From Ceratothoa steindachneri (Eukaryota; Arthropoda; Malacostraca; Isopoda; Cymothoidae), in the NCBI GenBank assembly GCA_963969495.1, contig OZ018322.1:157944848-158008847 (forward strand): a DNA stretch of 64,000 nucleotides, read 5' to 3'. The notes under the pieces were generated by a model that was given only the letters and a program-made list of their open reading frames with translations, was not told the origin of the DNA and did no database searches. How positions within the stretch are numbered: position 1 is the stretch's first letter; the number at the start of each line of letters is the position of its first letter. Below are positions 1 through 64,000 of the stretch, one piece after another. Made by a program: the position numbers and the translations under genes.

Positions 1-420
1 AAGCTAGTGGTGAATGCGCTACTGACTCTAAACGCAGGAAACTACAACTGCTCAGTAAGGACAATATGCATGACCTACTTAAAGACCTCGATCTATAAAA
101 ATAAAAAGCCGTGGTTCTTTGATTGCGGCTGAAACAATCAAATTTACTGTAATATGGAATGTGGGTCACTAATACGACTCACAGACACAAGCAACTTGCG
201 TCATTCTACAAATGGACGGGAAAATCTTTTACTGTGACAACTATCATGTTCTGATGACAGATTTGCAAGACCTGCCCATATAGACAAGTAAAATGGAGGG
301 TTTTCATATATTCTAGAAAGAATAATATGTAATTTACTCTTATACACAATGGTAACCAGCTCCTTTCGGTTTATATTGCACATGTTTACGGCTGAAAGAA
401 AGCTAGGAGAACACGAAAAC
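1..420 (+). pseudogene. Orphan arthropod repeat-gene family, fragment (copy A)
   Basis: Reading through several stops and frame changes gives the middle of the same orphan family seen at four other places in this window. The recognisable parts are a basic KRRKLQLLSKDNMHDLLKDL stretch, then a WRVF segment and an LIHNGNQ segment. These match the family's LxDLVRDL, WRLF and LLHNGN blocks as I remember them from arthropod predicted proteins. The copy is cut off by the left edge of the window and has no usable frame. Nothing is known to me about the family's biochemical function. The ends are approximate. Confidence 0.5.
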
Positions 421-819
421 TCATTGCTACTATTAATTACACTAGTCAACAATGATTTTGCTAAGTGGGTATTAACTTGTGATTTATACTAAGTCGAGTA
501 TGCTGATTCCGAATAAACAATCAGAATTGTTCTAGCACATAAGGTTCTTGAGTTACATACATACTCGTTAGTTACACTTATGGGCAGTGTTGCTTCGGCT
601 ACCGTAGTCAGAGGATCTGTTGTGTGTGTTTAGTTACTGTGTTACACTCCTGTTTCATCACGTTTTCAAATTTAGCCATTATAGTGGTGGTGTTAAAACG
701 GTATTTACATACAGTGATTAATTGCATTTTCCTTTCAGATTTATCTCTCAGTTAATTTGTAAATGAAATAATATTGTACAAAAATATATAACAGAATATA
801 TACAAATTAAGTTGAAAAC
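421..819. other. AT-rich spacer
   Basis: No open frame, RNA gene or repeat recognised. It separates two same-strand fragments of the orphan family, so it may be decayed family or flanking sequence. Confidence 0.4.
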
Positions 820-2260
820 ATGAATCGGACAAGATGTATAAATAGCCCAGACAACTTTTGTTATATCGGTAGAAGCTATACTCCAAGCAACCAGCGGAAA
901 GATTTAGCTAAAAAAGTGAAAGCTGCATACAATTATTATTTTGGTTGTAAAGTTGGTGACCCAGGCAAGCCCTGGGCACCTCACAAATCTTGTACTGTGT
1001 ATTATACGGGGATCACGCAGTAATTAAATGACAAAAGAAAGGGTATGCCATTTCCTGTACCAATGGTGTGAAGTGAGCCAAAAAATCATGTTTTTGGTTG
1101 CTATTTTTGTAGAGGAGGATAACAATGACGATGAAATGTATGACAATGATTCTAAGGAAAAGAAGATCCAGTTGATAAATCAAGAAAGATTGAATGATTT
1201 TGTGAGGGATTTGTCATTGTCAAAGGAGAATGCAGAACTATTTGGCTCCAGACTACAGCAATGGAATCTTCTTGAGGACGGTTGAAAAATATCTACTTTC
1301 CGTAAACACCATGAAGCCTTAGCTGCCTTTTATTAAGAAGAGGATGCTACTTGTTTATGTATTGATTTTAATGGCCCCATGAATTAGCTAGGAAACAATC
1401 ATTTACCAGATGAATGAAGACTATTCATCGATGCGAGCATTGCTAGCCTCAAAGCTGTGTTGCTACACAATGGTAACAAAAACCTTCCATTCCTGTCGCA
1501 CTTATTGTTGGGATGATAGAAACATATGACTCAATGGAATTTACTTTGGAAGGTGTTCATTACTCGAATCATAAGTTAAGTATCTCTGGTGATCTATAGT
1601 TAATTTCTTTACTTTTTGGACTGCAGCTAGGATATACAGCCGTAGTTGCCCGATAAATTGTGAAGCACATGCCTTTGGTACATCCACAGAAGATCTACCT
1701 TCCACCACTTCATATAAAAATTGGCCTTATTACGAATTTTGTTAAGGCAATGGCCCATGATTCTGATGGATTCTAGTATGTATCTCAACTAGAAATATGG
1801 TGCAAAGAAAATCGATGCCAAACTTAAAGCTGGCATTTTTGTAGGGACAGAGATCAGAGACTTGATACGTGACAGGGAGTTCAGAAATGAACTAAATCCA
1901 CTTAAGTTGGCAGCATGGGATTCATTTTTCCTTGTAGTTCAGAAAATTCCTTGGTAATCTTAGGGCTGAAAACTATGAAGAACTAGTGGAAAAAATGCTA
2001 AAGGCCTATCAAAGAATGGGGTGTCGGATGGCTCTAAAGATGCATTTCTGCATACGCATCTAGGTTTCTTTCCATCTATTATGGGTGATATTAGTGACTA
2101 ATATGGGGAAATGTTCTACCGAGATATTGCAATGATGGAAAGTGGGTATCAACGCCACTTCAACGAAAACATGATGGGTGACTACTGCTAGTTCCTACAA
2201 CGGGAGGATCCTACATATATCCAAGTACAAGCGCAGGAGCAAGAGTCTCACACATTTTTA
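820..2260 (+). pseudogene. Orphan arthropod repeat-gene family, near full-length but broken (copy B)
   Basis: The copy starts with a good ATG and an N-terminal block containing CINSPDNFCYI and DPGKPWAPHKSCTV. It reaches a stop at 1021, then carries on in the same frame with GMPFPVPMV and GCYFCR, with TGA in place of the usual Trp codon. The usual middle block around an RPVPHS motif is missing, and the frame jumps to an acidic stretch plus LNDFVRDLSLSKENAEL. Further on come LPPLHIKIGL (about 1,690), an EELVEKMLKAYQ helix (about 1,990) and YRDIAMMESGYQ with MMGDYC (about 2,110-2,190). Order and spacing follow the family, which normally encodes roughly 400-500 residues. Conserved Cys pairs in CYFC and CTVC-like positions suggest a metal-binding N-terminal part, which is inference. 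There are many stops, so it is not functional. Confidence 0.65.
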
Positions 2261-2509
2261 AAGAAATTTATAGTTAGGTGAGTACTACATCTTATATGTA
2301 CTACATATCTTGTCTGCGTCTGCAAAGGGACGTACATAATGCCAAATAGGGTGCCTCGATTCCAAAACCTTTGGCCCAGAAGCGTCTCATTCTTCTCAAT
2401 CTCGTAATATTTATATCATTAATTGATCTAAGATGACAAAGTGAGCCATTTTGCCTAGTTGCATAACTGAGTACATATTTGGAATTAGCGCACCAAAATT
2501 AGTTAGTAA

Positions 2510-3225
2510 CAACAACACTTACTCAAGTTGCAGAAACAAATGTAACATTTTTGGCTAGTGTTATTAATCCCACCAAGGGGGCGATATGTGCAGACGTGAA
2601 AATAATTAGCCTACTCCTCAGTCATCAAAGTGGTTATACGAATCACATTTGCTTTCTCTGCAAACAAAATATCAGAGCTGATAAAAATCGCTACATGTAA
2701 ATTGAGTTGCCACCAAGATCTAATGATACCGCAGGTTTATCCAAGTGCATTCACAATTAGCTAGTCAATCCACAGCAAAATTCAAAATTGTGGTAACTGA
2801 ATTAAAAATTAAAGCCGGTTTATTGAAAATTCCTGAAGTTTTTTCACTCATTCATGAGGGTTAATTCTTAGAAGGGATAATTCTGGCCAAAAATATTGCT
2901 TGGCTTGCATTCAATGAAATCATACATAACTTCCTCAGCAATCACACAGTATGCCCCATGTTGCAGAGCTCCAAAGTCTTGGAGACATGATGCCCCCAAA
3001 TCCATGGCCTTCAATCTCAAATAGAAATTTTTTTCACCAATCTTCGCAAATATCAGCGACAAAGACAGAGAAAGATACTACCATGACATTGCAATGGAGA
3101 CAGATTACGTAGAATGCTTCATCCTCAACATGGGCGCTTACTGCTTGCCGTTGAAGCGTGCAACTGAATACAATCACAGCGGTAAAATCCAAAAGGAGAA
3201 AAAGTTTCGATTGAAATATTAAAAA
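2510..3225 (+). pseudogene. Orphan arthropod repeat-gene family, C-terminal fragment (copy C)
   Basis: A third same-strand copy, about 250 bases downstream of copy B. It shows ADVKIISLLL followed by GYTNHICFLC, the family's central block with its Cys pair. It then has a damaged stretch, and finally RERYYHDIAM and GAYCLPLKRA near 3,060-3,160, which match the family's C-terminal GERFHQDI and DYCWxLKR blocks. The N-terminal part is absent. Several stops and frameshifts are present. Whether A, B and C were tandem copies or separate insertions cannot be told. Confidence 0.55.
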
Positions 3226-4949
3226 AATTGATTAAGAAAGATATCATATGTATATAGTAAATTGATTTATTTGTGAGATTTTCAGGTCAAAAATAAATTC
3301 TGTATACACTTGATTGTTTATTTTCAACAAATGTTCAGAATACAATTTTAATAAACACAGCATGGACACTAATAGGTAAATCTATGAAACTTTACGTGAT
3401 AGAAAATAACTGATGGCTGATCCAAAATAATAGTTATTGGATTATTCAAAGTAATGACAAATCATTTCAAAACTAAAATCACTGTTGACCAGTGTAGTTA
3501 AAAGGTTTATAATTTGAAATTTATAGATAAGTAATAGGAAGTGAAATAAAAAATATGTAGTATTAATACCTGCAATGCATTTAAATAACTTTAATTCCTA
3601 CACGCCAAAAGCTATACTATCTTATTTTTTCACTGCACCATTCAAAAAAATGCACATCGTATCGATAAGAGGTTACCTGTAATTGCTTAAAAAATTAAAA
3701 CAATAGATAAATAAATATAGAGTATTAAAATAATTGAATCTCTTCATCAACCAATTATGGCCCAATTTGGGGCAAATGTTAAAATTATGAAAATTACAGA
3801 ATAAATAAAATATCCTCTCAACTTTTTGACTCCTCTAGCGTTTTCACCTTCTTCAAATTGTCTTTTCATGTTTATTATCGTGAGCTTTGAGCTTTTAAGT
3901 ATCTGTATGCAATTTAGCAAGGCCATTGAGTAAAAAGTGACCATCCAAAAATAGATTACATGTTCAGGGAAGTGAAACGGAATTTTCGGAATCTTTTGGG
4001 AATGAACGCAAAATTGAATAACCATATTATTATAGAAAGCTTGTATGTAAATATTTATTAGGCCAAAGAATGTTTATGGAATAAAATCACAAGAGAACTT
4101 TTTGAAAAACTGTTTTACATTTTAAATAACCGACCAACATGATTTAATAGAGTGTGCTTGAATTTGGATTGGGGATTGGAAAAATAAGTTCTTTTCAATC
4201 TCTGGACGAGCACCCCTCAAACTATTGAAATCTAAATGGTAATTTTGGCAAGGTGTTTCAAAAGTGGTATAATGTATTTTATCACCAAAACAGGACTAGG
4301 TAGCAATTCATTGTTCAAAGGCTAGGCCGACCACTCCCCTTCAAGTCAGTTTGGAAAAAAAAATCCATTCTAGCAGCCGCCAACAAATTCACAGCTCTTG
4401 AAAAAACCATAGGCATAATTTTAAGCTATTTGTAAAGAAACATGAAGACGAATAAAAGAAAAGAAACAGCAATTAAATACGTTGTTTAGTGCCTGAATGG
4501 TGTTATTCGGGGCGTTGGTGAAATTGGAATTTGTGAGCCGTGATGGTCTTTCTGTTTGAATTCGTGACTTTAACTCACAATTTCTTCTTTGTTGTTATTG
4601 TCACTGATCCCACTTGATTTTTCCTGTTGTGGTTTATTGAATGGGCTGGAGTAGGCCTATCAATGTTATTCTGAGGGAAGTCATGAACACTTTCTGTTCT
4701 TTCTGCACAGATGTCTTCATTTTTTCAGGTTAAATAAAAAAAGGACCTGCAGGGGTGGCTAAAATTTTCTTTTTCCTGATTGTCTTCGATTATGTAACTT
4801 TTTTTATCCTTTATTTTATATTTAAATTCTTGGCCTGACCCTCTTGCTTTGTTTATTGCTCACTAATTCTACCTTGGCACTATGTGTAAAGCTATTTGCT
4901 TTATAAGATCATCCCTGCTATTTTCATGTTCTTCACTTCTTAAGTATAT
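3226..4949. other. AT-rich sequence without recognised genes
   Basis: A 92-codon minus-strand frame at 3,747-4,025 has hydrophobic stretches but no recognisable family. It lies in very AT-rich sequence and is probably chance. The part from about 4,500 could be decayed 3' sequence of the LINE relic next to it. Nothing else is supported. Confidence 0.3.
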
Positions 4950-4982
4950 CATCTCCGTTTTTAGTGTTCTTAATTAGTTTGA

Positions 4983-5005
4983 TTTTTTTTTTTTGGGGGG
5001 GGGGG
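4983..5005. repeat. T12-G11 homopolymer tract
   Basis: Twelve T followed directly by eleven G on the plus strand. It is a simple-sequence tract inside a LINE relic. Its exact length is a likely place for assembly or sequencing error. Confidence 0.8.
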
Positions 5006-5439
5006 CTAGTTCCGCCTGGTAATATTGATTTCTATCTCCTTTTATCTTGTTCTTTTTTTTATCTGGGTGGTCGACGCATATTGTTGTTGTATTCGGTACT
5101 TTTCTTAGCGTCGTATCTCGAGTCTACTGGCAACATGGCACCCGTTAACGACTTCACCTCTTTATCTATCTTGAGTGAAGCTTTTGCCAAGTTTTAAGGA
5201 GACATGCATTCAAATATTTCTATATGTATATTCTCTATTCTGCTCTATGGTATTGCTTAATACCATGGACACTGCTTACAATTGATATCGGTTCCCATAT
5301 GGAATTGTAATGGCATATCGCAGCTGTGTAATACATGTCTAGTTTCGTAACGGTGTTTGCTGTAACATACGATTATGTAGGGTGATGTGGTTCCACTGTT
5401 TTTAAGATATTTTTGTCTAACGTCATTTCTAAGTTTATA

Positions 5440-5825
5440 TCCGCTTGCTGTATCCGCTTGCTTGTCTGAATATTGTTATGAAATTATGTACTAGAAAAAA
5501 ATATTTCCTTGTGGGTTCATATACCGTAAATTTGATCAATTGTGTTATTTGGATTTCTATTTTAATGGCTATATATGCATCGTCTGCAAGTGGTATTTCG
5601 GTTTCCTTAATGACATTTGATTTCTTTAGGTGTTTTGTTCTTTCTTTGTACTGTTGGGTTATTTGCTATGATGGTATAATTGTATATATTTAATGTATTT
5701 TGTTCATTACTTATACCATGTTCCGAGATGAGTACAATATGAGGATCGAACTTTCTGATGTCGTTTTCAATTGCCATTCCTTTAGTGATTCCTCCGTTCG
5801 TATTTATTTGCAGGATATGTAGTTT
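5440..5825 (-). pseudogene. Non-LTR retrotransposon apurinic-endonuclease relic
   Basis: The reverse strand from about 5,819 reads HILQINTNGG, then GMAIENDIRKFDPHIVLI and SEHGI. This is the N-terminal pattern of LINE apurinic-type endonucleases: the N of LQIN and the E of SEHG occupy the two early catalytic positions. After a frame change, about 5,505-5,600 reads IKIEIQITQLIKFTVYEP, resembling the strand before the YxPP motif. Later endonuclease motifs (GDxN, SDH) were not found, and no RT follows at the expected distance, so this is a 5' piece of a decayed element. The clade is not assigned. Confidence 0.5.
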
Positions 5826-5829
5826 TCTA

Positions 5830-6935
5830 TATCATTCGCTTCACATTTTCCCGTATTTGAATTCAGTAAAAGGTGGTTGGTAGGATGATAATTTTTCTTT
5901 TCTTTATTGAAGGTTTGTCACGTAGCTCTCCTTCCTGACTAGACTTATGATTAAATTTTCTATTTTCTTTTTTGCCTATTTGTAAGTATACAGTAAATCT
6001 TCCTTCGTTCAATAGTTTATCGACTAGTTTTTAATTTTCGTTGCTTTTGTAGACCCACTTGCACTTATTTTCTTTTAGTGCTTGATCAATATCTGCTTGC
6101 TTTCATTTCCTGGACAGTGGCACGGCGTCCTTTGCGAGGATCTTTATGTTGAGACTTTTAGCTTTGCACACCATTTCTTTTGGGGAGTGGGAGCTTCTGT
6201 ATATTTTAAATTGTTCTTCCTCCGTTTCACTTAAGTACGACGAGATTTCTTATTCGTTTTTCTTTCAGTGTTTGTTAATTTTTCTGGAGACCTATTTTTA
6301 GGTTGTTCTCCTTTTTCAGATATCCATTCTCAGTATAGCAGATTATTTACTATTTTCTGGGAACCACATTTCCTTTTTTTTCCTAGTAGGTCAGAGTCTA
6401 CTTCTTTAAGTATGCTTATGTCCATCCAAGATTTACTGAGCATTTAGAGAATCTTTTGATCTTGAGTCGCAAATTCTCCTAGCATTTAATCGAGTGCATA
6501 AGAATTGTATCAATTTGGAAATTTATATATAAATATCTATCTTTTTTAGCTGAAGTTTCCTTGTTAAAGGCCAGGAGTCAATTTGTGTTGATTCTATTTG
6601 ACATTTCACTGTTCGTGCACACTACTTTATATACATGACTGTTTAGTCCAAATTTTATTATCTGCTGCACTTGTATTACTTTATTATTTATTTCAAATTC
6701 ATTATGGTTCCTTAGCTGTTTTTTACCCGTATATCTACCGCCTTCTGCAAAAGAAGGATCTGTTCGCAATAATTTGAGATAAGAATGTTGGAATTTCCTG
6801 TATCTATGTTTGGGTTTCTATTCCTTCTTGAGCCACCAAAGTTTCTGCATCTTTTTCTTGGTGGCATAAAGGAATATACCTTGTAGTGTTGCTCGGAGTG
6901 GAATTCATTTATGCTATATTTTTCCTGGAGCACCT
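5830..6935 (-). other. Possible decayed LINE ORF1 region
   Basis: This stretch lies 5' of the endonuclease relic on the minus strand, where a LINE ORF1 would be. The strand reads as many short Lys/Asn/Arg-rich pieces, for example FEINNKVIQVQQIIKFGL near 6,650-6,700, without zinc knuckles or a long frame. The assignment rests only on position and basic composition. Confidence 0.2.
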
Positions 6936-8985
6936 AAGAGCTCACCTTTTTTCTTCCTCTCTCTATTATGATTTTCCTTTCTCTAAAAAAAAACAGTGTT
7001 CCAAATTTGTAGTCATCCTTTTCCTCTTGTTGGAAGTTTTCCCTATTTATTCATACTTTGTTTTACCTACAGATGTTAATTTTCACAATTTTCGACTATC
7101 CTACCGAAATAGGTCTATTGCTAATAGCAGTCGAACGTTAATTTTAGGTTATTGTTCGATAACCAACCCCTTTTTCTTGGACCCTAACAGACTCTTCTGC
7201 AGGAGTTTACTATTCCCACAACTTCTAACTGTATCTAAGACTGTGTAATTGGTCGAAATCGGCTCTGCTAGTGTGAAATAACGTGGGAGATTAAATCTTG
7301 GACGGAATACATGAATAATAGAAAAGTACTACCCATTTGAGGGCCTTAATTTATTCCTAGGGAACACTACTTCTCTCATTCAGCCAGGAAAAGGCAAATC
7401 TCTCCTATTCTTTTTTACTTGGTCTGAACGGACTCTTTTTAAAATACTATATTCAAAGCTGTAAAGTTATTTGAAAGAATACAACAAAAGAATGACTTCC
7501 ATCAATGCTCAGCTATGCAATGCAATTTGTAAATATAAAGATCAGAAGAGGCATTACTGCAAAAGACCACAAGATATCGGTTAGTAGAAGATGAAACGTT
7601 CAGAAAATCTTTAAAGGGGATATGAAGAGTTAAAATGTCGATGGCTAGACACCGATGGATGGTATTATTGTGACTGTAAGATAGTGAGTGGTTTTGAGTT
7701 GGAGAGGGGCGGCGGGAGGATGAAAAGTTGCTAGGTGTTTGCTAAGGGTAGTCTAGGGTAAATAGATATATTTATGCCCCTACCACGATTGGGAAAGTGA
7801 AAGAGATGAAGAGTCCTGCCTCCAACAGGTCACTGTAGAAACTTCCCACACTTTTTGTACTCAGCACGTTTGAACCTAGATAGAATTGTTTGGTTGGGAA
7901 GTTTAGACAAAGGATTCGCACAAGGTTTTAGTAGGAGAGAGAAAATGAAATTTCTAGACATAAAGTTTAATTAGTAGCCAGGATGAGTAACCTAAATAGT
8001 CCTAGGCAAATAAGAAATATTTCTAATGCCGAAACGACATCGGGCACCTGCTAATTATTGTGGATTCCGAACGACCCTAGAAAGTTTTAACTCTACTCAT
8101 TCTTACTTTTCAACGCCGAGGAAGATCCGACTTTTTCGCCTACGATTTGATTCTTATGTTTAATCTTATGTGTGTTATTTCATTCAATTTATTCCAACAA
8201 AAAAAGGTAATAATGAGATGTTAGGGTGATTAAAGGGACAAAGGAAAAAAAAATAGTGATAAAGTGTACCCGGTGAGCGGGCTTTCTCCTTTGGTACTTA
8301 TTGTTCATTATCTGTTTTGTTCAAGCAGTATCCTACTTTAGGATCTCTTTCTTTTGCTGTTTTTTTTTTTTTATGATAGTACGAGATCTTTTTATTTAAC
8401 TAATTATTTTCTACCAAAACGCGATCCTTTTTTAACCACCCTATCGAGATACAGGGTTTGCTCTTTTAAAACTTTAATGTCCTTATTTGAACATAGAGTC
8501 GGGCTCTGTATTCTTTGTGCTTTGAGTGTATCATTATGGACCTAAGGATCAAGACCTACCAAGGTCTTCCACGTGAGGATTTCATCCAGCGTGGCTCAGA
8601 TTTCTTGAATTATTCTGTAATTTCAATAGTAAAAAAATGACGCTCGGTTTGCTCGTGCTAGCTTACAGAGGTCTGGAACTATTGTCATCTTGCGTTAGTG
8701 ATAAAGAGAGGTCCCCTATTCTTCACTCATTACAACCTAGTCATGTTATCGCTTGATTTACTGTTAAGTGTTATGGCGGAACACACCAGTTTAGATCAAA
8801 CACGACCGGTGTATAAGCTTTTTGTTGTTGTTATTGGAGAGGTTTCGAATTGGGTTAATTTTGTCCCGATCGGGCCTGCTGATCCAAATATAGTGCTAAG
8901 ATGTCCCTTTATTACTTTAGTGGCTAGTCTAAAGTCAAGGACTGAAACACTTAAAAAATTGTCAATCTTGGTCTCGTCAATGTTG
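6936..8985. other. No recognised feature
   Basis: Two plus-strand frames (6,886-7,248 and 8,698-9,054, about 120 codons each) have no match I can name. They lie antisense to LINE-like sequence on the other strand. I treat them as chance frames. Confidence 0.3.
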
Positions 8986-8989
8986 AGAG

Positions 8990-10060
8990 GAACGGTCCGA
9001 TGTCGCCCGATCGACAATTCTGTAGATTTTGCTCGGTGTTTGCGGAAACCATGAAGTTATTCATTCTAAAAGATAATCGTAAGTTAGATAAGACATGAGC
9101 CTGCATTTGAGGACTTTCTCAAAAACCTTTCTAATATTCTTTAGTAAGGAGATAGGCTTAAGTTTTTTTACATGATTAGCCGGCTTTCTAGGGTTCAAGA
9201 TGAAAATCATATTTAAATTTTTTAGGCTTTCTTGGAAGTACCCCATTGCCAATAATGCATAAAGTAGATTCAGTAGTCTAGTTCAAAATCTTTCAGATGC
9301 TTCTTTCATATGCCGGAGGGTGTTTAGGATGAGACCATGACTCTATTGCAGAACGAGGTGATCGATATACACAATTTCACACTAATGACGGTCTGGCCTT
9401 CCTGTGAGTTGCCATGCCGTGGAGAGAGGCTCACAGTTTTGTATTGTAAGAACCTGTCCTTTCTCCTATTCATCTACTCGAGAACCATGTTCTCGTAGGC
9501 AAGATTGAAGTTTTCCTACTCCCTGTCAAGGATTTTAAAAAAATCCCTCAAGACTACTTGGAAGAGTTTCTCTTCTCACAATAAGCGGTCACCGTTATAT
9601 TGTTGTGATAGATTTTCCTTTGTCTGGGGTCTCTCCTATTCCTTTTAACCTGCTGATGGCCACCCAAAGGACTTAGGATTCTCATTAGTGTTTAACCTTT
9701 CTTTCAGACGCTCTCACTCCTACCTCAGTTCATGTGCTAGCTTGTTGTTCAGCTGTCTCCTGAGAATTTGAATGAGTTGAAAATCTATGATGTTTGTGTA
9801 GCCCATATCTATAATGCAGTTGTAGGTTGTAGTAATCTTTTGTTGAGCAGCACTCACACTTGTGTTAGGTTGGTTCTCGGCAGAGCTTTGAGTGATATAT
9901 ACGTGATGGCTATTAAGTTTACGCTAAAAATCCTGTTATTGATAGCAGACAGTTCTTCATCAAGATCTTTTGAAGATGCCCCAACAATTACAGGGAAATC
10001 TAGGAGGAACGCCTGCATTTATGCTTCTCGTTTTCCCTTAGAAAGAGATTTTTAGGTGAA
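8990..10060 (-). pseudogene. LINE reverse transcriptase N-terminal relic
   Basis: At 9,061-9,252 the minus strand reads MGYFQESLKNLNMIFI, then KPISLLKNIRKVFEKVLKCR and LMSYL. This is the conserved first RT block of non-LTR elements (GYFPxxWK, YRPISLLxxIxKIFEK, RLxxYL). Just downstream GFRKHRAKSTEL fits the FGFRxxRST block. Upstream (9,900-10,055) an Ala/Ile-rich segment fits the linker between endonuclease and RT. No catalytic F/YADD box was found, so the 3' part is lost. The mariner at 10.07 kb lies at its upstream edge, and an endonuclease tail on the same strand lies beyond it at 11.6 kb. The two LINE pieces may belong to one interrupted element. Confidence 0.55.
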
Positions 10061-10070
10061 ATAGTAGATA

Positions 10071-10884
10071 CGAAGGGCGTTCAATAAGTTTTACAATTCG
10101 GATATAAGGAAAAAAGATATGATGAAAAGTGCTTTATTATTTTTCAATATAACTACACTCGAATTCAATGCAATTGCGCCACTTGTCCCTTAGGCTTCGA
10201 ATTCCCGACAACCAGAAATCTTCCGACTGCTGTTCAATCCACTCATGTACGGTGAGCTGGAAATCTTCATCATCTTAAAACCGGCGTCCACGCAGTGCAA
10301 CCTTGAGATAGCGGAATAAAAAGTAGTGGCTAGGGGCCATATCTGGACTGTAGGGGGGATGGTTGAGCTCCTCGAATCCACACTCGCGCAGGGCAGCTTG
10401 TGCAACTCTGGCCTTGTAGAATTTGACGACGTTGAAGTCGATCATGGGGCGTGGATGATGTTGATAATACTTTAATGTGATATTCCAAGTTCTCGCTCGA
10501 TTTCTTTAACCTTCTACTGTTGATTTTGGAGGATCATCCTCTCCACACGGGCCATATTGTCCTCGTTGCTCACGGCTGACGGGCGTCCTGGACGGGGGTC
10601 ATCTTCAAGGGACTCATGACCATGGCGGAACTTCCAATTTCAGCGAGCAATGGTTGTCTAGGAAGGGGCGGTGTCGGTGTACACTGCAACCATGCGTTCA
10701 TGGATCTCTTTGTCATTCGTGCCTTCCTTGGGCAAAAATTTTATCACTACGTGGTGCTCAACCTTCTCCATTGTTAAAAAATTTGTGACTGACAATATGC
10801 GATCAGCTACTGCTTCTTAAATAGACTAGGTAGGAGCGTGCAGTTGCAAGTCCTGACTTGTCATAACTTTTCCTAACGCCCCCA
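10071..10884 (-). mobile_element. mariner element with internal deletion
   Basis: The left end begins after a TA at 10,069 with CGAAGGGCGTTCAATAAG. The right end, read in reverse complement, carries the matching GGGCGTTAGGAAAAGTTATG. The two share GGGCGTT and AAGTT blocks and most of the bases that follow, so they are imperfect terminal inverted repeats. The element is about 815 bp against roughly 1.3 kb for an intact mariner, because the middle of the transposase is missing. It lies between minus-strand LINE pieces, probably an insertion into an older LINE. Confidence 0.7.
10082..10771 (-). pseudogene. mariner transposase remnant
   Basis: The start Met at 10,771 opens MEKVEHHVVIKFLPKEGTND, a typical mariner N-terminus. 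A helix-turn-helix region follows with internal stops (WKFRHGHESLEDDPRPGRPS). The reading then jumps to RVAQAALRECGFEELNHPPY and SPDMAPSHYFLF. The block holding the first two catalytic aspartates is deleted. In the last box the third Asp of the D,D34D triad (PSD) has become His. The protein cannot be active. Family-level assignment is secure; the subfamily is not. Confidence 0.75.
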
Positions 10885-11605
10885 CAAACAGCCATCCCCC
10901 TGTTTTGCCCTACCGATTCGCAAAACCTATTGACCGCCGCTCGTAAATTCGGCTCAATTCGTTCTTAAGATATCCATTCTCAAAAAGAGATCTAGGGGGT
11001 TTTGCTTCATATTGTTTATCATCGCGTAGCCTTTTTCCTGCTCCAAACATTCTGGCCCCAGCGCTTGTTCCCGGGTACTCTTTAGAAACTAGGAGAACAT
11101 GTCAAAGATGTGCAAATAAAGTAGGTGGTGTGGTTCGTAGCTTGTGCCCATCTCAATGTCACCCAAGGAGCAACATATCATTTGACAGGAACGATTCGTC
11201 AATGGGTTTCCTGGGGCTGAACAGTGGATTTTTCTTGATTGTTATCATAACTCCGTCAAATTTTTCTCACGTAACGTGCCTTTGAAGTAGGTTGTACCCG
11301 AATATGTTCTGCCTGTCATCTGTATATGAAAAGGACCTTATATTCCGGCGCCAAGGTTCTCATGGGTGGGATCCAAGAAGGTGACTAGGAGGATTTTATT
11401 TTTAATTCGGAGAATGTTATTTGAACTTCCTTATTTACTTGGCTGGTTAATTTATCTAGATCTCCGACCATTCCCTCAATGTAGGTCACTTGCAAGGAAG
11501 CAAGGATGTAGGTGGAAAGGTGAGCTTTATAACTTTTTCAGTTTACTCGCTTATATCTCTTGTCTCTTGGGATTGGTTCTTGAATAGGATTAATTACTAC
11601 AGTCA
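10885..11605. other. Unassigned sequence between LINE pieces
   Basis: No motif recognised on either strand. If the LINE pieces at 9-10 kb and 11.6 kb are one element, this would be its decayed endonuclease-RT linker, but nothing in the sequence proves it. Confidence 0.3.
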
Positions 11606-11755
11606 TTATATAGCCTGGGGATTTCTTGAAATAAAAGGGCCTGGATCAATATTATAATTATAGGGAAACCTAGTGCTTGTGAAAACTATGCTAAGTTTTG
11701 TTGTTGTGGTTCTCTTTAAGTAGGTGGGTAACTCAGATCCTAGTCTTGCTATTAT
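11606..11755 (-). pseudogene. LINE endonuclease C-terminal relic
   Basis: The minus strand reads ARLGSELPTYLKRTTTTKLS, then IVFTSTRFPYNYNIDPGPF. This matches the end of LINE endonucleases (GPxxPTxxxxxxxSxPDIVxxNxxFxxNYxxxPGPLTSSDH). The terminal SDH motif is degraded to SRN. It is on the same strand as, and upstream of, the RT relic at 9-10 kb, as expected for one element split by the mariner. Confidence 0.5.
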
Positions 11756-12828
11756 CTCTCTGTTTGGTAGCATTTCAATGTTTCTGTCTGTTTTATTATA
11801 CGAGGTGTACTCAACTGCTGCACATCTTGCACTTAGGTCAAGGGCAAAGAAAACGCTTCTCTGGAGGCTATATATCTGTAGGAAACTGTGTTTGGGCACG
11901 TAGCACTGTCTGAGGTCAGTACCCCGTGCCGACGACCAGTCCCCCTTAGAGCTATGCGTATTTTAATATCAAGTCAGAAATTTCTAGATCATTTAAACTA
12001 TAGAGTCGATATCTCTATTAATTTCAATAGAAATCCGTCAAATCATTCCTGACTATGGTTTTTAAAATTAAGTCATCCTGTAAAGATTTTACTCTGTTTT
12101 GCTCTGGGAGTAGTTAGTTCGTCCTCTGAGATTAGTACAAGTCTCGGTCACTTTCTCTTATGATTTTGTCACACAATTACATTCAGATGTATTACCATAA
12201 ATCTGTTTATAACGGTCGTCAAATTACGAAGTTGTTTCTCTTATGTTATGTGTAGCCGGATATTTGCGTTCATTTTAGATCCTTGTGGTGTGTTACGGGG
12301 CGTACACCGCTTTCCAAATCCATTTTTCTAAATTCAGTTTCGTGTAAAGCGAGTGTAGCTGTATGTATTGGGTCGTATGATGATGTTGTTTCCGTATAAT
12401 ATAGACATTTGTGTGCATCGTGGAGAGCGACATAAGAGACTCAAGGCCAAAGGTGTGATGAATGCGTATGAAAGATGAAGAGGAAGTAGTATTTTGTATA
12501 GGTGTAATTGTAGTTTGGCGGTAGTATGTTGATAAAAAGCCTTGTGGTTGTGTGCTTTGCTATTGTCCATGTGATGTTTTGTTATAGTTGCCAGCGTGGG
12601 TATGTATCAAATGTAGCTCCGAGTATCTTAGTAAGGTTTGTCGAAAGTAAGTATTTTAACTCCTGTGTATGTCTGTATAATTGTATGTTATGCATGTAGC
12701 GATCACGCGAAGAGTCGACTCTTCTGTTGGAATCGAACATGCTTTTTATTCAGAGTGAGGTCCGACTTCATAAAGATGTCTGAGTCCATGCATGTTAATG
12801 ACGTCAAAAGAGTACGTCATGAGAGCGT
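11756..12828. other. No recognised feature
   Basis: Several 65-80 codon frames occur on both strands but none shows a family motif. It may hold more of the decayed LINE 5' end. Confidence 0.3.
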
Positions 12829-12835
12829 CATATAA

Positions 12836-12882
<47 letters not shown>
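12829..12882. repeat. (TA)n microsatellite
   Basis: About 50 bases of nearly pure TA, with one early TACA interruption. Confidence 0.95.
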
Positions 12883-12884
<2 letters not shown>

Positions 12885-13930
12885 CTAAAATGACATAATA
12901 TTAACGAGATTCAAACTGGTAGCTCTCAGTTTAGTTAAAGTTGCCTTCCTCATCTTCCATCACTCTTAAGCCCCTCCTTGATCTGGGCCACCAGATGGAA
13001 TTTGTGGTTTCAGGAGTATTGGTTTGCGGCTTTTTCGACTGCCCCTCACACATATTAAGTCATAGAATTACAAATGGGAAATCGAGGAGAGCAGAAAGGT
13101 GCGCTGATGAACTGGTATAAATTCCCCGACAACAGTTCTGACTCTTTGCAGATGTAAGGCCTTCTAGCAGAAATCCTATTAACACACTATACCATCTGAA
13201 TGGAGCCTAAGATTATGCTCAAACATGTGGGGTGATATGGCGTTCTCTTCACTTGATTCTCACCTATATACCACAAAAATTTCGGGGAACTTGGTTTTCA
13301 TGGTTTTGTAAGGTAGTAATTATTTAAGATGTTTTGCAATTACCCCTGACAGAAGTTTTTTCATTAGACACGGACCAGATTGTCCCCGGTCCAACACAAT
13401 TCTTCAACTTTTATAGAAGGCCCTTTCCCTTCGTCCAGCGAATCTGCTCAGCCTTAGCTGATAGAATTTGTCCTTTGCGACTCTTATACGAGCGTAAGTG
13501 ACTCTAACGATAATCTTTGTCACCAAAGCCCAGATTGCAATACTCGGATATTCCACCCATTTGTCCTATAGTTTTTGGATGAGTTCCGAAGTGTGGACGT
13601 AGTCAAAACCCCTTTTGTGTTATTTGCTTCTGGTCACAGATTCGTAGTATCGGTTGCAGCTGCCACTGTTAAGTCTTGCAGGCTTTAAATCGTCAACAAA
13701 TCATTGAACAGCTGTCCAGATATTGCTATTTTGATACCCTGGACGAATCATGTTGATGCAGTCAACATTTTGCTAACATTCAGATGCCCTCCACTTCTCC
13801 ATGTCAAATAACTTTTTTAAGTAAAACTATTCTCAAAATCCTAACCAACGCCGTTGAATGTATACCGATACATCTTGTTCCTCTAAAGAGAAGGCAGAAA
13901 AATCATCAAATTTAACCCGAACACCATAAT

Positions 13931-13933
<3 letters not shown>
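12883..13933. other. No recognised feature
   Basis: About 1 kb between two TA arrays, with somewhat higher GC than the surroundings. The minus strand shows short open pieces (for example around 13,420-13,700), but I could not tie them to any family. Confidence 0.3.

Positions 13934-13979
<46 letters not shown>
13934..13979. repeat. (TA)n microsatellite
   Basis: Pure TA array directly left of an A-rich stretch and the foldback hairpin. Confidence 0.95.
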
Positions 13980-13980
<1 letters not shown>

Positions 13981-14014
13981 AAAAAAAAAACAAAGATAAG
14001 CACGTGATCTTCGA

Positions 14015-14170
14015 ATGCGTGAAATCACAAGGAAAAGAACAAACAACCGATAGCCCAAGCGTTTTCGTTGTCAAAACTTCTTCAGGGGCAAGTAGTTGCC
14101 CCTCAAGAAGTTTTGACAACGAAATCGTTTGGGCTATCGGTTGATTTGTTTTTTTTCTTTGGGAATTTCA

Positions 14171-14175
<5 letters not shown>
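14015..14175. repeat. Foldback (hairpin) element of about 160 bp
   Basis: Two arms of about 78 bases, centred at 14,093-14,094 on a 4-base GTAG loop. They pair as GGGGCAA with TTGCCCC, continue through TCAAAACTTCTT/AAGAAGTTTTGA and CCGATAGCCCAA/TTGGGCTATCGG, and end in ATGCGTGAAAT/ATTTCACGCAT. There are a few mismatches and small indels. The structure sits between two TA arrays, so it may be a MITE-like foldback with TA targets. The left array is separated from the arm by about 35 A-rich bases not mirrored on the right. Short open frames exist inside but are a by-product of the palindrome. Confidence 0.85.

Positions 14176-14238
<63 letters not shown>
14176..14238. repeat. (TA)n microsatellite
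   Basis: TA array with one TACATA interruption. It separates the foldback from the left end of the Tc1 element. Confidence 0.95.
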
Positions 14239-14264
14239 GTAGTTTGCAAATTAGTTCGGACAGT
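14237..14264 (+). repeat. Tc1 left terminal inverted repeat
   Basis: The TIR runs from the array TA into GTAGTTTGCAAATTAGTTCG and GACAGT. It matches the reverse complement of 15,570-15,597 with three mismatches in 28 bases. The terminal TA is the presumed target duplication. Confidence 0.85.
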
Positions 14265-15595
14265 GGTAAAATAATACAATTATTTGATAATTGTTTATAT
14301 TTAAAAACAATACGTCAATGATAAGATAAATGCTACATTTAATATGTAATATGACCTCCCTTTAATTTTAGAATCTGCTTCACTCGCTCTGGCATAGATT
14401 CCACCAAATTTGAAACATTTCTGCCAGTTCTTCGTTCTGGTAACGGGCATTGATAACAGCAGAATTCTTCCTCTGCAACGTCGAACAGAATTTTTTTTCG
14501 ATTTTACGTTTAATTATAGCCCATAGTTTCTCGATCGGGTTTAAAACAGGAGAATTTCCAGGCCAGTCTATAACAGTAGGTCATCTTTTTTAGAAAAATC
14601 TGCGCATTATTTGGCAAGTTTGGCACGGAGACAGATCCTGCTGGAAAATGCCGCCTCCATCAATAATGTCTTTCTGCATCGTATAAAGCAAGTGAGTCTG
14701 CAAGATTACCTTGTATTTAACTGTTCATCATTCCCTCTATAGTAACAGGCCGCCCTAGGCCTTTAGCGCTAACACAACCCCTAAACATCTTCTTAGGTGG
14801 ATATTTGGTCACGTGTTGAATGTGTCCTGGTTCAAAGGATTCATCTTTGCTTCTTCATACTACCACTGACCCTATGCCCATGCAATTCAAAATGCGATTC
14901 TTCTGAAAACATAACTTTCTTGCAGGCAGCTGCCTTCCATCCAGCATACGTGTGTACCCAGCAAAGATTTTTTGTCTTCATAGCAGACGTCAATAACTGT
15001 TTAATTACCGGTTTTCAAATCTGCCAACTTCAATGAGCCTTCGCCGAACGGGTGAAGAAGAAAAATTTACCCCAGCTAAAGACAAATCTCTCTGAAGGTA
15101 TTTACTGGTTTTCTTGGGGTCCTTCACACTATTTCTGATGAGAGATTTGTCATCGTGAAGTGTTGTCTTTCGTTCTCTTCCACATTTTTCTTGATATATA
15201 TTTATATATTCACCAGAGTCTTCAGCTCTTTTCACAATGTCGCCAAAAGTTGACTGTGCTACCTTCATTTCCTCATAAATGTTTTTCAATAGCTATAATA
15301 TGTTGGGCGCTTCTTAGATATGATATTCCTAATAAATTTATAGTCTAATATTGATTGGAAGCTGATTATTCGGGCAGAACCAAGTACACCACGGAGCACG
15401 CTCCCCGCACTAATCATCAATGCCAAGCTCTGGTGTAGCACTATCGGGCATGGTGTAGCTAAAGCCCAACAAAACAGTTTCCAGATGGTACCACTACACT
15501 ATTTTGCACTGAAAAAAAACATTAATATTGTCAAAAATTAAGACATTATGAAATAGTAACAAATTTTGTACTGTCCGAACTGATTTGCGCACTAC
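14239..15595 (-). mobile_element. Tc1-like DNA transposon, decayed but with both ends
   Basis: The element is about 1,357 bp, bounded by 28-base inverted repeats and embedded in TA arrays on both sides, as expected for a TA-targeting Tc1/mariner element that landed in a microsatellite. The transposase lies on the minus strand. The length is close to intact Tc1 elements (about 1.6 kb or less). It is dead through frameshifts and stops, but the ends are still recognisable. Confidence 0.85.
14339..15350 (-). pseudogene. Tc1 transposase pseudogene
   Basis: N-terminal half: a paired HTH and basic region with DIVKRAED, GRERKTT, SVKDPKKTSKYLQRDLSLAG and SSSPVRRRLIEVGR, typical of Tc1. Middle: VMFSEESHFELHG, where the first catalytic Asp (normally FSDES) reads Glu. 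Then FQQDLSPC, which keeps the second Asp in a frameshifted segment, and PVLNPIEKLWAIIKRKI, which keeps the catalytic Glu of DD34E. It ends in PERVKQILKLKGGHITY with a TAA at 14,339-14,341. At least two frameshifts and internal stops separate the blocks. Confidence 0.85.

Positions 15596-15597
<2 letters not shown>
15570..15597 (-). repeat. Tc1 right terminal inverted repeat
   Basis: ACTGTCCGAACTGATTTGCG continues into CACTACTA and then the TA array. It is the inverted partner of 14,237-14,264. Confidence 0.85.
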
Positions 15598-15665
<68 letters not shown>

Positions 15666-15674
15666 TATATATAT
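15596..15674. repeat. (TA)n microsatellite
   Basis: About 78 bases of TA with one AAA interruption. The truncated gypsy RT begins about 110 bases to its right. Confidence 0.95.
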
Positions 15675-15799
15675 TGATAAGTATAAGAATTTCTATAAAA
15701 AGGAGCCCCTAAGAAAGGATAAGAAATTCTGACAATTGTCCGAATTACATACCTCCCGAATAAGCCTGTACCTCGAGTTTACCGGGCCTCAGAAACTGA

Positions 15800-16060
15800 G
15801 TGTTCGGGAACCTTCCTCACCATGACAACCGGAAACAATAGCTCGACTCCAAAGGTTCGATGATCTGCAACCTCAAAAGTTAATCTAACTCGTCATTGAA
15901 TGCTTCCTGAAGGTGTATGGGCAGGTGTTTATGGTATGGAACGGATTGGTTCCTGGGTAGTTAATTGAGTGTTGTTCTTAAAATGGGTAGCACAACCCTG
16001 GATCTGGGTGATAATGTAACTAAAGCAACTCAGGAGCGCTTGCTGTTAATTTCTTTGAGT
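15800..16060 (-). pseudogene. gypsy RT N-terminal leader, truncated
   Basis: The strand reads QLTTQEPIRSIP, shifts frame to HLQEAFNDELD and LLRLQIIEPLESSYCF, and shifts again to PVVMVRK. This is the conserved start of gypsy RT (LTTxEPVRSKPYxxP, LxxxGIIEPSxSPY, PVVMVRKxDG). It ends there, before any catalytic YxDD box. Its position downstream of integrase on the coding strand is the evidence for the unusual gene order. Confidence 0.7.
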
Positions 16061-16249
16061 GGATAGCGAGGCGCATATCTTAATTTCTGCAGACGAAGAA
16101 TTATTAGTATCGGGCAAAACATACAACGGGCATTCCTTATCTTGCTCCACGCAGGCAACTTGATTTACGCAAAAAGGGTCCAGATGGTAATCAAATTCCA
16201 TTAGGGACTTTTCGTCAATTGCCGTTATCTGGTTGATGCTCACCCGTCA

Positions 16250-17432
16250 TTGGTACGTCTTGAGCATGTTAACATTCACAAACTTTCTTTATAAGGCGGT
16301 TTCAATTAGGTAATCGACGGAGCCCCGTTTCTCGCCCTTCCATTCGCTCAACAATTTGTTGTCCGTGGGTAAGAGAGCCAAACTTTTTCTCCGGGGTCAT
16401 ATTTCCTTTCCTTCGACTTGCAATCAAAGTATGTTTTATAATTGTCCAAATTGATGTCAGCGTTCTGATACGAAATTTCGGCGCACTTTTACAGCCTCTG
16501 CGTCAAATCCAGTAATTATGATTAAGAGGTCTGCATGACTTGATGTAATTTCTGATTGGAGTAGAGTTTGTTTAGGATACTCACGGAGCTTCTAACGTTC
16601 CTTTCCTATAAAAGCTCAAATGGGGTAATGCTAAGGTACGATCGGGAATCTCACTGTCAGCAAAGAAAGCTTTCGGAAGAATCCGGTACCGTTCAATGAG
16701 TTGATCGGCACACAACTTTATGAAAATGGCCTTAAGACTACCATTTAGCCTCTCAAATATTCCATTCCCAGCCAGGTGAAAAGGGGTGGTAAACAAGGGT
16801 TTAATCATTAGTAATTTACCGAAGTACTCTATCAATTCGAAGGTGAGTGGGCGACCACCTTCTGATATAATTTTCTTGGGTAGGCCCACACGGGGAATGA
16901 TCGAAATAAGGGGTTCGGCGCGAGAGATACTCTCAATTTTCTTGAGGAGCACAGCCTCGGGGAACCTGCTAGCAAAATTCACCAAACTTAAAACGTAGAT
17001 ATGGCCTTTACTCGACAGGGAGTGCATCGGCTCTATTAAATCAATAGCTACTCGGGTAAAGGGTTCAGAGATTACGGGTATCTTCTGTGAATGCGCAGGT
17101 TTAACTTCTTCTTTTATTGCCTTCTTTTGACAAATGTCGCACAAAAGACAATATTGGAGAATTTGGTAGGTTACGACAGGCCAATAAAAGTATGTGAAAG
17201 ATCCTTTTGGCGGGCTTCGTGTCGCTAAAGTAGACAGCAAACAGACTATTTTGAACAGTTTGAAGAATTCGAGGGACGTGAGAACGAGATACACATGATT
17301 TACAGGACTCGGTGTACACGCGATATAGAAGATTGTCCTTGGTGAGGAAGGAAATCGCCTTAATCCTTCTGATGGGTTCGCGCGTTTTGTTCTGGGCCTT
17401 TGTCTACAGGGGGCGAAGAGATTCGCATTCAC
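16250..17432 (-). pseudogene. gypsy integrase pseudogene
   Basis: The finger region keeps FTYFYWPVVTYQILQYCLLC and DICQKK (the CC pair of HHCC). The core begins with VAIDLIEPM, keeping the first catalytic Asp. The second position, normally SDxG or TDxG, reads ISEGG, so Asp has become Glu. The catalytic Glu is present in GNGIFERLNGSLKA. A frameshift near 16,580 leads to the C-terminal domain: NKLLSEWKG, GSVDYLIET and NVNMLKTY. The 283-codon frame at 16,581-17,432 is the longest intact piece. The first His pair of the finger is in another frame around 17,200-17,300. Confidence 0.8.
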
Positions 17433-17473
17433 TCAAACTTTTAGAAAAGTCATTGCTGATCATACTCTGGAAT

Positions 17474-17875
17474 TCAGGGGCACACGTGGGTTCCAGAGGT
17501 GTAGTTGCTTGAAATTATTTCTACAGGCGAAGCAGGTATTAACGGTTTGAGCGACGGGCCGGAAAATACCCAGGAGGACGGACCAATTAGGACCGCATAA
17601 AACTTGATGGGGCCTGCTACGACTTCAGCCCAACCAGTAAAATATGCGCACTCAAAATGACAATTAACAACGGGGAATTTTTTGGCGCTCCCCAAGTAAT
17701 CATGCACTACGGCACACTTATCGGGATCCCAAGCCACAGTGGGGAGTAGTTCTTCTGAAACAACAATATACGTACACCTTGACTCAAGAACGAGGCTGGA
17801 AATTCGGTAACTATTCACTGATCCAGTTTCAAATGGTAGTGCCCCAGGGGTACTTTTATGAAACAAAATGTTCAC
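17474..17875 (-). pseudogene. gypsy retropepsin-like protease remnant
   Basis: This 133-codon frame lies directly between the gag knuckle and the integrase. It carries LVLESRCTYIVVSEELLP, which aligns with the LxDTGCTxxxVS signature of gypsy proteases, with the catalytic DTG replaced by ESR. Hydrophobic beta-strand-like stretches follow (FPVVNCHFECAYF, FYAVLIG). It cannot be catalytically active. Confidence 0.55.
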
Positions 17876-18282
17876 CTCGTGGAACCGGAGAAGTTGCCCT
17901 TATTTTGTTCACCTGGTAGAAATAACTGCGGGTTCTGAGGGCAATTGCTTCTTAACCTGGCCCTAAACTTCACAAGAAAAACAAACGATGGCCCTCCTGG
18001 GGAATGACGAACAGGGGGTTTGAGAGCAAAGGGCTTGACATTTCGGTGGTCCAACGAGAATAGGGGTTTGGGTTGCCTAGTAACCTTGACGAACCTGTTG
18101 CCAATGTTAGGAACAAATTTGTTGTTGCTTCCTCTGGACTTGGGAGATGGGGGTTCTGACTTCTTCCCTTCTTTCGGATAGCAGTTGTGGCTAGATGCGT
18201 AGACATCTGCTTCTTCGATGCATTCCTTGGTTAAAAGATTGAAAATTATAATTTGATTTACTCGCTTATTTCCCTCACCCAT
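17872..18282 (-). pseudogene. gypsy gag C-terminus with degraded zinc knuckle
   Basis: A Ser/Pro/Lys-rich tail (PPSPKSRGSNNK, RQPKPLF) leads into FVFLVKFRARLRSNCPQNPQ, which resembles a CxxCxxxGHxxxxCPQ knuckle with only its last Cys left in this frame. The position immediately before the protease fits the end of gag. The N-terminal part of gag was not recognised in the 18.3-19.7 kb stretch. Confidence 0.5.
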
Positions 18283-18290
18283 GAAGCATA

Positions 18291-19690
18291 GGAATGAAAA
18301 CTACTATTTTACGTGTTAAAGAGAGGAATATATCAACAGGAGGCATACCTGATTAAAAACATTCTCTGCGAGAGGTTTACGCAGGTTCCTTCTTACAAAA
18401 CTCAATTAAAATTGGTGTTAAAGGATAAAGAGTCAGAATCGATTAATCTCTTTTCTTAATATGAAAATATAACATAAGAAGAGTATATCCTTAGCAGTGA
18501 ATGTTTAGGGGGATTTGTAGAGAGACAAGTGACTGTTTTATATATGCTGTTACAGATAGATCAGAATTCAGACAAGTGCCGTGTTAAAATGGCATAATGT
18601 CATTGTAAGGGATTCGCTATGAAGATTTTACTGTAAACCACTCAAAGAATTTTAAGGATCCATTAACAGAGGGGAGGTAAAAATAAAATAAAGCCTTTGT
18701 GGGGTATAACAAAGATGCGAATCGACAAAGGAACATGCAACATACGATCTTTAATCGAATATTATTTGTTCATATTTCTATTGCGAAGAAGAAAAAAAGG
18801 CAAATATTTTGTCAACTCAATATACGATGACATTATTGCCTATTTGTAATGGTTTGTTATATTTGTCTTTATCCTATGTAATTTTTACAAGTTTTTTTTG
18901 TTTCATTGACAATTCTAGCTGCCAGGCCCGTTCCTTAAAAGACCCATACTTTTCCCTGTTATAAACTTGTGATTAAATTGATAGCAAATGATATAGGGTC
19001 GAAAACCTGTTGGCTCCGCTGAAGGAATTCGTGTAAAAGCGAAATAATTCAAGCTCAGCTTTTGTCGATTGACAGTGAACTTTAGGATAAATCCTTGCGG
19101 ATATACTAAATTAGGTAATACTTCATAGTGAGCTATCAATATTAGTTGCTATTTTGCAAAGTGACATGGTGTATCGAGCCGAAATTTGTAGATTAAGTTC
19201 AATACTGTAATTTAATGTACTTTGAACAATAGAATTAGCAGCAAGTGATAACAAAGACTCATAATTTCAAGACCGTCATTTTATTAAACGTTTTGTGTGT
19301 ATTAATATCGACTGACCTAAATGTCATCCTAAAAGTTATAATACTGCGTGTTAGAGCTCAGTAATATTTGACCTGGATTCTTTGTTACATAGCCACATGT
19401 TTTATCTTAAGCTTTTTTTAGACCAACTTAGAAAATGCGGTTCAATTCGGGTCCTCTTATCGTCGAAAAAACATCTTAGCCTTAGAATTCGTTAAGCGTT
19501 AAGCGAAAAAAACAATTCCTGAACTTAGAAATAAATTTGCTTTCACCTTATAATTGCCGTTTGTCAGGTAAAATCATAATATACTTTACATTAACAACTT
19601 TAATAATATAAATAAAGAGTTCGTTTTTAGTTAGATATCCGATCAAATACTAGACATAACGGTTTAACAATGCTACAAGGAGCTACAAGG
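18291..19690. other. No recognised feature
   Basis: AT-rich. A 74-codon minus-strand frame at 18,915-19,139 has no family motif. The gag N-terminus and LTR of the gypsy remnant would be expected here, but I could not find a matching LTR pair. Confidence 0.3.
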
Positions 19691-19699
19691 AAAATAAGT

Positions 19700-21261
19700 A
19701 ACTAGAAGACCTTACGGTCCATACAAGGAGGGTACTTTAAAGGGGTCGGTTGGCAACCTCGAAGATCACTTGAGAGGATCTTAATGGCGATTTCGCAAGA
19801 CTTTATCTAGTCTTAACTTAAACTGGTCAACAGATTCACTGTTGACAACTTCCGTCGGAAGTGCGTTACAACTACCGCAGATACTGTAAGTGAGGAATTT
19901 CCCACGCAGATCACGGTGGTATCGCTTCAGTTCAAGTTTAAAGCCGTGATTTCTTGTTCTCCCTTCGCTGAGCTGGAAAATATCCCCGAAGTCCAGTCTG
20001 TTGAAGCCTCGAAGTATTTTAAATACTTCGATAAGCTCACCACATAGTTTCCGGTTCTCCAACGAGAAGATATCTAATTCCCTTAATCTATCTTCATAAC
20101 TTTTATGTCTGATAGAGGGAATCAGTCCAGTTGCCCTGGCTTGCACGCGTTCGAATCTCGCGATGTCTTTTCGGAATAAAGGACTCCTAAATTGTACGGC
20201 ATTTTTCAGGTGTGGTCGGACGAAGGAGTTGTACAGACATAGTACTATATCTTTGTTCCGATATCCAAACTGTTGCTTTATATAGCCTAACATTCTTTGG
20301 GCTATCTATCTCAACTTCAAATACACTGTTTCGAGAATTTGAGGTCACTCGTGATAGTTATACACAAGTCCTTCTCAGTGTTACTCGATTCAAGAGCAGT
20401 GTCCTTAAGGATATAAGGTGATTAAGGATTTCGGTGGCTGATATGCATCACTTTGCATTTGTTTACGTTGAAAGACATTTGCCACGTATCAGACCACTTC
20501 CAAATCTTCCGAAGATCTTCCTGCAGTCTTGCAGTATTTCGATCCTTTGCAACGTTCATACAAAGCTTGGTATCATCGGCAAGTTTGGAAATCTTGGCAA
20601 CCATGTCACCGTCCATGTCATTGACGTAGATGATGAATAGTAGTGGTCCCAGGAAGGAAACTTGAGGCACCCCGCTAGTAACGGGCACCCACTCAGAAGC
20701 CTATCCATTCACCATCACCCGTTGCCGTCTGCAACCTAGCCAGTTCTCAACCCAGCCGGCTACTTTTCCGTCTATGCCCAGCGCTCGCACTTTTCGGAGA
20801 AGGAGGCCGTGTGGTACCTTATCAAAGGCTTTCTTAAAGTCTAAGTAGACCACATCCACCGCCTTGTCCCGATCGTGCTCATTAAACACAAAGTGGAAGA
20901 ATTCCACAAGGTTCATCAGCCATTACCGTTGCCTTCGGAAGCCGTGCTGGGAACTCCTCAGTAGCAGTTTGGACTCTAAATGCCAAGTTATTTTGTCTAC
21001 CATCATGCTTTCCATGAGTTTACCGACTATCAAAGTCAGACCGATAGGTCGGTAGTTCGAAGGTTGGCCTCGGTCTTCTTTCTTAAAGATAGGAGTCACC
21101 TCCGCCTCACGCCAGTCTCTAGGAACGCATTCGGTCCGGATTGACATGTTGAAGATTGCTCTTAGTTGTCGTGACACTTGATCGCGCACTTCTTTTAACA
21201 CTTTAGGTAGAAACCCATCCGGGCTTTGGTACAGAACTTTTCTTGTAAATATTACTAACAT
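19700..21261 (-). pseudogene. 5'-truncated non-LTR retrotransposon, RT and C-terminal region
   Basis: Four frames in relay. At 21,261-20,923: SPDGFLPKVLKEV, then VPRDWREAEVTPIFKKEDRG, NYRPIGL and SQHGFRRQR. At 20,916-20,701: VVYLDFKKAFDKVPHGLLLR, which keeps the first RT Asp. At 20,688-20,422: VTSGVPQVSFLGPLLFIIYV, then KLADDTKLC, the F/YADD box with Leu in place of Phe/Tyr at 20,572-20,583. At 20,293-19,781: RVQARATGLIPSIRHKSYED and NGF-type C-terminal blocks. The endonuclease is missing. The breaks between frames are single small shifts, so the insertion is moderately old. The lineage is jockey/CR1-like; I do not assign it more closely. Confidence 0.85.
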
Positions 21262-22065
21262 ATGGAATAATTGACAATGAACTTAGGTGAAAGTACTGCG
21301 CTCAATATAATAATAATTATATTAATAAATATTATTTTAACATAAAATTACTAACCAAATACTAGTAACGTGTTAACTATCCACTCTGATCTCGATTATT
21401 TTCGTTTCTTGAACTAGCGTCGACTGTATCTTAGCGTATCTGCCGTTCTATAATTCTATAAACTAGATGTCTGTAATTTATTAATTTTAAAATCAAAATT
21501 AGTTATTGCCATTATGTGGTTGTAGGCCTAATTGACGATCTGGATCACTGTTCAAAATATTTAATGAATACTTTGCAAATGATTCTGCCATTAAAGGAAC
21601 AATTTATTTATCTATAATGAAAGACCTTATACCATTTAATGAAATTTATATACTTTCGAATTTCGACATAACTGAAAATGAAATTAGTATTTATATTATG
21701 AAAATTTTCATAGTGCTGTGTTCCCTCAAAATATATCATATCCAGCTTAAAGAGATAGAAATTAAAAATTAAATTTAAACCATTTGTATAACAAAAAATA
21801 TATTATTGAGGGAATAATTACTTAATATTTCAAGGAAGAAAATGTAGCCACAATTTACTAAAAAGGAAAAGAAAATAATCCTAGAAACTTTTAGAACTTT
21901 TACCTTATATGTGCCGTGGGTCAACTCCTACAGTTGAATTGTTGGTGTAGCATCTAGACATTAAGCTAGGGTTAAAGGAATCGCAGCACGGTGTTCGACG
22001 CGGAACCTCATGCTGATGTAATATTCTGATTTTTCACAAAATGGTAGCAACGTTTGACCAGTAAA
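21262..22065. other. AT-rich spacer between two LINE relics
   Basis: No motif recognised. Confidence 0.4.
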
Positions 22066-22069
22066 AAGC

Positions 22070-23330
22070 TGTATATGTATTCTTTCTCATTTTTAAAAAG
22101 GATTTTGACACCATTCCACATGAAATACTAGATAAAGCTAAAAATACAAGGAGCACAGGGAAGCCTATTACTATGGTTGAAGAATGGTTGAAAAATACGT
22201 AGACACAGAGTCGATGTAAATGAAAATAGTTCCTTTGCGCTTCTATTACTAGCCGCTTTCCTCAACGAAACTGTAATCTGGCCCTTGCATTTTAAAATAG
22301 AAGGAGAGTTGAAATTTAAAAATTTGCTGATGATAGAAATTTATCTACAAGAGCAAAGTACCATAGTGACAGCGAAATCGTCAAAAGAGGGCTAGATTAG
22401 TTGAATGGTCTGAAAGATGGAAATTATAGTCCAATCTTTAAAAGTCTAAATACAGTAATGCATATTAGACATGATAATCTAAGAAGAGATTAAAATATTG
22501 GTATACATTTTTAAACAGTTAGCAAATAATTTTTGTAGGTTTTAATTTCGACTGAGCTATGATTTTCTAAACAAGTTACTGTATTTAGCTTCACAAAAGA
22601 CATATATGATTATAGGTTACATAGTTATGTAGACATATTGCATTTAAATCAAAAGACATTCACCTACTTCTCCATGCAGCCCTTGTACGACCTTATTTAG
22701 GAGATGTGGTCAAATATTTGTTGATTATTTGAAAAAGGAAATTACACTAATGGAACACTGCAAGCTGCAGGGCTGCGAAATAAATCCTGAAATAAGAAAA
22801 TGATCTTACAAAGAAAGGCTAAGGCATCTCACTTTACTCCCACTGGAAGATCAATACTAAAATTATCGAAGTATTATAGCAAAAACCCCAAAAATGCATT
22901 TATTCAAACTAGAAATATTTTAATTACTTAGAAACCGAGTAGTGACTAGAAATAATGGTTATAAAATACTGAACAAAAGATACACACTTCAATTGCACTT
23001 AATTTATTTACTTATAAAATTCCACAAACAAGAAAGATCTTGCCAAGAAATGTCGTTGAAATCATTAGATTCAATATGTTGAAGAATAGAATTAAGAAAT
23101 ATTAACTTATTAACTTATACACTCAAGTGTTATCAGATCATTTTATTTTTGTATATCCTTTATCCCTTTTAACATTCCTCGCCTCTTAGTTTCACCCTTT
23201 TCGTTCCTTTGCGAACTGCCTTTAGTGGTGCTTAGAGCATTTGTGGGTTCGAAATTCCTTAAAGCTCTTATATAAATCCTAATTTAATAATTTAGATTAC
23301 TCACAAATAAAAAAAAGAGGCGACTAAAAT
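22070..23330 (+). pseudogene. Non-LTR retrotransposon RT relic
   Basis: Starts mid-RT with IFKKDFDTIPHEILDK (LDFxKAFDxVPHxxLL) near 22,092. It continues with LLWLKNG and RRHRVDVNENSS (WLxNRxQRVxVNG). The catalytic box KFADDRNL is intact at 22,323-22,334, followed by AKYHSDSEIVKRGLD and VMHIRHDN. Later blocks decay (LLHAALVRPYLGDVV near 22,675). It lies on the opposite strand to the relic at 19.7-21.3 kb and is more diverged, so the two are separate insertions. Confidence 0.75.
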
Positions 23331-26300
23331 TATTATTTACATTTCCCAAAGCCAAATCATGACATTATCTTTATAATCCACAATTTGAATGTCCTTTTAA
23401 ATTAATAATATTCATTCTTGTATTTTCACCTGCTAGTTATTATTCAGAAGATATAAGCGTTGCTCAACTTTATTGATAAGTAATGGAGATTGCGAGCCGT
23501 CATCTTCGATCTCTTGATATGCCGGCCATTAATGGAAAGAGAGAGTTAATGGAAGTCTTTAGGAACAAATAGTAAGAATGGCAAGACTTATTTTCCCTCT
23601 TTCCTCTGAATATGCTTAATAGATGTGTTCTTATTTGTGACTCAGGAATTATTCCTTTTATTTTATTTTAGATGCTTTTAAACTCATTTTTTTCCTCTCT
23701 TAAACAAAATATATTTCTAATTGTGAAATTTTGAATTTCAGACTCTAACAATGGGAATATAAGTTATAATAATATATAATTCCATGTAAACTGATTAAAT
23801 TTAGATTCGGAAAAAATAAACCGAGACTTGGCTGAATGGAGTTATTTTACAGGACAACGAAAGTAAAGTTTATCCCGTTTGAATTAAACGGCAAGGATAA
23901 TTGTGGAGATCTGCCGAAATAATCTGCTAAAGAAGTCTCTTGGAGTTCTTCAATCCTATTCAGGAGAGTTTTATATACGGGAAGGCAACCATCCATTTGT
24001 CTAAAAGGAGAAATTTCAAGAAGCTAAGGTATAACTTCAACAGAAAACGAAGGAATGTTGGGTTTTCCCTGTTAACGGCTGAAGATGATATAAGAAACTA
24101 CATATTGAAACTAGTCCCGCTCTAATAAACTTTATGCTCCAAACAGTAGTTTCTTAATATATATATGTATCTTCAATTTCAGTTTCCAAATTCAGGGAAA
24201 AATACCAGAAATTTATTCATATTTTTTTCGTTCAGTTGTATAACAAAAGACCGATCAATAGCACAACAAGTGCCCTAAGTGAGAATAATTTACAATTTTA
24301 TTCCAAAAACTGCAGAAACTTTGTAATGAAATATCTTTCTAGACATAATTTTAATATAAATCAATCCAAATTGTTCAAATTTGAATACAATATTTATGTA
24401 ACAAAATTCATCGCTCTACTTTATACTTTGTTAAATCTATCTAGACGAGGAAAACGTATTGGGAGAATTTAACAAGATTCAAAATAGGACGCGACAGAGG
24501 AACCCCAGTTTCACAATGTGGACTAGGTTCGGAAGGACATGCTACTTCTCCATGCTTCAGTTGTAGCAGAGGCATTACTCCTATTTCAATGCAAACTGTT
24601 AATAAAAATAACGAAAGCGAGGATAAGCTGAAACATGTAGTTTGCATTCTCGACTAAAGATTTTAATTAATTTTTGACATATAAAGCATCAAAGAGAACT
24701 CTTTATGTGGAAAATCAAGAGGCTTCCCTGAGTTCCTTAATGACTCATACCTGATAATTACCGGGTGTTTCAAATGTAATATTATACTCGGCGTTTTTAT
24801 CTTTCGAGAGGATTGCGATTGTGATAGAAAAATGTCCGAACAAAATGATTTAAAGTTCTAACTCCCCTGCACATGTTATTAAAAGGTCTTTTCAATAGTG
24901 TTCAGGTGTGTCAACATGTAAGTCAAAAGAAAAGAAATATCTGCTCTCCTGCACGCAGGTCACAAGTGCGACAGGTAGAGCACTGAGCTTCAAATGAGAG
25001 CGGCGGAAAAATTGAATAATATTATAATATACTCATATTTATATAACAAAATAATAAAAACGTATCAACTACATAAAATCTATCATTGTATCCTTTGTTG
25101 AAAGCATCGCAATGAGTTTATCATTACTATTGAAATATAAGGTAATGACCCTTTTAATAGAAAAGTTAAATATCATTAATTAAGAGAGGCAATACGTAAA
25201 AAGAAATTTAGAGACTAGTCTCGTAAATGAGTAGACTTTCATCTTTAGGTCTAGAATAATATCTTATCTCACAGCAAGAACTTTTAAATACTTATAAGCC
25301 GAATGTAAGTCTTTTTAGAGCCAGAGATCTAGCACATTTTGGCTAAAATCATTTCCTAATGTTATTAAGTATAAAAAAAAAGAATCAAGAGAAGGAAGAA
25401 ACCTGAGCGTACATTGATGAGGAGACCTCAAAAGTTTTGTTCAAGGGTCTCAAAACAATTAACAGCATAAATATGGAATCACAAAACACTAGTAAACTTG
25501 CTAGAGGTAATTTTACCACTTTACTTTGCTAGGTTACTAATAATTCAATTTTAAGACGCCTGTTAGTATTTTACTAAAATATTAATTTCACTATGAAGTA
25601 AAGAAAATAGTTAGTTGATTTGTGAATATTGCAACAAATTTTCAGCAAATAATTTAAAGATAACTTTCATCATGCCTAGATCATATTTAATCTAGCAGTT
25701 CGTAAGTATTTTTAAGCCGTATTAATGCCTAGGCATTTTGTAAACTAGTACTACTTATGCCATTTTTAAGCTACTTTTGTCAGCGATGGCGACAATTTAA
25801 GTACACATAAGAGATATATCATGCTTTGTGAATACAATAAATGGAATAGGGCAACAATAGCAGTCATATACACTATAAAAGTCAAGTAGGGAAATATGTT
25901 GAATATTCGTAAATCTCAGGTCCGGTTCAGATATTTCTAAAATATCCGGAGGCCGGTAAATGCTGCTATTTATCTCGGCCTTTTCCCTTAGGGCCCTTGC
26001 GGACTCTAATCCTTTGCATAAACTCTTGAATTGCCATGACTTTTAACTAGCACAGATTGAGCCTAGAGCGTATTAAATGTGATAGTGCAAGGACGTGGTC
26101 GGCAGGCATCAACTATGCAAATAATTTTTTTCCCTATCTTATATTAAACACGAAATCAAAAGCTGTTGTGAGCACTTACATTGGTCAACAGCCAAATGGT
26201 TCACATATGAGATTATGCTCACACAACTAATTTCCTATTGCTAAATTTCTATCTGATATTTGTTCTGTTCTATCAGACGAGGTTTTATAAGAATTCAATT

Positions 26301-26595
26301 GGTACAAATATTCAATATTCCGTCATTTGTGTCATACAACAGATATTTAACCCAAAACAGACCAACTTGGCTCTAATGCGACTGTACTTACATGACTACT
26401 TCATATTGTTGAGTATCATTTAGAAGTTTTATTCTACTATCAGATCTACTTTCTTAAACAATCAAAAAAATAGTAATTTTGATGACATTAATTATCTCGC
26501 GCAAGATAAGGATAATAAACACGTCTCAAATAAGCTCATGAGAAATTGTACAAGAAAGCATAAGTTCTAATCCTTTATAATTGACAAAATATGAA
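23331..26595. other. AT-rich region without recognised genes
   Basis: Small plus-strand frames at 23,940-24,125 and 24,236-24,472 are Lys/Asn/Phe-rich, in line with local composition, and match nothing I know. A weak tRNA-A-box-like stretch near 24,960 lacks a B box. Nothing supported. Confidence 0.3.
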
Positions 26596-26599
26596 GTTC

Positions 26600-27783
26600 T
26601 AAAATGCGTCTGAACTTTGCCCTTTCGTTTGTTCAGCCCCCTCTTCTCGTTGCAGCGTCCAGAATTATACGCCCATCATGTTAAGACTAAATTATCCCTG
26701 ATATCTGCTCTCCATTATAGCGATGGCTTGATGAAATCTTTCACCGTGTTTATCACTAATGTCTCCAAAGTTATTTGGGAAAAAATTAACATGAGATTGA
26801 AAAAAAGGCAATTTCAAGGACATCCTTGCTCTCAATGAATAATAATTCTGAAGCATGGTTAGAACGATTTTGTGGACTCGCCAACACGATAGTTTCCAAG
26901 AAAAAGCCTTGACATACTGACCATTGATTCCCATAAGTTTTTGTCCATGTGGTTCAAGGCTTTGGTGAATTAACTATCATGAACTAGTATGCGAATCTGT
27001 AGTCCATTCAGGACACCTGCTCTCAACTTGGCTTCAGAAACCACAGCACCTAGATTCTGACACAGGTATCGAAACCCAGCACCAGATTGATCCATAGCCT
27101 TGTGAAATATTTAGCAAACCGAATTTTAGATGCAGTGGAGGCAAAACTATCTTTTCTGGATCTACAAAAGGATTGAGAACACAGTTGAACCTTGAACGAA
27201 AATCTTTTGTTCTTGTTGAGCATTCCTTTTAGACATAATGCTTTGCATCAGCTCTGCTGTCCCCAAACAAAAAATTGACATGCGCTTTGTGTAGCCAGTT
27301 TGAAGGCCTGGTAGTCGTCTTCCTTTGAGGTAGAATTAGAATCGGAATCACTCGTCAAATCTTGTTCAGTCGGTGGATTTGGGACTGAGAGCTCAGCGCT
27401 GCGCGGAACTGGTCGGATTGCAGAAGCAATATTGGGGTACTGCACCTTGCCTCGTGTTTTGATGGTTATTCTCTTGATGTTTGTGAGAGAGAGAGAGGTA
27501 GCAGTCACTGATGTAGTCTTTGGGTTCACGCCATATCATTGGTACAACAAACGGCATTCCTGAGCTTTGCTCACCACACATCCAGTCGCTGTAGTGGTTG
27601 ACACAAGACGTACAAGCTATACTAGGTGCCCATTTCTTGTCGGAGTGACCCAAAGGACAGTTAAAGTAACTTTTGTACTCAGTGGAAGATCTTTTGTGAT
27701 TGGTTTCTTGAGACTACCAGGAGTAAGGTAGTACATATGTAAGAGAAACGATCTGCATCGTTTACGCACTTGCCACGTTCCAT
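26600..27783 (-). pseudogene. Orphan arthropod repeat-gene family, near full-length (copy D)
   Basis: Start Met at 27,783 (MERGKCVNDADRFSYIC). Blocks in order: HSDKKWAPSIACTSCV, MPFVVPMIWREPKDY, TNIKRITIKTRGKVQYPN and IASAIRPVPRSAELSVP. Then come a Ser/Asp-rich spacer, DPEKIVLPPLHLKFGL (about 27,150), a WKL-type block, MSLKLPFFQSHVNFFP, and GERFHQAIAIMESRYQG (26,692-26,740). The central Cys block is deleted. The CYFC-to-RPVPHS stretch runs on without an intron, unlike copy E. Several frameshifts and stops are present. Confidence 0.7.
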
Positions 27784-27838
27784 GTTTTGCTAAACGGAGA
27801 GTAATTAGAAATTAGGCAGTTATAGATATGTACTATAT

Positions 27839-28490
27839 TTAACAAGCAATCTGAAACAAACAATTAAGCACAAATAAGGAAAAAAATATGCATAAATGGA
27901 ACCAATGAAGATACAAATTAGTGTATGAATAATATGGTGCACCAAATATATAGTTCTGCTGGACCTGGAAAGCTGAGCCAGATACAATTATACGAATTTC
28001 ATTATTGAATTCAGCACATACAATTACCCTAGGATCAGAATATTTTGATCCAGAACCATCAAAATTATTTTTGTTCAGCAGTGTTATCAATGACGACAAA
28101 AGAGCATCTTCATTCCTTTTATTTACTACTGAGCGCAAAGCTAGATAAAAAGAAGGATCAGCAAGCATCATCGTCAACAAAGGTTTATTACACTCTATGT
28201 GAAGCAACCCTATCAATAAACTGTGGTTGATACACATTAACGCAACAAAAGTAAATTCATGACATTCCTTCATCTAATATAAGCACAATTTGGACCCCAA
28301 ATTTGGCTTTTCTTGAATTAAAGGAAGCTGCAAAATTTCCAATCAAACTTATCCTATATATCGGCAATTGTAAATAGTTACGTTTAATCCAATGTACGAG
28401 TGCATCATTGCTATTTAATGGCAACCCATTAACCTTAGAATGCTTTTGGTGGGAGAATTTTATCCATCGGTTGCTTAAACACATATTTAT
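27839..28490 (-). other. Two unassigned overlapping open frames
   Basis: Frames at 28,257-28,484 (75 codons) and 27,839-28,273 (144 codons) overlap by 17 bases and could be one frameshifted gene. The first has LNSNDALVHWIKRN and NFAASFNSRKAKFGVQ. The second has PLLTMMLADPSFYLALRSVV and a hydrophobic C-terminal tail (LHWFHLCIFFSLFVLNCLF), a possible membrane segment. Codon content is less AT-skewed than the flanks, which gives slight support for past coding. No family recognised. Confidence 0.3.
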
Positions 28491-28729
28491 TCCGGTATGA
28501 TAACTGCGTCGCCGCTGTCCTTCAATGTACCATCAGTACATCCTAGTCCCTAGAAGGAGGAGGTAGGTCTGTGCTGTCTTGTCCGGCATTTTTCGCTAAA
28601 ATATTTGTGATTGAAGTGTGTTTTACCCGGAATAAGAACTTATGTTACTTTAATGTAAAGTGGGTTTGGGGGCCTGCTCAACAGAGGCACTACTAGGATT
28701 ATTAATATTCAGTCGGTTTTAGCTAAATT

Positions 28730-29315
28730 ACCACTTGCCCACTCGAGAAATGTAGGACACTCTAATTGGGCCCCTCTGTACGGTTTGAATTTCTCCTAAA
28801 TTGTCTCCAGTTTGATGATCTTAACACTCGGCAAAAGAGAAAATCAACAGACCGCCTGGCACCAATTACCAAAATCTGGGACATTAATTTAAGAGTGAAG
28901 AGAAATGTATGTGCCAGGATAGAATCTGACTGTAGATTAACAGCTACTAGCGTTTAGAGGGAGGTGTTCTGTTAGGATGTATTTATATACCAAGCAAACC
29001 AGCAAAGTATCGATTTAAACTGATTCTCTCTAATGACAACAAAATCAAGAACATGCTTGATGCTATGAAAGCAGAGACTTTGGCATTGCTGTACACTATA
29101 TGCTCAGCCAAAATACTTCATAGAAGATTGTTTTGCTACTTTTTACAATGCACAACCAGGGTGATATTGTGGAAGAGTCAAGCAAGCCGGAGATAATTCA
29201 GTTCTACAACTGTACCCTAGGTGCGATGGACACCGAAGGTGTCCATATCAGCAAAAGCAATGTTTTTACAGATACCTATGAAATCTTCTTAAGGCTAAGG
29301 TCATCCCTGAATTGA
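28730..29315 (+). pseudogene. piggyBac-like transposase relic
   Basis: The frame at 28,766-28,957 reads RFEFLLNCLQFDDLNTRQKR, then KSTDRLAPITKIWD. These are the hallmark of piggyBac transposases (RFxxLLRxIRFDDxxTR, DKLAPIRxxW). After frame changes come a VFIYQANQQ/IPSKPAKY-like stretch (about 28,980) and fragments of the following block, up to about 29,300. The catalytic aspartate region is damaged, and neither TTAA duplications nor terminal repeats were found. Only the middle of the protein remains. Confidence 0.65.
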
Positions 29316-31055
29316 AATCTATCTAGATACTATTTTTGTCAGAGTCACTTTAACAAATACATCTATCTTTCTATATCATCCTGTGGTCGAATTTATCAAC
29401 TCAATCACTTTAAGTTACCAAGTTACTGATGAGGTGTCATCAATTTCTAATCTTATCGAGTTAATTGAAACTTAAAGTTAATTTATAACTAATTACTCCA
29501 TATTAATTCGATATAAACATATATATTGACCAGCCTCTGGAATATATTTTATATTTCATTAATTAACGTAAATGGTCTAATTTAGTTATTACTCTTTGAG
29601 TTGATGCGTTCAACGTTTAATTTCTCTAGCCTCACTTTACTCAAAAGACTCTTGATCTGGAAGTTTAATCAGAGGTAATTATTACTTATTAAAAGCAAGT
29701 CAGAGCAATAAGAGATTTGTTGTAGTATGTTTTTGAAATCGCCATATGTAATGTTAAAACGAGAAGTGAACATGTAGAATTTATAAAAACAGCCACTTAA
29801 CCTAAGTCGGATATGGGAACTATTCCGTTTCTACGTTTTGACATATTGCAACAAATTAGGCTATTAGAAGTAAATGGGTAGTGTTGAGTAATGCTGTAGT
29901 GAGGTAAAGTGCTAATGTCCAAACATTAAAGGCCACTTCCACAGCAATTGGTACACGGATAGTTTAACATTTTCTCCTGAAATAGTGAAATGTTGCATCT
30001 CAGTATTAAAGCACATAAGCTACGTTCATGGTATTTTCTATACAGTTTAAGCTTATTCCTTTGTAGGTACTAGGCATAATGTGTTGATTTTTATATTTAA
30101 TCCGATGGCATTAAATTATACAAAAGGAGTATTAAAGTTGCGTTGATGAGGCAGAATCAACCAGAATTTCATAATTTATTCCTACGCGAAAGTAGGTCAC
30201 ATGTGCACAGGCTAAACCATATGTTACTTACAGTTGGTTGGTTTTGTACCATTTTGGGTAGTAGTGGCGTTCGAACTGTAGCTATTGTATGAGGAATAAG
30301 CATTTTTGATCACTTTATCAACAAGAAACCATTTGAATCGTGGGTTTTTAATAAATGAGTGCGAGTGATTTCGGTCACAGTTTAGCTGTTTTGATGTCTA
30401 AAACTAAATGAACCAACATATAAGCATGATAGATATAAATACCGAATTAAAATAGATATAGACAAAGGTTTCATAGAATTAGAATAAGCTCGTGTCTGAA
30501 AGTGATTCTAAGATATAAGAAATATGTGGGCTGAAGTGGTTGAATTGGTGTTTAAGGGCACATGAAGCCCTGCTAGTCTAGGAAAAGATGGAAACAATAA
30601 AAGTGTGGCAAAAGCAAAGGATTGGTTCAGAGCATTGAACTTAAAAGTGGAGCAATATCTCGAATAGATTGATATAAATATCTCAAATTATTAACAAGCC
30701 TATTTAAAAAATCCCTAGTCATTAATAATACTGTCCAACAATGATTTTGCTACAGAAATAGGTAACTAGTTTTTATTGTAGTTTTTTGCTTAGATTACGA
30801 AAATGACCTTTATTTTTCATGAAATGACTTAAGTTATTTGTAATCTGCACATTTATTTTTTTATTAATATAAGAATTATTCAGTATATAGAGGTCTGAAA
30901 TATTTGTCATTATTTTTATTTAATTTTACAAAAAGTACAGAGATAATTGGAAACAAAAAGCTTATTCATCAAAATAAAATCATAAGTCCTTTTCTTACAT
31001 TTCAGAGTGTGGTATTATAAAAATATATTTAAAATAATAATGAGGATTTAAGATC
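29316..31055. other. AT-rich, no recognised feature
   Basis: No open frame above 60 codons and no motif on either strand. Confidence 0.4.
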
Positions 31056-31059
31056 CTTT

Positions 31060-32770
31060 CAAAGTTGCTAAAATCTATACAATAGTCATATATTTTTAGA
31101 ATATTTAGGCTTCTTTTTATGTACAACATCTTGTCTGTCTCTGTGAAGGGCCCAGCAGAAGTCAGTACGCATTGAAGGACTCCATTTTCCTTTATAACGA
31201 TTTTCTATAGTAGCAATATCTTGTTGGAATCTTTCACCATGCTCATCGCTGTGGTCTGTTGGAATCTCTGGAAAGAAAGACAGATGGGAATGCCAAACAT
31301 TAACCTCTAGTGACATACTAGATCCCAACTCATTATAAGAGCTAATCAAATTCTGCACAGTAATTTGGCAATCTTCTGATTTGTGCCTTCCAAGGAGACC
31401 ATTACATACACCTTTGAAACTACCAGGCCGTAAATTCTGGCTTGCTCAATTTTTCCTCAAACTCACTATCTACCATAAGTTGGCGAATCTAAGTCCCAAC
31501 AAATATTCCTTCTTTAATTTTAGCAGCACTAATCTTATGAAATTTTGTTTTTAAATATAAGAAGCTTGGCTAGTCATGCTTTAAGGCTTTCACAAATTGT
31601 TTCATTAAACCTAATTTTATGAGAAGTGGGGGCAAAAATATGTTTTCATTAGAAACCAATGGTTCACGTATGACATTATGGCAACCTACTTTTGTATTTT
31701 CTCTTAAAGACCGTTCTGACTGTATGTAATATTCACCCAGAGCTCTACGTACCTACTGGCACAAAAAAAACATGAATATTGTGTAGCCTGATTGAAAATC
31801 ATTTATGTTCACTGCATTTACTGCTTTTTAAAATGAAATCTAAATTCTCATATGTTTCTTTCAAAACAACAGAGTGAGCTACTGGTATTGATGGTAGTTT
31901 ATTTTCATTATGCAGAAGCACGGCTTTAATACTCTATAAAGAAGTGTTAATGAAAAGTCTCCATTGACTGGGTTTATAATGTATATCTAATTCTTCTACG
32001 AGACATGGAATATTATTACAGTAGCATAAATTGTTTGATCGAATGCGAAACTTAGTTATTCGAACGTCTTCTGCTACTAAATTTCTTTTTTTCAGTCTCG
32101 AGGCTAATAATTCACTCTGTTACTTTGTTAAGTTTAGATCTCTTACAAGATCATCTAGATCAAGTTGTGAGAAAGGTTTTGGAGTAATATCAACAGTTTC
32201 AGGAGCAAAAATATTAGTTTCTGCTTCACATGATTCCATATCTGATTCATCAGACTTAGAGAAAACAATTTCTGCAGGTGGTTCAGGTACTGGAATGTCT
32301 TTTGAGTGAGGTATAGGCCAAATAGCAGATCTAAGGTTGGGATATGCCATAGCTGAAGTGCACTTCTTTGTTTTACCTAAAAGTATGGAAATCATATGCA
32401 TAAAATTAAAGATAGGTAGATATGTGCGATTACAATAAAGGGGTTTATATTTTAAAACAATAATAAATACAGTATACTACTTCAAAATATAGTTACAGTG
32501 GACAATAAACAATTACTTACTTTGTATGTCTACCAAACAGAAATAGCAGCCCGTGGCATGATCTTGGGGCTCTCGCCATACCATTGGAAGACCAAATTGA
32601 AGGCTATTTATTTTTCCTTTAGACCATTTTCCCAAAGAATTAAGGTATCTCGTACAACAGATACGTGGTGGCCATAGTTTATCTTGGTCGGCAATTTTAC
32701 GTCTAAAATAAAAATTATATAGGTTTTTCATTAGAGAAGAAATTTTTCTTTGAATTATTTTCAAATGTTA
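31060..32770 (-). pseudogene. Orphan arthropod repeat-gene family with an intron (copy E)
   Basis: The longest copy here. Exon 1 (32,764-32,521) carries KLWPPRICCTRYLNSLGKWS and GLPMVWREPQDHATGCYFC. After a 144-bp intron, exon 2 reads KTKKCTSAMAYPNLRSAIWP, then IPHSKDIPVPEPP, an acidic stretch and DDLVRDLNLTK. A TAA at 32,117-32,119 interrupts it, but the frame continues with ELLASRLKKRNL and VLLHNENKLPSIPVAHSVVL. Later parts need frameshifts. The C-terminus (31,086-31,358) has MSLEVNVWHSHLSFFPEI and GERFQQDIATIENRYKGKWS. Function unknown. It lies on the same strand as copy D, 3.3 kb away. Confidence 0.7.
32377..32520 (-). other. Predicted 144-bp spliceosomal intron in copy E
   Basis: The donor is CAAA|GTAAGTAATT, close to consensus, and the acceptor is ATACTTTTAG|GTAAAAC. 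Joining the exons keeps the frame (phase 1) and restores the family's continuous GCYFC-to-IPHS block exactly. Inferred from sequence only. Confidence 0.7.
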
Positions 32771-33498
32771 GTGAACCATATATCTAGCAGAATTTATCTG
32801 GGCTATTTTTACACAGTCCCCTTGGCATTTTGATTAAAATTTTTGCTTTTATTTAAAATTTTATTGAGTTAAATAACCTGAAAATAAAAGAATGAAATTT
32901 TTTAAAATCTTAAAAATTTGACAAATAGTAATTGGCAAATTACAAAAAAACGAGTCATTTCGATAAAAATGACTTCATTTGTAAATCTATACATTAAACT
33001 ACACTAAAAAATGTTATTCTAATCTTTGTAGTCGAAGAAAATTTTAATTTTCTTAAACAGTGTATTGGGCAAACATTTGCTTTAGTTATTCCAAATGAGC
33101 CAGAAATGTTTTCATTTCCTATAGCGTATGAGATAATTTAAGCACGCTTCTTTCGTTGATATACTTTCAGTAAAATAGGTCAATTCCCTGATAGATTCAG
33201 TTTTTGAGCCGATAGTATATTTGCTCAGGTAGCGTACAATTTAAAGTTGTCTTTAATGCTTATTGATTTATAAAGTTATTGGGTCGGTTGTTATGTATTC
33301 AACGTGTAGTAAATTTGAATTAGAGTGAGAAATTGTCTAAACTTTTGCACAGAAGAACATAGTATGTGGTTGGTTGACATATCTCATCTACCTCATCATT
33401 CCTCATCTTTAAGTCATGTAGTTTTAACCTGTGTTTATATATACATTGAAGATGCGTTTTTATAATGTCGATGACGTAAACTGTTGGTTTTATTATTC
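32771..33498. other. AT-rich spacer
   Basis: Nothing recognised between copy E and the mariner. Confidence 0.4.
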
Positions 33499-33500
33499 TA

Positions 33501-33530
33501 TTCGGTTGAGGTATAGGTTCTTGCGGTTAA
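33501..33530 (+). repeat. mariner left terminal inverted repeat
   Basis: Shares GGTTGAGG, ATA, GTTCTTG and GGTT blocks with the right end at 34,830-34,859. Confidence 0.8.
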
Positions 33531-33627
33531 ATCAAATTTATTCATTACCATTAACAATTTTAGAAAAACTTCATTTTTAATTGATAACAATATACAATTT
33601 AATCAATAATGTATTCTCCGTTGTTAT

Positions 33628-34611
33628 TTACGACTTTTTCCCAACATTCAACTAGTTTTTCCACCACTATATAATAAAAATCTATGGATTTTGACTCGAA
33701 TAATTCGTCTACCAGGTTCTTAATTCCACATCAGTACTGAACGAAATGCCGCGCAAATTGTTGGAGAGCGATCAAAACTGATGGAAATCCGATGGATCCA
33801 AGTCTGGCGAATAAGGAGGATGCGGAAGGATTTTCCAATTTAGAGTTTTGATGGCGTCTTTTGTCATATTGGCAATGTGAGGATGAGTATTGTCGTGTTG
33901 CAGAAGGACTCCATAACGTCGATGAGGTCACTTTTCACGAATAGCTTCGGCGAGGCGATACATTTGTTGAACGTAGAATTCTGCACTGACAATCTCGTTG
34001 TTCGCATAAAGAATGATGCCTTGACAATCCCACCACACGCACAGCATCCTCTTTCGTGGATGAAGTCCTTGCTTTAATCGCGGAAGTGTTTTTTTATTCA
34101 GGCTAAGCCATTGTTTTTGATGGTTCGTGTTGACATAAACACACCACTTTTCGTCGCCAGTGATGATGCGGTGAAGAAATCTGTCCTTATATTCACGATT
34201 AGTCTTGTGACGAGCAAGCAAACCTGCGGCAATCGTGGAACGTTGAAGTTTGTTGCTTTCGCTCACGAAAGTGAGCGAAAGATAGAGTTGATTCACTACA
34301 GTTTTCTGATCACAGGCCAATTTTACAACCAATTCTCTAGTCGATTGATGAGGATTTTCATGAAGAATCGATCTTCGATCTGCATCCAACTTAATGGGGA
34401 GACTAGAACGTTCTTCGTCATTAAGATTGAAATGACCGTTTTTGAAACGTGAAAACCACCATTGAGCTGTCCTTTCTGATAAAGCATTTTCTTCGTACAC
34501 AGCACAAATATCACGACGAGCTTTAGCTGCGTTTGCATTGTTCCCGTCTCGATCGAAAATGAATAACAACCAGTGTCGAAAATGCGCCTTTCTTTCAACT
34601 TGACATTGCAT
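33628..34611 (-). pseudogene. mariner transposase, nearly intact length with nonsense mutations
   Basis: From MQCQVERKAHFRHWLLF at 34,611 to a TAA at 33,628 it reads in a single frame of about 327 codons; an earlier Met lies at 34,629. It contains the HTH region (TAQWWFSRFKNGHFNLNDEE), GDEKWCVYVNT with the first catalytic Asp, LLQHDNTHPHIA with the second and SPDLDPSDFHQF with the third, 34 residues apart as in D,D34D elements. A TGA at 33,928-33,930 replaces a Trp-like position before RRYGVLLQHDN. A TGA follows HQF and further stops occur near the C-terminus. No frameshift is needed, so the decay is by point mutation. Confidence 0.85.
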
Positions 34612-34635
34612 TTTGAGGGTACAGAACAAAAATTA

Positions 34636-34684
34636 AATTAACACAACTTTTAAATAAACTGCAATGACTTATTACTCAACTTCA
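34636..34684 (-). repeat. Internal copy of the mariner right end
   Basis: In reverse complement it reads AAGTTGAGTAATAAGTCATT and GCAGTTTATTTAAAAGTTGT. This parallels the outer right end over about 45 bases, at a spacing of 175 bases. Confidence 0.65.
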
Positions 34685-34829
34685 AGACGTAGTCTAAGCA
34701 AAAGCCTAATAGTCTACGCTGTTAAGAGACGTATCATAACCTTTGCAAATTTTGCTCTCATTATTTATTATTGTTTCTTAATATGTGCACAAATCACGTC
34801 AACAAAACTTAAACCAACACAAAATTAAA

Positions 34830-34859
34830 AAAACCTCAAGAACTTATTCCTCAACCTAA
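34830..34859 (-). repeat. mariner right terminal inverted repeat
   Basis: Outer right end, with the TA target next to it at 34,860-34,861. Confidence 0.8.
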
Positions 34860-35403
34860 TAAAAGAGAAAACCATCGTTGATGGTATCTATTTTCCGCAT
34901 TAACTCTTTGGTAAATACTCTTAGGATGTCAAACTACAGGCAAATACAAGATATTTTTACTATTGTGCATTTTTTAAAATTCTTCGTTCTTTGTGTGTAT
35001 TTGTGTTTAAATGAAGTCTCCTAAATGGAGCTCTCGGGCGACTCTCGACTGACCAAGCTCATCCCAGTTGGGCTATCGCAGGCGAAGAAAGCAAATTAGC
35101 CGTACTCACATAAATCCTCTGGTAGCGTATTCATCCTTATTGGCTACTGCCATAGACACCACAAATTGATCATCAACTCTTCATAATTGTTTGATAGAAA
35201 AATTGCCCTTTTTGCATTCAACAAAGACGCATAAGGTCTTGTGCATTTCGCAGTCATCCAGAAAATTCCAACACTATGAACGAAAAACACTTGTCTGAAC
35301 CATGACTAAAATCATACTTATAAGCTATGGACATAAGTGTTAAAATAGAATTTTGACTTTGCAAGTGTATAAAGTTACAACTTCTGCCAATTCTTGGGAG
35401 TAA

Positions 35404-35475
35404 ATTCGACCTTATTCTTTTTCAGAGCTAAGACTCAAAAGATTATTTAGCTGTGCATCCGCTATGCTTGCCACC
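35404..35475 (+). repeat. Direct repeat, copy 1
   Basis: Contains ATTCGACCTTATT, then AGAGCTAAGACTCAAAAGAT and TATTTAGCTGTGC, ending TGCCACCTT. It is nearly identical to 36,240-36,310 in the same orientation. Confidence 0.85.
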
Positions 35476-36239
35476 TTTTTTTATAAAACGTGTTTCAGGA
35501 GACAATTGAATGACGAACGAAGTTTGGCACTATAAATAAAGCCATTCAATTTTGTGTGTAGTTTAAAACTTGATTCAATGTTATTTCTTTTAAAAAAACA
35601 ACTGTAACTTTCAAGCGGCCAAAATTTAAAGGGACAGGAAATTAAAGAAACGATGAGTATTAGCGATTCATACTATCAAGTGTCTCACTATCTATCTAGT
35701 TCGTCTTCCAAAAAAAGTGTGCCTTATTTCGACATCAGGGTTGGAAACATCATCGTTGTAATCCATTTCCTCAAGCTCGACACACTGCCATTTCCTTGAA
35801 TCGGGGCAATTCATGGCTGACGCTTGCTCGCCTCCTTCCCTTGACCCGTGGCCAAAGAACACCTTTGTATTAAACTTAAAATAAAGAATCATATATTAAT
35901 CATTATATATATATATTCATCCTCAGTCACATAAGATTGCTATCAATTAATACTATATAATTTATAATATAATAACCCTATAAAAAATAAGCTAAAATAA
36001 TAACATATTTAAAACAAAATGCTACTTTGGTTTTAAAAATTGGGGGAAAAATAATGCTACCATCTCATCATAACCTAATGCTCTCTAAATCTCTATAGCT
36101 ATCAATTTATTATTCTATTATCCATATTATTTTATAATCAGTAAGATAATAACATTAGCGAACCTGACCTAGGGACAACTGAAAATTATATTGAAACTTA
36201 ATAAATATCAATGAACCTCTTCTATCACATGTATGATAC

Positions 36240-36310
36240 ATTCGACCTTATTGCTATTAGAGCTAAGACTCAAAAGATTATTTAGCTGTGCTTCGCTACG
36301 CCTGCCACCT
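36240..36310 (+). repeat. Direct repeat, copy 2
   Basis: About 70 bases matching 35,404-35,475, with most changes in the spacer after CTTATT and near the GCTACGC segment. The copies are about 835 bases apart. Confidence 0.85.
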
Positions 36311-38029
36311 TCAATAATAATCATATCAAAGAAAAAAACACAACACGATAGTTAAAATCTTTTTTCTTGGAAAGTCTAAGTGGCGGTGAAAATGGAACTG
36401 CTAAATCCAAAGAGAGCCGATTTCGGGTGAGTTTGCTCCGTCGACAGACGCTCAGATTAGCCCATTTGGGAGCTACCATAGTGCAAAATCGTTTTGAACT
36501 TATTTCAAACCATTACACTCAACGAAATCTTAGAAGAATATGAGGGCTAATAACCCCCTTCAAATATATAAAGTAATGATAAACTTACCTCTATTTGTAT
36601 TGGTGTAAGAAAATCGAATGTAGGAACAATTTACATGAACAGGTAGCCCTTTCAGCATTTGCCCAAGATTGGTAAATTCGCGCTCTAGTGCTGCAAGGCG
36701 GGGAACATTACTGAAACCTGATTGGTTGGATTTGTAAGACGATGAGTTCTACTTTGCCCAGTTTGAGCAGAATATCAAGCCTGTGCATAAAAACCAACAC
36801 CCAATGTGGCAGTTGATTCCTTCTCTCCTCACTCTCTTATTCAAGCTACTGGCTTTTGCTTGTTCAGGATCAAAGGTGTTACCAATTCCTTTCAGAAATT
36901 ACGAAGGCATAAAATAAAAATTGCCTCAAATTAATTAAGAAAGTTTAATTTATTTGTAAAGAAAATGAAAAGGACTTCAATTATCTTCTATGGATAGCAA
37001 GGATGTATTGCTGTTAAGAGAAATGAAATAATGCATGTATTTTTTAAAGGAATAAAACAATAGATTATCTCTCATTAATTGCCTAAAAGGTTCATAAGCG
37101 TTTAATTCTTTGTGTAGTATATTTTAAAATCCACCAAATTCAGAGAGTAATAAAAATTTTAAAACTATGATCAAACATAAGTTTTTATCACCTCAGTTAT
37201 AAAGGTAATCACATGAGTTTGACTGAATCTCAGCAGGTAATAATTTTAAGATAGGTTTATTTCTAAACGAAATCAAATGTTGTACAGTTTTGTACTTGTT
37301 AATAGGTCTTACTATCGACGGAAATGTAATGGTTTTAAATCATAAGCAAAAGAGATAGGATCATCGAATAATAAAATTGTTAGTTTGCTGATAGACTAGA
37401 TTAATTTAAAAATATTTTGATTTTAAATGGGGGTCCGTATTTGGTACTGTAGTTAGCAATAAGGAATCTGCAACAAGTATCCACCTATTTAGGATATGTA
37501 TTGTTAATTCTCCTTTCCAAGATGTTCTTATAATTTCTACCCTGTTAGTAAATGGAGAGTGTTTGCATAGTTTTACAAAAACAAGTAAGTTTAGCTCTAG
37601 AACGTATACGATTTTAAATAATTGCTTTTACTACAGATAATAATACTATTTATTAATAGGAAATAACGTCCTTCTTAGATTTGCCACACAAACTACAAAT
37701 TGTATGTAAGCAAGGTGTAGAAATTTCCCTGCCACTCTTTTTTTGATTCGACGCTATACATATTAAAAATGTATTAAAATTATTTCGCTGGCAAAATAAG
37801 ACTTCGATAAAACGATGTTCTTTAAAGCTATAGATTTTATTGTATTTCCTTTTGAATATTCAGAAACTAAGGCATCGTTATCTAATTTGATAAATGGGTA
37901 CATTTTAGAATCAACCTGTATTTAAATACTTTTACAAACTATCATGATAGCTTTATATCTATCCACTTTATAAAAGCAAAATATTAAACTTATCTTAAAA
38001 TAGTGAATGATTAAACAACATGCCCAAGG

Positions 38030-39400
38030 TTTGTCAACGTTGATACAAGGTATTCAGTGTTTTCTAAGGGTGGTCACAGTGGGAGAAGTGTCAGTTTTCT
38101 GCATGGCTTATTGAGTATATATACTATTGAAGATTTGGGTGAGTGAATGAGTTCAGTCATAAGAAAGTGACTTTTATATATCTAAGTAGGGAATATTCTT
38201 CTTTGGTATGTCTTAGTGAAGTATAGTCTAGGGATATATAGAAGGGGGCATAAGTGACGGTTAACTGTTTGGTGTGGATGTGCTTTGCTTATCTTTTTAT
38301 TTTCTGTTGTACTACCTAAGGTGTTGCTTTGATAGTCCTTATAACGAGAGGGTTTATGTTGATACTGTTCTATGAATGTTATAGAGCGGATTGCTAGGTG
38401 TAGAAATGTGTGTCTATCATATTTTAGTGATTATTTATTGGTATAATTTCAGTTTCTGAGTCTAAGTTGGGTATAGATTGGGTACTGTGTAGTCATTAAT
38501 TTTCCTAAAGGATTTGTTTAGTGAGCTTTCGAGTTTACTTGTTTGCGGCGAGATAAATTGTTAATATGAGATTGTTAATGTTTCTTTGTGTTTTCCTAAT
38601 GTGGTATCTGTTGGAGACGTAAATCTTGGACTACTTTATTACTTTTGATCAATATGTTTGTAACGTGGAATGTGAAACTCGTTTCTGTACCATAGATGAA
38701 GCCTAATACGGTATGCCTTTTATTTTGTGGGCTGCGGTGATATTAGATGGTTGTTTTTTCTTGGCTCTGAGAGCTGAATAATATTACTCTGGATATTTGT
38801 ATGCGATATATCTTTTTAGGTTTTAGCTTTGTACATGTTGCTGTAATGTGTTGTCATTGTAAATTTTTCTGCATATGATTGTACTCTTACATGAGTGTTA
38901 AGGAGGAAAAGTCCTATATAACGAGGTTAAAGTTTTATGAGGAGAGGATGGGCACTTGTCGGACAACATTGTAGACCGATATGTATTTCAAGTTTGTCTA
39001 GTTGTGAAGTACTCTTGCTAGTCTGTTTGAAAGGAAATTGGTGAGCCATTTTTGGCCGATTTGGTAGATGTGTGTGTTAAGTATTTTTTAATAACGATAT
39101 CTCCTGAGAATTTTTAAATGATTAGTTATGTTTCTAGTTACCAATATAGTTATTGGTGTTGTTAAATATTGCTTTAAATCTTATCATGTGTTGTATTAGG
39201 ATTAAGGTAGTTTTTTGTCGTCGTTTTTACAGAAAACGTGTTACGAGGGGTTGAATCTGATTAGCTTTTGTATTAGTTCTTTTAATGAATTGTTGAGTGC
39301 TGGTGGCTCTTTAAAGAGTTTGGTAAGCTTACAAATGAGTAACATTTTCGCTTTGTCCAGATACTAGTGATAGTGTTTTGGCCAGTGGTAGTTTAACATT
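38030..39400 (-). pseudogene. Non-LTR RT relic, 3' half
   Basis: On the minus strand WLTNFLSNRLARVLHN (about 39,020) matches the WxxxFLSNRxxRV block. RHTVLGFIYGTETSFTFHVT (about 38,650-38,715) matches the thumb block KVLGVIYDxxLxFxxH. A stretch near 38,440-38,480 reads PNLHSDSETEIIPINNH, as in LH.ET..LP. elements. Stops are frequent and the catalytic box was not found. Strong strand asymmetry (T/G-rich plus strand) continues to about 39.9 kb and may be its decayed 5' part. Confidence 0.5.
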
Positions 39401-41925
39401 TTTGTTAGTGACTGGATACTTATTATTCCTTGTTCTTTGTCTGCTCAGGTTAGGGAGGGACGTTTATTGTTTGTGTCTGGGCATATTTTCTCTTTGATTT
39501 TATTTTGTTTTGTTTGTTTGGTTGATAGATTGCAGAGAATTGTAAATAGTTTTTTCATAAGAATTTTTCAGTATTGTATGAGTGGGAATTTTTGTTCCAT
39601 TATTGTGTGTAATTTTTGTTTTTTAAATTTGGATTGTATGGATTTGCAGGCTAATATTTTTTATTATTTTCCCTTTTTTTGACTTAAGTGCGTTGATTTG
39701 GGCGTTTGTAAACTTTTGGGTTACAGTATTCTTTGCGTTTTGTCTTATGTCGGTTACATATTTGATCTGTTTCAGTCAATTTCTCTTTTATTATAATCTT
39801 TTGTCTTGTGCGTTATTTTCGTGCTATACATTGTGCTTCTTCATTCTGGTCTATTTGCTTTGCTTTCATTCATTATGGTGTGGGTAAAGTTGTTGACAGC
39901 AATTTTATGAACTTTTCCCAAACAAACTAAATCATAAGTGACTATTATTTCAAACACAAAGATATATATGCATAATCATTGTAAATAAAAAATATCATAG
40001 CAAATAGACTAACTTTGTAGAATAAGTTGCTTCTTTTGTGTTCAAGTTTCTTTGTCAACTTTTGACACTGGAGCTACCAAATTTCTTGCATCTGGTTCCG
40101 AGATGCTCTATCTGATAATTATCAACCACAAATTCTTTCCATAAATATTACATCTTTGTTTTGGTATATTTGTATGGGCTGCCACCAAGTTCCACTCAAT
40201 TTGAAGCTTGCAAAGATATTCTGTTATTTCTGAAATATATTTTCATTGCTTTTCATTTATCTAAGATACACTGGTTTATTTTCAATGAATTCAGAGAAAA
40301 ATATATACTGTAATTTCATCTATCTTTATGTGCTTACAGGAGTAATATTTGAATAGTAAGACCTAGGTATGAAAACTAACTATTTTGCCATTAGGTATTT
40401 GCTAGAATCAATGTGTTATAAGGGTTATCATCATGTTTTTTATCAAGAATAGTAGTAAATATTATATTTGCCTTCTTTACATTTGCGACATAACTTCCTC
40501 TCATAAAATGATGTTCTTTGATCAAGTGATAGTTTGCTGAAAGCAAATAATGATCATTAGAAGCTTAAGATGATGAATGTTAATAGTATTTTTGCAAATT
40601 TATCATATGTAAAATGTAAAAAATATTCTTGATATCAGATACTGATTGTGCCTTCTTGATAAAGTGTTGCGGAGTTTGATGTTCTGGACCCTCAGAACCT
40701 TATACTGAGTAAATTCTGGGATTTACATAATTCGCACTATTAACATCACCATACCTCACATGTTATGAGATATTTATCACGATTGAATGTCATTTATTAT
40801 CTGAACATTATATCTTCACCAGAAAGATGGCAGACATTCATCATATGTTAAATTAGGAAAAGATCAGTAGTTGATATTATATGTGTCATTTAAATTTATT
40901 AGATATTATGTATACATATAGGATAACTTTTTGGATTTATTGTTTTCAAGTTGCACGTGGAAACAAACATATGATTAAATATTATGGACCTCTGTATTTC
41001 TTTGAACTAATAATGGTGCAGTAAAATACGATTCTTTGATTGGCCTATGTTAGTTGTTCATAAATTGAACTAAAGGAATCTTTAGCCGATCTAGATCTCA
41101 GATGATGTCCTATTTATGCCATCAATTAAACACACTTATCTTTTCTTCTAATTTTTTATCACAAGCTAGAGAATATTTTTGATTTATTACACCAAACAAC
41201 CTTTCCTTATTTCATCTGTGATGAACACACTCACCTTAATTCAGTATTTGCAGGTAAAATAATATAAACGCCTGTAATTTCGCAAAGAACCTTTGCTCAG
41301 AAATAATTTCTTTTTGTGTGAGGTTTAGTGCACAATTCTGTGCATTTTTATTTTTTGTAATTCTCGTCCCATATTACTTTCTACTATAGTAGCATCAATA
41401 TCAGAAAAACTAATTTCACTCTTTGATTTTGAGTTACTTAATAAGAGTAAGCTTATTACGTGACACTATAAATATTCATATTGTGATAATTCGAGTATAT
41501 CTTATTCATCTTGTATTTTGATATTAAATTTTAAATATAAATGTATATGTAAATAAATAAAAATTTAAAAATATCGAAAAGTAACAGAAGTTATTTAATA
41601 GTGTTATAAAAAACTAATGGGTTTGAAGTGGATACCAAGTAATTATTTAGGTTTGTCACAAATAGAAGATAAAAGAAATTTTGATTTAAAAAATTGTGAT
41701 CATAAATTAGTCATTTAAAATAAGAGCCTTACATTAATAAAGTATAATCTCCTTATTTTAATATAAATGTTGCGAATCAGAGGGACTTTCTTCGCTCAAG
41801 ACTGGTTAAGTTTGTTTTTTGTATTTTTTAAGAGCTCATCAGACGACTGCCTATTTGGGCATTAGTCACCGTATTAAAACTAGCCTAGTTCTAGGCTACT
41901 TTAAAATAAAATTAAAGAGGAAAAA
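39401..41925. other. AT-rich, no recognised gene
   Basis: The frames at 39,437-39,887 are T-rich plus-strand frames antisense to probable LINE sequence. From 40 kb to 41.8 kb nothing was recognised. A perfect 8-bp stem with a 2-base loop (TAGCCTAG/CTAGGCTA) lies at 41,881-41,898, beside the 3' end of the next LINE. Confidence 0.35.
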
Positions 41926-42439
41926 ACGACACTCCTCAAAAAAGGGGAAAGGAAGCAAGCTAGTGCATCGGGGGGAAGTTCCCCCGGAGCAGGAGCGTGT
42001 AACCTAAAGGAAAAAAAAAACAAATGCAAAAACAAAACAAAAAACAAACCCTGCTTAAATAATAGGGAAAAAGCCGGCCTCCCCCAAGAAGTCAACAAGT
42101 CCACCAGTCAATTTGCACGCACTTGTCCTGAGTACAAGGGACAGGTGGTAGCGAACCCGCCCCTCCAGGTACCGGAACAAGTAACGTGCGCGAAGATCAC
42201 CCAGACTGGGAAATTCGACAAGAATGTGCCAAAAAGGTCTGGGGGACGACGCAGTCGTCCTAATAGGGCGTAGGCAAGAGCGCTCCTTCAAATAGCGATT
42301 CGTCACACGAGTGTGTCCGATTTGGTGACGACAGAAAGCAAACTGAAGCAGTCGCGGCATTGGGGGATAGGTCCATGGGAACAGTCGCAGTGCAATGGCA
42401 CGCAACTTTAAGTTCCCTTTGCCAAGCAGTCCGAAGAGC

Positions 42440-42990
42440 TGCCCGTATTTCTGACATGTAGTCGGTGTTAGGAAGAGCGAAACGCTGGTCTGGTCGCAGA
42501 GTCCTCGCGGACTCTTTGGCGCCCTCATCGGCACGCTCATTCCCCGCAATTCCTACATGTCCGTAAACCCAGCTGAAGATAATCTAGACATCTGCCCGGC
42601 TCGCCAAAACCGTGGCGTTATGGATATCGTGAACCAGGGGATGCGGAGATTCCAATGCCCCGAGAGCACTCACGGCGCTTTCTTAGTTGCTATAGATCAC
42701 AATCCGGTCTCGAAACCGGGCACGTCGCCTAATCTCCCGTACCGATTAGTGTATTGCCACCAGCTCGGCCGTGAAGACAGACGCAGGGCCTGGCACAGCG
42801 CTGCTGACTTCAATCAGAGGGGATACGGCGTAAAAGCTGACCCCCTCTTGGGACTTGGAGCCATCCGTATACACTGGTACTGTTCTAGCGTGACACGAGG
42901 TGTGCTACAAAAAGGGCAAGCGCAATACTCCTGGCGCTGTACGAGCTTTGGGAGCCGAGGCGTAGTGACAAACAGCAAAATTTGGTACCC
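42440..42990 (-). pseudogene. LINE RNase H domain remnant
   Basis: The minus strand reads YTDGSKSQEGVSFYAV with the first Asp (about 42,870-42,825), then ASVFTAELVAIH with the Glu. After stops and shifts it reads VGIAGNERADEGAKES with the last Asp near 42,540. This is the RNase HI pattern DG, ELxA, GNxxAD. The third Asp could not be placed. It follows the RT at the normal distance. Confidence 0.7.
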
Positions 42991-42999
42991 TCGAGGGTG

Positions 43000-44200
43000 G
43001 CGTCCTAGGCAGAACCAGAGGTGCCACTGGCCCGAGAGCTATATATAGCTCTTGAAGGAGTTTCCTGGCCCTAAACCCAAAGGGCTTAGGGTATGACTGG
43101 CGTCTCTCGGCGGCATAGGAACCGTCGAGATCAGCTGCAGTGGCAGTGAAAGCTGTTTGCGACTGAGGGAGGTGCTGTGCTCGCGCGTACAGGCTAGTGC
43201 GCGGCGCAGAGCCAGTGGCATCTCCACAGCATCGACCAACAGGCTTTCAATGGGGGAAGTGCGGAAGGCACCGGTCGCAAGGCGGAGGCCGGTGTGGTAT
43301 AGCGAATCCACCTTCCACAATAAACGCTCGGCTGCGGATGCATAAAACTCGCATCCGTAGTCGAGCTTCGAACGATCAAAGGATCAATAAAAAAGTAGGG
43401 CAGTAGCCCTATCAGCGCCCCAAACGCTGAACGTCTCGGAACGGAGGATATCCATGACGCTGGTACAAGAGACCCTAAGGCTGCGAATATGAGCTTCCCA
43501 GGTGAGGCTTCGGTCGAATGCAAGACCAAGGAAACGGTGTAACTTAACCACATCCAGGCGCACCCCATTAAGAAACAAATCTGGGTGGGGGTGGAGCCGT
43601 GGATGGCAGCAGAAATGGACCACCTTAGTCTTGGCCAAAGAAAACTGAAACTTGTGCGCCTTGGCATAGCGAAAGACGCGGTTCAATGCCTGTTGGAGTC
43701 AACGCTCCAGAGTTGGCATCTGGGCCACGCCAAAAGAGATCGGAAGGTCATCCACGTAGAGCATAGCGAAAACATTTTCCGCCCGCACCGATGGGACACC
43801 GTTGATGCTCAGGGCAAAAAGTGTGACATTGAGGACACTTTCCTGCGGGACACCCTCTTCCTGCTCCTTTGGGCCGGAAAAAGCTCCCCCCACCCGTACG
43901 CGGAATCGACGATCTCGCAAAAATTCAGATATAAAGACTGGGAGGCGTCCCCTCGCACCCATCGTGTGGAGAGTCTCCATTATACCGTATCGCCATGAGG
44001 TATCATAGGCCTTCTCCGGATCGAAAAACACCGTGGCGTCGTGCTGTCTACGAATGAAAGCCTTGCAGACGGCATTTTCCAGTCGGAGCAGAGCATCCGA
44101 CGTGGAGTGGAACTTGTGGAAGCCGCATTGTGCAGAAGACAGATGGACTCCGCTGTCCAGGAAAAAGGCTTGTCTAACATTTACCAGTTTCTACATCTAT
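43000..44200 (-). pseudogene. LINE reverse transcriptase remnant
   Basis: FFDPEKAYDTSWRYGI (44,031-43,980) keeps the first RT Asp. EEGVPQESVLNVTLFALSI corresponds to GVPQGSVLSxxLF. AMLYVDDLPIS holds an intact YVDD box at 43,747-43,758. The thumb follows with FQFSLAKTKVVHFC and LHRFLGLAFDRSLTWEAHI. Frames change between blocks and about 44,100-44,180 is also shifted (LHNAASTSSTPRRMLC-like). Reading was done piecewise. Confidence 0.8.
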
Positions 44201-45013
44201 TGCACACGCAAGAGGTTAGAGAAATTGGGCTGAAACCGGTCGAAGTAGAGTGATATCTCCCAAGCTTGCGAAAGGCGAGCACAGTAGCGATTTGCCAGGA
44301 ATCTGGAGAAGACCCTCCACCCAGATCCTGTTGAACAAATCTAACAGAAAGGCCATGCCTCGCACACCGAGGTGTCGAAGCAGGGGGTACGTAACATCGT
44401 CCAGACCATGGGCGGTGTTCGCGCATTAAGCGAGAGCGGAGTGCAACTCGCTCCCAGTAAACCTGTTGTTAAAGGGTTCTCCACCTCTGGAGGTAAAGTC
44501 CAGCCGGCGGCCTTCCGCGACATGACGACGTACATTGGAAGCTGGCGAGGCAGCATCCCGGCTAGAGCATGCGGGAAAAGCGGTCGCGAAGGATTCCGCC
44601 ACGGACGCGGGGTCAGAGATTGCGGTCTTATTCTCCTGGAGAACGGGAGGGGGGTCCTGCGAGAACTTGCCCCGAATCCTTTTGACTCACCTCCACACCT
44701 CTGTTAAAGGGTTCTTCCCGTTAAGTTAAGACACGTATGCCCACCAAGGAGAAATATACCAGAACTTAGCCCAAGCCCGTCGAAATTCACCCACAGTGAA
44801 ATCGTTTAGGCGGCGCTTATAGCGCATGTAGGCATAACGATTCTGTTTGAGGGACATCTTACACTCGGCCGACAACCATGGGAGTGTTGGCCGTGCAAAA
44901 TAATCAGATTTTCCTAGGAATAGTAGTCAGGACCAAGGCGATGAGTTTGCCTGGGAAGAACTCTATGGCCTCATATACCGACCTAAACTCCTCGACTGAG
45001 ATAGAGAATTCAG
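44201..45013 (-). pseudogene. LINE ORF2 linker between endonuclease and RT
   Basis: Arg/Trp/Phe-rich pieces such as RRFNDFTVGEFRRAWAKFWY near 44,750-44,820 are typical of the basic linker. The same segment recurs as a separate fragment at 49,440-49,640. Confidence 0.6.
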
Positions 45014-45712
45014 TCATTTCCTGAAATGCAGGCCACCGCGCCCGCGCCAAGCACCACCGAGGTGGGCTCTCAGGCGGCAGTTGCCCTGAAAATGATATTT
45101 GAATGGGAAATTAATGACTACCATGGAGGTCATTGACACCCCCCAATTAAAATCAGGCTGTGCATCCGAAGAGCACAAAGATAGGTTAAGGCAAGAAAAT
45201 GAAGCGGTTCTCGGACAGTGATGTGTAAACTCATCCACGTTTAGGACACCCATATCAAGCTCTTTGATCAGATCGGCAAGGACTTGTCCCCTGGGATTTA
45301 TGGAGTAATCTCCCCAGAGAGGATGCCTGCCGTTCAGATCTCCAAGCAAGAGAAATGGCCTCGGCAACCGTGCCACGACGCGGCGGAATTCCCCCGCGTC
45401 GAAGTCAGCTGACGGTGGAATGTACGTAGAAATAATGGTATACCTCCTATCCAGGTGCAACTGCACAGCCACTGACTGAAAGGAGGTATCTAAAGAGAAA
45501 AGAAGAACGGAGACATCATGCCGGGTGTAAACCGCGCATCCCCCAGCCCGGCCATCCCGTGGTGGTCGGTTCGCGAGACCCTTATACCCCGGGAGGGCGG
45601 GCAAAGGGCACGCGCCTACCATGGTCTCCTGCAAAAAGATAGCTAACGGGGAACGGAAAGAGACGAGCCTCTGCAGCTCCTCCCAGTTGTATCGGAGTCC
45701 ACGGCAATTCAA
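45014..45712 (-). pseudogene. LINE apurinic endonuclease domain
   Basis: A 232-codon frame. Motifs: LQLNCRGLRYNWEELQRLV (catalytic Asn), IFLQETMVG (Glu), SVAVQLHLDRRYTIISTYIP (YxPP-type strand), PFLLLGDLNGRHPLWGD (GDLN at 45,332-45,343) and PRTASFSCLNLSLCSSDAQP. The SDH motif falls in a damaged stretch and is not intact. It overlaps the end of ORF1 closely, as in bicistronic LINEs. Confidence 0.85.
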
Positions 45713-45735
45713 TTGAAGGAATATGCCCTCCAGGC

Positions 45736-48320
45736 CTAGCTCGGAGGAGCCGCGGGGGACTTCCTTAAGCAGAAGACCCTCACGGGAATGGCCGTGCGCT
45801 TCCTTGGTGCAAAGCCCCGGGCGCTGTTAGCCGGACAAACCGCTGAAAGCGCTGTCGCGTTCGAGGACTTATTGGTGGAGGTTGGGCTCGCCATGCGAGT
45901 CTTTTCCTCCCTTTCCCTCGAAACCTTAGGTAGGCGTTGCGGCTTCAGAGGCGAGGAGCCCTCTTTTTTAGAAACTACTGGCTCCAAGCCACTCGATCTA
46001 CCTCGGAGCGTAGGCGAAGGAGCCGAAGCTCCTTTGTTGCTGTCCTCCTTTCGGGGGACAGCTTTAGGAACCCCGGAAGATGGCCTAGCGACCAACCTTA
46101 TAGGTGTTGCCTCCTGTGAGTCTAACGACTCGGTGGAGGCACGTGGCCGTTTCTCCTCACGGGAAACGGTCACGCTGGGGGAAGAGGGGGGAGCCCTGGT
46201 TTTAGCCGGGGATGGATATGAACTCATTTTGACCCCAGCTTTACCAGGGGAGCGCCCGGGTTGGGTAGAATCCGCAGAAGGGCTCCGAATGGGCTAGGAA
46301 ACAACCGTGCTCGTTGGCGTGAATGGGCCAGGAGCAAAGGGTTCCTTTCTTACTATTGAGGCATATGACGTCCCAGGCAGAGCCGGGCTCGCCAGGACCA
46401 AGTCCTTAGCCTCGTGGAATGAGAGTCGATCCTGGGCCTGAAAGGCCAGGATTTCATTTCATTCTTTAAGCATCCACATTGCTTAAAGAAGCAGGGTTCG
46501 GCTCTCCGCAATTGACACACTTGGCCACACACGATTTGGACTTATCGTGTGCGCCCTTGGAGCAATTTACACATACTTCGGGTGACCCCTACTTTGCACG
46601 TCTACATGAGCGATTCCTATGGCCGAAGCGGTGACAGTAATAGCACCGCCATGGCAGTGGCACGAATGCCTTCACGCGGTAGCGGTACCAACCGGCACGC
46701 ACCGACTCTGGAAGATTGTCACATTCAGACGTGACGAAGAGTGTAGGGGTGGGTCTCGAGGCCCCTTCCTGTTTTCTCATCACACGTTCGACCTTGACCG
46801 CTCCACGGTCGGCCAGCTCTCGGGTGATGTCCTCAATGGAGTAGTCAACGTGTTCCCTCGCATAAACTACTCTTTTCACAAAGTTCATGGTAGAGTGCGG
46901 AGTCACACTCACAGGGATGCCATGAAATGTTCCGAAAAACACTTATCTTGGCTGCCTCGGCCGGATTCGCCGCATTCGCCAGAAGGCTACCCGTCCAAGC
47001 AACGGAAAACCTTCGGCTCTCTACAAATTACACTAGCTAATCCTCTTCTCTAAATGATCATGTTGCCCTTGGACAACATGGTGACATCAGTAGGGCGAAT
47101 AACGAGGAAGCCCTTAATGCCAGCGGGCTCGAAAATGACAGGTAATCTCTGAATCAGAAGCCCCGATGTCATCAAGGCTCCGCCCTGTGCACTTTTGGTC
47201 TTAGTCAGGGGCTTCGCAACCAGGGGGGCAGAGGGGCCGGATGTGCTGATCTTGGCTTGGTCGCTTGCCGAAGTGGCAGCAGACCTACGCTTCCCCACAG
47301 CCCCAGCGGATGGAGAGGAGCACCGAGTCTTTTTAGTCTTTTTGGTCTTAGTCTTTTTCTTTTTTGGAGAGGAAGGCGGGGAATGAACCCGCTTCTCACC
47401 AGCGCCAGTAGAAGCCCCTAGGCCAGATGGACCAGCCTCAGCCAGGTCCTTCTTCGAAATGGAGAAGGTCCTGGCGGTTGCAGGGGCACCATCCGGAGGA
47501 GATCCCTCCCCTCCTTGTACTGCCTCGCAGCCCTCAACCGTTAGAGGAGGACCTCGAATAGGGGCGGATTCTATTTCAGTATTTGGTGCCAAGCCCGGAT
47601 TCCCCTCCATGGAAGGCCCTATCATCTGAGGCTGTGTTTTTTCAAGGACCATGCCTATCACAGGAGGGGCTTCCAGCTGGCCATTCCCTCCCAGGACATC
47701 GCGGGTCCCCTTAGCAGTGTCGCCAGTCTTGTGTGGGGAGGCACAGGCCTTGACCCCGGCAAGGTTCAAAATTCTTGCCAGCAGGTCTTTTGAGGGAAGT
47801 GACCGAAGGGTCCTGGCTTCCCTCTCCCCCGTTAAGGGGGTTTTCAATACCGAGCCACTTACACGAGGGGTGGTGGCAATGGGCTGCCTGGTGGCTTTCT
47901 TGGCAATCCCCTTGGAAAGAAAAGAGGGGACTGCTGCTGGATAAAGGGAGGTGCCCAAAAGCACCATCCCTAGAGAAGGAGGTGAGGGGGAGTCCCCTAC
48001 ACCCGTAGGCGAAGTAGAGGAGTAAGGCTTTTCTTTGGTTAGAGAAATATGGAGGGTCCCCTGCGTGCGCAAGCACAGGGGGGGTGGGACCTCCTTTTTT
48101 CAGGGAAGCTGCCCGAGGGTGGCTCCGTTGATGAGCAAGGGGAAGTTGAGGGTTGTTTTTTTTTTAGGTTGTGCATCATTGGGCATGGTGACCCTAAATT
48201 TTCTGCAACGCAATAGCTCATCACCTCTTGCAGTTGCCCGTACTGCAAGAGGTGCTTACATGCCTGACAGAGCCAGGCGCCGCCATTTTGAACCACCCCT
48301 CCCGCCTGGTTGCCTGGCAA
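45736..48320 (-). pseudogene. LINE ORF1 (gag-like) with CCHC knuckles
   Basis: Probable start Met at 48,320, followed by a Cys-rich segment (WLCQACKHLLQYGQLQEV). A frameshift near 48,050 leads to a 340-codon low-complexity frame (48,072-47,050) with a PKKKKTKTKKTKKTR basic run, probably nuclear-localising or nucleic-acid-binding. Next comes the gag-like core (46,942-46,650) with CYYCHRFGHRNRSC, a clean CX2CX4HX4C knuckle, and CVNCSKGAHDKSKSC and CVNCGEPNP nearby in another frame. The tail (46,227-45,736) is Ser/Pro/Lys-rich. At least three frameshifts. The alternative start at 48,072 is less likely, because the upstream Cys-rich part looks conserved. Confidence 0.75.
48222..48254. repeat. Perfect 13-bp inverted repeat in LINE ORF1 5' region
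   Basis: CACCTCTTGCAGT and ACTGCAAGAGGTG are separated by the 7-base loop TGCCCGT. There are no mismatches, although the surrounding element is decayed. Confidence 0.9.
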
Positions 48321-48640
48321 TTCATCGGCATGGCGGCTCCACCTTGAACACGGCGTGATATTGATAAAATGTGAAGAGGAGAGGAAAAGGGATGTGACAA
48401 AGGTATGGGTGGGGCTGAAGCAGGTTGCTAAAAACCAGCCACCCCAGACCGGAGTTCAGGGGTTAAGGAACATTGTCCCCTCCCCCCTCAGCCCCGATCC
48501 GGGATGGTTGGCTGAGAGGAAGGTCAGCATCTACCCTGTGAAATTAGAGGCTGACCAGAGAAAGTTGTGGGAGAGGTTCTATGAAAAGCGACGAGGTAGG
48601 AGAGAAATACAGGCTATCTGAGGGAAGGAAGAGAGGCTAG

Positions 48641-49095
48641 AATAAAAGAGAAATATAAATTTGCATTGATGCCAAGGAGGCTCAATTTCGTCTACAATTA
48701 TATTGTAAGTTGGAAATTCTGTTTAAATAAATATAAATTTCTTAGATACAGTAATTTAAATCAATATATTGTAATATAATTTAAAATTACAGTAAAAATT
48801 AACTATATCATTAAAAATAAATTAATGATTGATTTATAATCTATATTCAAAATAATTTATATTCTTATAGTTTGTTACTTCATCCTATTTAACCTCTGGC
48901 TCTGGAAATAGTCTAAGAATGACCATTTTTATAGTAGGCCAATCCCGCTACATTAAAGCTGAGGCATTGGGTTGTATGTATAAAACAAGGTCTGCTGTCC
49001 TTAGGTCGCGTGCTCTCACATATTCTCATTCATCACCTTACGATGTTCAAAACTTTCAATAAATTGCACACTAACCTGGGGAGGACATTGGCACT
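48641..49095. other. AT-rich spacer
   Basis: Nothing recognised. An AATAAATTGC sequence occurs at about 49,054, the same string that marks the junctions of the LINE array further right. Confidence 0.3.
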
Positions 49096-49098
49096 TAT

Positions 49099-49310
49099 AT
49101 CACTCGAAGGGTAATGTAAAACAAAATAAGGGGTTGAGATTTCGTTAGAATCGGCCAAATAGTTATGATGTTATTGATAAATATCTCCCCGATTAACCTT
49201 AAGAGTACATTCTCAATTATACAATTCGAAAGAGAATGTAAAACAAAAGGGTTTTAAATTTTGTTAGATTCAGCTGAATAGTTACAATTTATTATCCCCC
49301 TCCCCCCACA
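49099..49310. repeat. Imperfect tandem repeat, about 120-base unit, two copies
   Basis: Both units run from TCGAA through AATGTAAAACAAAA, TTTGTTAGA-like and AATAGTTA-like blocks to a C-rich end (ATCTCCCC, ATTATCCCC). A CCGACCGACTCACCGAC run follows at about 49,350. The style resembles interspersed arthropod repeats with a terminal GACxGAC run. The family is not identified. Confidence 0.6.
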
Positions 49311-49439
49311 CACACCAAAATAAGCAAAACAGTATCCTAATGGCCGCCCAACCGACCGACTCACCGACATAGTAAGATATAGAATTACTCATGACTAAAC
49401 TCCTACGAGACTAAAGATGTCTGGACGCATTTTAGAAAA

Positions 49440-49640
49440 TGTGGAAGAAGATTCTTCTCAATAAGTAGAGACACGTATGTTCAGCAAGAATTACGGCAAT
49501 GCTGCTTTCTTCTGAAAGAGTTTTGGCCCTCTCCCGGTGAAATTTACTGAGGGCGTATTCGAACTGACGGCGCTTATAATGCATGTAGGAATAGTGCTTC
49601 ATTCTATGAGCCGAATTTTACTCGATTGATCAACATATAA
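49440..49640 (-). mobile_element. Fragment of the I-like LINE linker
   Basis: Matches 44,703-44,890 of the large LINE: both contain GACACGTATG and a GGCGCTTATA.TGCATGTAGG-like block. On the minus strand it reads KHYSYMHYKRRQFEYALSKF. It is more diverged and truncated at both ends. Confidence 0.6.
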
Positions 49641-49669
49641 ATTGCCTCTGTGCCAAAAGGCCAAAGAAT

Positions 49670-50570
49670 ACGACTCTTCCTCTACAATCTGCGCTGTATA
49701 TATTCCGCAATCTCTCGGCAAAAAATAAAAGAAAACTTTACATGATTCTAGTACGCCCCATGAATCTTTATCCAATAATATCTACGAATACGCTAAGTAA
49801 ATCTCAAATGAAAAAGGCTAAACGAATACAAAACTGGGCCACAAGATTTATTACAAATACAAGACAGGATTATATAACAATACAAGAACTCCTTCGAAGA
49901 ACCGCAATGGAACAAGTAAATATAGTATTCCCATAGAACCGCGCAAGGAAGGTGTGGGAAAAGCTGAAATATAATACCACAAAATAAACTAAATAAAATC
50001 ACCTGATCAATAGGAAAATGAAATCCATCGAATCCAATATAAGCAAAGATTCGACGGAAGCCGTAAAATACAATGAATGATACTAACCCGATCTAAAATT
50101 AAATGAATTACAAAACACCAACGCGACTATCAAAGATATAATCATACCTAGAAGAAAAAAACCCCAGAATAGAAACAATCGAATGTGACAACCGATAATA
50201 CAAAGAAAATGAGGAAACATGAGAATAAAGAATAATAATAAAAATTTTACTGCAAGAAATGCGCCAGTAGCACAAAAAGCAAACCTAAGCAAAATTACAA
50301 AGGAAACAAACAGTCAAATGAGCAAACGAATACAAAGGCTCGAATGCTGAAAATCACAATAAATTACTCACCGAAAAGCAAAAATAAAGAAAATCGAAAG
50401 TGTTAGCCCGTCAACCAGGTACAAATCATAATCAGCCTCACCGTATCACCTTCATTTATCATCCTTTACTCATACTCTCCCCTTTAACACATTCCCACCA
50501 TACACAATAGTTTCTAAACTATCCTATCCTTCTCCCCTACATTCCTCACTTATGATACATATCTTACATC
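49670..50570 (+). mobile_element. 3' fragment of a jockey-like LINE
   Basis: Starts in the C-terminal part of ORF2: ALYIFRNLSAKNKRKLYMIL, VRPMNLYPI and RIQNWATRFITNTRQDYITI. It matches the end of ORF2 in the array at 55-61 kb (YNSLVRSMLLYPAST, ITGTQRIDRIRQSVLH). A TAA at 49,934 is followed by RARKVWEKLKY in the same frame. A long A/C-rich 3' UTR follows to about 50,570, resembling that of the 55.4-57.06 kb copy in layout (CAACCAGG/CACCAGAC then a pyrimidine-rich stretch). 5'-truncated. Confidence 0.65.
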
Positions 50571-50944
50571 TTAATTAAGTATGTCTGAAAAGCCATATTT
50601 GGTTTTTATTTTATTAGAACCCTACAATTGTTGACCCCGGAGACACATGGTTCGACCTTTAAAGGACTCAATACAGCGCCTTCAAAAGCGTTTGGTCTTA
50701 CCATCTCCTTACTACTTAACGGACTAAATGCGGCGCGTTACTAGCACGTTTGTCTGATGAGAACCTAGCGGACTAAATACGGCCTGCTAGCACCACGTTC
50801 GTTCTCTAACTTCGGCTGCATTCATAGTGCCTCGCGGCTAAATAGGACGAGCCTCAATAATGCTTGTTTGCTCTCCTTCAACTACACTTGGTGACTTCCA
50901 GTCCAGTTCCGACAGTAAGGCTGAGGCAACTACCTAAGTCACCC

Positions 50945-51640
50945 ACGATGGCATCCATCTACCTGCCTTCTGATCATCCAACGCTGGACTGTGGTTCATG
51001 CAGGCAAAATCACAATTTAATAAGGTGAAAATCTCATCCAAGATGACAAAGTTTGACTACATTGTCGTCAGAGACGTCAAGGTTTCTTCATCCTCCAGTT
51101 CGTCACCTAAGAGCACTTGAAAACCGCTTTCGTCTCAAGAACGGCCGCATTGGAAGCCGAGCCCCTAAGGCCACTCGTATCACAAGAAGAACTCGGAGAT
51201 CTGAAGCTTCTCACATTTTCTCAGTTACATGCAACAGATTCTTGGTGCGCAAGAAGCTGCCCTCGAAAAGCCTCTCTATGGCCAGCTTTTTCTAGAGAGG
51301 CTCCCTTACTCCACGTGAAAAATCTTTGACGGGATGTATTCCACAACAAGCGTGGAAAAACTAGCCAACACGGCTGATTGAATCATCCATGCCTTCGACC
51401 CTTAAGTGATTAGACTCTCTAGCCATTTGGATGAACAAATCAAACATTTGCAAGTACAAATTGAGGAGCCAGCGCACCTCGTCAAAAGTAGCCTGAAAAG
51501 GCCTTGGTCTCGTTCCTGGTCGAAATGACGTGCGAAGAAACGATCAAGCTCTTTTCTCTGTTATTACCATGCAGATTTTGGTGAAAAGACTTGGAAATGC
51601 ATTTCCACCTATCAACGCAAATCCAAAAACAAACTAGTCT
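50945..51640 (+). pseudogene. gypsy gag pseudogene
   Basis: Pieces follow the usual arthropod gypsy gag: FMQAKSQFNKVKISSKMTKF, DYIVV, LKTAFVSRTAALEAEPLRPL (shifted frame), VSQEELGDLKLL, and, in a third frame, CYYHADFGEKTWKC in place of the terminal Cys/His motif. At least four frame changes. Confidence 0.7.
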
Positions 51641-53215
51641 GCCAGTCGCTTCTAGTGCCAAACGTCCGTCTCTCGGGCTCCAAGCTGCTCTGTAGCATAG
51701 ACCCTTCAACGAAACTCACTTTTCTCATCGATACAGGTGCTGAGCTCAGCTACTTCCCTAGGCCGAATAGAAGAACTCGCCTATTTAGTACCTTTTTCAG
51801 CAAATTGAACTAATGTCCCCGTTTACAGAACACAACTGAATACACTTTCTATGGTTCTCATTGAAATTGAAAATGGGTCTTTCTCGTTACGCCGTCCGCA
51901 GCTCAATCTTAGGCGCTGATTTTCTCGGGTCCTTCAAGCTTTATTTTGATCTTAGAAAGACATCTTTTGTTGATTAGGCCCCCTCACTTCATTCTTATTC
52001 TTGAATGAGCTCAGATGAGTCTACCGCCATCTCTGCAATTATACTGTGGACTTTGTTCAAGAATTTCTTGGAAAAATTCCCTGCACTCCTTACTCCGGTG
52101 GACCAGCCAACTGAGGTTAACATAGCGTGACTAATCAAATTCCTATAGCCGGACAACCTGTGTACGCCAAAATACTACGACTTCCGCTGCCCGGTTAAAA
52201 AAAGCGGAAGGGGGGATTCCAGCAAATGGTGGATCTTGGAGACCATCAGACCTTTCAAGGGCAATTGGTCCTCAGAGCATCACGTGCTACCCAAGAAAAC
52301 ATGAGATTGGCAATCGTACAGTGAATATCGCACCCTCAATGCCATTACCATTCGTGACAGGCATACCTTTGCTCAAATAAATGATTTTACCTCTAATTTT
52401 CATAGGTGCACAATCTTATCAAAGATTGACCTGGTGAACGCTTTTCACCAGATTCCCCTGGGGCCTTCCGACTTTTGCAATACTGCCAAAATTACCCGAT
52501 TTCAGCTAGTAGAGTGGCTGTACATTATTTTCGGCCTCTGCAATGCTGCCCATCCTTCGAACGCTTCATTAACGAAGTCACTCATGGTCAATCTTTACAG
52601 CAGGTTTATCAAGGACTTACAGCTATTCTAATGCCCATCAACGACCACTGCGACCAGAGAAGAAAGGCATCAAAACTTACATTAACTAAACTGATTTTGC
52701 AAATACCGCCTTCGAAAAAGCAAAAATAGCCCTGAAGTAAGCAACCCGTTTTTATTATCTTGTTCCTGATCCTAAAAAATGTATAATGAGAGATATGTAC
52801 ATCAGAATTGGCTGTCTTCGCAGTTTTGCAGCCGAGTTGACAATTGGATCCATATTGCTTTCTTCTTGAAGAAACTTCAACCAATTGAGACTCTGTACAG
52901 TGCGTTGGGCAGAGAAGTTCACGCCTTTATATCAACATCCCCCATTTTTATCACTTCGTCGAAGAGAGGGGAGGGAATTTCACATACCAAGGATCATAAG
53001 CCTTTGATATTTCTATTCTGTTCAAATTCCACTAAGCCTTCTCCTCGTGTTCTTCGGAACATGGAACTCATACTTAAGATCACTTCTGACATAAGCCATA
53101 TCCACGGCACTAACAAAGTAGCAGTTGATTCCATTTCCAGAGTGGTCGTTGCTTCTGTTGAGCTTCATCACCTCTATCTGAAGCTTCCTCAGAAAGAAGG
53201 CAGTTACACATAACT
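51640..53215 (+). pseudogene. gypsy protease, RT and RNase H pseudogene
   Basis: The protease has SIDPSTKLTFLIDTGAELSY with an intact DTG at 51,730-51,738. RT has GQPVYAKILRLPLP, FQQMVDLGDHQTFQ, ILSKIDLVNAFHQIPLGP (first RT Asp) and FERFINEVTHG. Then about 100 residues including YxDD are missing and LYSRFIKDL follows at once. RNase H or its pseudo-domain has IGSILLSS-type, LYSALGREVHAF and DHKPLIFLFCSN blocks, and ends ISHIHGTNKVAVDSISR (52,779-53,213 is open). Stops and shifts lie elsewhere. Confidence 0.8.
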
Positions 53216-53299
53216 GAGTTCACTCATTAAGAACCCGTCTTAGCATGCCCTTCCCCTCAAATGTTTAGTTATCCTAGGTTAGGTGAAACACCTAACTCG

Positions 53300-53515
53300 A
53301 GATAAGTGTGATGTTTCGACCGACAGTGTTAAAAATTATGAACCTCCCGCTCTATGTTGGAAAGTTTTGGCAAAATTTACGGCCTCTGCCGTCCAGTCAT
53401 ATGCTTAAATCCCCGAATGTTTGCTTTGTCTTACATTTAGCGACAAAGAATAAGATCATGCGTCAGTGGGCTAGCTGTTATCCTCAGTATCAGAGGTGCA
53501 AGGTATCGCGATAGG
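53300..53515 (+). pseudogene. gypsy integrase zinc-finger remnant
   Basis: The last part reads KNKIMRQWASCYPQYQRCKV, matching the CxxCQRxKV end of the HHCC finger with the first Cys kept and the second Cys altered. The integrase core is absent. Confidence 0.5.
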
Positions 53516-53827
53516 TCTATTTGCCATCTGAAAAATATTTAACTCTGATGCTCATCACTTGATATTAAACGCTCGCTAGTAATAATTACTGACTGGGAGG
53601 GGGTATTGCCATTGTATGCATAAATATAAGTCGTATTAATGTAAATTTTTAGAGTTTACCTTTTACAAATATATTTAGTTACCCCTCAAACCTTGCTAGT
53701 TTATTCGATAAATCAACCTAATCCCTATTTATTGTATTTAGAATTCGCTTGATATTTTAAAATCTTATATTTGCATCTTATTTTATCATTAATTATTTTC
53801 ATATTTTAAATAAATAAAATAACCTAT

Positions 53828-53960
53828 GTAATATTAATAAGTCTTTTTTGTTTGTTTTTTTGTTGTTTGTTTGTTTTGTTTTTATTTTATTATTATTTGT
53901 ATTATGATTATGTATAAATGTACGCTATTGCACAATAAACCTATACAATCAAAATTTAAT
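53828..53960 (+). mobile_element. Extremely 5'-truncated LINE copy (3' UTR only)
   Basis: About 130 bases, almost identical to the 3' UTR at 55,230-55,361: T-rich run, TATTATTTGTATTATGATTA, TGTATAAATGTAC, CTATTGCAC, AATAAA at 53,934-53,939 and an A-rich tail. It is followed directly by the 5' end of the next LINE fragment. Confidence 0.85.
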
Positions 53961-55361
53961 AAATCAGCCTAGCAATCAACTCCCTCAACCCGGCAGGAAA
54001 CTGGCTGTGGCGCGACCCCGACACCCCCCACCCCGCCTACGTTCCACCACCACCATGGGACCCCCCCGCCGCACACTTCACCGCCACACAGTTGCCCGAC
54101 AGCAAAGCGAACTGCCTCACCGAGGAGCTGCGCCAGCACGCCCTCATGGCCATGTCTGAGGTCACGGAGCCAGGCAGCGCAGTGTACTTCACCGACGGCT
54201 CCGTCGACCCCGACAGCGGGAGGCCCGGCGCCGCCTTCGTCACGAGCGGCTTGACGCAAGCGTGGAGGACATCAGACCACAGCTCCACCCTCCAGACGGA
54301 GCTGGTAGCAATCCTGCACGCCCTCCAGCACGTTTTGCTCCGCCGGGAGGCCACTGTGGTGATACACACTGACTCTCGGTCGGGACTACAGGCGCTGCAG
54401 CACGCCCACGCCCACGCCTACACCCGGGACAACATCCACCTCACCACCACAATCCTGTGCACCCTGCAGGACCTGGCAGCTCAGGGCAGGCGTGTCCGGC
54501 TCCACTGGATTCCCAGCCACGTTGGCGTGCGCGGCAACGATGCTGCCGACGAGGCTGCCAAGCGAGCCGCCCACGGCCCCATCATCACCTGGACCGTGCG
54601 CCCCAGCCTGCAGCAGCTCAAGGTGCAGGTTAAACGCAGGGCCGCCCACAACGCCCACTAGCAGCACCGAGAATGGGAAGCATTCAAGAGGCAAGCGGCG
54701 TGGTATGCTGCAGCCACAGCCTATCGCCCACTGAACCCATCCTTCCAGCAGCCCAGAGCGAACGGCGTGCTGCTACAGCGTGTGAGGCTGGGCTACTCCA
54801 CGCGGGAAGAGCTGCACGCCGACTTTGTGGCAGGGAGGTGCGAACACTGCGGCGGCCGCTCCCGGCGCCCACTGGTGCACTACCTCCTCTCCTGCCCAGC
54901 CACCGCCCGCCTCAGGCCAGAGCGAGCTCCAGCCCCTGCCCCTGTAAGAGGCGCCCTTCTGAGGGCGCGAGAGGCAAGAGCCGCCCAGGTGGTCCGCCAC
55001 ACCCCAACAAACGAGCTGCTGGAGGTGCTGAGAACAGCACCCCCTCCGCGCTGATCGCCGCTCGCACCCAGCCGGGCGACAGGTGATGAAGACCGACGCC
55101 ACCCACTTGCAGCAGTCAAGAAACGCGTGGGACGCTCCACCACGTCTTACTGCACGCCAACACTGACGGGCTGCCCGCTTTGTGTAATGTGTGCATTTAT
55201 ACATGTATTTATATTATTGTATCATATTATTACTGTATTTGTCTTTTTTGTCGGTTTTTTTTTGTTATTTGTTTGTTTTGTTTTTATTTTATTATTATTT
55301 GTATTATGATTATGTATAAATGTACTCTATTGCACAATAAACCTATAAAATCAAAAAAATA
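53961..55361 (+). mobile_element. 5'-truncated LINE copy with RNase H end, youngest-looking element
   Basis: GC-rich insertion containing the 3' end of ORF2 and a 3' UTR with AATAAA at 55,336-55,341 and an A-rich tail. The 3' UTR differs from the adjacent copy at only a few positions over about 110 bases, so both inserted recently compared with the rest of the window. Confidence 0.85.
53963..55054 (+). pseudogene. LINE ORF2 C-terminus with complete RNase HI domain
   Basis: Open in one frame from 53,963 (after a TAA in the flank) to TGA at 55,052, with a single TAG at 54,659-54,661. RNase HI degrades the RNA strand of RNA-DNA hybrids. Its four acidic positions are all present: AVYFTDGSVD, TLQTELVAIL, VIHTDSRSGL and GNDAADEAAKRA, with HVGV before the last. 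The C-terminus has CEHCGGRSRRPLVHYLLSC, a CX2CX9HX4C finger-like motif common at LINE ends. The RT part is missing by 5' truncation. There is no start codon of its own, so translation is doubtful. TAG is probably a mutated Gln codon. Confidence 0.85.
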
Positions 55362-55371
55362 AATAAATTGC
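55362..55371 (+). repeat. LINE array junction repeat 1 (AATAAATTGC)
   Basis: Lies between the A-rich tail of the RNase H LINE and the start of the next LINE. The same ten bases follow that LINE's own tail at 57,060. Confidence 0.75.
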
Positions 55372-57059
55372 GAAGATCCTCAACGGAAGACTGGTGTCTC
55401 ACCTGGAAGAAAACTCCCTCTACAACCCTTGCCAATTCGGGTTTAGAAAGAAGCGAAGTACGGAAATGGCAATTAATGTCATAACGGAAAAGCTTTCCCA
55501 AGCCAAACGGGACAGGAGTTATGTGGACATCGTTTGTCGGGATGTGTCAAAGGCGTTTGCTAAGGTGTGGCAGCGGGGCATGCATTATAAGATCTTAAGG
55601 CTGGGTCTAAGTGAAAACTTAGAAAGAACTCTCTGTGACTATGTCATGGAGAGAGCGGCGTATGTCAGTCTAGGCTGCACGGACGGACCAAAGTTTCCGC
55701 TCACTGCGGGCCTCCCGCAGGGGGGGTGTCTGTCCCCCACCCTTCACTCGATATACACCGCGGACGTCCCAGACCCTGTGTACCCCAATTCCCTCAATAT
55801 TTAATACGCCGATGATTTCAGCCAGATAATCGTATCTCCATGGAGGCATGCACCGTGGCAAGCTCCAATGACAGCGATGGAAATCGCGAACCTTAACAAC
55901 TACGAGGCTCAGTGGAAAATAAGAACAAACCAAGAGAAATTCAAGGTGGTCCCCATCGGACGCACCTTAAGGGCAGACGTGCGTGTGGGGGATACGCGAT
56001 ACCCCTACACCAACGAATGCAATGTACTCGGTATGGAAAACACCTCTACCGGATACAAAAAGCACGTCGAAGAAAGAATTTCTCGAGCCTCGTCCGCTGT
56101 CAGAACTCTATACAGCTTCAGAAATCTACGTGAAAGCAACAAGAAGAAGATCTACAATTCCCTTGTAAGATCTATGTTGCTTTACCCCGCCTCTACCCTC
56201 TCATGTGGCTCATAAACACAAAAGAGGCGTCGTCAAGTAGTGCAAAATAAATGCATTTACCTAATAACAGGTACACGCAGGCATGAAAGAAGACCTGCAC
56301 AGAGAGGCGGGGATAATTTCCATTAACAAAGTCATAGAAGAACGGACCCGGAAAATGCAGGATCTGGTTAATCGTGAACTGAGTGATGAAATCACCCAGA
56401 TGATTAACCAGAACAGAAGAGCTGAATGTCGCCCCAGATTCCCCAGCTCCGCCAACCGAGTGGCTGGCGGAGACGAAGTGCCGTTCTATGCGTAAAATGA
56501 GAAAAAAGAAACCTGTGAAAATAATATCAATCACAAGAACAATGAAAAAACTCGAAAACTTACTACGACAAGTTACCGATATAGACAAACCTACCAAGTA
56601 ATGAAAAACTCACCGATTACGACGAGAACTTCGAAAGAAGTAATCTACCAAAGAAGAAAGAAGAAACAATAATACTACTAAAATACACACACAATAAAAC
56701 AATACAATAAGCACGCACTTAAATATATTTAAAAACATATACAAAACAGGCAATGCACAACATAAACCATAAAAATACTAAAGTTGCTAAGACAAATGGC
56801 TTGAACGCCATAATAATTATAATTTTATAATTTTATAACTTTATAATTGTTACCAAAACCAAAAACAACAAAAATGAATTCACACAACCAAGAAAATAAA
56901 TTAAAGTGATAAGTCTGATCACCAGACCCTAGGCATCTCTTTGCACCTCTACCACACTTCTTTCTCTCTTCTCCACTTGTCTATTTTCTCTGTCCCCCCA
57001 CACACCCTATCGTCTCCCCTCACATGCACCCCCACTTAAACAAAGTCAAAGTCAAAGTC
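55372..57059 (+). mobile_element. 5'-truncated jockey-like LINE (array member 1)
   Basis: Begins inside RT and runs through a long A/C-rich 3' UTR to three AAAGTC repeats at 57,042-57,059. It is flanked by AATAAATTGC on both sides (55,362 and 57,060), which I read as its target-site duplication. Confidence 0.75.
55376..56500 (+). pseudogene. jockey-like RT and C-terminal region
   Basis: FGFRKKRSTEMAINVITEKL, then YVDIVCRDVSKAFAKVW (first RT Asp), AGLPQGGCLSPTLHSIYTAD and YADDFSQIIV. A TAA at 55,802-55,804 sits exactly before the YADD box, probably a mutated Gln codon, in an otherwise continuous frame (55,394-56,213). The thumb and C-terminus have GRTLRADVRVGDTRYPY, KKHVEERISRASSAVRTLYS and RSMLLYPAS. 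After 56,213 it continues with shifts to about 56,490. Confidence 0.85.
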
Positions 57060-57071
57060 AATAAATTGCTC
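57060..57071 (+). repeat. LINE array junction repeat 2 (AATAAATTGCTC)
   Basis: Between the AAAGTC tail of array member 1 and the 5' end of member 2. Identical over 12 bases to 61,790-61,801. Confidence 0.8.
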
Positions 57072-57194
57072 AATTGCTCGAAGGCAGAAGAATTCACTTG
57101 AAAAACTACGCTGAAACTACATCTCTTACTCGTTAAAGGAGGAAAAGGTTGAGGCGAGGCATCCTCAAAACGCCCGGATTTGCCTTGCTATCTC

Positions 57195-57846
57195 CACGGG
57201 GACTATACGGAAGACATTTTTAACCCGCTCCTAGGCAACTTAATGTCGACCTAACTCCCTCCCCCCTATCTCGACGGAGTTGCGAAGCCGAAATGATCTG
57301 AACTGCCATTCATCTAATCTCGCTCCAACTATGAAGGTCCACTTTGATAGACATAATTGGGGACGTAAAGGAAAGCAGGTTTGAGCATTAGCCCACTGTG
57401 GAACTCTACGGGAGAGACCGCCCAGTTACGCGGTGATGCTGAAAGCTTTGGGGAAGAGTTCGATCTATTCTCTAAGGGCCCACTTACGGCCAAGACCACA
57501 GGGAAATATGCAACCGTCCCCACGGGGACTATACGGAAGACATTTTTAACCCGCTCCTAGGCGACTTAATGTCGCCCTAACTCCCCCCCCCCCTCCCTCG
57601 ACGGAGTTGAGAAGCCGAAATGAACTGAACTGCTATTAATCTACTCTCGCTCCAACTATGTTGGTCCACTTTGATAGCCATAATTGGGGACGTAATGTTA
57701 AGCAGGTTTGAGCATTAGCCCACTGTGTAACTCTACGGAAGAGACCACCCGGTTACGAGGCGATGCTGAAAGCTTTGAGAAGAGTTCGATCTAATCTCTA
57801 AGGGCACACTTCCGGCCAAGACCAGAGGAGAACATGCAACCGTCCC
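57195..57846 (+). repeat. Two tandem 326-bp units in a LINE 5' region
   Basis: Unit 1 is 57,195-57,520 and unit 2 is 57,521-57,846. Each starts CACGGGGACTATACGGAAGA, passes a C-rich run and CGACGGAGTTG, then GTCCACTTTGATAG, CATAATTGGGGACGTAA, AGCCCACTGTG and AAGAGTTCGATCTA, and ends GCAACCGTCCC. Single-base differences are scattered, so the units have diverged a little. A related but single and more diverged unit is present at about 62,250-62,400 in the next LINE. Confidence 0.9.
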
Positions 57847-57849
57847 TGT

Positions 57850-58440
57850 GTAAGTTGGAAACAGCATCGATATCCAAACCCCAGATGGGGCAACATCCCT
57901 GATGGTGGTATTTGGTTCCCTGACAACACCCCTTCCGGGGATGTACTGCAACTGCAGATGGTTCCAAACCAACAACCCAACAGGTAAGACAACACCAACA
58001 AAGTGAACAATAAAAGAGAAAAGAAAAAAGCAGTTGAGTCAAAAACTCCTGCGCATAAACAGAGCCAAGTAACCACAACTGAGAAAATTAACACCGACAC
58101 CAACAGTTCCTCGGAATCCTCAGATTCCTCGGACACCGAAGCACAACAAACCTAGAAAACCAAGGGAAAGAAAAAGAAAAACAAAAAATTGCGGGCGGAT
58201 AACATAAATCTGAAAATCTATGCCTGCGATCAATTTCCCGTTCCCGAGGAAATGGAAGCCAGGGATATTTTCCATGGAATAAATTCGAAAGTTTACAAAG
58301 GAAGTACGACTACGAAGTCGACCATGAAACAGTAGAAGAAGCTCTGCTCACACAAAATGTGACCCTACATCACAGCACCTGCGAGCAGATCTCAAACGCT
58401 GAGTTCAGAAAAAAAGAGAATTAGGAGGAAGAAGAACTTC
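57850..58440 (+). pseudogene. Decayed LINE ORF1
   Basis: Short Lys/Glu/Asn-rich pieces (KTKGKKKKNKKLRAD-like near 58,150-58,200, then ISRSRGNGSQGYFPWNKF). It sits between the 5' units and the endonuclease. No zinc knuckles found; many stops. Assigned by position and basic composition. Confidence 0.4.
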
Positions 58441-58465
58441 AACCAAAAACACTAGATAAACAAGA

Positions 58466-59210
58466 ATGGAGAGAGTAAGCAACAGAATGAGGATTCTGAC
58501 ACTCAACGTCAATGGATGGGAGGGGAAGGCTACGGCATATGGAAACATATTCCAAGTGCTTGACCTCGACATCATTCCTATAACGGAGCAAGTTCTTGAT
58601 ACCACAGCTTGTCGAATTAAAATACTGGGCTACAAAGTAGTCATAAAAAATCATTCCCAGGAAAGGTTCGATGATGCTGCAATAGCTGTTAAGGGTAACA
58701 TCTCGTTCAAACAACTACCAGAACTCGATGAATCCTTTGTAGCGATCGAGCTACACACACTGGTAGGAGACCTCGTGAAAGCTGCAACCTATCAGCCCCC
58801 TCGTAAGCCTATCTCCCGTTAAATAACATCTACACACTGTTCGGGCACCGCAAGATGGTAATCTTAGGGGGAGACCTTAAATTCAGATGTCGTGCGGCTG
58901 GCTATGGTAGTACCAACGATAGAGGCCGAAACTTGGAACTGATTATGTGAAGAAAAACATCCAGAGAATAGGGCAGCATTTTCTGACCTATATCACTTCC
59001 AGATCAGCAACTACACCTGACATAATCTTAACAAGTGAAGGCTTCCCATTTAACTACCATAGTGAGCCAGGCCTAACAGTCCCACATGATCACATAGCGA
59101 TATTAACAACAAGTATCTCTTACACCGATCCAGCTCCCAGTCCCTGTCTGAAAAAACTACGCCCTGGCCAACTGGGATCGTTACAACAGACGAATCAGTC
59201 AATATGCGCC
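58466..59210 (+). pseudogene. LINE apurinic endonuclease
   Basis: The frame at 58,466-58,820 reads MRILTLNVNGWEGKATAYGN (Asn), LDLDIIPITEQ (Glu) and VAIELHTLVGDLVKAATYQP with a PPR continuation. A shifted piece has MVILGGDLKFRCRAAGYG (the GGDLN motif with Lys for Asn) near 58,857-58,910. The next frame has SATTPDIILTSEGFPFNYHS and TVPHDHIAIL, where the SDH motif reads HDH. Damaged at two active-site motifs. Confidence 0.8.
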
Positions 59211-61220
59211 AGCTGACCTAAGCGCGGCATCATTAGAGGAGATAGACGGGTAACTGGAGAGGATGACAACTTCCATGCTAGAAGCGGACTGCAAGAACAT
59301 ACCCAAAACTGGGTATAAAACACCTCTTCAGCCCAGATGGACAAAGGAGATGAGAGATATCGCTCGCGCTCACAGGGAAGTGTACGAAGAAATAAGAGAG
59401 GTAAGTCCCAGCCCGAAAGAAGCTCGCTCCTTCGACACCTAAGCACAGAGCTTAGAGAGGCTATCAACCTCCAACAGAAGGAAATTTAGAACAACCTGAT
59501 AGCCAAAGTTAAAGGCGAACTTAACCCGGCTAAGTTCTGGTGTCAAGTCAAGAACTTAAAGGGACTTACAGCAAGACCAAAAGCTCGAATAAAAGAGAGC
59601 GGAGACTATATAGAAGACCCTGCGGGTCTGGAAGACAGGTTCAGAAACTTCTGGAAAAACGTTTTCAGGATCAACCCTGAAAAAAACGACGAGTTCGATC
59701 AGGAATTTGAAGGCCAACTGATCGAAGAAATGAATCAGGTAATGCACCGCACGCACCCACAACATCGAGTCAACGAAGGCAGGAAGATAGCAGACCATGG
59801 CCCTCCCATAACAGCAGTGGAGGTCATGGCCACTGTAAGAGCCTTCCAACAAAGGGCCCTAGGCTGGATGGGCATGACCAGAAACAACTTGGTTAATGCC
59901 CCACAGCAGATCATTCAGTGAATTGCAAACATCTATAACGCTTCCCTGAATACAGGTTACTTCCCGGAAGGTTTTAAGATTGCTAAAGTAATTTTCATAC
60001 CCAAGGGAGGTAAACCCCCGGATCAACTGGTAAATTACAGGCCAATCGCCCTGCTGGAAATCGTTGCGAAAGTCTACGTAAAGCTCCTAGCTGACAGGCT
60101 TCAAGATCAATTAGCCGACCTAGGAGCTCACAACCCTCAGCAACGCGGGTTCCGCAAGGGACGAGGAACGGAAACAGCCCTCGCCCTCCTAGCGGAAAAT
60201 TCGCTTGCAGTACAGCTGAGAGAAGGTACGTAGACCTGGTGCTGCGGGATGTAAAGAAGGCCTTCGATAAAGTATAGCTGAGAGGGCTACAATTCAAGAT
60301 CCTCAACCTCCAGCGTAACCCACTCCTGGAAAGGGTCCTTTGTAATTATGTCTCGGATAGAAGAGCTCAAATCGTGATCGAGGGCTACAAGAGACCCGAA
60401 TTCGAACTCCTGACGGGAGTTCCACAAGGCAGCTGTCTCAGTCCTTTGTTGTACCTAGTGTACACAATTGACCTACCTGCTCCAGTGAGGTACGATTTGA
60501 TATATCTGCACTACGCAGATGACATCACTCAAATCGTCCCGAGTCCATTCAGAAACTCTGGAAGTCAGGCGAGGGCGACAGCTTCCAAAATTGACAACAT
60601 CAATCGTTATGGTAAAAAGTGGAAAATTAAGACTAACCGCCAAATGTTCACCATAGTTCCAATGAACCGCCGGAAAGTTCACGACGTCATCGTCAACAAG
60701 GAGCTCTATCCGTACTCTAACGAGGGAAAAGTCCTGGGCTTACAACTCTACAAATCTGGTTGTAAGGCTCATGTAAATACCAGTCTCCATAACCAAAAGA
60801 GACCTGAGGAAACTTTCCCGTTTTTGAAGCCTCAGCGTGCCAAACAAGAAAAAACCGTGCATGGCCTTGGTGCGCTTAGACCTATTGTACCCGGCTGTGA
60901 TCACGCAGATGGCAAGCTGTAAATTTCTCAAAATGATGCAGATGGTGAAGAATAAAGCCACTCTGCTGATAACTGGCACGCAAAGGATCGACCGTATTCG
61001 GCAATCGGTTCTACATCAAAAAATCGGACTAAAGTCGATCAATATGGAGATCCAAAGGCTAGGGAGAAAGACCTGGGACAAAATCGATCAAGAGATAGTC
61101 CTGACTATAAAATTCAACTTGAATGTACGTGGAAACAGAAGGCCCGCAATTGGTAGAACGGCTCTGTTCCCAAGCAGTAGAACCTGCGCAAGAGAAGACG
61201 TATTTCCAATATATACTTAG
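59211..61220 (+). pseudogene. LINE linker and reverse transcriptase
   Basis: The linker has MTTSMLEADCKNIPKTGYKT. RT begins near 59,960: KVIFIPKGGKPPDQLVNYRP, IALLEIVAKVYVKLLADRLQ, QRGFRKGRGTETALALLAE, then (shifted, with a TAG) VLRDVKKAFDKV. It continues with LLTGVPQGSCLSPLLYLVYT and HYADDITQIV, an intact YADD at 60,512-60,523. The C-terminus in two frames has ITGTQRIDRIRQSVLHQKIG and ends CAREDVFPIYT with TAG. About three frameshifts in total, so this RT is among the better preserved in the window. Confidence 0.85.
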
Positions 61221-61302
61221 TAGTACACAAAATAAAATGACTTTAACCTTATTGTACCCGACTCATAACAAAGCAATAAACATAAGATAAAAATTATTCC
61301 TT

Positions 61303-61480
61303 AAAAAAGTGCGGCGAAGTGCCTAAATTACAAATTAAAACTTACTAAATTTTAAATAAAAAAGAGGCAAAGTGCCCATATTAAAAATTAAAACTTTAAA
61401 ATAAAAAAGAGGTAAAGTACCCAAATTTAAATAATATAATTCAAATCAACAAAAAGAGGCAAAGTGCCCAAAATGAAAAT
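61303..61480 (+). repeat. 3' UTR minisatellite, about four units of 46-51 bases
   Basis: Each unit has an A-rich start, AGAGGCAAAGTGCCC (GCGGCGAAGTGCC in the first), and a TTAAAA-rich remainder. Unit cores lie at about 61,313, 61,364, 61,410 and 61,457. It follows the RT stop closely, so it belongs to the LINE 3' UTR. Confidence 0.8.
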
Positions 61481-61773
61481 AATAAATGTAAAGTTTAATA
61501 TAATTAAAATAGAGATATTCAGCATAACAAGAAAACTTTGAAAGGCTCGAATACTACAATGGCGGAAAAAATGGAAATTAGTAAATAGAAAAAATATATA
61601 TAACAATGGAGGAAACTGGCTGTTAACGACAGTGAGCACCACTACTGACGGAGGAACATTTTATTATAAAATAGAAAAAATTAGAAGTATGCTAGGGATA
61701 CCCTAACACCAGGGCAAACTAGAAAACATTTTCCCACCTGTATAAACCAACCACACAATTCATCACTTTCAAA

Positions 61774-61789
61774 AATTAATTAATTAATT
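61774..61789 (+). repeat. (AATT)n tail of array member 2
   Basis: Four or so AATT units directly before AATAAATTGCTC. It replaces the poly(A) tail usual in other LINEs; member 1 ends in AAAGTC repeats at the same position. Confidence 0.75.
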
Positions 61790-61801
61790 AATAAATTGCT
61801 C
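61790..61801 (+). repeat. LINE array junction repeat 3 (AATAAATTGCTC)
   Basis: Twelve bases identical to 57,060-57,071, at the boundary between array members 2 and 3. Confidence 0.8.
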
Positions 61802-62559
61802 GATACGATGAACTCCTGGCATACTCACTCCTAGCAATTATCTCTGAATTCGATACAGAAGGAAAAATTTGGCAAATTTTCCAAAGACTCCTCCGAGAAT
61901 ATAAGGCGCTCTTATGTTCGGATATTGAGCACTCACATTCGCACTCGAAAGACAACTTAAGCTCCCTTCGCTTTTCAATGCCTGATCTTTTGAAGAAGAA
62001 AGAATATCAGAGAATTATAAGGGCATTTTGCACCTCGATCTTTACAAAAGAAACCTTCCTCTCTAATGGCACTTTTTCCCCTACGTGGAACTTAAAAAAG
62101 AGATTTAATACCAGGTGGTCATAATTAATTCTATGACTACCCAAACTAATCACCACCTTCGCTCTCGCCTTCTAAGGCGTAGCCGTGTGTATTTCCATTC
62201 ATAACTTAGTTCGAACTATACCCGTCGCGAGACAATGAATAATTCGAGGCCGTTGAGAGAGTAGGTTTGTGGAGTAGCCCACTGTGGAACCTTCGTCATA
62301 GGCACCCTGGACAACAGGGCGATCCTGCAGCCATTAGGAAAGAGTTCTCTCTATTCCTGATGGACCGGATGTGATCATAGAGGGACATAAAACCGTTTCT
62401 ATGTGAGCTGGAAGCAGCCTCAATACCCAAACCCCAGAAGAGGCGGCAATCTGGGCAATGGTAATTGATTCAATCACCACCCATCACGAAGTCCGCCATG
62501 AGTCATCCTTCTGGATGGCGTCTCCGGGTCCATCATCTCATTCATCCATCATCTTCATC

Positions 62560-63080
62560 CATGGAGATATACCGACTACGCTAAGGATTAAGGGGACGGG
62601 GAAATCATTCTCAGTTCCCATTCCAAAACTTTAACCTACATTTATCCCTGTAAAATCAATAGGTACAAAGAAGAAAAAAGAAAAAAAACACAAAGAAGAG
62701 CCGGAGGCATTAACGAGCTAAAATGGACGACCGTTAAGGAGCGAAGAGGGTCCCCCTCCGCATCCTTCCTCGCCAGGAGAAACTACCTCGCAAATTAGCA
62801 CTAACGATTATCTACGCTGATATTGGGGTCACACTTTTTAGACTAAAAGACCAGCAAAACGGCTCTGTTGCGCTATGCGACACAGACAAGGATCTAGATC
62901 TCCTGAGCGAAAACGCAGCAAAAAAATGGGAAAAGATCGGAGTCGCACCTTGGACCCTTCAGGACGTACAAACAAAAAGATCTGTGATTTGCACACGCCT
63001 CAACCCTTAGATTGGTGAGCACACTGGAAAAAAAATCAAGGAAGAACTCGAAAAACAACAAAATATCAGCGCATGATTAA
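62560..63080 (+). pseudogene. Decayed LINE ORF1 of array member 3
   Basis: Lys-rich start (GTKKKKEKKHKEEPEALTS near 62,660-62,715), then Arg/Ser-rich pieces with several frame changes. Nothing beyond basic composition and position supports it. Confidence 0.35.
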
Positions 63081-63099
63081 ATTTTTTGTTTAACGTAAA

Positions 63100-63712
63100 C
63101 GGATGGAGAAATTAGAAGTTAAAGTGTTCGAATATAATACGAAAAGGAGACCCAGACTTTATAGTACTGACTGAAGACGGAATCAATACAGAAACAGAAA
63201 ATTTAAAATCCCTAACTAGAGAATTATCTCCAAGAATCATACACAAAACAGATTTGTCGGAGTAACAGATATTTACTTCACCGAAGTAAAAATAACGATG
63301 ATCACAGGGGACATAATAATGGCTGGCGTATACCAACCCCCTAGGCACCCAGATCTGTTAATCCCCAACTTTATTAAGCTCTTCCGTCGACCAGCCTAAA
63401 CATTGCGATCTCAACGCAAGATGTAAGGAAACTGGCTACATTTCACAGTCCAGCGGCACTGAAAGAACCATGCAACTCTTAGTGAGCAGACATCTCGTTA
63501 ATTGGGAAAGGCCAGCCTTCCCAATGTTTCTCACAGACAGATCCTCAACTACCCCAGACATAGTCCTAATGAATTCACTTTTCAGCCTAAACTATCACAC
63601 CGAAATCGGACCCGCTACCCCATCTGATCATCTTAGTATGCATATAAACATCTCAGCCTCACCTATCCAGATCAAAATACCTCGAAAGAAAGTTGTAGGA
63701 AAAACGGATTGA
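63100..63712 (+). pseudogene. LINE apurinic endonuclease of array member 3
   Basis: ITGDIIMAGVYQPPRHPDLL near 63,305-63,360, then GTERTMQLLVSRHLVNWERP and SSTTPDIVLMNSLFSLNYHT. ATPSDHLSMHINIS follows, with the catalytic SDH intact. The N-terminal motifs are in other frames or lost. The C-terminal 80 codons are open, with a TGA at 63,710. Confidence 0.75.
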
Positions 63713-64000
63713 AACAAGTAAAAAGAACATCGGAACGCTCTTAAGGTTGGCTCGCTAAATACCCAAGAAGCTGAGGAGATTGAGACCTATCTACAACAAA
63801 TTATCCTTAAGAATGTAGAAGCGAGCAACTTTTACACCCGACAACAGAATATCAAACTATACCATCACCCAGGTGGAACGTGGAAATAAAGGAAAATGAA
63901 AGAATGCCACAACTTTATAAAATAAATAATAAAATTAGGAAACACACAGGCAGATATCAAAGATTAAGAGAAGCCTGGAGACAAATAAACATACTAATAC
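63713..64000 (+). pseudogene. LINE linker start, cut by window edge
   Basis: Continues the member 3 reading after a stop: KVGSLNTQEAEEIETYLQQI and ASNFYTRQQNIKL, typical of the helical linker after the endonuclease. Ends at the window edge. Confidence 0.5.

Follow-up and report, generated by a model that had tools for sequence, protein, structure and literature searches.

A head-to-tail LINE array in Ceratothoa steindachneri and a possible preference of its clade for Pol II transcription start sites

The array and its junction strings

The window, that is, the whole stretch of 64,000 nucleotides of C. steindachneri DNA that was analysed, is located at 158 of 217 Mb on C6, not at a chromosome end. 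Its right-hand part carries LINE copies in head-to-tail order (Table 1), and this array, first noticed in a sequence-only reading, is real and runs on beyond it: the end of m5 is near L031:2426, and a further member, m6, follows to about L031:8612. Reverse transcriptase (m3, m4) and RNase H (m2) are the only domains in the window above the Pfam cut-off; the label jockey-like for the last three copies of the window is that of the sequence-only reading. A protein search with m3 as the query gave no match, and viral_contigs scans with m2 and m4 found no relatives. An RNA gene was rejected as the target, since searches of the window with Rfam at the gathering score and for tRNA gave no match, and hence no 28S rDNA and no tRNA gene.

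Table 1. Members and junctions of the LINE array in the window.
Feature	Positions	Strand	Remarks
TATA-like ATAAATA	53810..53816	+	starts 31 bp upstream of m1; AT-rich flank, weak alone
m1 left flank, TTAATAA	53834..53840	+	proposed 7-bp duplication with 53956-53962; match not significant alone
m1, RNase H LINE family copy, 3' UTR only	53841..53955	+	94% identity to 55241-55356
Junction J1, TTAATAAAT	53956..53964	+	
m2, LINE, 5'-truncated, RNase H (PF00075)	53965..55361	+	named relatives in crustaceans, among them crabs
Junction J2, AATAAATTGC, read as left duplication of m3	55362..55371	+	
m3, LINE, 5'-truncated, reverse transcriptase (PF00078), tail (AAAGTC)n	55372..57059	+	
Junction J3, AATAAATTGCTC, read as m3 right copy and m4 left copy	57060..57071	+	
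m4, related LINE, two 327-bp 5' UTR units, decayed ORF2, tail (ATTA)n	57072..61789	+	5' start 57072 or 57080
Junction J4, AATAAATTGCTC, read as right duplication of m4	61790..61801	+	
m5, related LINE, 5' end about 61802	61802..64000	+	continues past the window; m6 directly behind

The m5 copy adjoins m4, as the conserved start of the m5 family, GACTGCGTAGAACTCC, maps to 61802 onward. On this basis we rejected about 300 bp of host DNA between m4 and m5 (an m5 start at 62108 or later), and TTGCTC, considered as a native 5' start for both m4 and m5, is ruled out in the case of m5 by the family alignment. An 8-bp doubling of AATTGCTC at 57072 may be the trace of an aborted insertion.

All strings that the sequence-only reading had assigned to the junctions were located. 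AATAAATTGC is found at 55362, 57060 and 61790, and also at 49058 beyond the array (about 0.5 expected per window), AATAAATTGCTC is found with 0 mismatches at 57060 and 61790 only (0.03-0.05 expected per window), and AATAAAT is present at 53958. The strings are nested as prefixes and become shorter towards the left.

They behave as target-site duplications (TSDs), as had been proposed. In pairs of random AT-rich 30-mers, a common word of at least 7 bp occurs in 0.068, of at least 10 bp in 0.002 and of at least 12 bp in 0.0007, the last value being due nearly entirely to self-overlapping windows (at least 16 bp, also 0.0007). By this measure the 12-bp match of m4 and the 10-bp match of m3 are solid, and the matches of about 7 bp of m2 and m1 are weak and not significant alone. 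The claim that m1 and m2 each have the junction string on both sides stands only in part: the left flank of m1 is TTAATAA and not AATAAATTGC, and m2 has AATAAAT only. The m5 copy has no clear TSD, its flanks having only AATAAAT in common. The window string is best read as nested TSDs of serial insertions, 12 bp for m4, 10 bp for m3 and about 7 bp for m2 and m1, in which one spot was apparently used repeatedly by two LINE lineages.

The possibility that AATAAATTGC is the elements' own 3' end was rejected, because the 3' UTRs of m3 and m4 are dissimilar and it is missing from the tails of m6 and of the copy at 49.7-50.6 kb. Two observations run counter to this rejection: AATAAAT is also present at the m5 tail, and AATAAATTG occurs on the minus strand at 8193, close to where another LINE probably ends. 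The string is not part of the elements at the 5' side of m5 either: with 39 further m5-family copies, the alignment is confined to the sequence behind it.

The identical junctions of the window could also reflect an endonuclease specific for AATAAATTGC(TC), and the 12-mer is in mild excess genome-wide (1183 occurrences versus 657 for the reversed control). However, a related same-strand LINE lay within 1.5 kb upstream in only 1/30 places with the 12-mer (the first 30 in the genome, all on C1), at a distance of 1200 bp. Independent copies flanked by AATAAATTGC were not found, and other arrays bear different strings. An endonuclease of this specificity is largely refuted by these data, and we give it hardly any weight.

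Stacking and insertion sites elsewhere in the genome

Copies of this LINE clade habitually stack head to tail. A related same-strand LINE lies just upstream of 13/30 sampled 5' ends of the m5 family, compared with 2/30 on the opposite strand; at control places the values were 1/30 and 2/30, and on their other side 0/30 and 2/30 (all counts exclude RNase H queries). Three more cases with a LINE upstream (L057, L070, L081) were recognized by 3' UTR similarity to L082. The clade is very abundant, with 233358 first-look reverse transcriptase candidates, so some of the adjacency is due to chance.

Two other arrays are informative. The young array A/B, at 65 of 121 Mb on C17 and again not at a chromosome end, consists of two 5.3-kb copies, 99.3% identical and head to tail, with a 75% relative behind them (over the 942 bp compared); CTTTGCCAAT, directly abutting GACTGC, precedes each of the three members. 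In the C7 array, TTTCCGAATGAC precedes three copies, behind which comes TTTCCGAAT abutting the GACTGC of a different leader, which means that the duplication includes 3 bp of the older copy. In the window, A/B and C7 alike, the members are separated by TSD copies.

Template jumping by the reverse transcriptase, or unequal crossing-over of one unit, would also give such rows, and the A/B units, which are nearly identical and have their junction in common, could be a tandem duplication. Against this, the window and C7 arrays mix different families, and target DNA recurs from one member to the next; the sequence on either side in C7 consists of other leaders or tails; as a general explanation we consider it quite improbable.

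The young intact family, whose ORF2 combines an APE-type endonuclease (PF03372/PF14529) with a reverse transcriptase (PF00078), provided 53 tails. TSDs of at least 8 bp ending at the LINE start were found in 30/39 copies, and in only 8/1482 mismatched flank pairs by the same criterion. One young copy straddles the start of a U2 snRNA gene, with the TSD GAAAGTTATC at positions -7..+3; this is 1 of the 53 sites. In the Rfam search of right-flank loci (40 of 51), U2 was the only match, and no constant spacing from a Pol III gene was seen. Another young copy straddles a putative histone-like start (TSD TTCTTTTCATTC), and five copies of the m5 family lie at the same position. The histone-like promoter carries GGAATAAATATCCCC.

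Only 8/53 young tails, in 4 places, run into the start motif GACTGC; a LINE behind it was verified in 4 of the 8, and the other 4 rest on the motif. Homogeneous stretches among these cases could be local duplications. The insertion at L090 lies 13-21 bp upstream of GACTGC and not at the start, and several others are, by eye, inside LINE reading frames (e.g., L107, L115, L118, L126) or in unnamed DNA. A doubled 22 bp at copy I was considered as a TSD reaching into a LINE and dropped, as the 3' flank is without GACTGC though the 5' end is doubled. Targeting by the young family is thus partial at best, and most of its insertions are unexplained by a start-site rule.

Forward TATA-like words are concentrated 31-40 bp ahead of the LINE start (7/38 and 10/40 flanks), with 0-1 in the other bins and 0/30 at control sites. 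With a wider motif set, the observed values of 8 and 11 were reached in 0/300 rotations; reverse-complement words in the same bin also reached 4/40. The counts include relatives (L139/L140 with one left flank, L034/L043 26 kb apart, L166/L167 in one repeat), two cases with LINE ends upstream (L055 and L081), and five m5-family cases that represent one promoter type. The forward-strand peak amounts to a set spacing and orientation relative to a promoter element in a minority of flanks; at the front of the A/B array, the 31-40 bp bin holds no TATA-like word.

A weak preference of the endonuclease for AT-rich DNA, together with chance and renewed cutting of the duplicated site, would agree with the bottom-strand TTTATT/AA of the window site and with the many young insertions that appear unselective. 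The excess of same-strand adjacency over the control and the fixed TATA distance speak against it, and we regard it as improbable.

Proposed insertion at transcription start sites

Taken together, these data make it reasonably probable, in our view, that Pol II transcription start sites, those of its own older copies among them, are a frequent landing place of the clade, presumably through recognition of the start complex. This would explain why stacking is found in many places. Target-primed reverse transcription would place each new LINE on the 5' side of an older copy, oriented with the promoter and with a TSD between about -12 and +3. The upstream TATA box would stay put and still point to the same spot, and the LINE 5' end would itself be an insertion site of the start-site type, so that head-to-tail stacks would grow on the 5' side. 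In the window, the DNA beside the m5 5' end would have been duplicated afresh with each insertion, giving the repeated string, and the leftmost member would be the newest. The earlier idea of a self-made target agrees with this, in that insertion re-creates the target. That reading put the landing site behind the previous copy's tail. The bare strings fit either side, but the leftward shortening and the C7 array fit landing at the older copy's 5' side, probably at a transcription start. The start-site evidence for the window's own array is thin, the sole promoter sign being ATAAATA in AT-rich DNA.

The extent of the initial transcription bubble is about that of the intervals -7..+3 and -9..+3. 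We tentatively suggest, at somewhat under even chances, that the clade inserts into opened Pol II start-site DNA (TSD at -7..+3 for U2, -9..+3 for a predicted LINE start). Each copy would then be placed under a ready promoter, an occupied promoter would collect a stack with the newest copy in front, and the RNase H lineage would use the same spot.

Self-targeting without promoters, in which the endonuclease recognizes LINE 5' ends (GACTGC...) or the adjoining duplication, would account for the arrays and for the GACTGC start common to diverged leaders. R1, for which PMC2718515 describes re-insertion into the TSD next to an older copy's 5' end, provides a precedent. Since it leaves U2, the histone-like promoter and the TATA peak at non-LINE sites unexplained, we consider self-targeting unlikely, although worth keeping in mind beside the start-site reading.

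Comparison with known systems

LINEs are mostly regarded as scattered, or as tied to one repeated gene. In the literature searched, which lies mostly outside subscription journals, we found no report of a LINE whose insertion is steered by Pol II start sites. If the start-site reading is true, such steering would explain how these LINEs stay transcribed, the clade would be a natural recorder of promoter use, and it would represent a non-LTR counterpart to Pol III-steered elements.

HeT-A, TART and TAHRE form head-to-tail jockey-type arrays growing on the 5' side, and the arrays described here resemble them in the order of copies and, on the reading above, in growth. Those elements lie at chromosome ends (their telomere arrays are named in PMC10088271), whereas the present arrays are inside long contigs and have TSDs.

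Keno is a LINE that targets U2 snRNA. Utopia, according to PMC4640811, targets U2 snRNA genes. The insertion into a U2 snRNA gene is shared with both, but Keno and Utopia are U2-specific, and here U2 is 1/53 sites, with insertion at -7..+3.

In the R1 arrays of Drosophila rDNA, copies are separated by the TSD as here, and a new copy is taken to insert within the TSD that lies at an older copy's 5' end (PMC2718515). The R1 target is 28S rDNA and its spacer is typically 14 bp (PMC2718515), in contrast to the varied targets, array-specific spacers and mixed families described above.

According to PMC5391098, TRE5-A of Dictyostelium is likewise a non-LTR element that inserts in a specific orientation and keeps a fixed distance to a transcription unit; it, too, forms tandems at one site and has extra non-templated bases where its 5' end joins the target. 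The element tracks Pol III complexes close to tRNA genes (PMC5391098), whereas the sites here are U2 and TATA-type, probably Pol II, starts, and the LINE, unlike TRE5-A, would land on the start itself.

Members and junctions of the window array

The genome searched comprises 3.93 Gb in 529 contigs, and the window corresponds to C6:157944848-158008847. The array consists of five LINE members, m1 to m5, head to tail on the same strand, and a sixth, m6, directly follows m5 in the DNA continuing beyond the window (locus L031). Member m1 is a 3' UTR belonging to the same family as m2, with 94% identity; m2 carries an RNase H that aligns at 60–72% identity with its ten best-matching relatives, the named ones being from crabs and other crustaceans, so that a crustacean host is probable; m3 and m4 are mutually related RT LINEs, to which m5 is also related. 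About 1 kb of other DNA interrupts m6, separating the two stretches in which it matches m5. The tandem units in the 5' UTR of m4 are related to the 5' UTR of m5, which has a single unit.

Table. Positions of features in the window and in the adjoining locus L031
Feature	Position	Strand	Remark
Array m1–m5	53841 to window end		
Junction J2, before m3	55362		AATAAATTGC
Junction J3, before m4	57060		AATAAATTGC; AATAAATTGCTC exact
Junction J4, before m5	61790		AATAAATTGC; AATAAATTGCTC exact
Fourth AATAAATTGC	49058		upstream DNA weakly like m4 3' end (1/100 shuffles as good)
GACTGCGTA	61802 on		
End of m5	near L031:2426		tail CCCAATCCCAATAAATAATAG
End of m6	near L031:8612		
Copy matching m6 3' end	49.7–50.6 kb		78% identical
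Tandem units, m4 5' UTR	57194–57846		two of 327 bp, 90% alike
Remnant resembling Gypsy-type LTR element	50600–53600		just upstream of array; frames read by eye
Open frame resembling mariner-type transposase	33928–34632	minus	by reading
AATAAATTGAATG	8193	minus	at what is probably the 3' end of a further decayed LINE (~12.1–8.2 kb)

The sequence-only reading had reported one string shared by the last three junctions and a longer one at the last two, and both are present (expected per window, ~0.5 for AATAAATTGC and 0.03–0.05 for AATAAATTGCTC). The longest common word of the junction 30-mers is 12 bases for J3/J4, 10 for J2/J3, and 7 for J1/J2 and for J0/J1, J0 being the left flank of m1; common words of at least 12, 10, and 7 bases occur in 0.0007, 0.002, and 0.068 of random AT-rich pairs, respectively. 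From right to left, AATAAATTGCTC stands before m5 and is repeated as a 12-bp duplication by m4, a 10-bp one by m3, and a 7-bp one by m2, and the duplication of m1 is TTAATAA. These nested copies uphold the earlier interpretation of the strings as target-site duplications (TSDs), solid for m4 and m3; those of m2 and m1 are in register and weak taken alone. Member m5 shows no clear TSD, with AATAAATTGCTC on its left and AATAAATAATAG on its right, and m6 may have an 8-bp TSD, TAATAGAA. The bare strings are compatible with both orders of insertion; their shortening leftwards fits a new copy entering the left TSD copy each time.

Near the 5' side of the decayed LINE at 12.1–8.2 kb, a second copy of AATAAATTGAATG with up to two mismatches was not found.

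The junction string and stacking elsewhere in the genome

When the 5' end of the m5 family was searched genome-wide, 40 of 636 candidates were scored, the window among them, and the alignment of the other 39 begins at window position 61806 or later. GACTGCGTA directly precedes GAACTCC or variants in 13 of 19 other m5-family copies read, with one base changed in three more, and corresponds to 61802 on; AATAAATTGCTC thus lies outside the element. As a 12-mer it has 1183 genomic places (606 + 577; reversed word, 305 + 352). Among the first 30, every one on contig C1, a related LINE lies within 1.5 kb upstream at one on the same strand, 1200 bp away, and at two on the opposite strand (other side, 0 and 2). 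The site-specific target proposed earlier is thus not borne out, and AATAAATTGCTC is no genome-wide target.

At the first 30 loci of GACTGCGTAGAACTCC (55 occurrences genome-wide, reversed word 0), a related ORF2 ends 223–812 bp upstream of the LINE start on the same strand in 13 cases and on the opposite strand in two, RNase H queries being excluded; their inclusion adds L070. Control places gave 1/30 and 2/30, respectively, and 0/30 and 2/30 on the other side. The upstream ends at L057, L070, and L081 share a 3' UTR with L082, itself one of the 13. The two lineages at one site described for the window recur at L070, where an RNase H LINE lies further upstream. Members of the clade are very numerous: a search with one RT gave 233358 first-look candidates, of which 111 were scored.

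Three LINE 5' ends (L056, L060, L069) have a common upstream flank, 82–88% alike over 285–295 bp, which ends in CCGCGAGCCGTACCTTTTCTCCCCCTAAAAAAAA and may be a promoter or an element end. Three separate array fronts (L141, L142, L161) each follow the same tail-like sequence CATCTTTTACTAAATAATAATAATAAT; a further LINE family may be stacked upstream of them.

A young family has an intact ORF2 of 944 aa with endonuclease and RT. Its array contains two copies, A and B, head to tail and 99.3% identical, then a 75% relative (942 bp compared), and all three have CTTTGCCAAT in front and start with GACTGC. The census gave 53 exact 3' ends, with right flanks read for 51 plus the two in L083/L084. GACTGC follows the tail within 32 bp in 8/53, in four places; the LINE behind is verified for L091, L092, A, and B and inferred from the start motif for L090, L093, L119, and L120. 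The L097 tail is followed by an apparent diverged LINE leader (by eye), and other tails lie in DNA that reads as LINE coding frames by eye, or in unnamed DNA. Contig C17, 121 of 3928 Mb, holds 34 of the 53 tails, a concentration. By eye, L117 and L124 share a right flank, as do L104 and L110, so the members of each pair either occupy one position within a repeat or are duplicates.

Both ends could be paired for 39 young copies (57 exact 5' ends found). A TSD of at least 8 bp ends at the LINE start in 30, 28 of them with 9–14 bp and two with 21 bp that contain tail letters; the L171 TSD, in a TA run, is ambiguous. In five, extra bases separate the TSD from the LINE start, and four have no TSD; wrong 5'/3' pairings gave 8/1482. 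In an array on C7, the TSD TTTCCGAATGAC reaches 3 bp into the copy behind (GACTGCTTGC), taking in its initial GAC.

Proposed insertion at start sites

The TSD of one young copy, GAAAGTTATC, straddles a U2 snRNA gene start, from −7 to +3; the Rfam U2 match (137.7 bits) runs from the first base of that gene. Another has the TSD TTCTTTTCATTC, then a 5' UTR leading to ATG TCT GGA CGT GGC AAA GGA, which we take to be a histone H2A start; a stop interrupts the frame soon after. This promoter-like flank also occurs in five m5-family copies, where it stops at that place or no more than 4 bases from it (scores 40–69; next best 13, shuffled maximum 17).

Forward TATA-like words with their first base 31–40 bp upstream of the LINE start occur in 7/38 young flanks (41 minus three with long TA runs) and 10/40 m5-family flanks (30 pattern loci plus 10 of 20 earlier ones, after dropping six same-place repeats and four others including the window), every other 10-bp bin holding 0–1. 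Reverse-complement words in that bin number 2 and 4, and control sites gave 0/30. With a wider motif set, the observed 8/38 and 11/40 were reached in 0/300 flank rotations each. Because L139 repeats L140, LINE ends lie upstream of L055 and L081, and five m5-family cases are one promoter type, the independent cases are at most ~6 and ~8. LINE orientation follows the TATA box, even where a single repeat carries two boxes in opposite orientations, as at L166/L167 (by comparison of the flanks by eye). In the window, ATAAATA begins 31 bp upstream of m1 in an AT-rich flank, as start-site insertion predicts; at the A/B array front, a TATA-like word is absent from the 31–40 bp bin.

We propose that these LINEs insert by target priming at Pol II start sites. 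The TATA box would stay upstream and go on marking the spot, so that later copies would enter in front of earlier ones, giving head-to-tail stacks with copies of the same host bases between members. Such targeting is clearly partial. An R1-like endonuclease recognising the 5' end of existing LINEs or the adjoining TSD, without promoters, is a less likely alternative; together with the half of the GACTGC cases that are motif-only, it slightly lowers our confidence in start-site insertion.

The nearest known behaviour to the proposed start-site insertion is that of TRE5-A, which tracks Pol III complexes with a fixed spacing and orientation and builds tandem copies (PMC5391098), whereas Pol II is proposed here. 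R1 arrays are described as growing by insertion into the left copy (PMC2718515), and the leftward shortening of the window strings fits the same.
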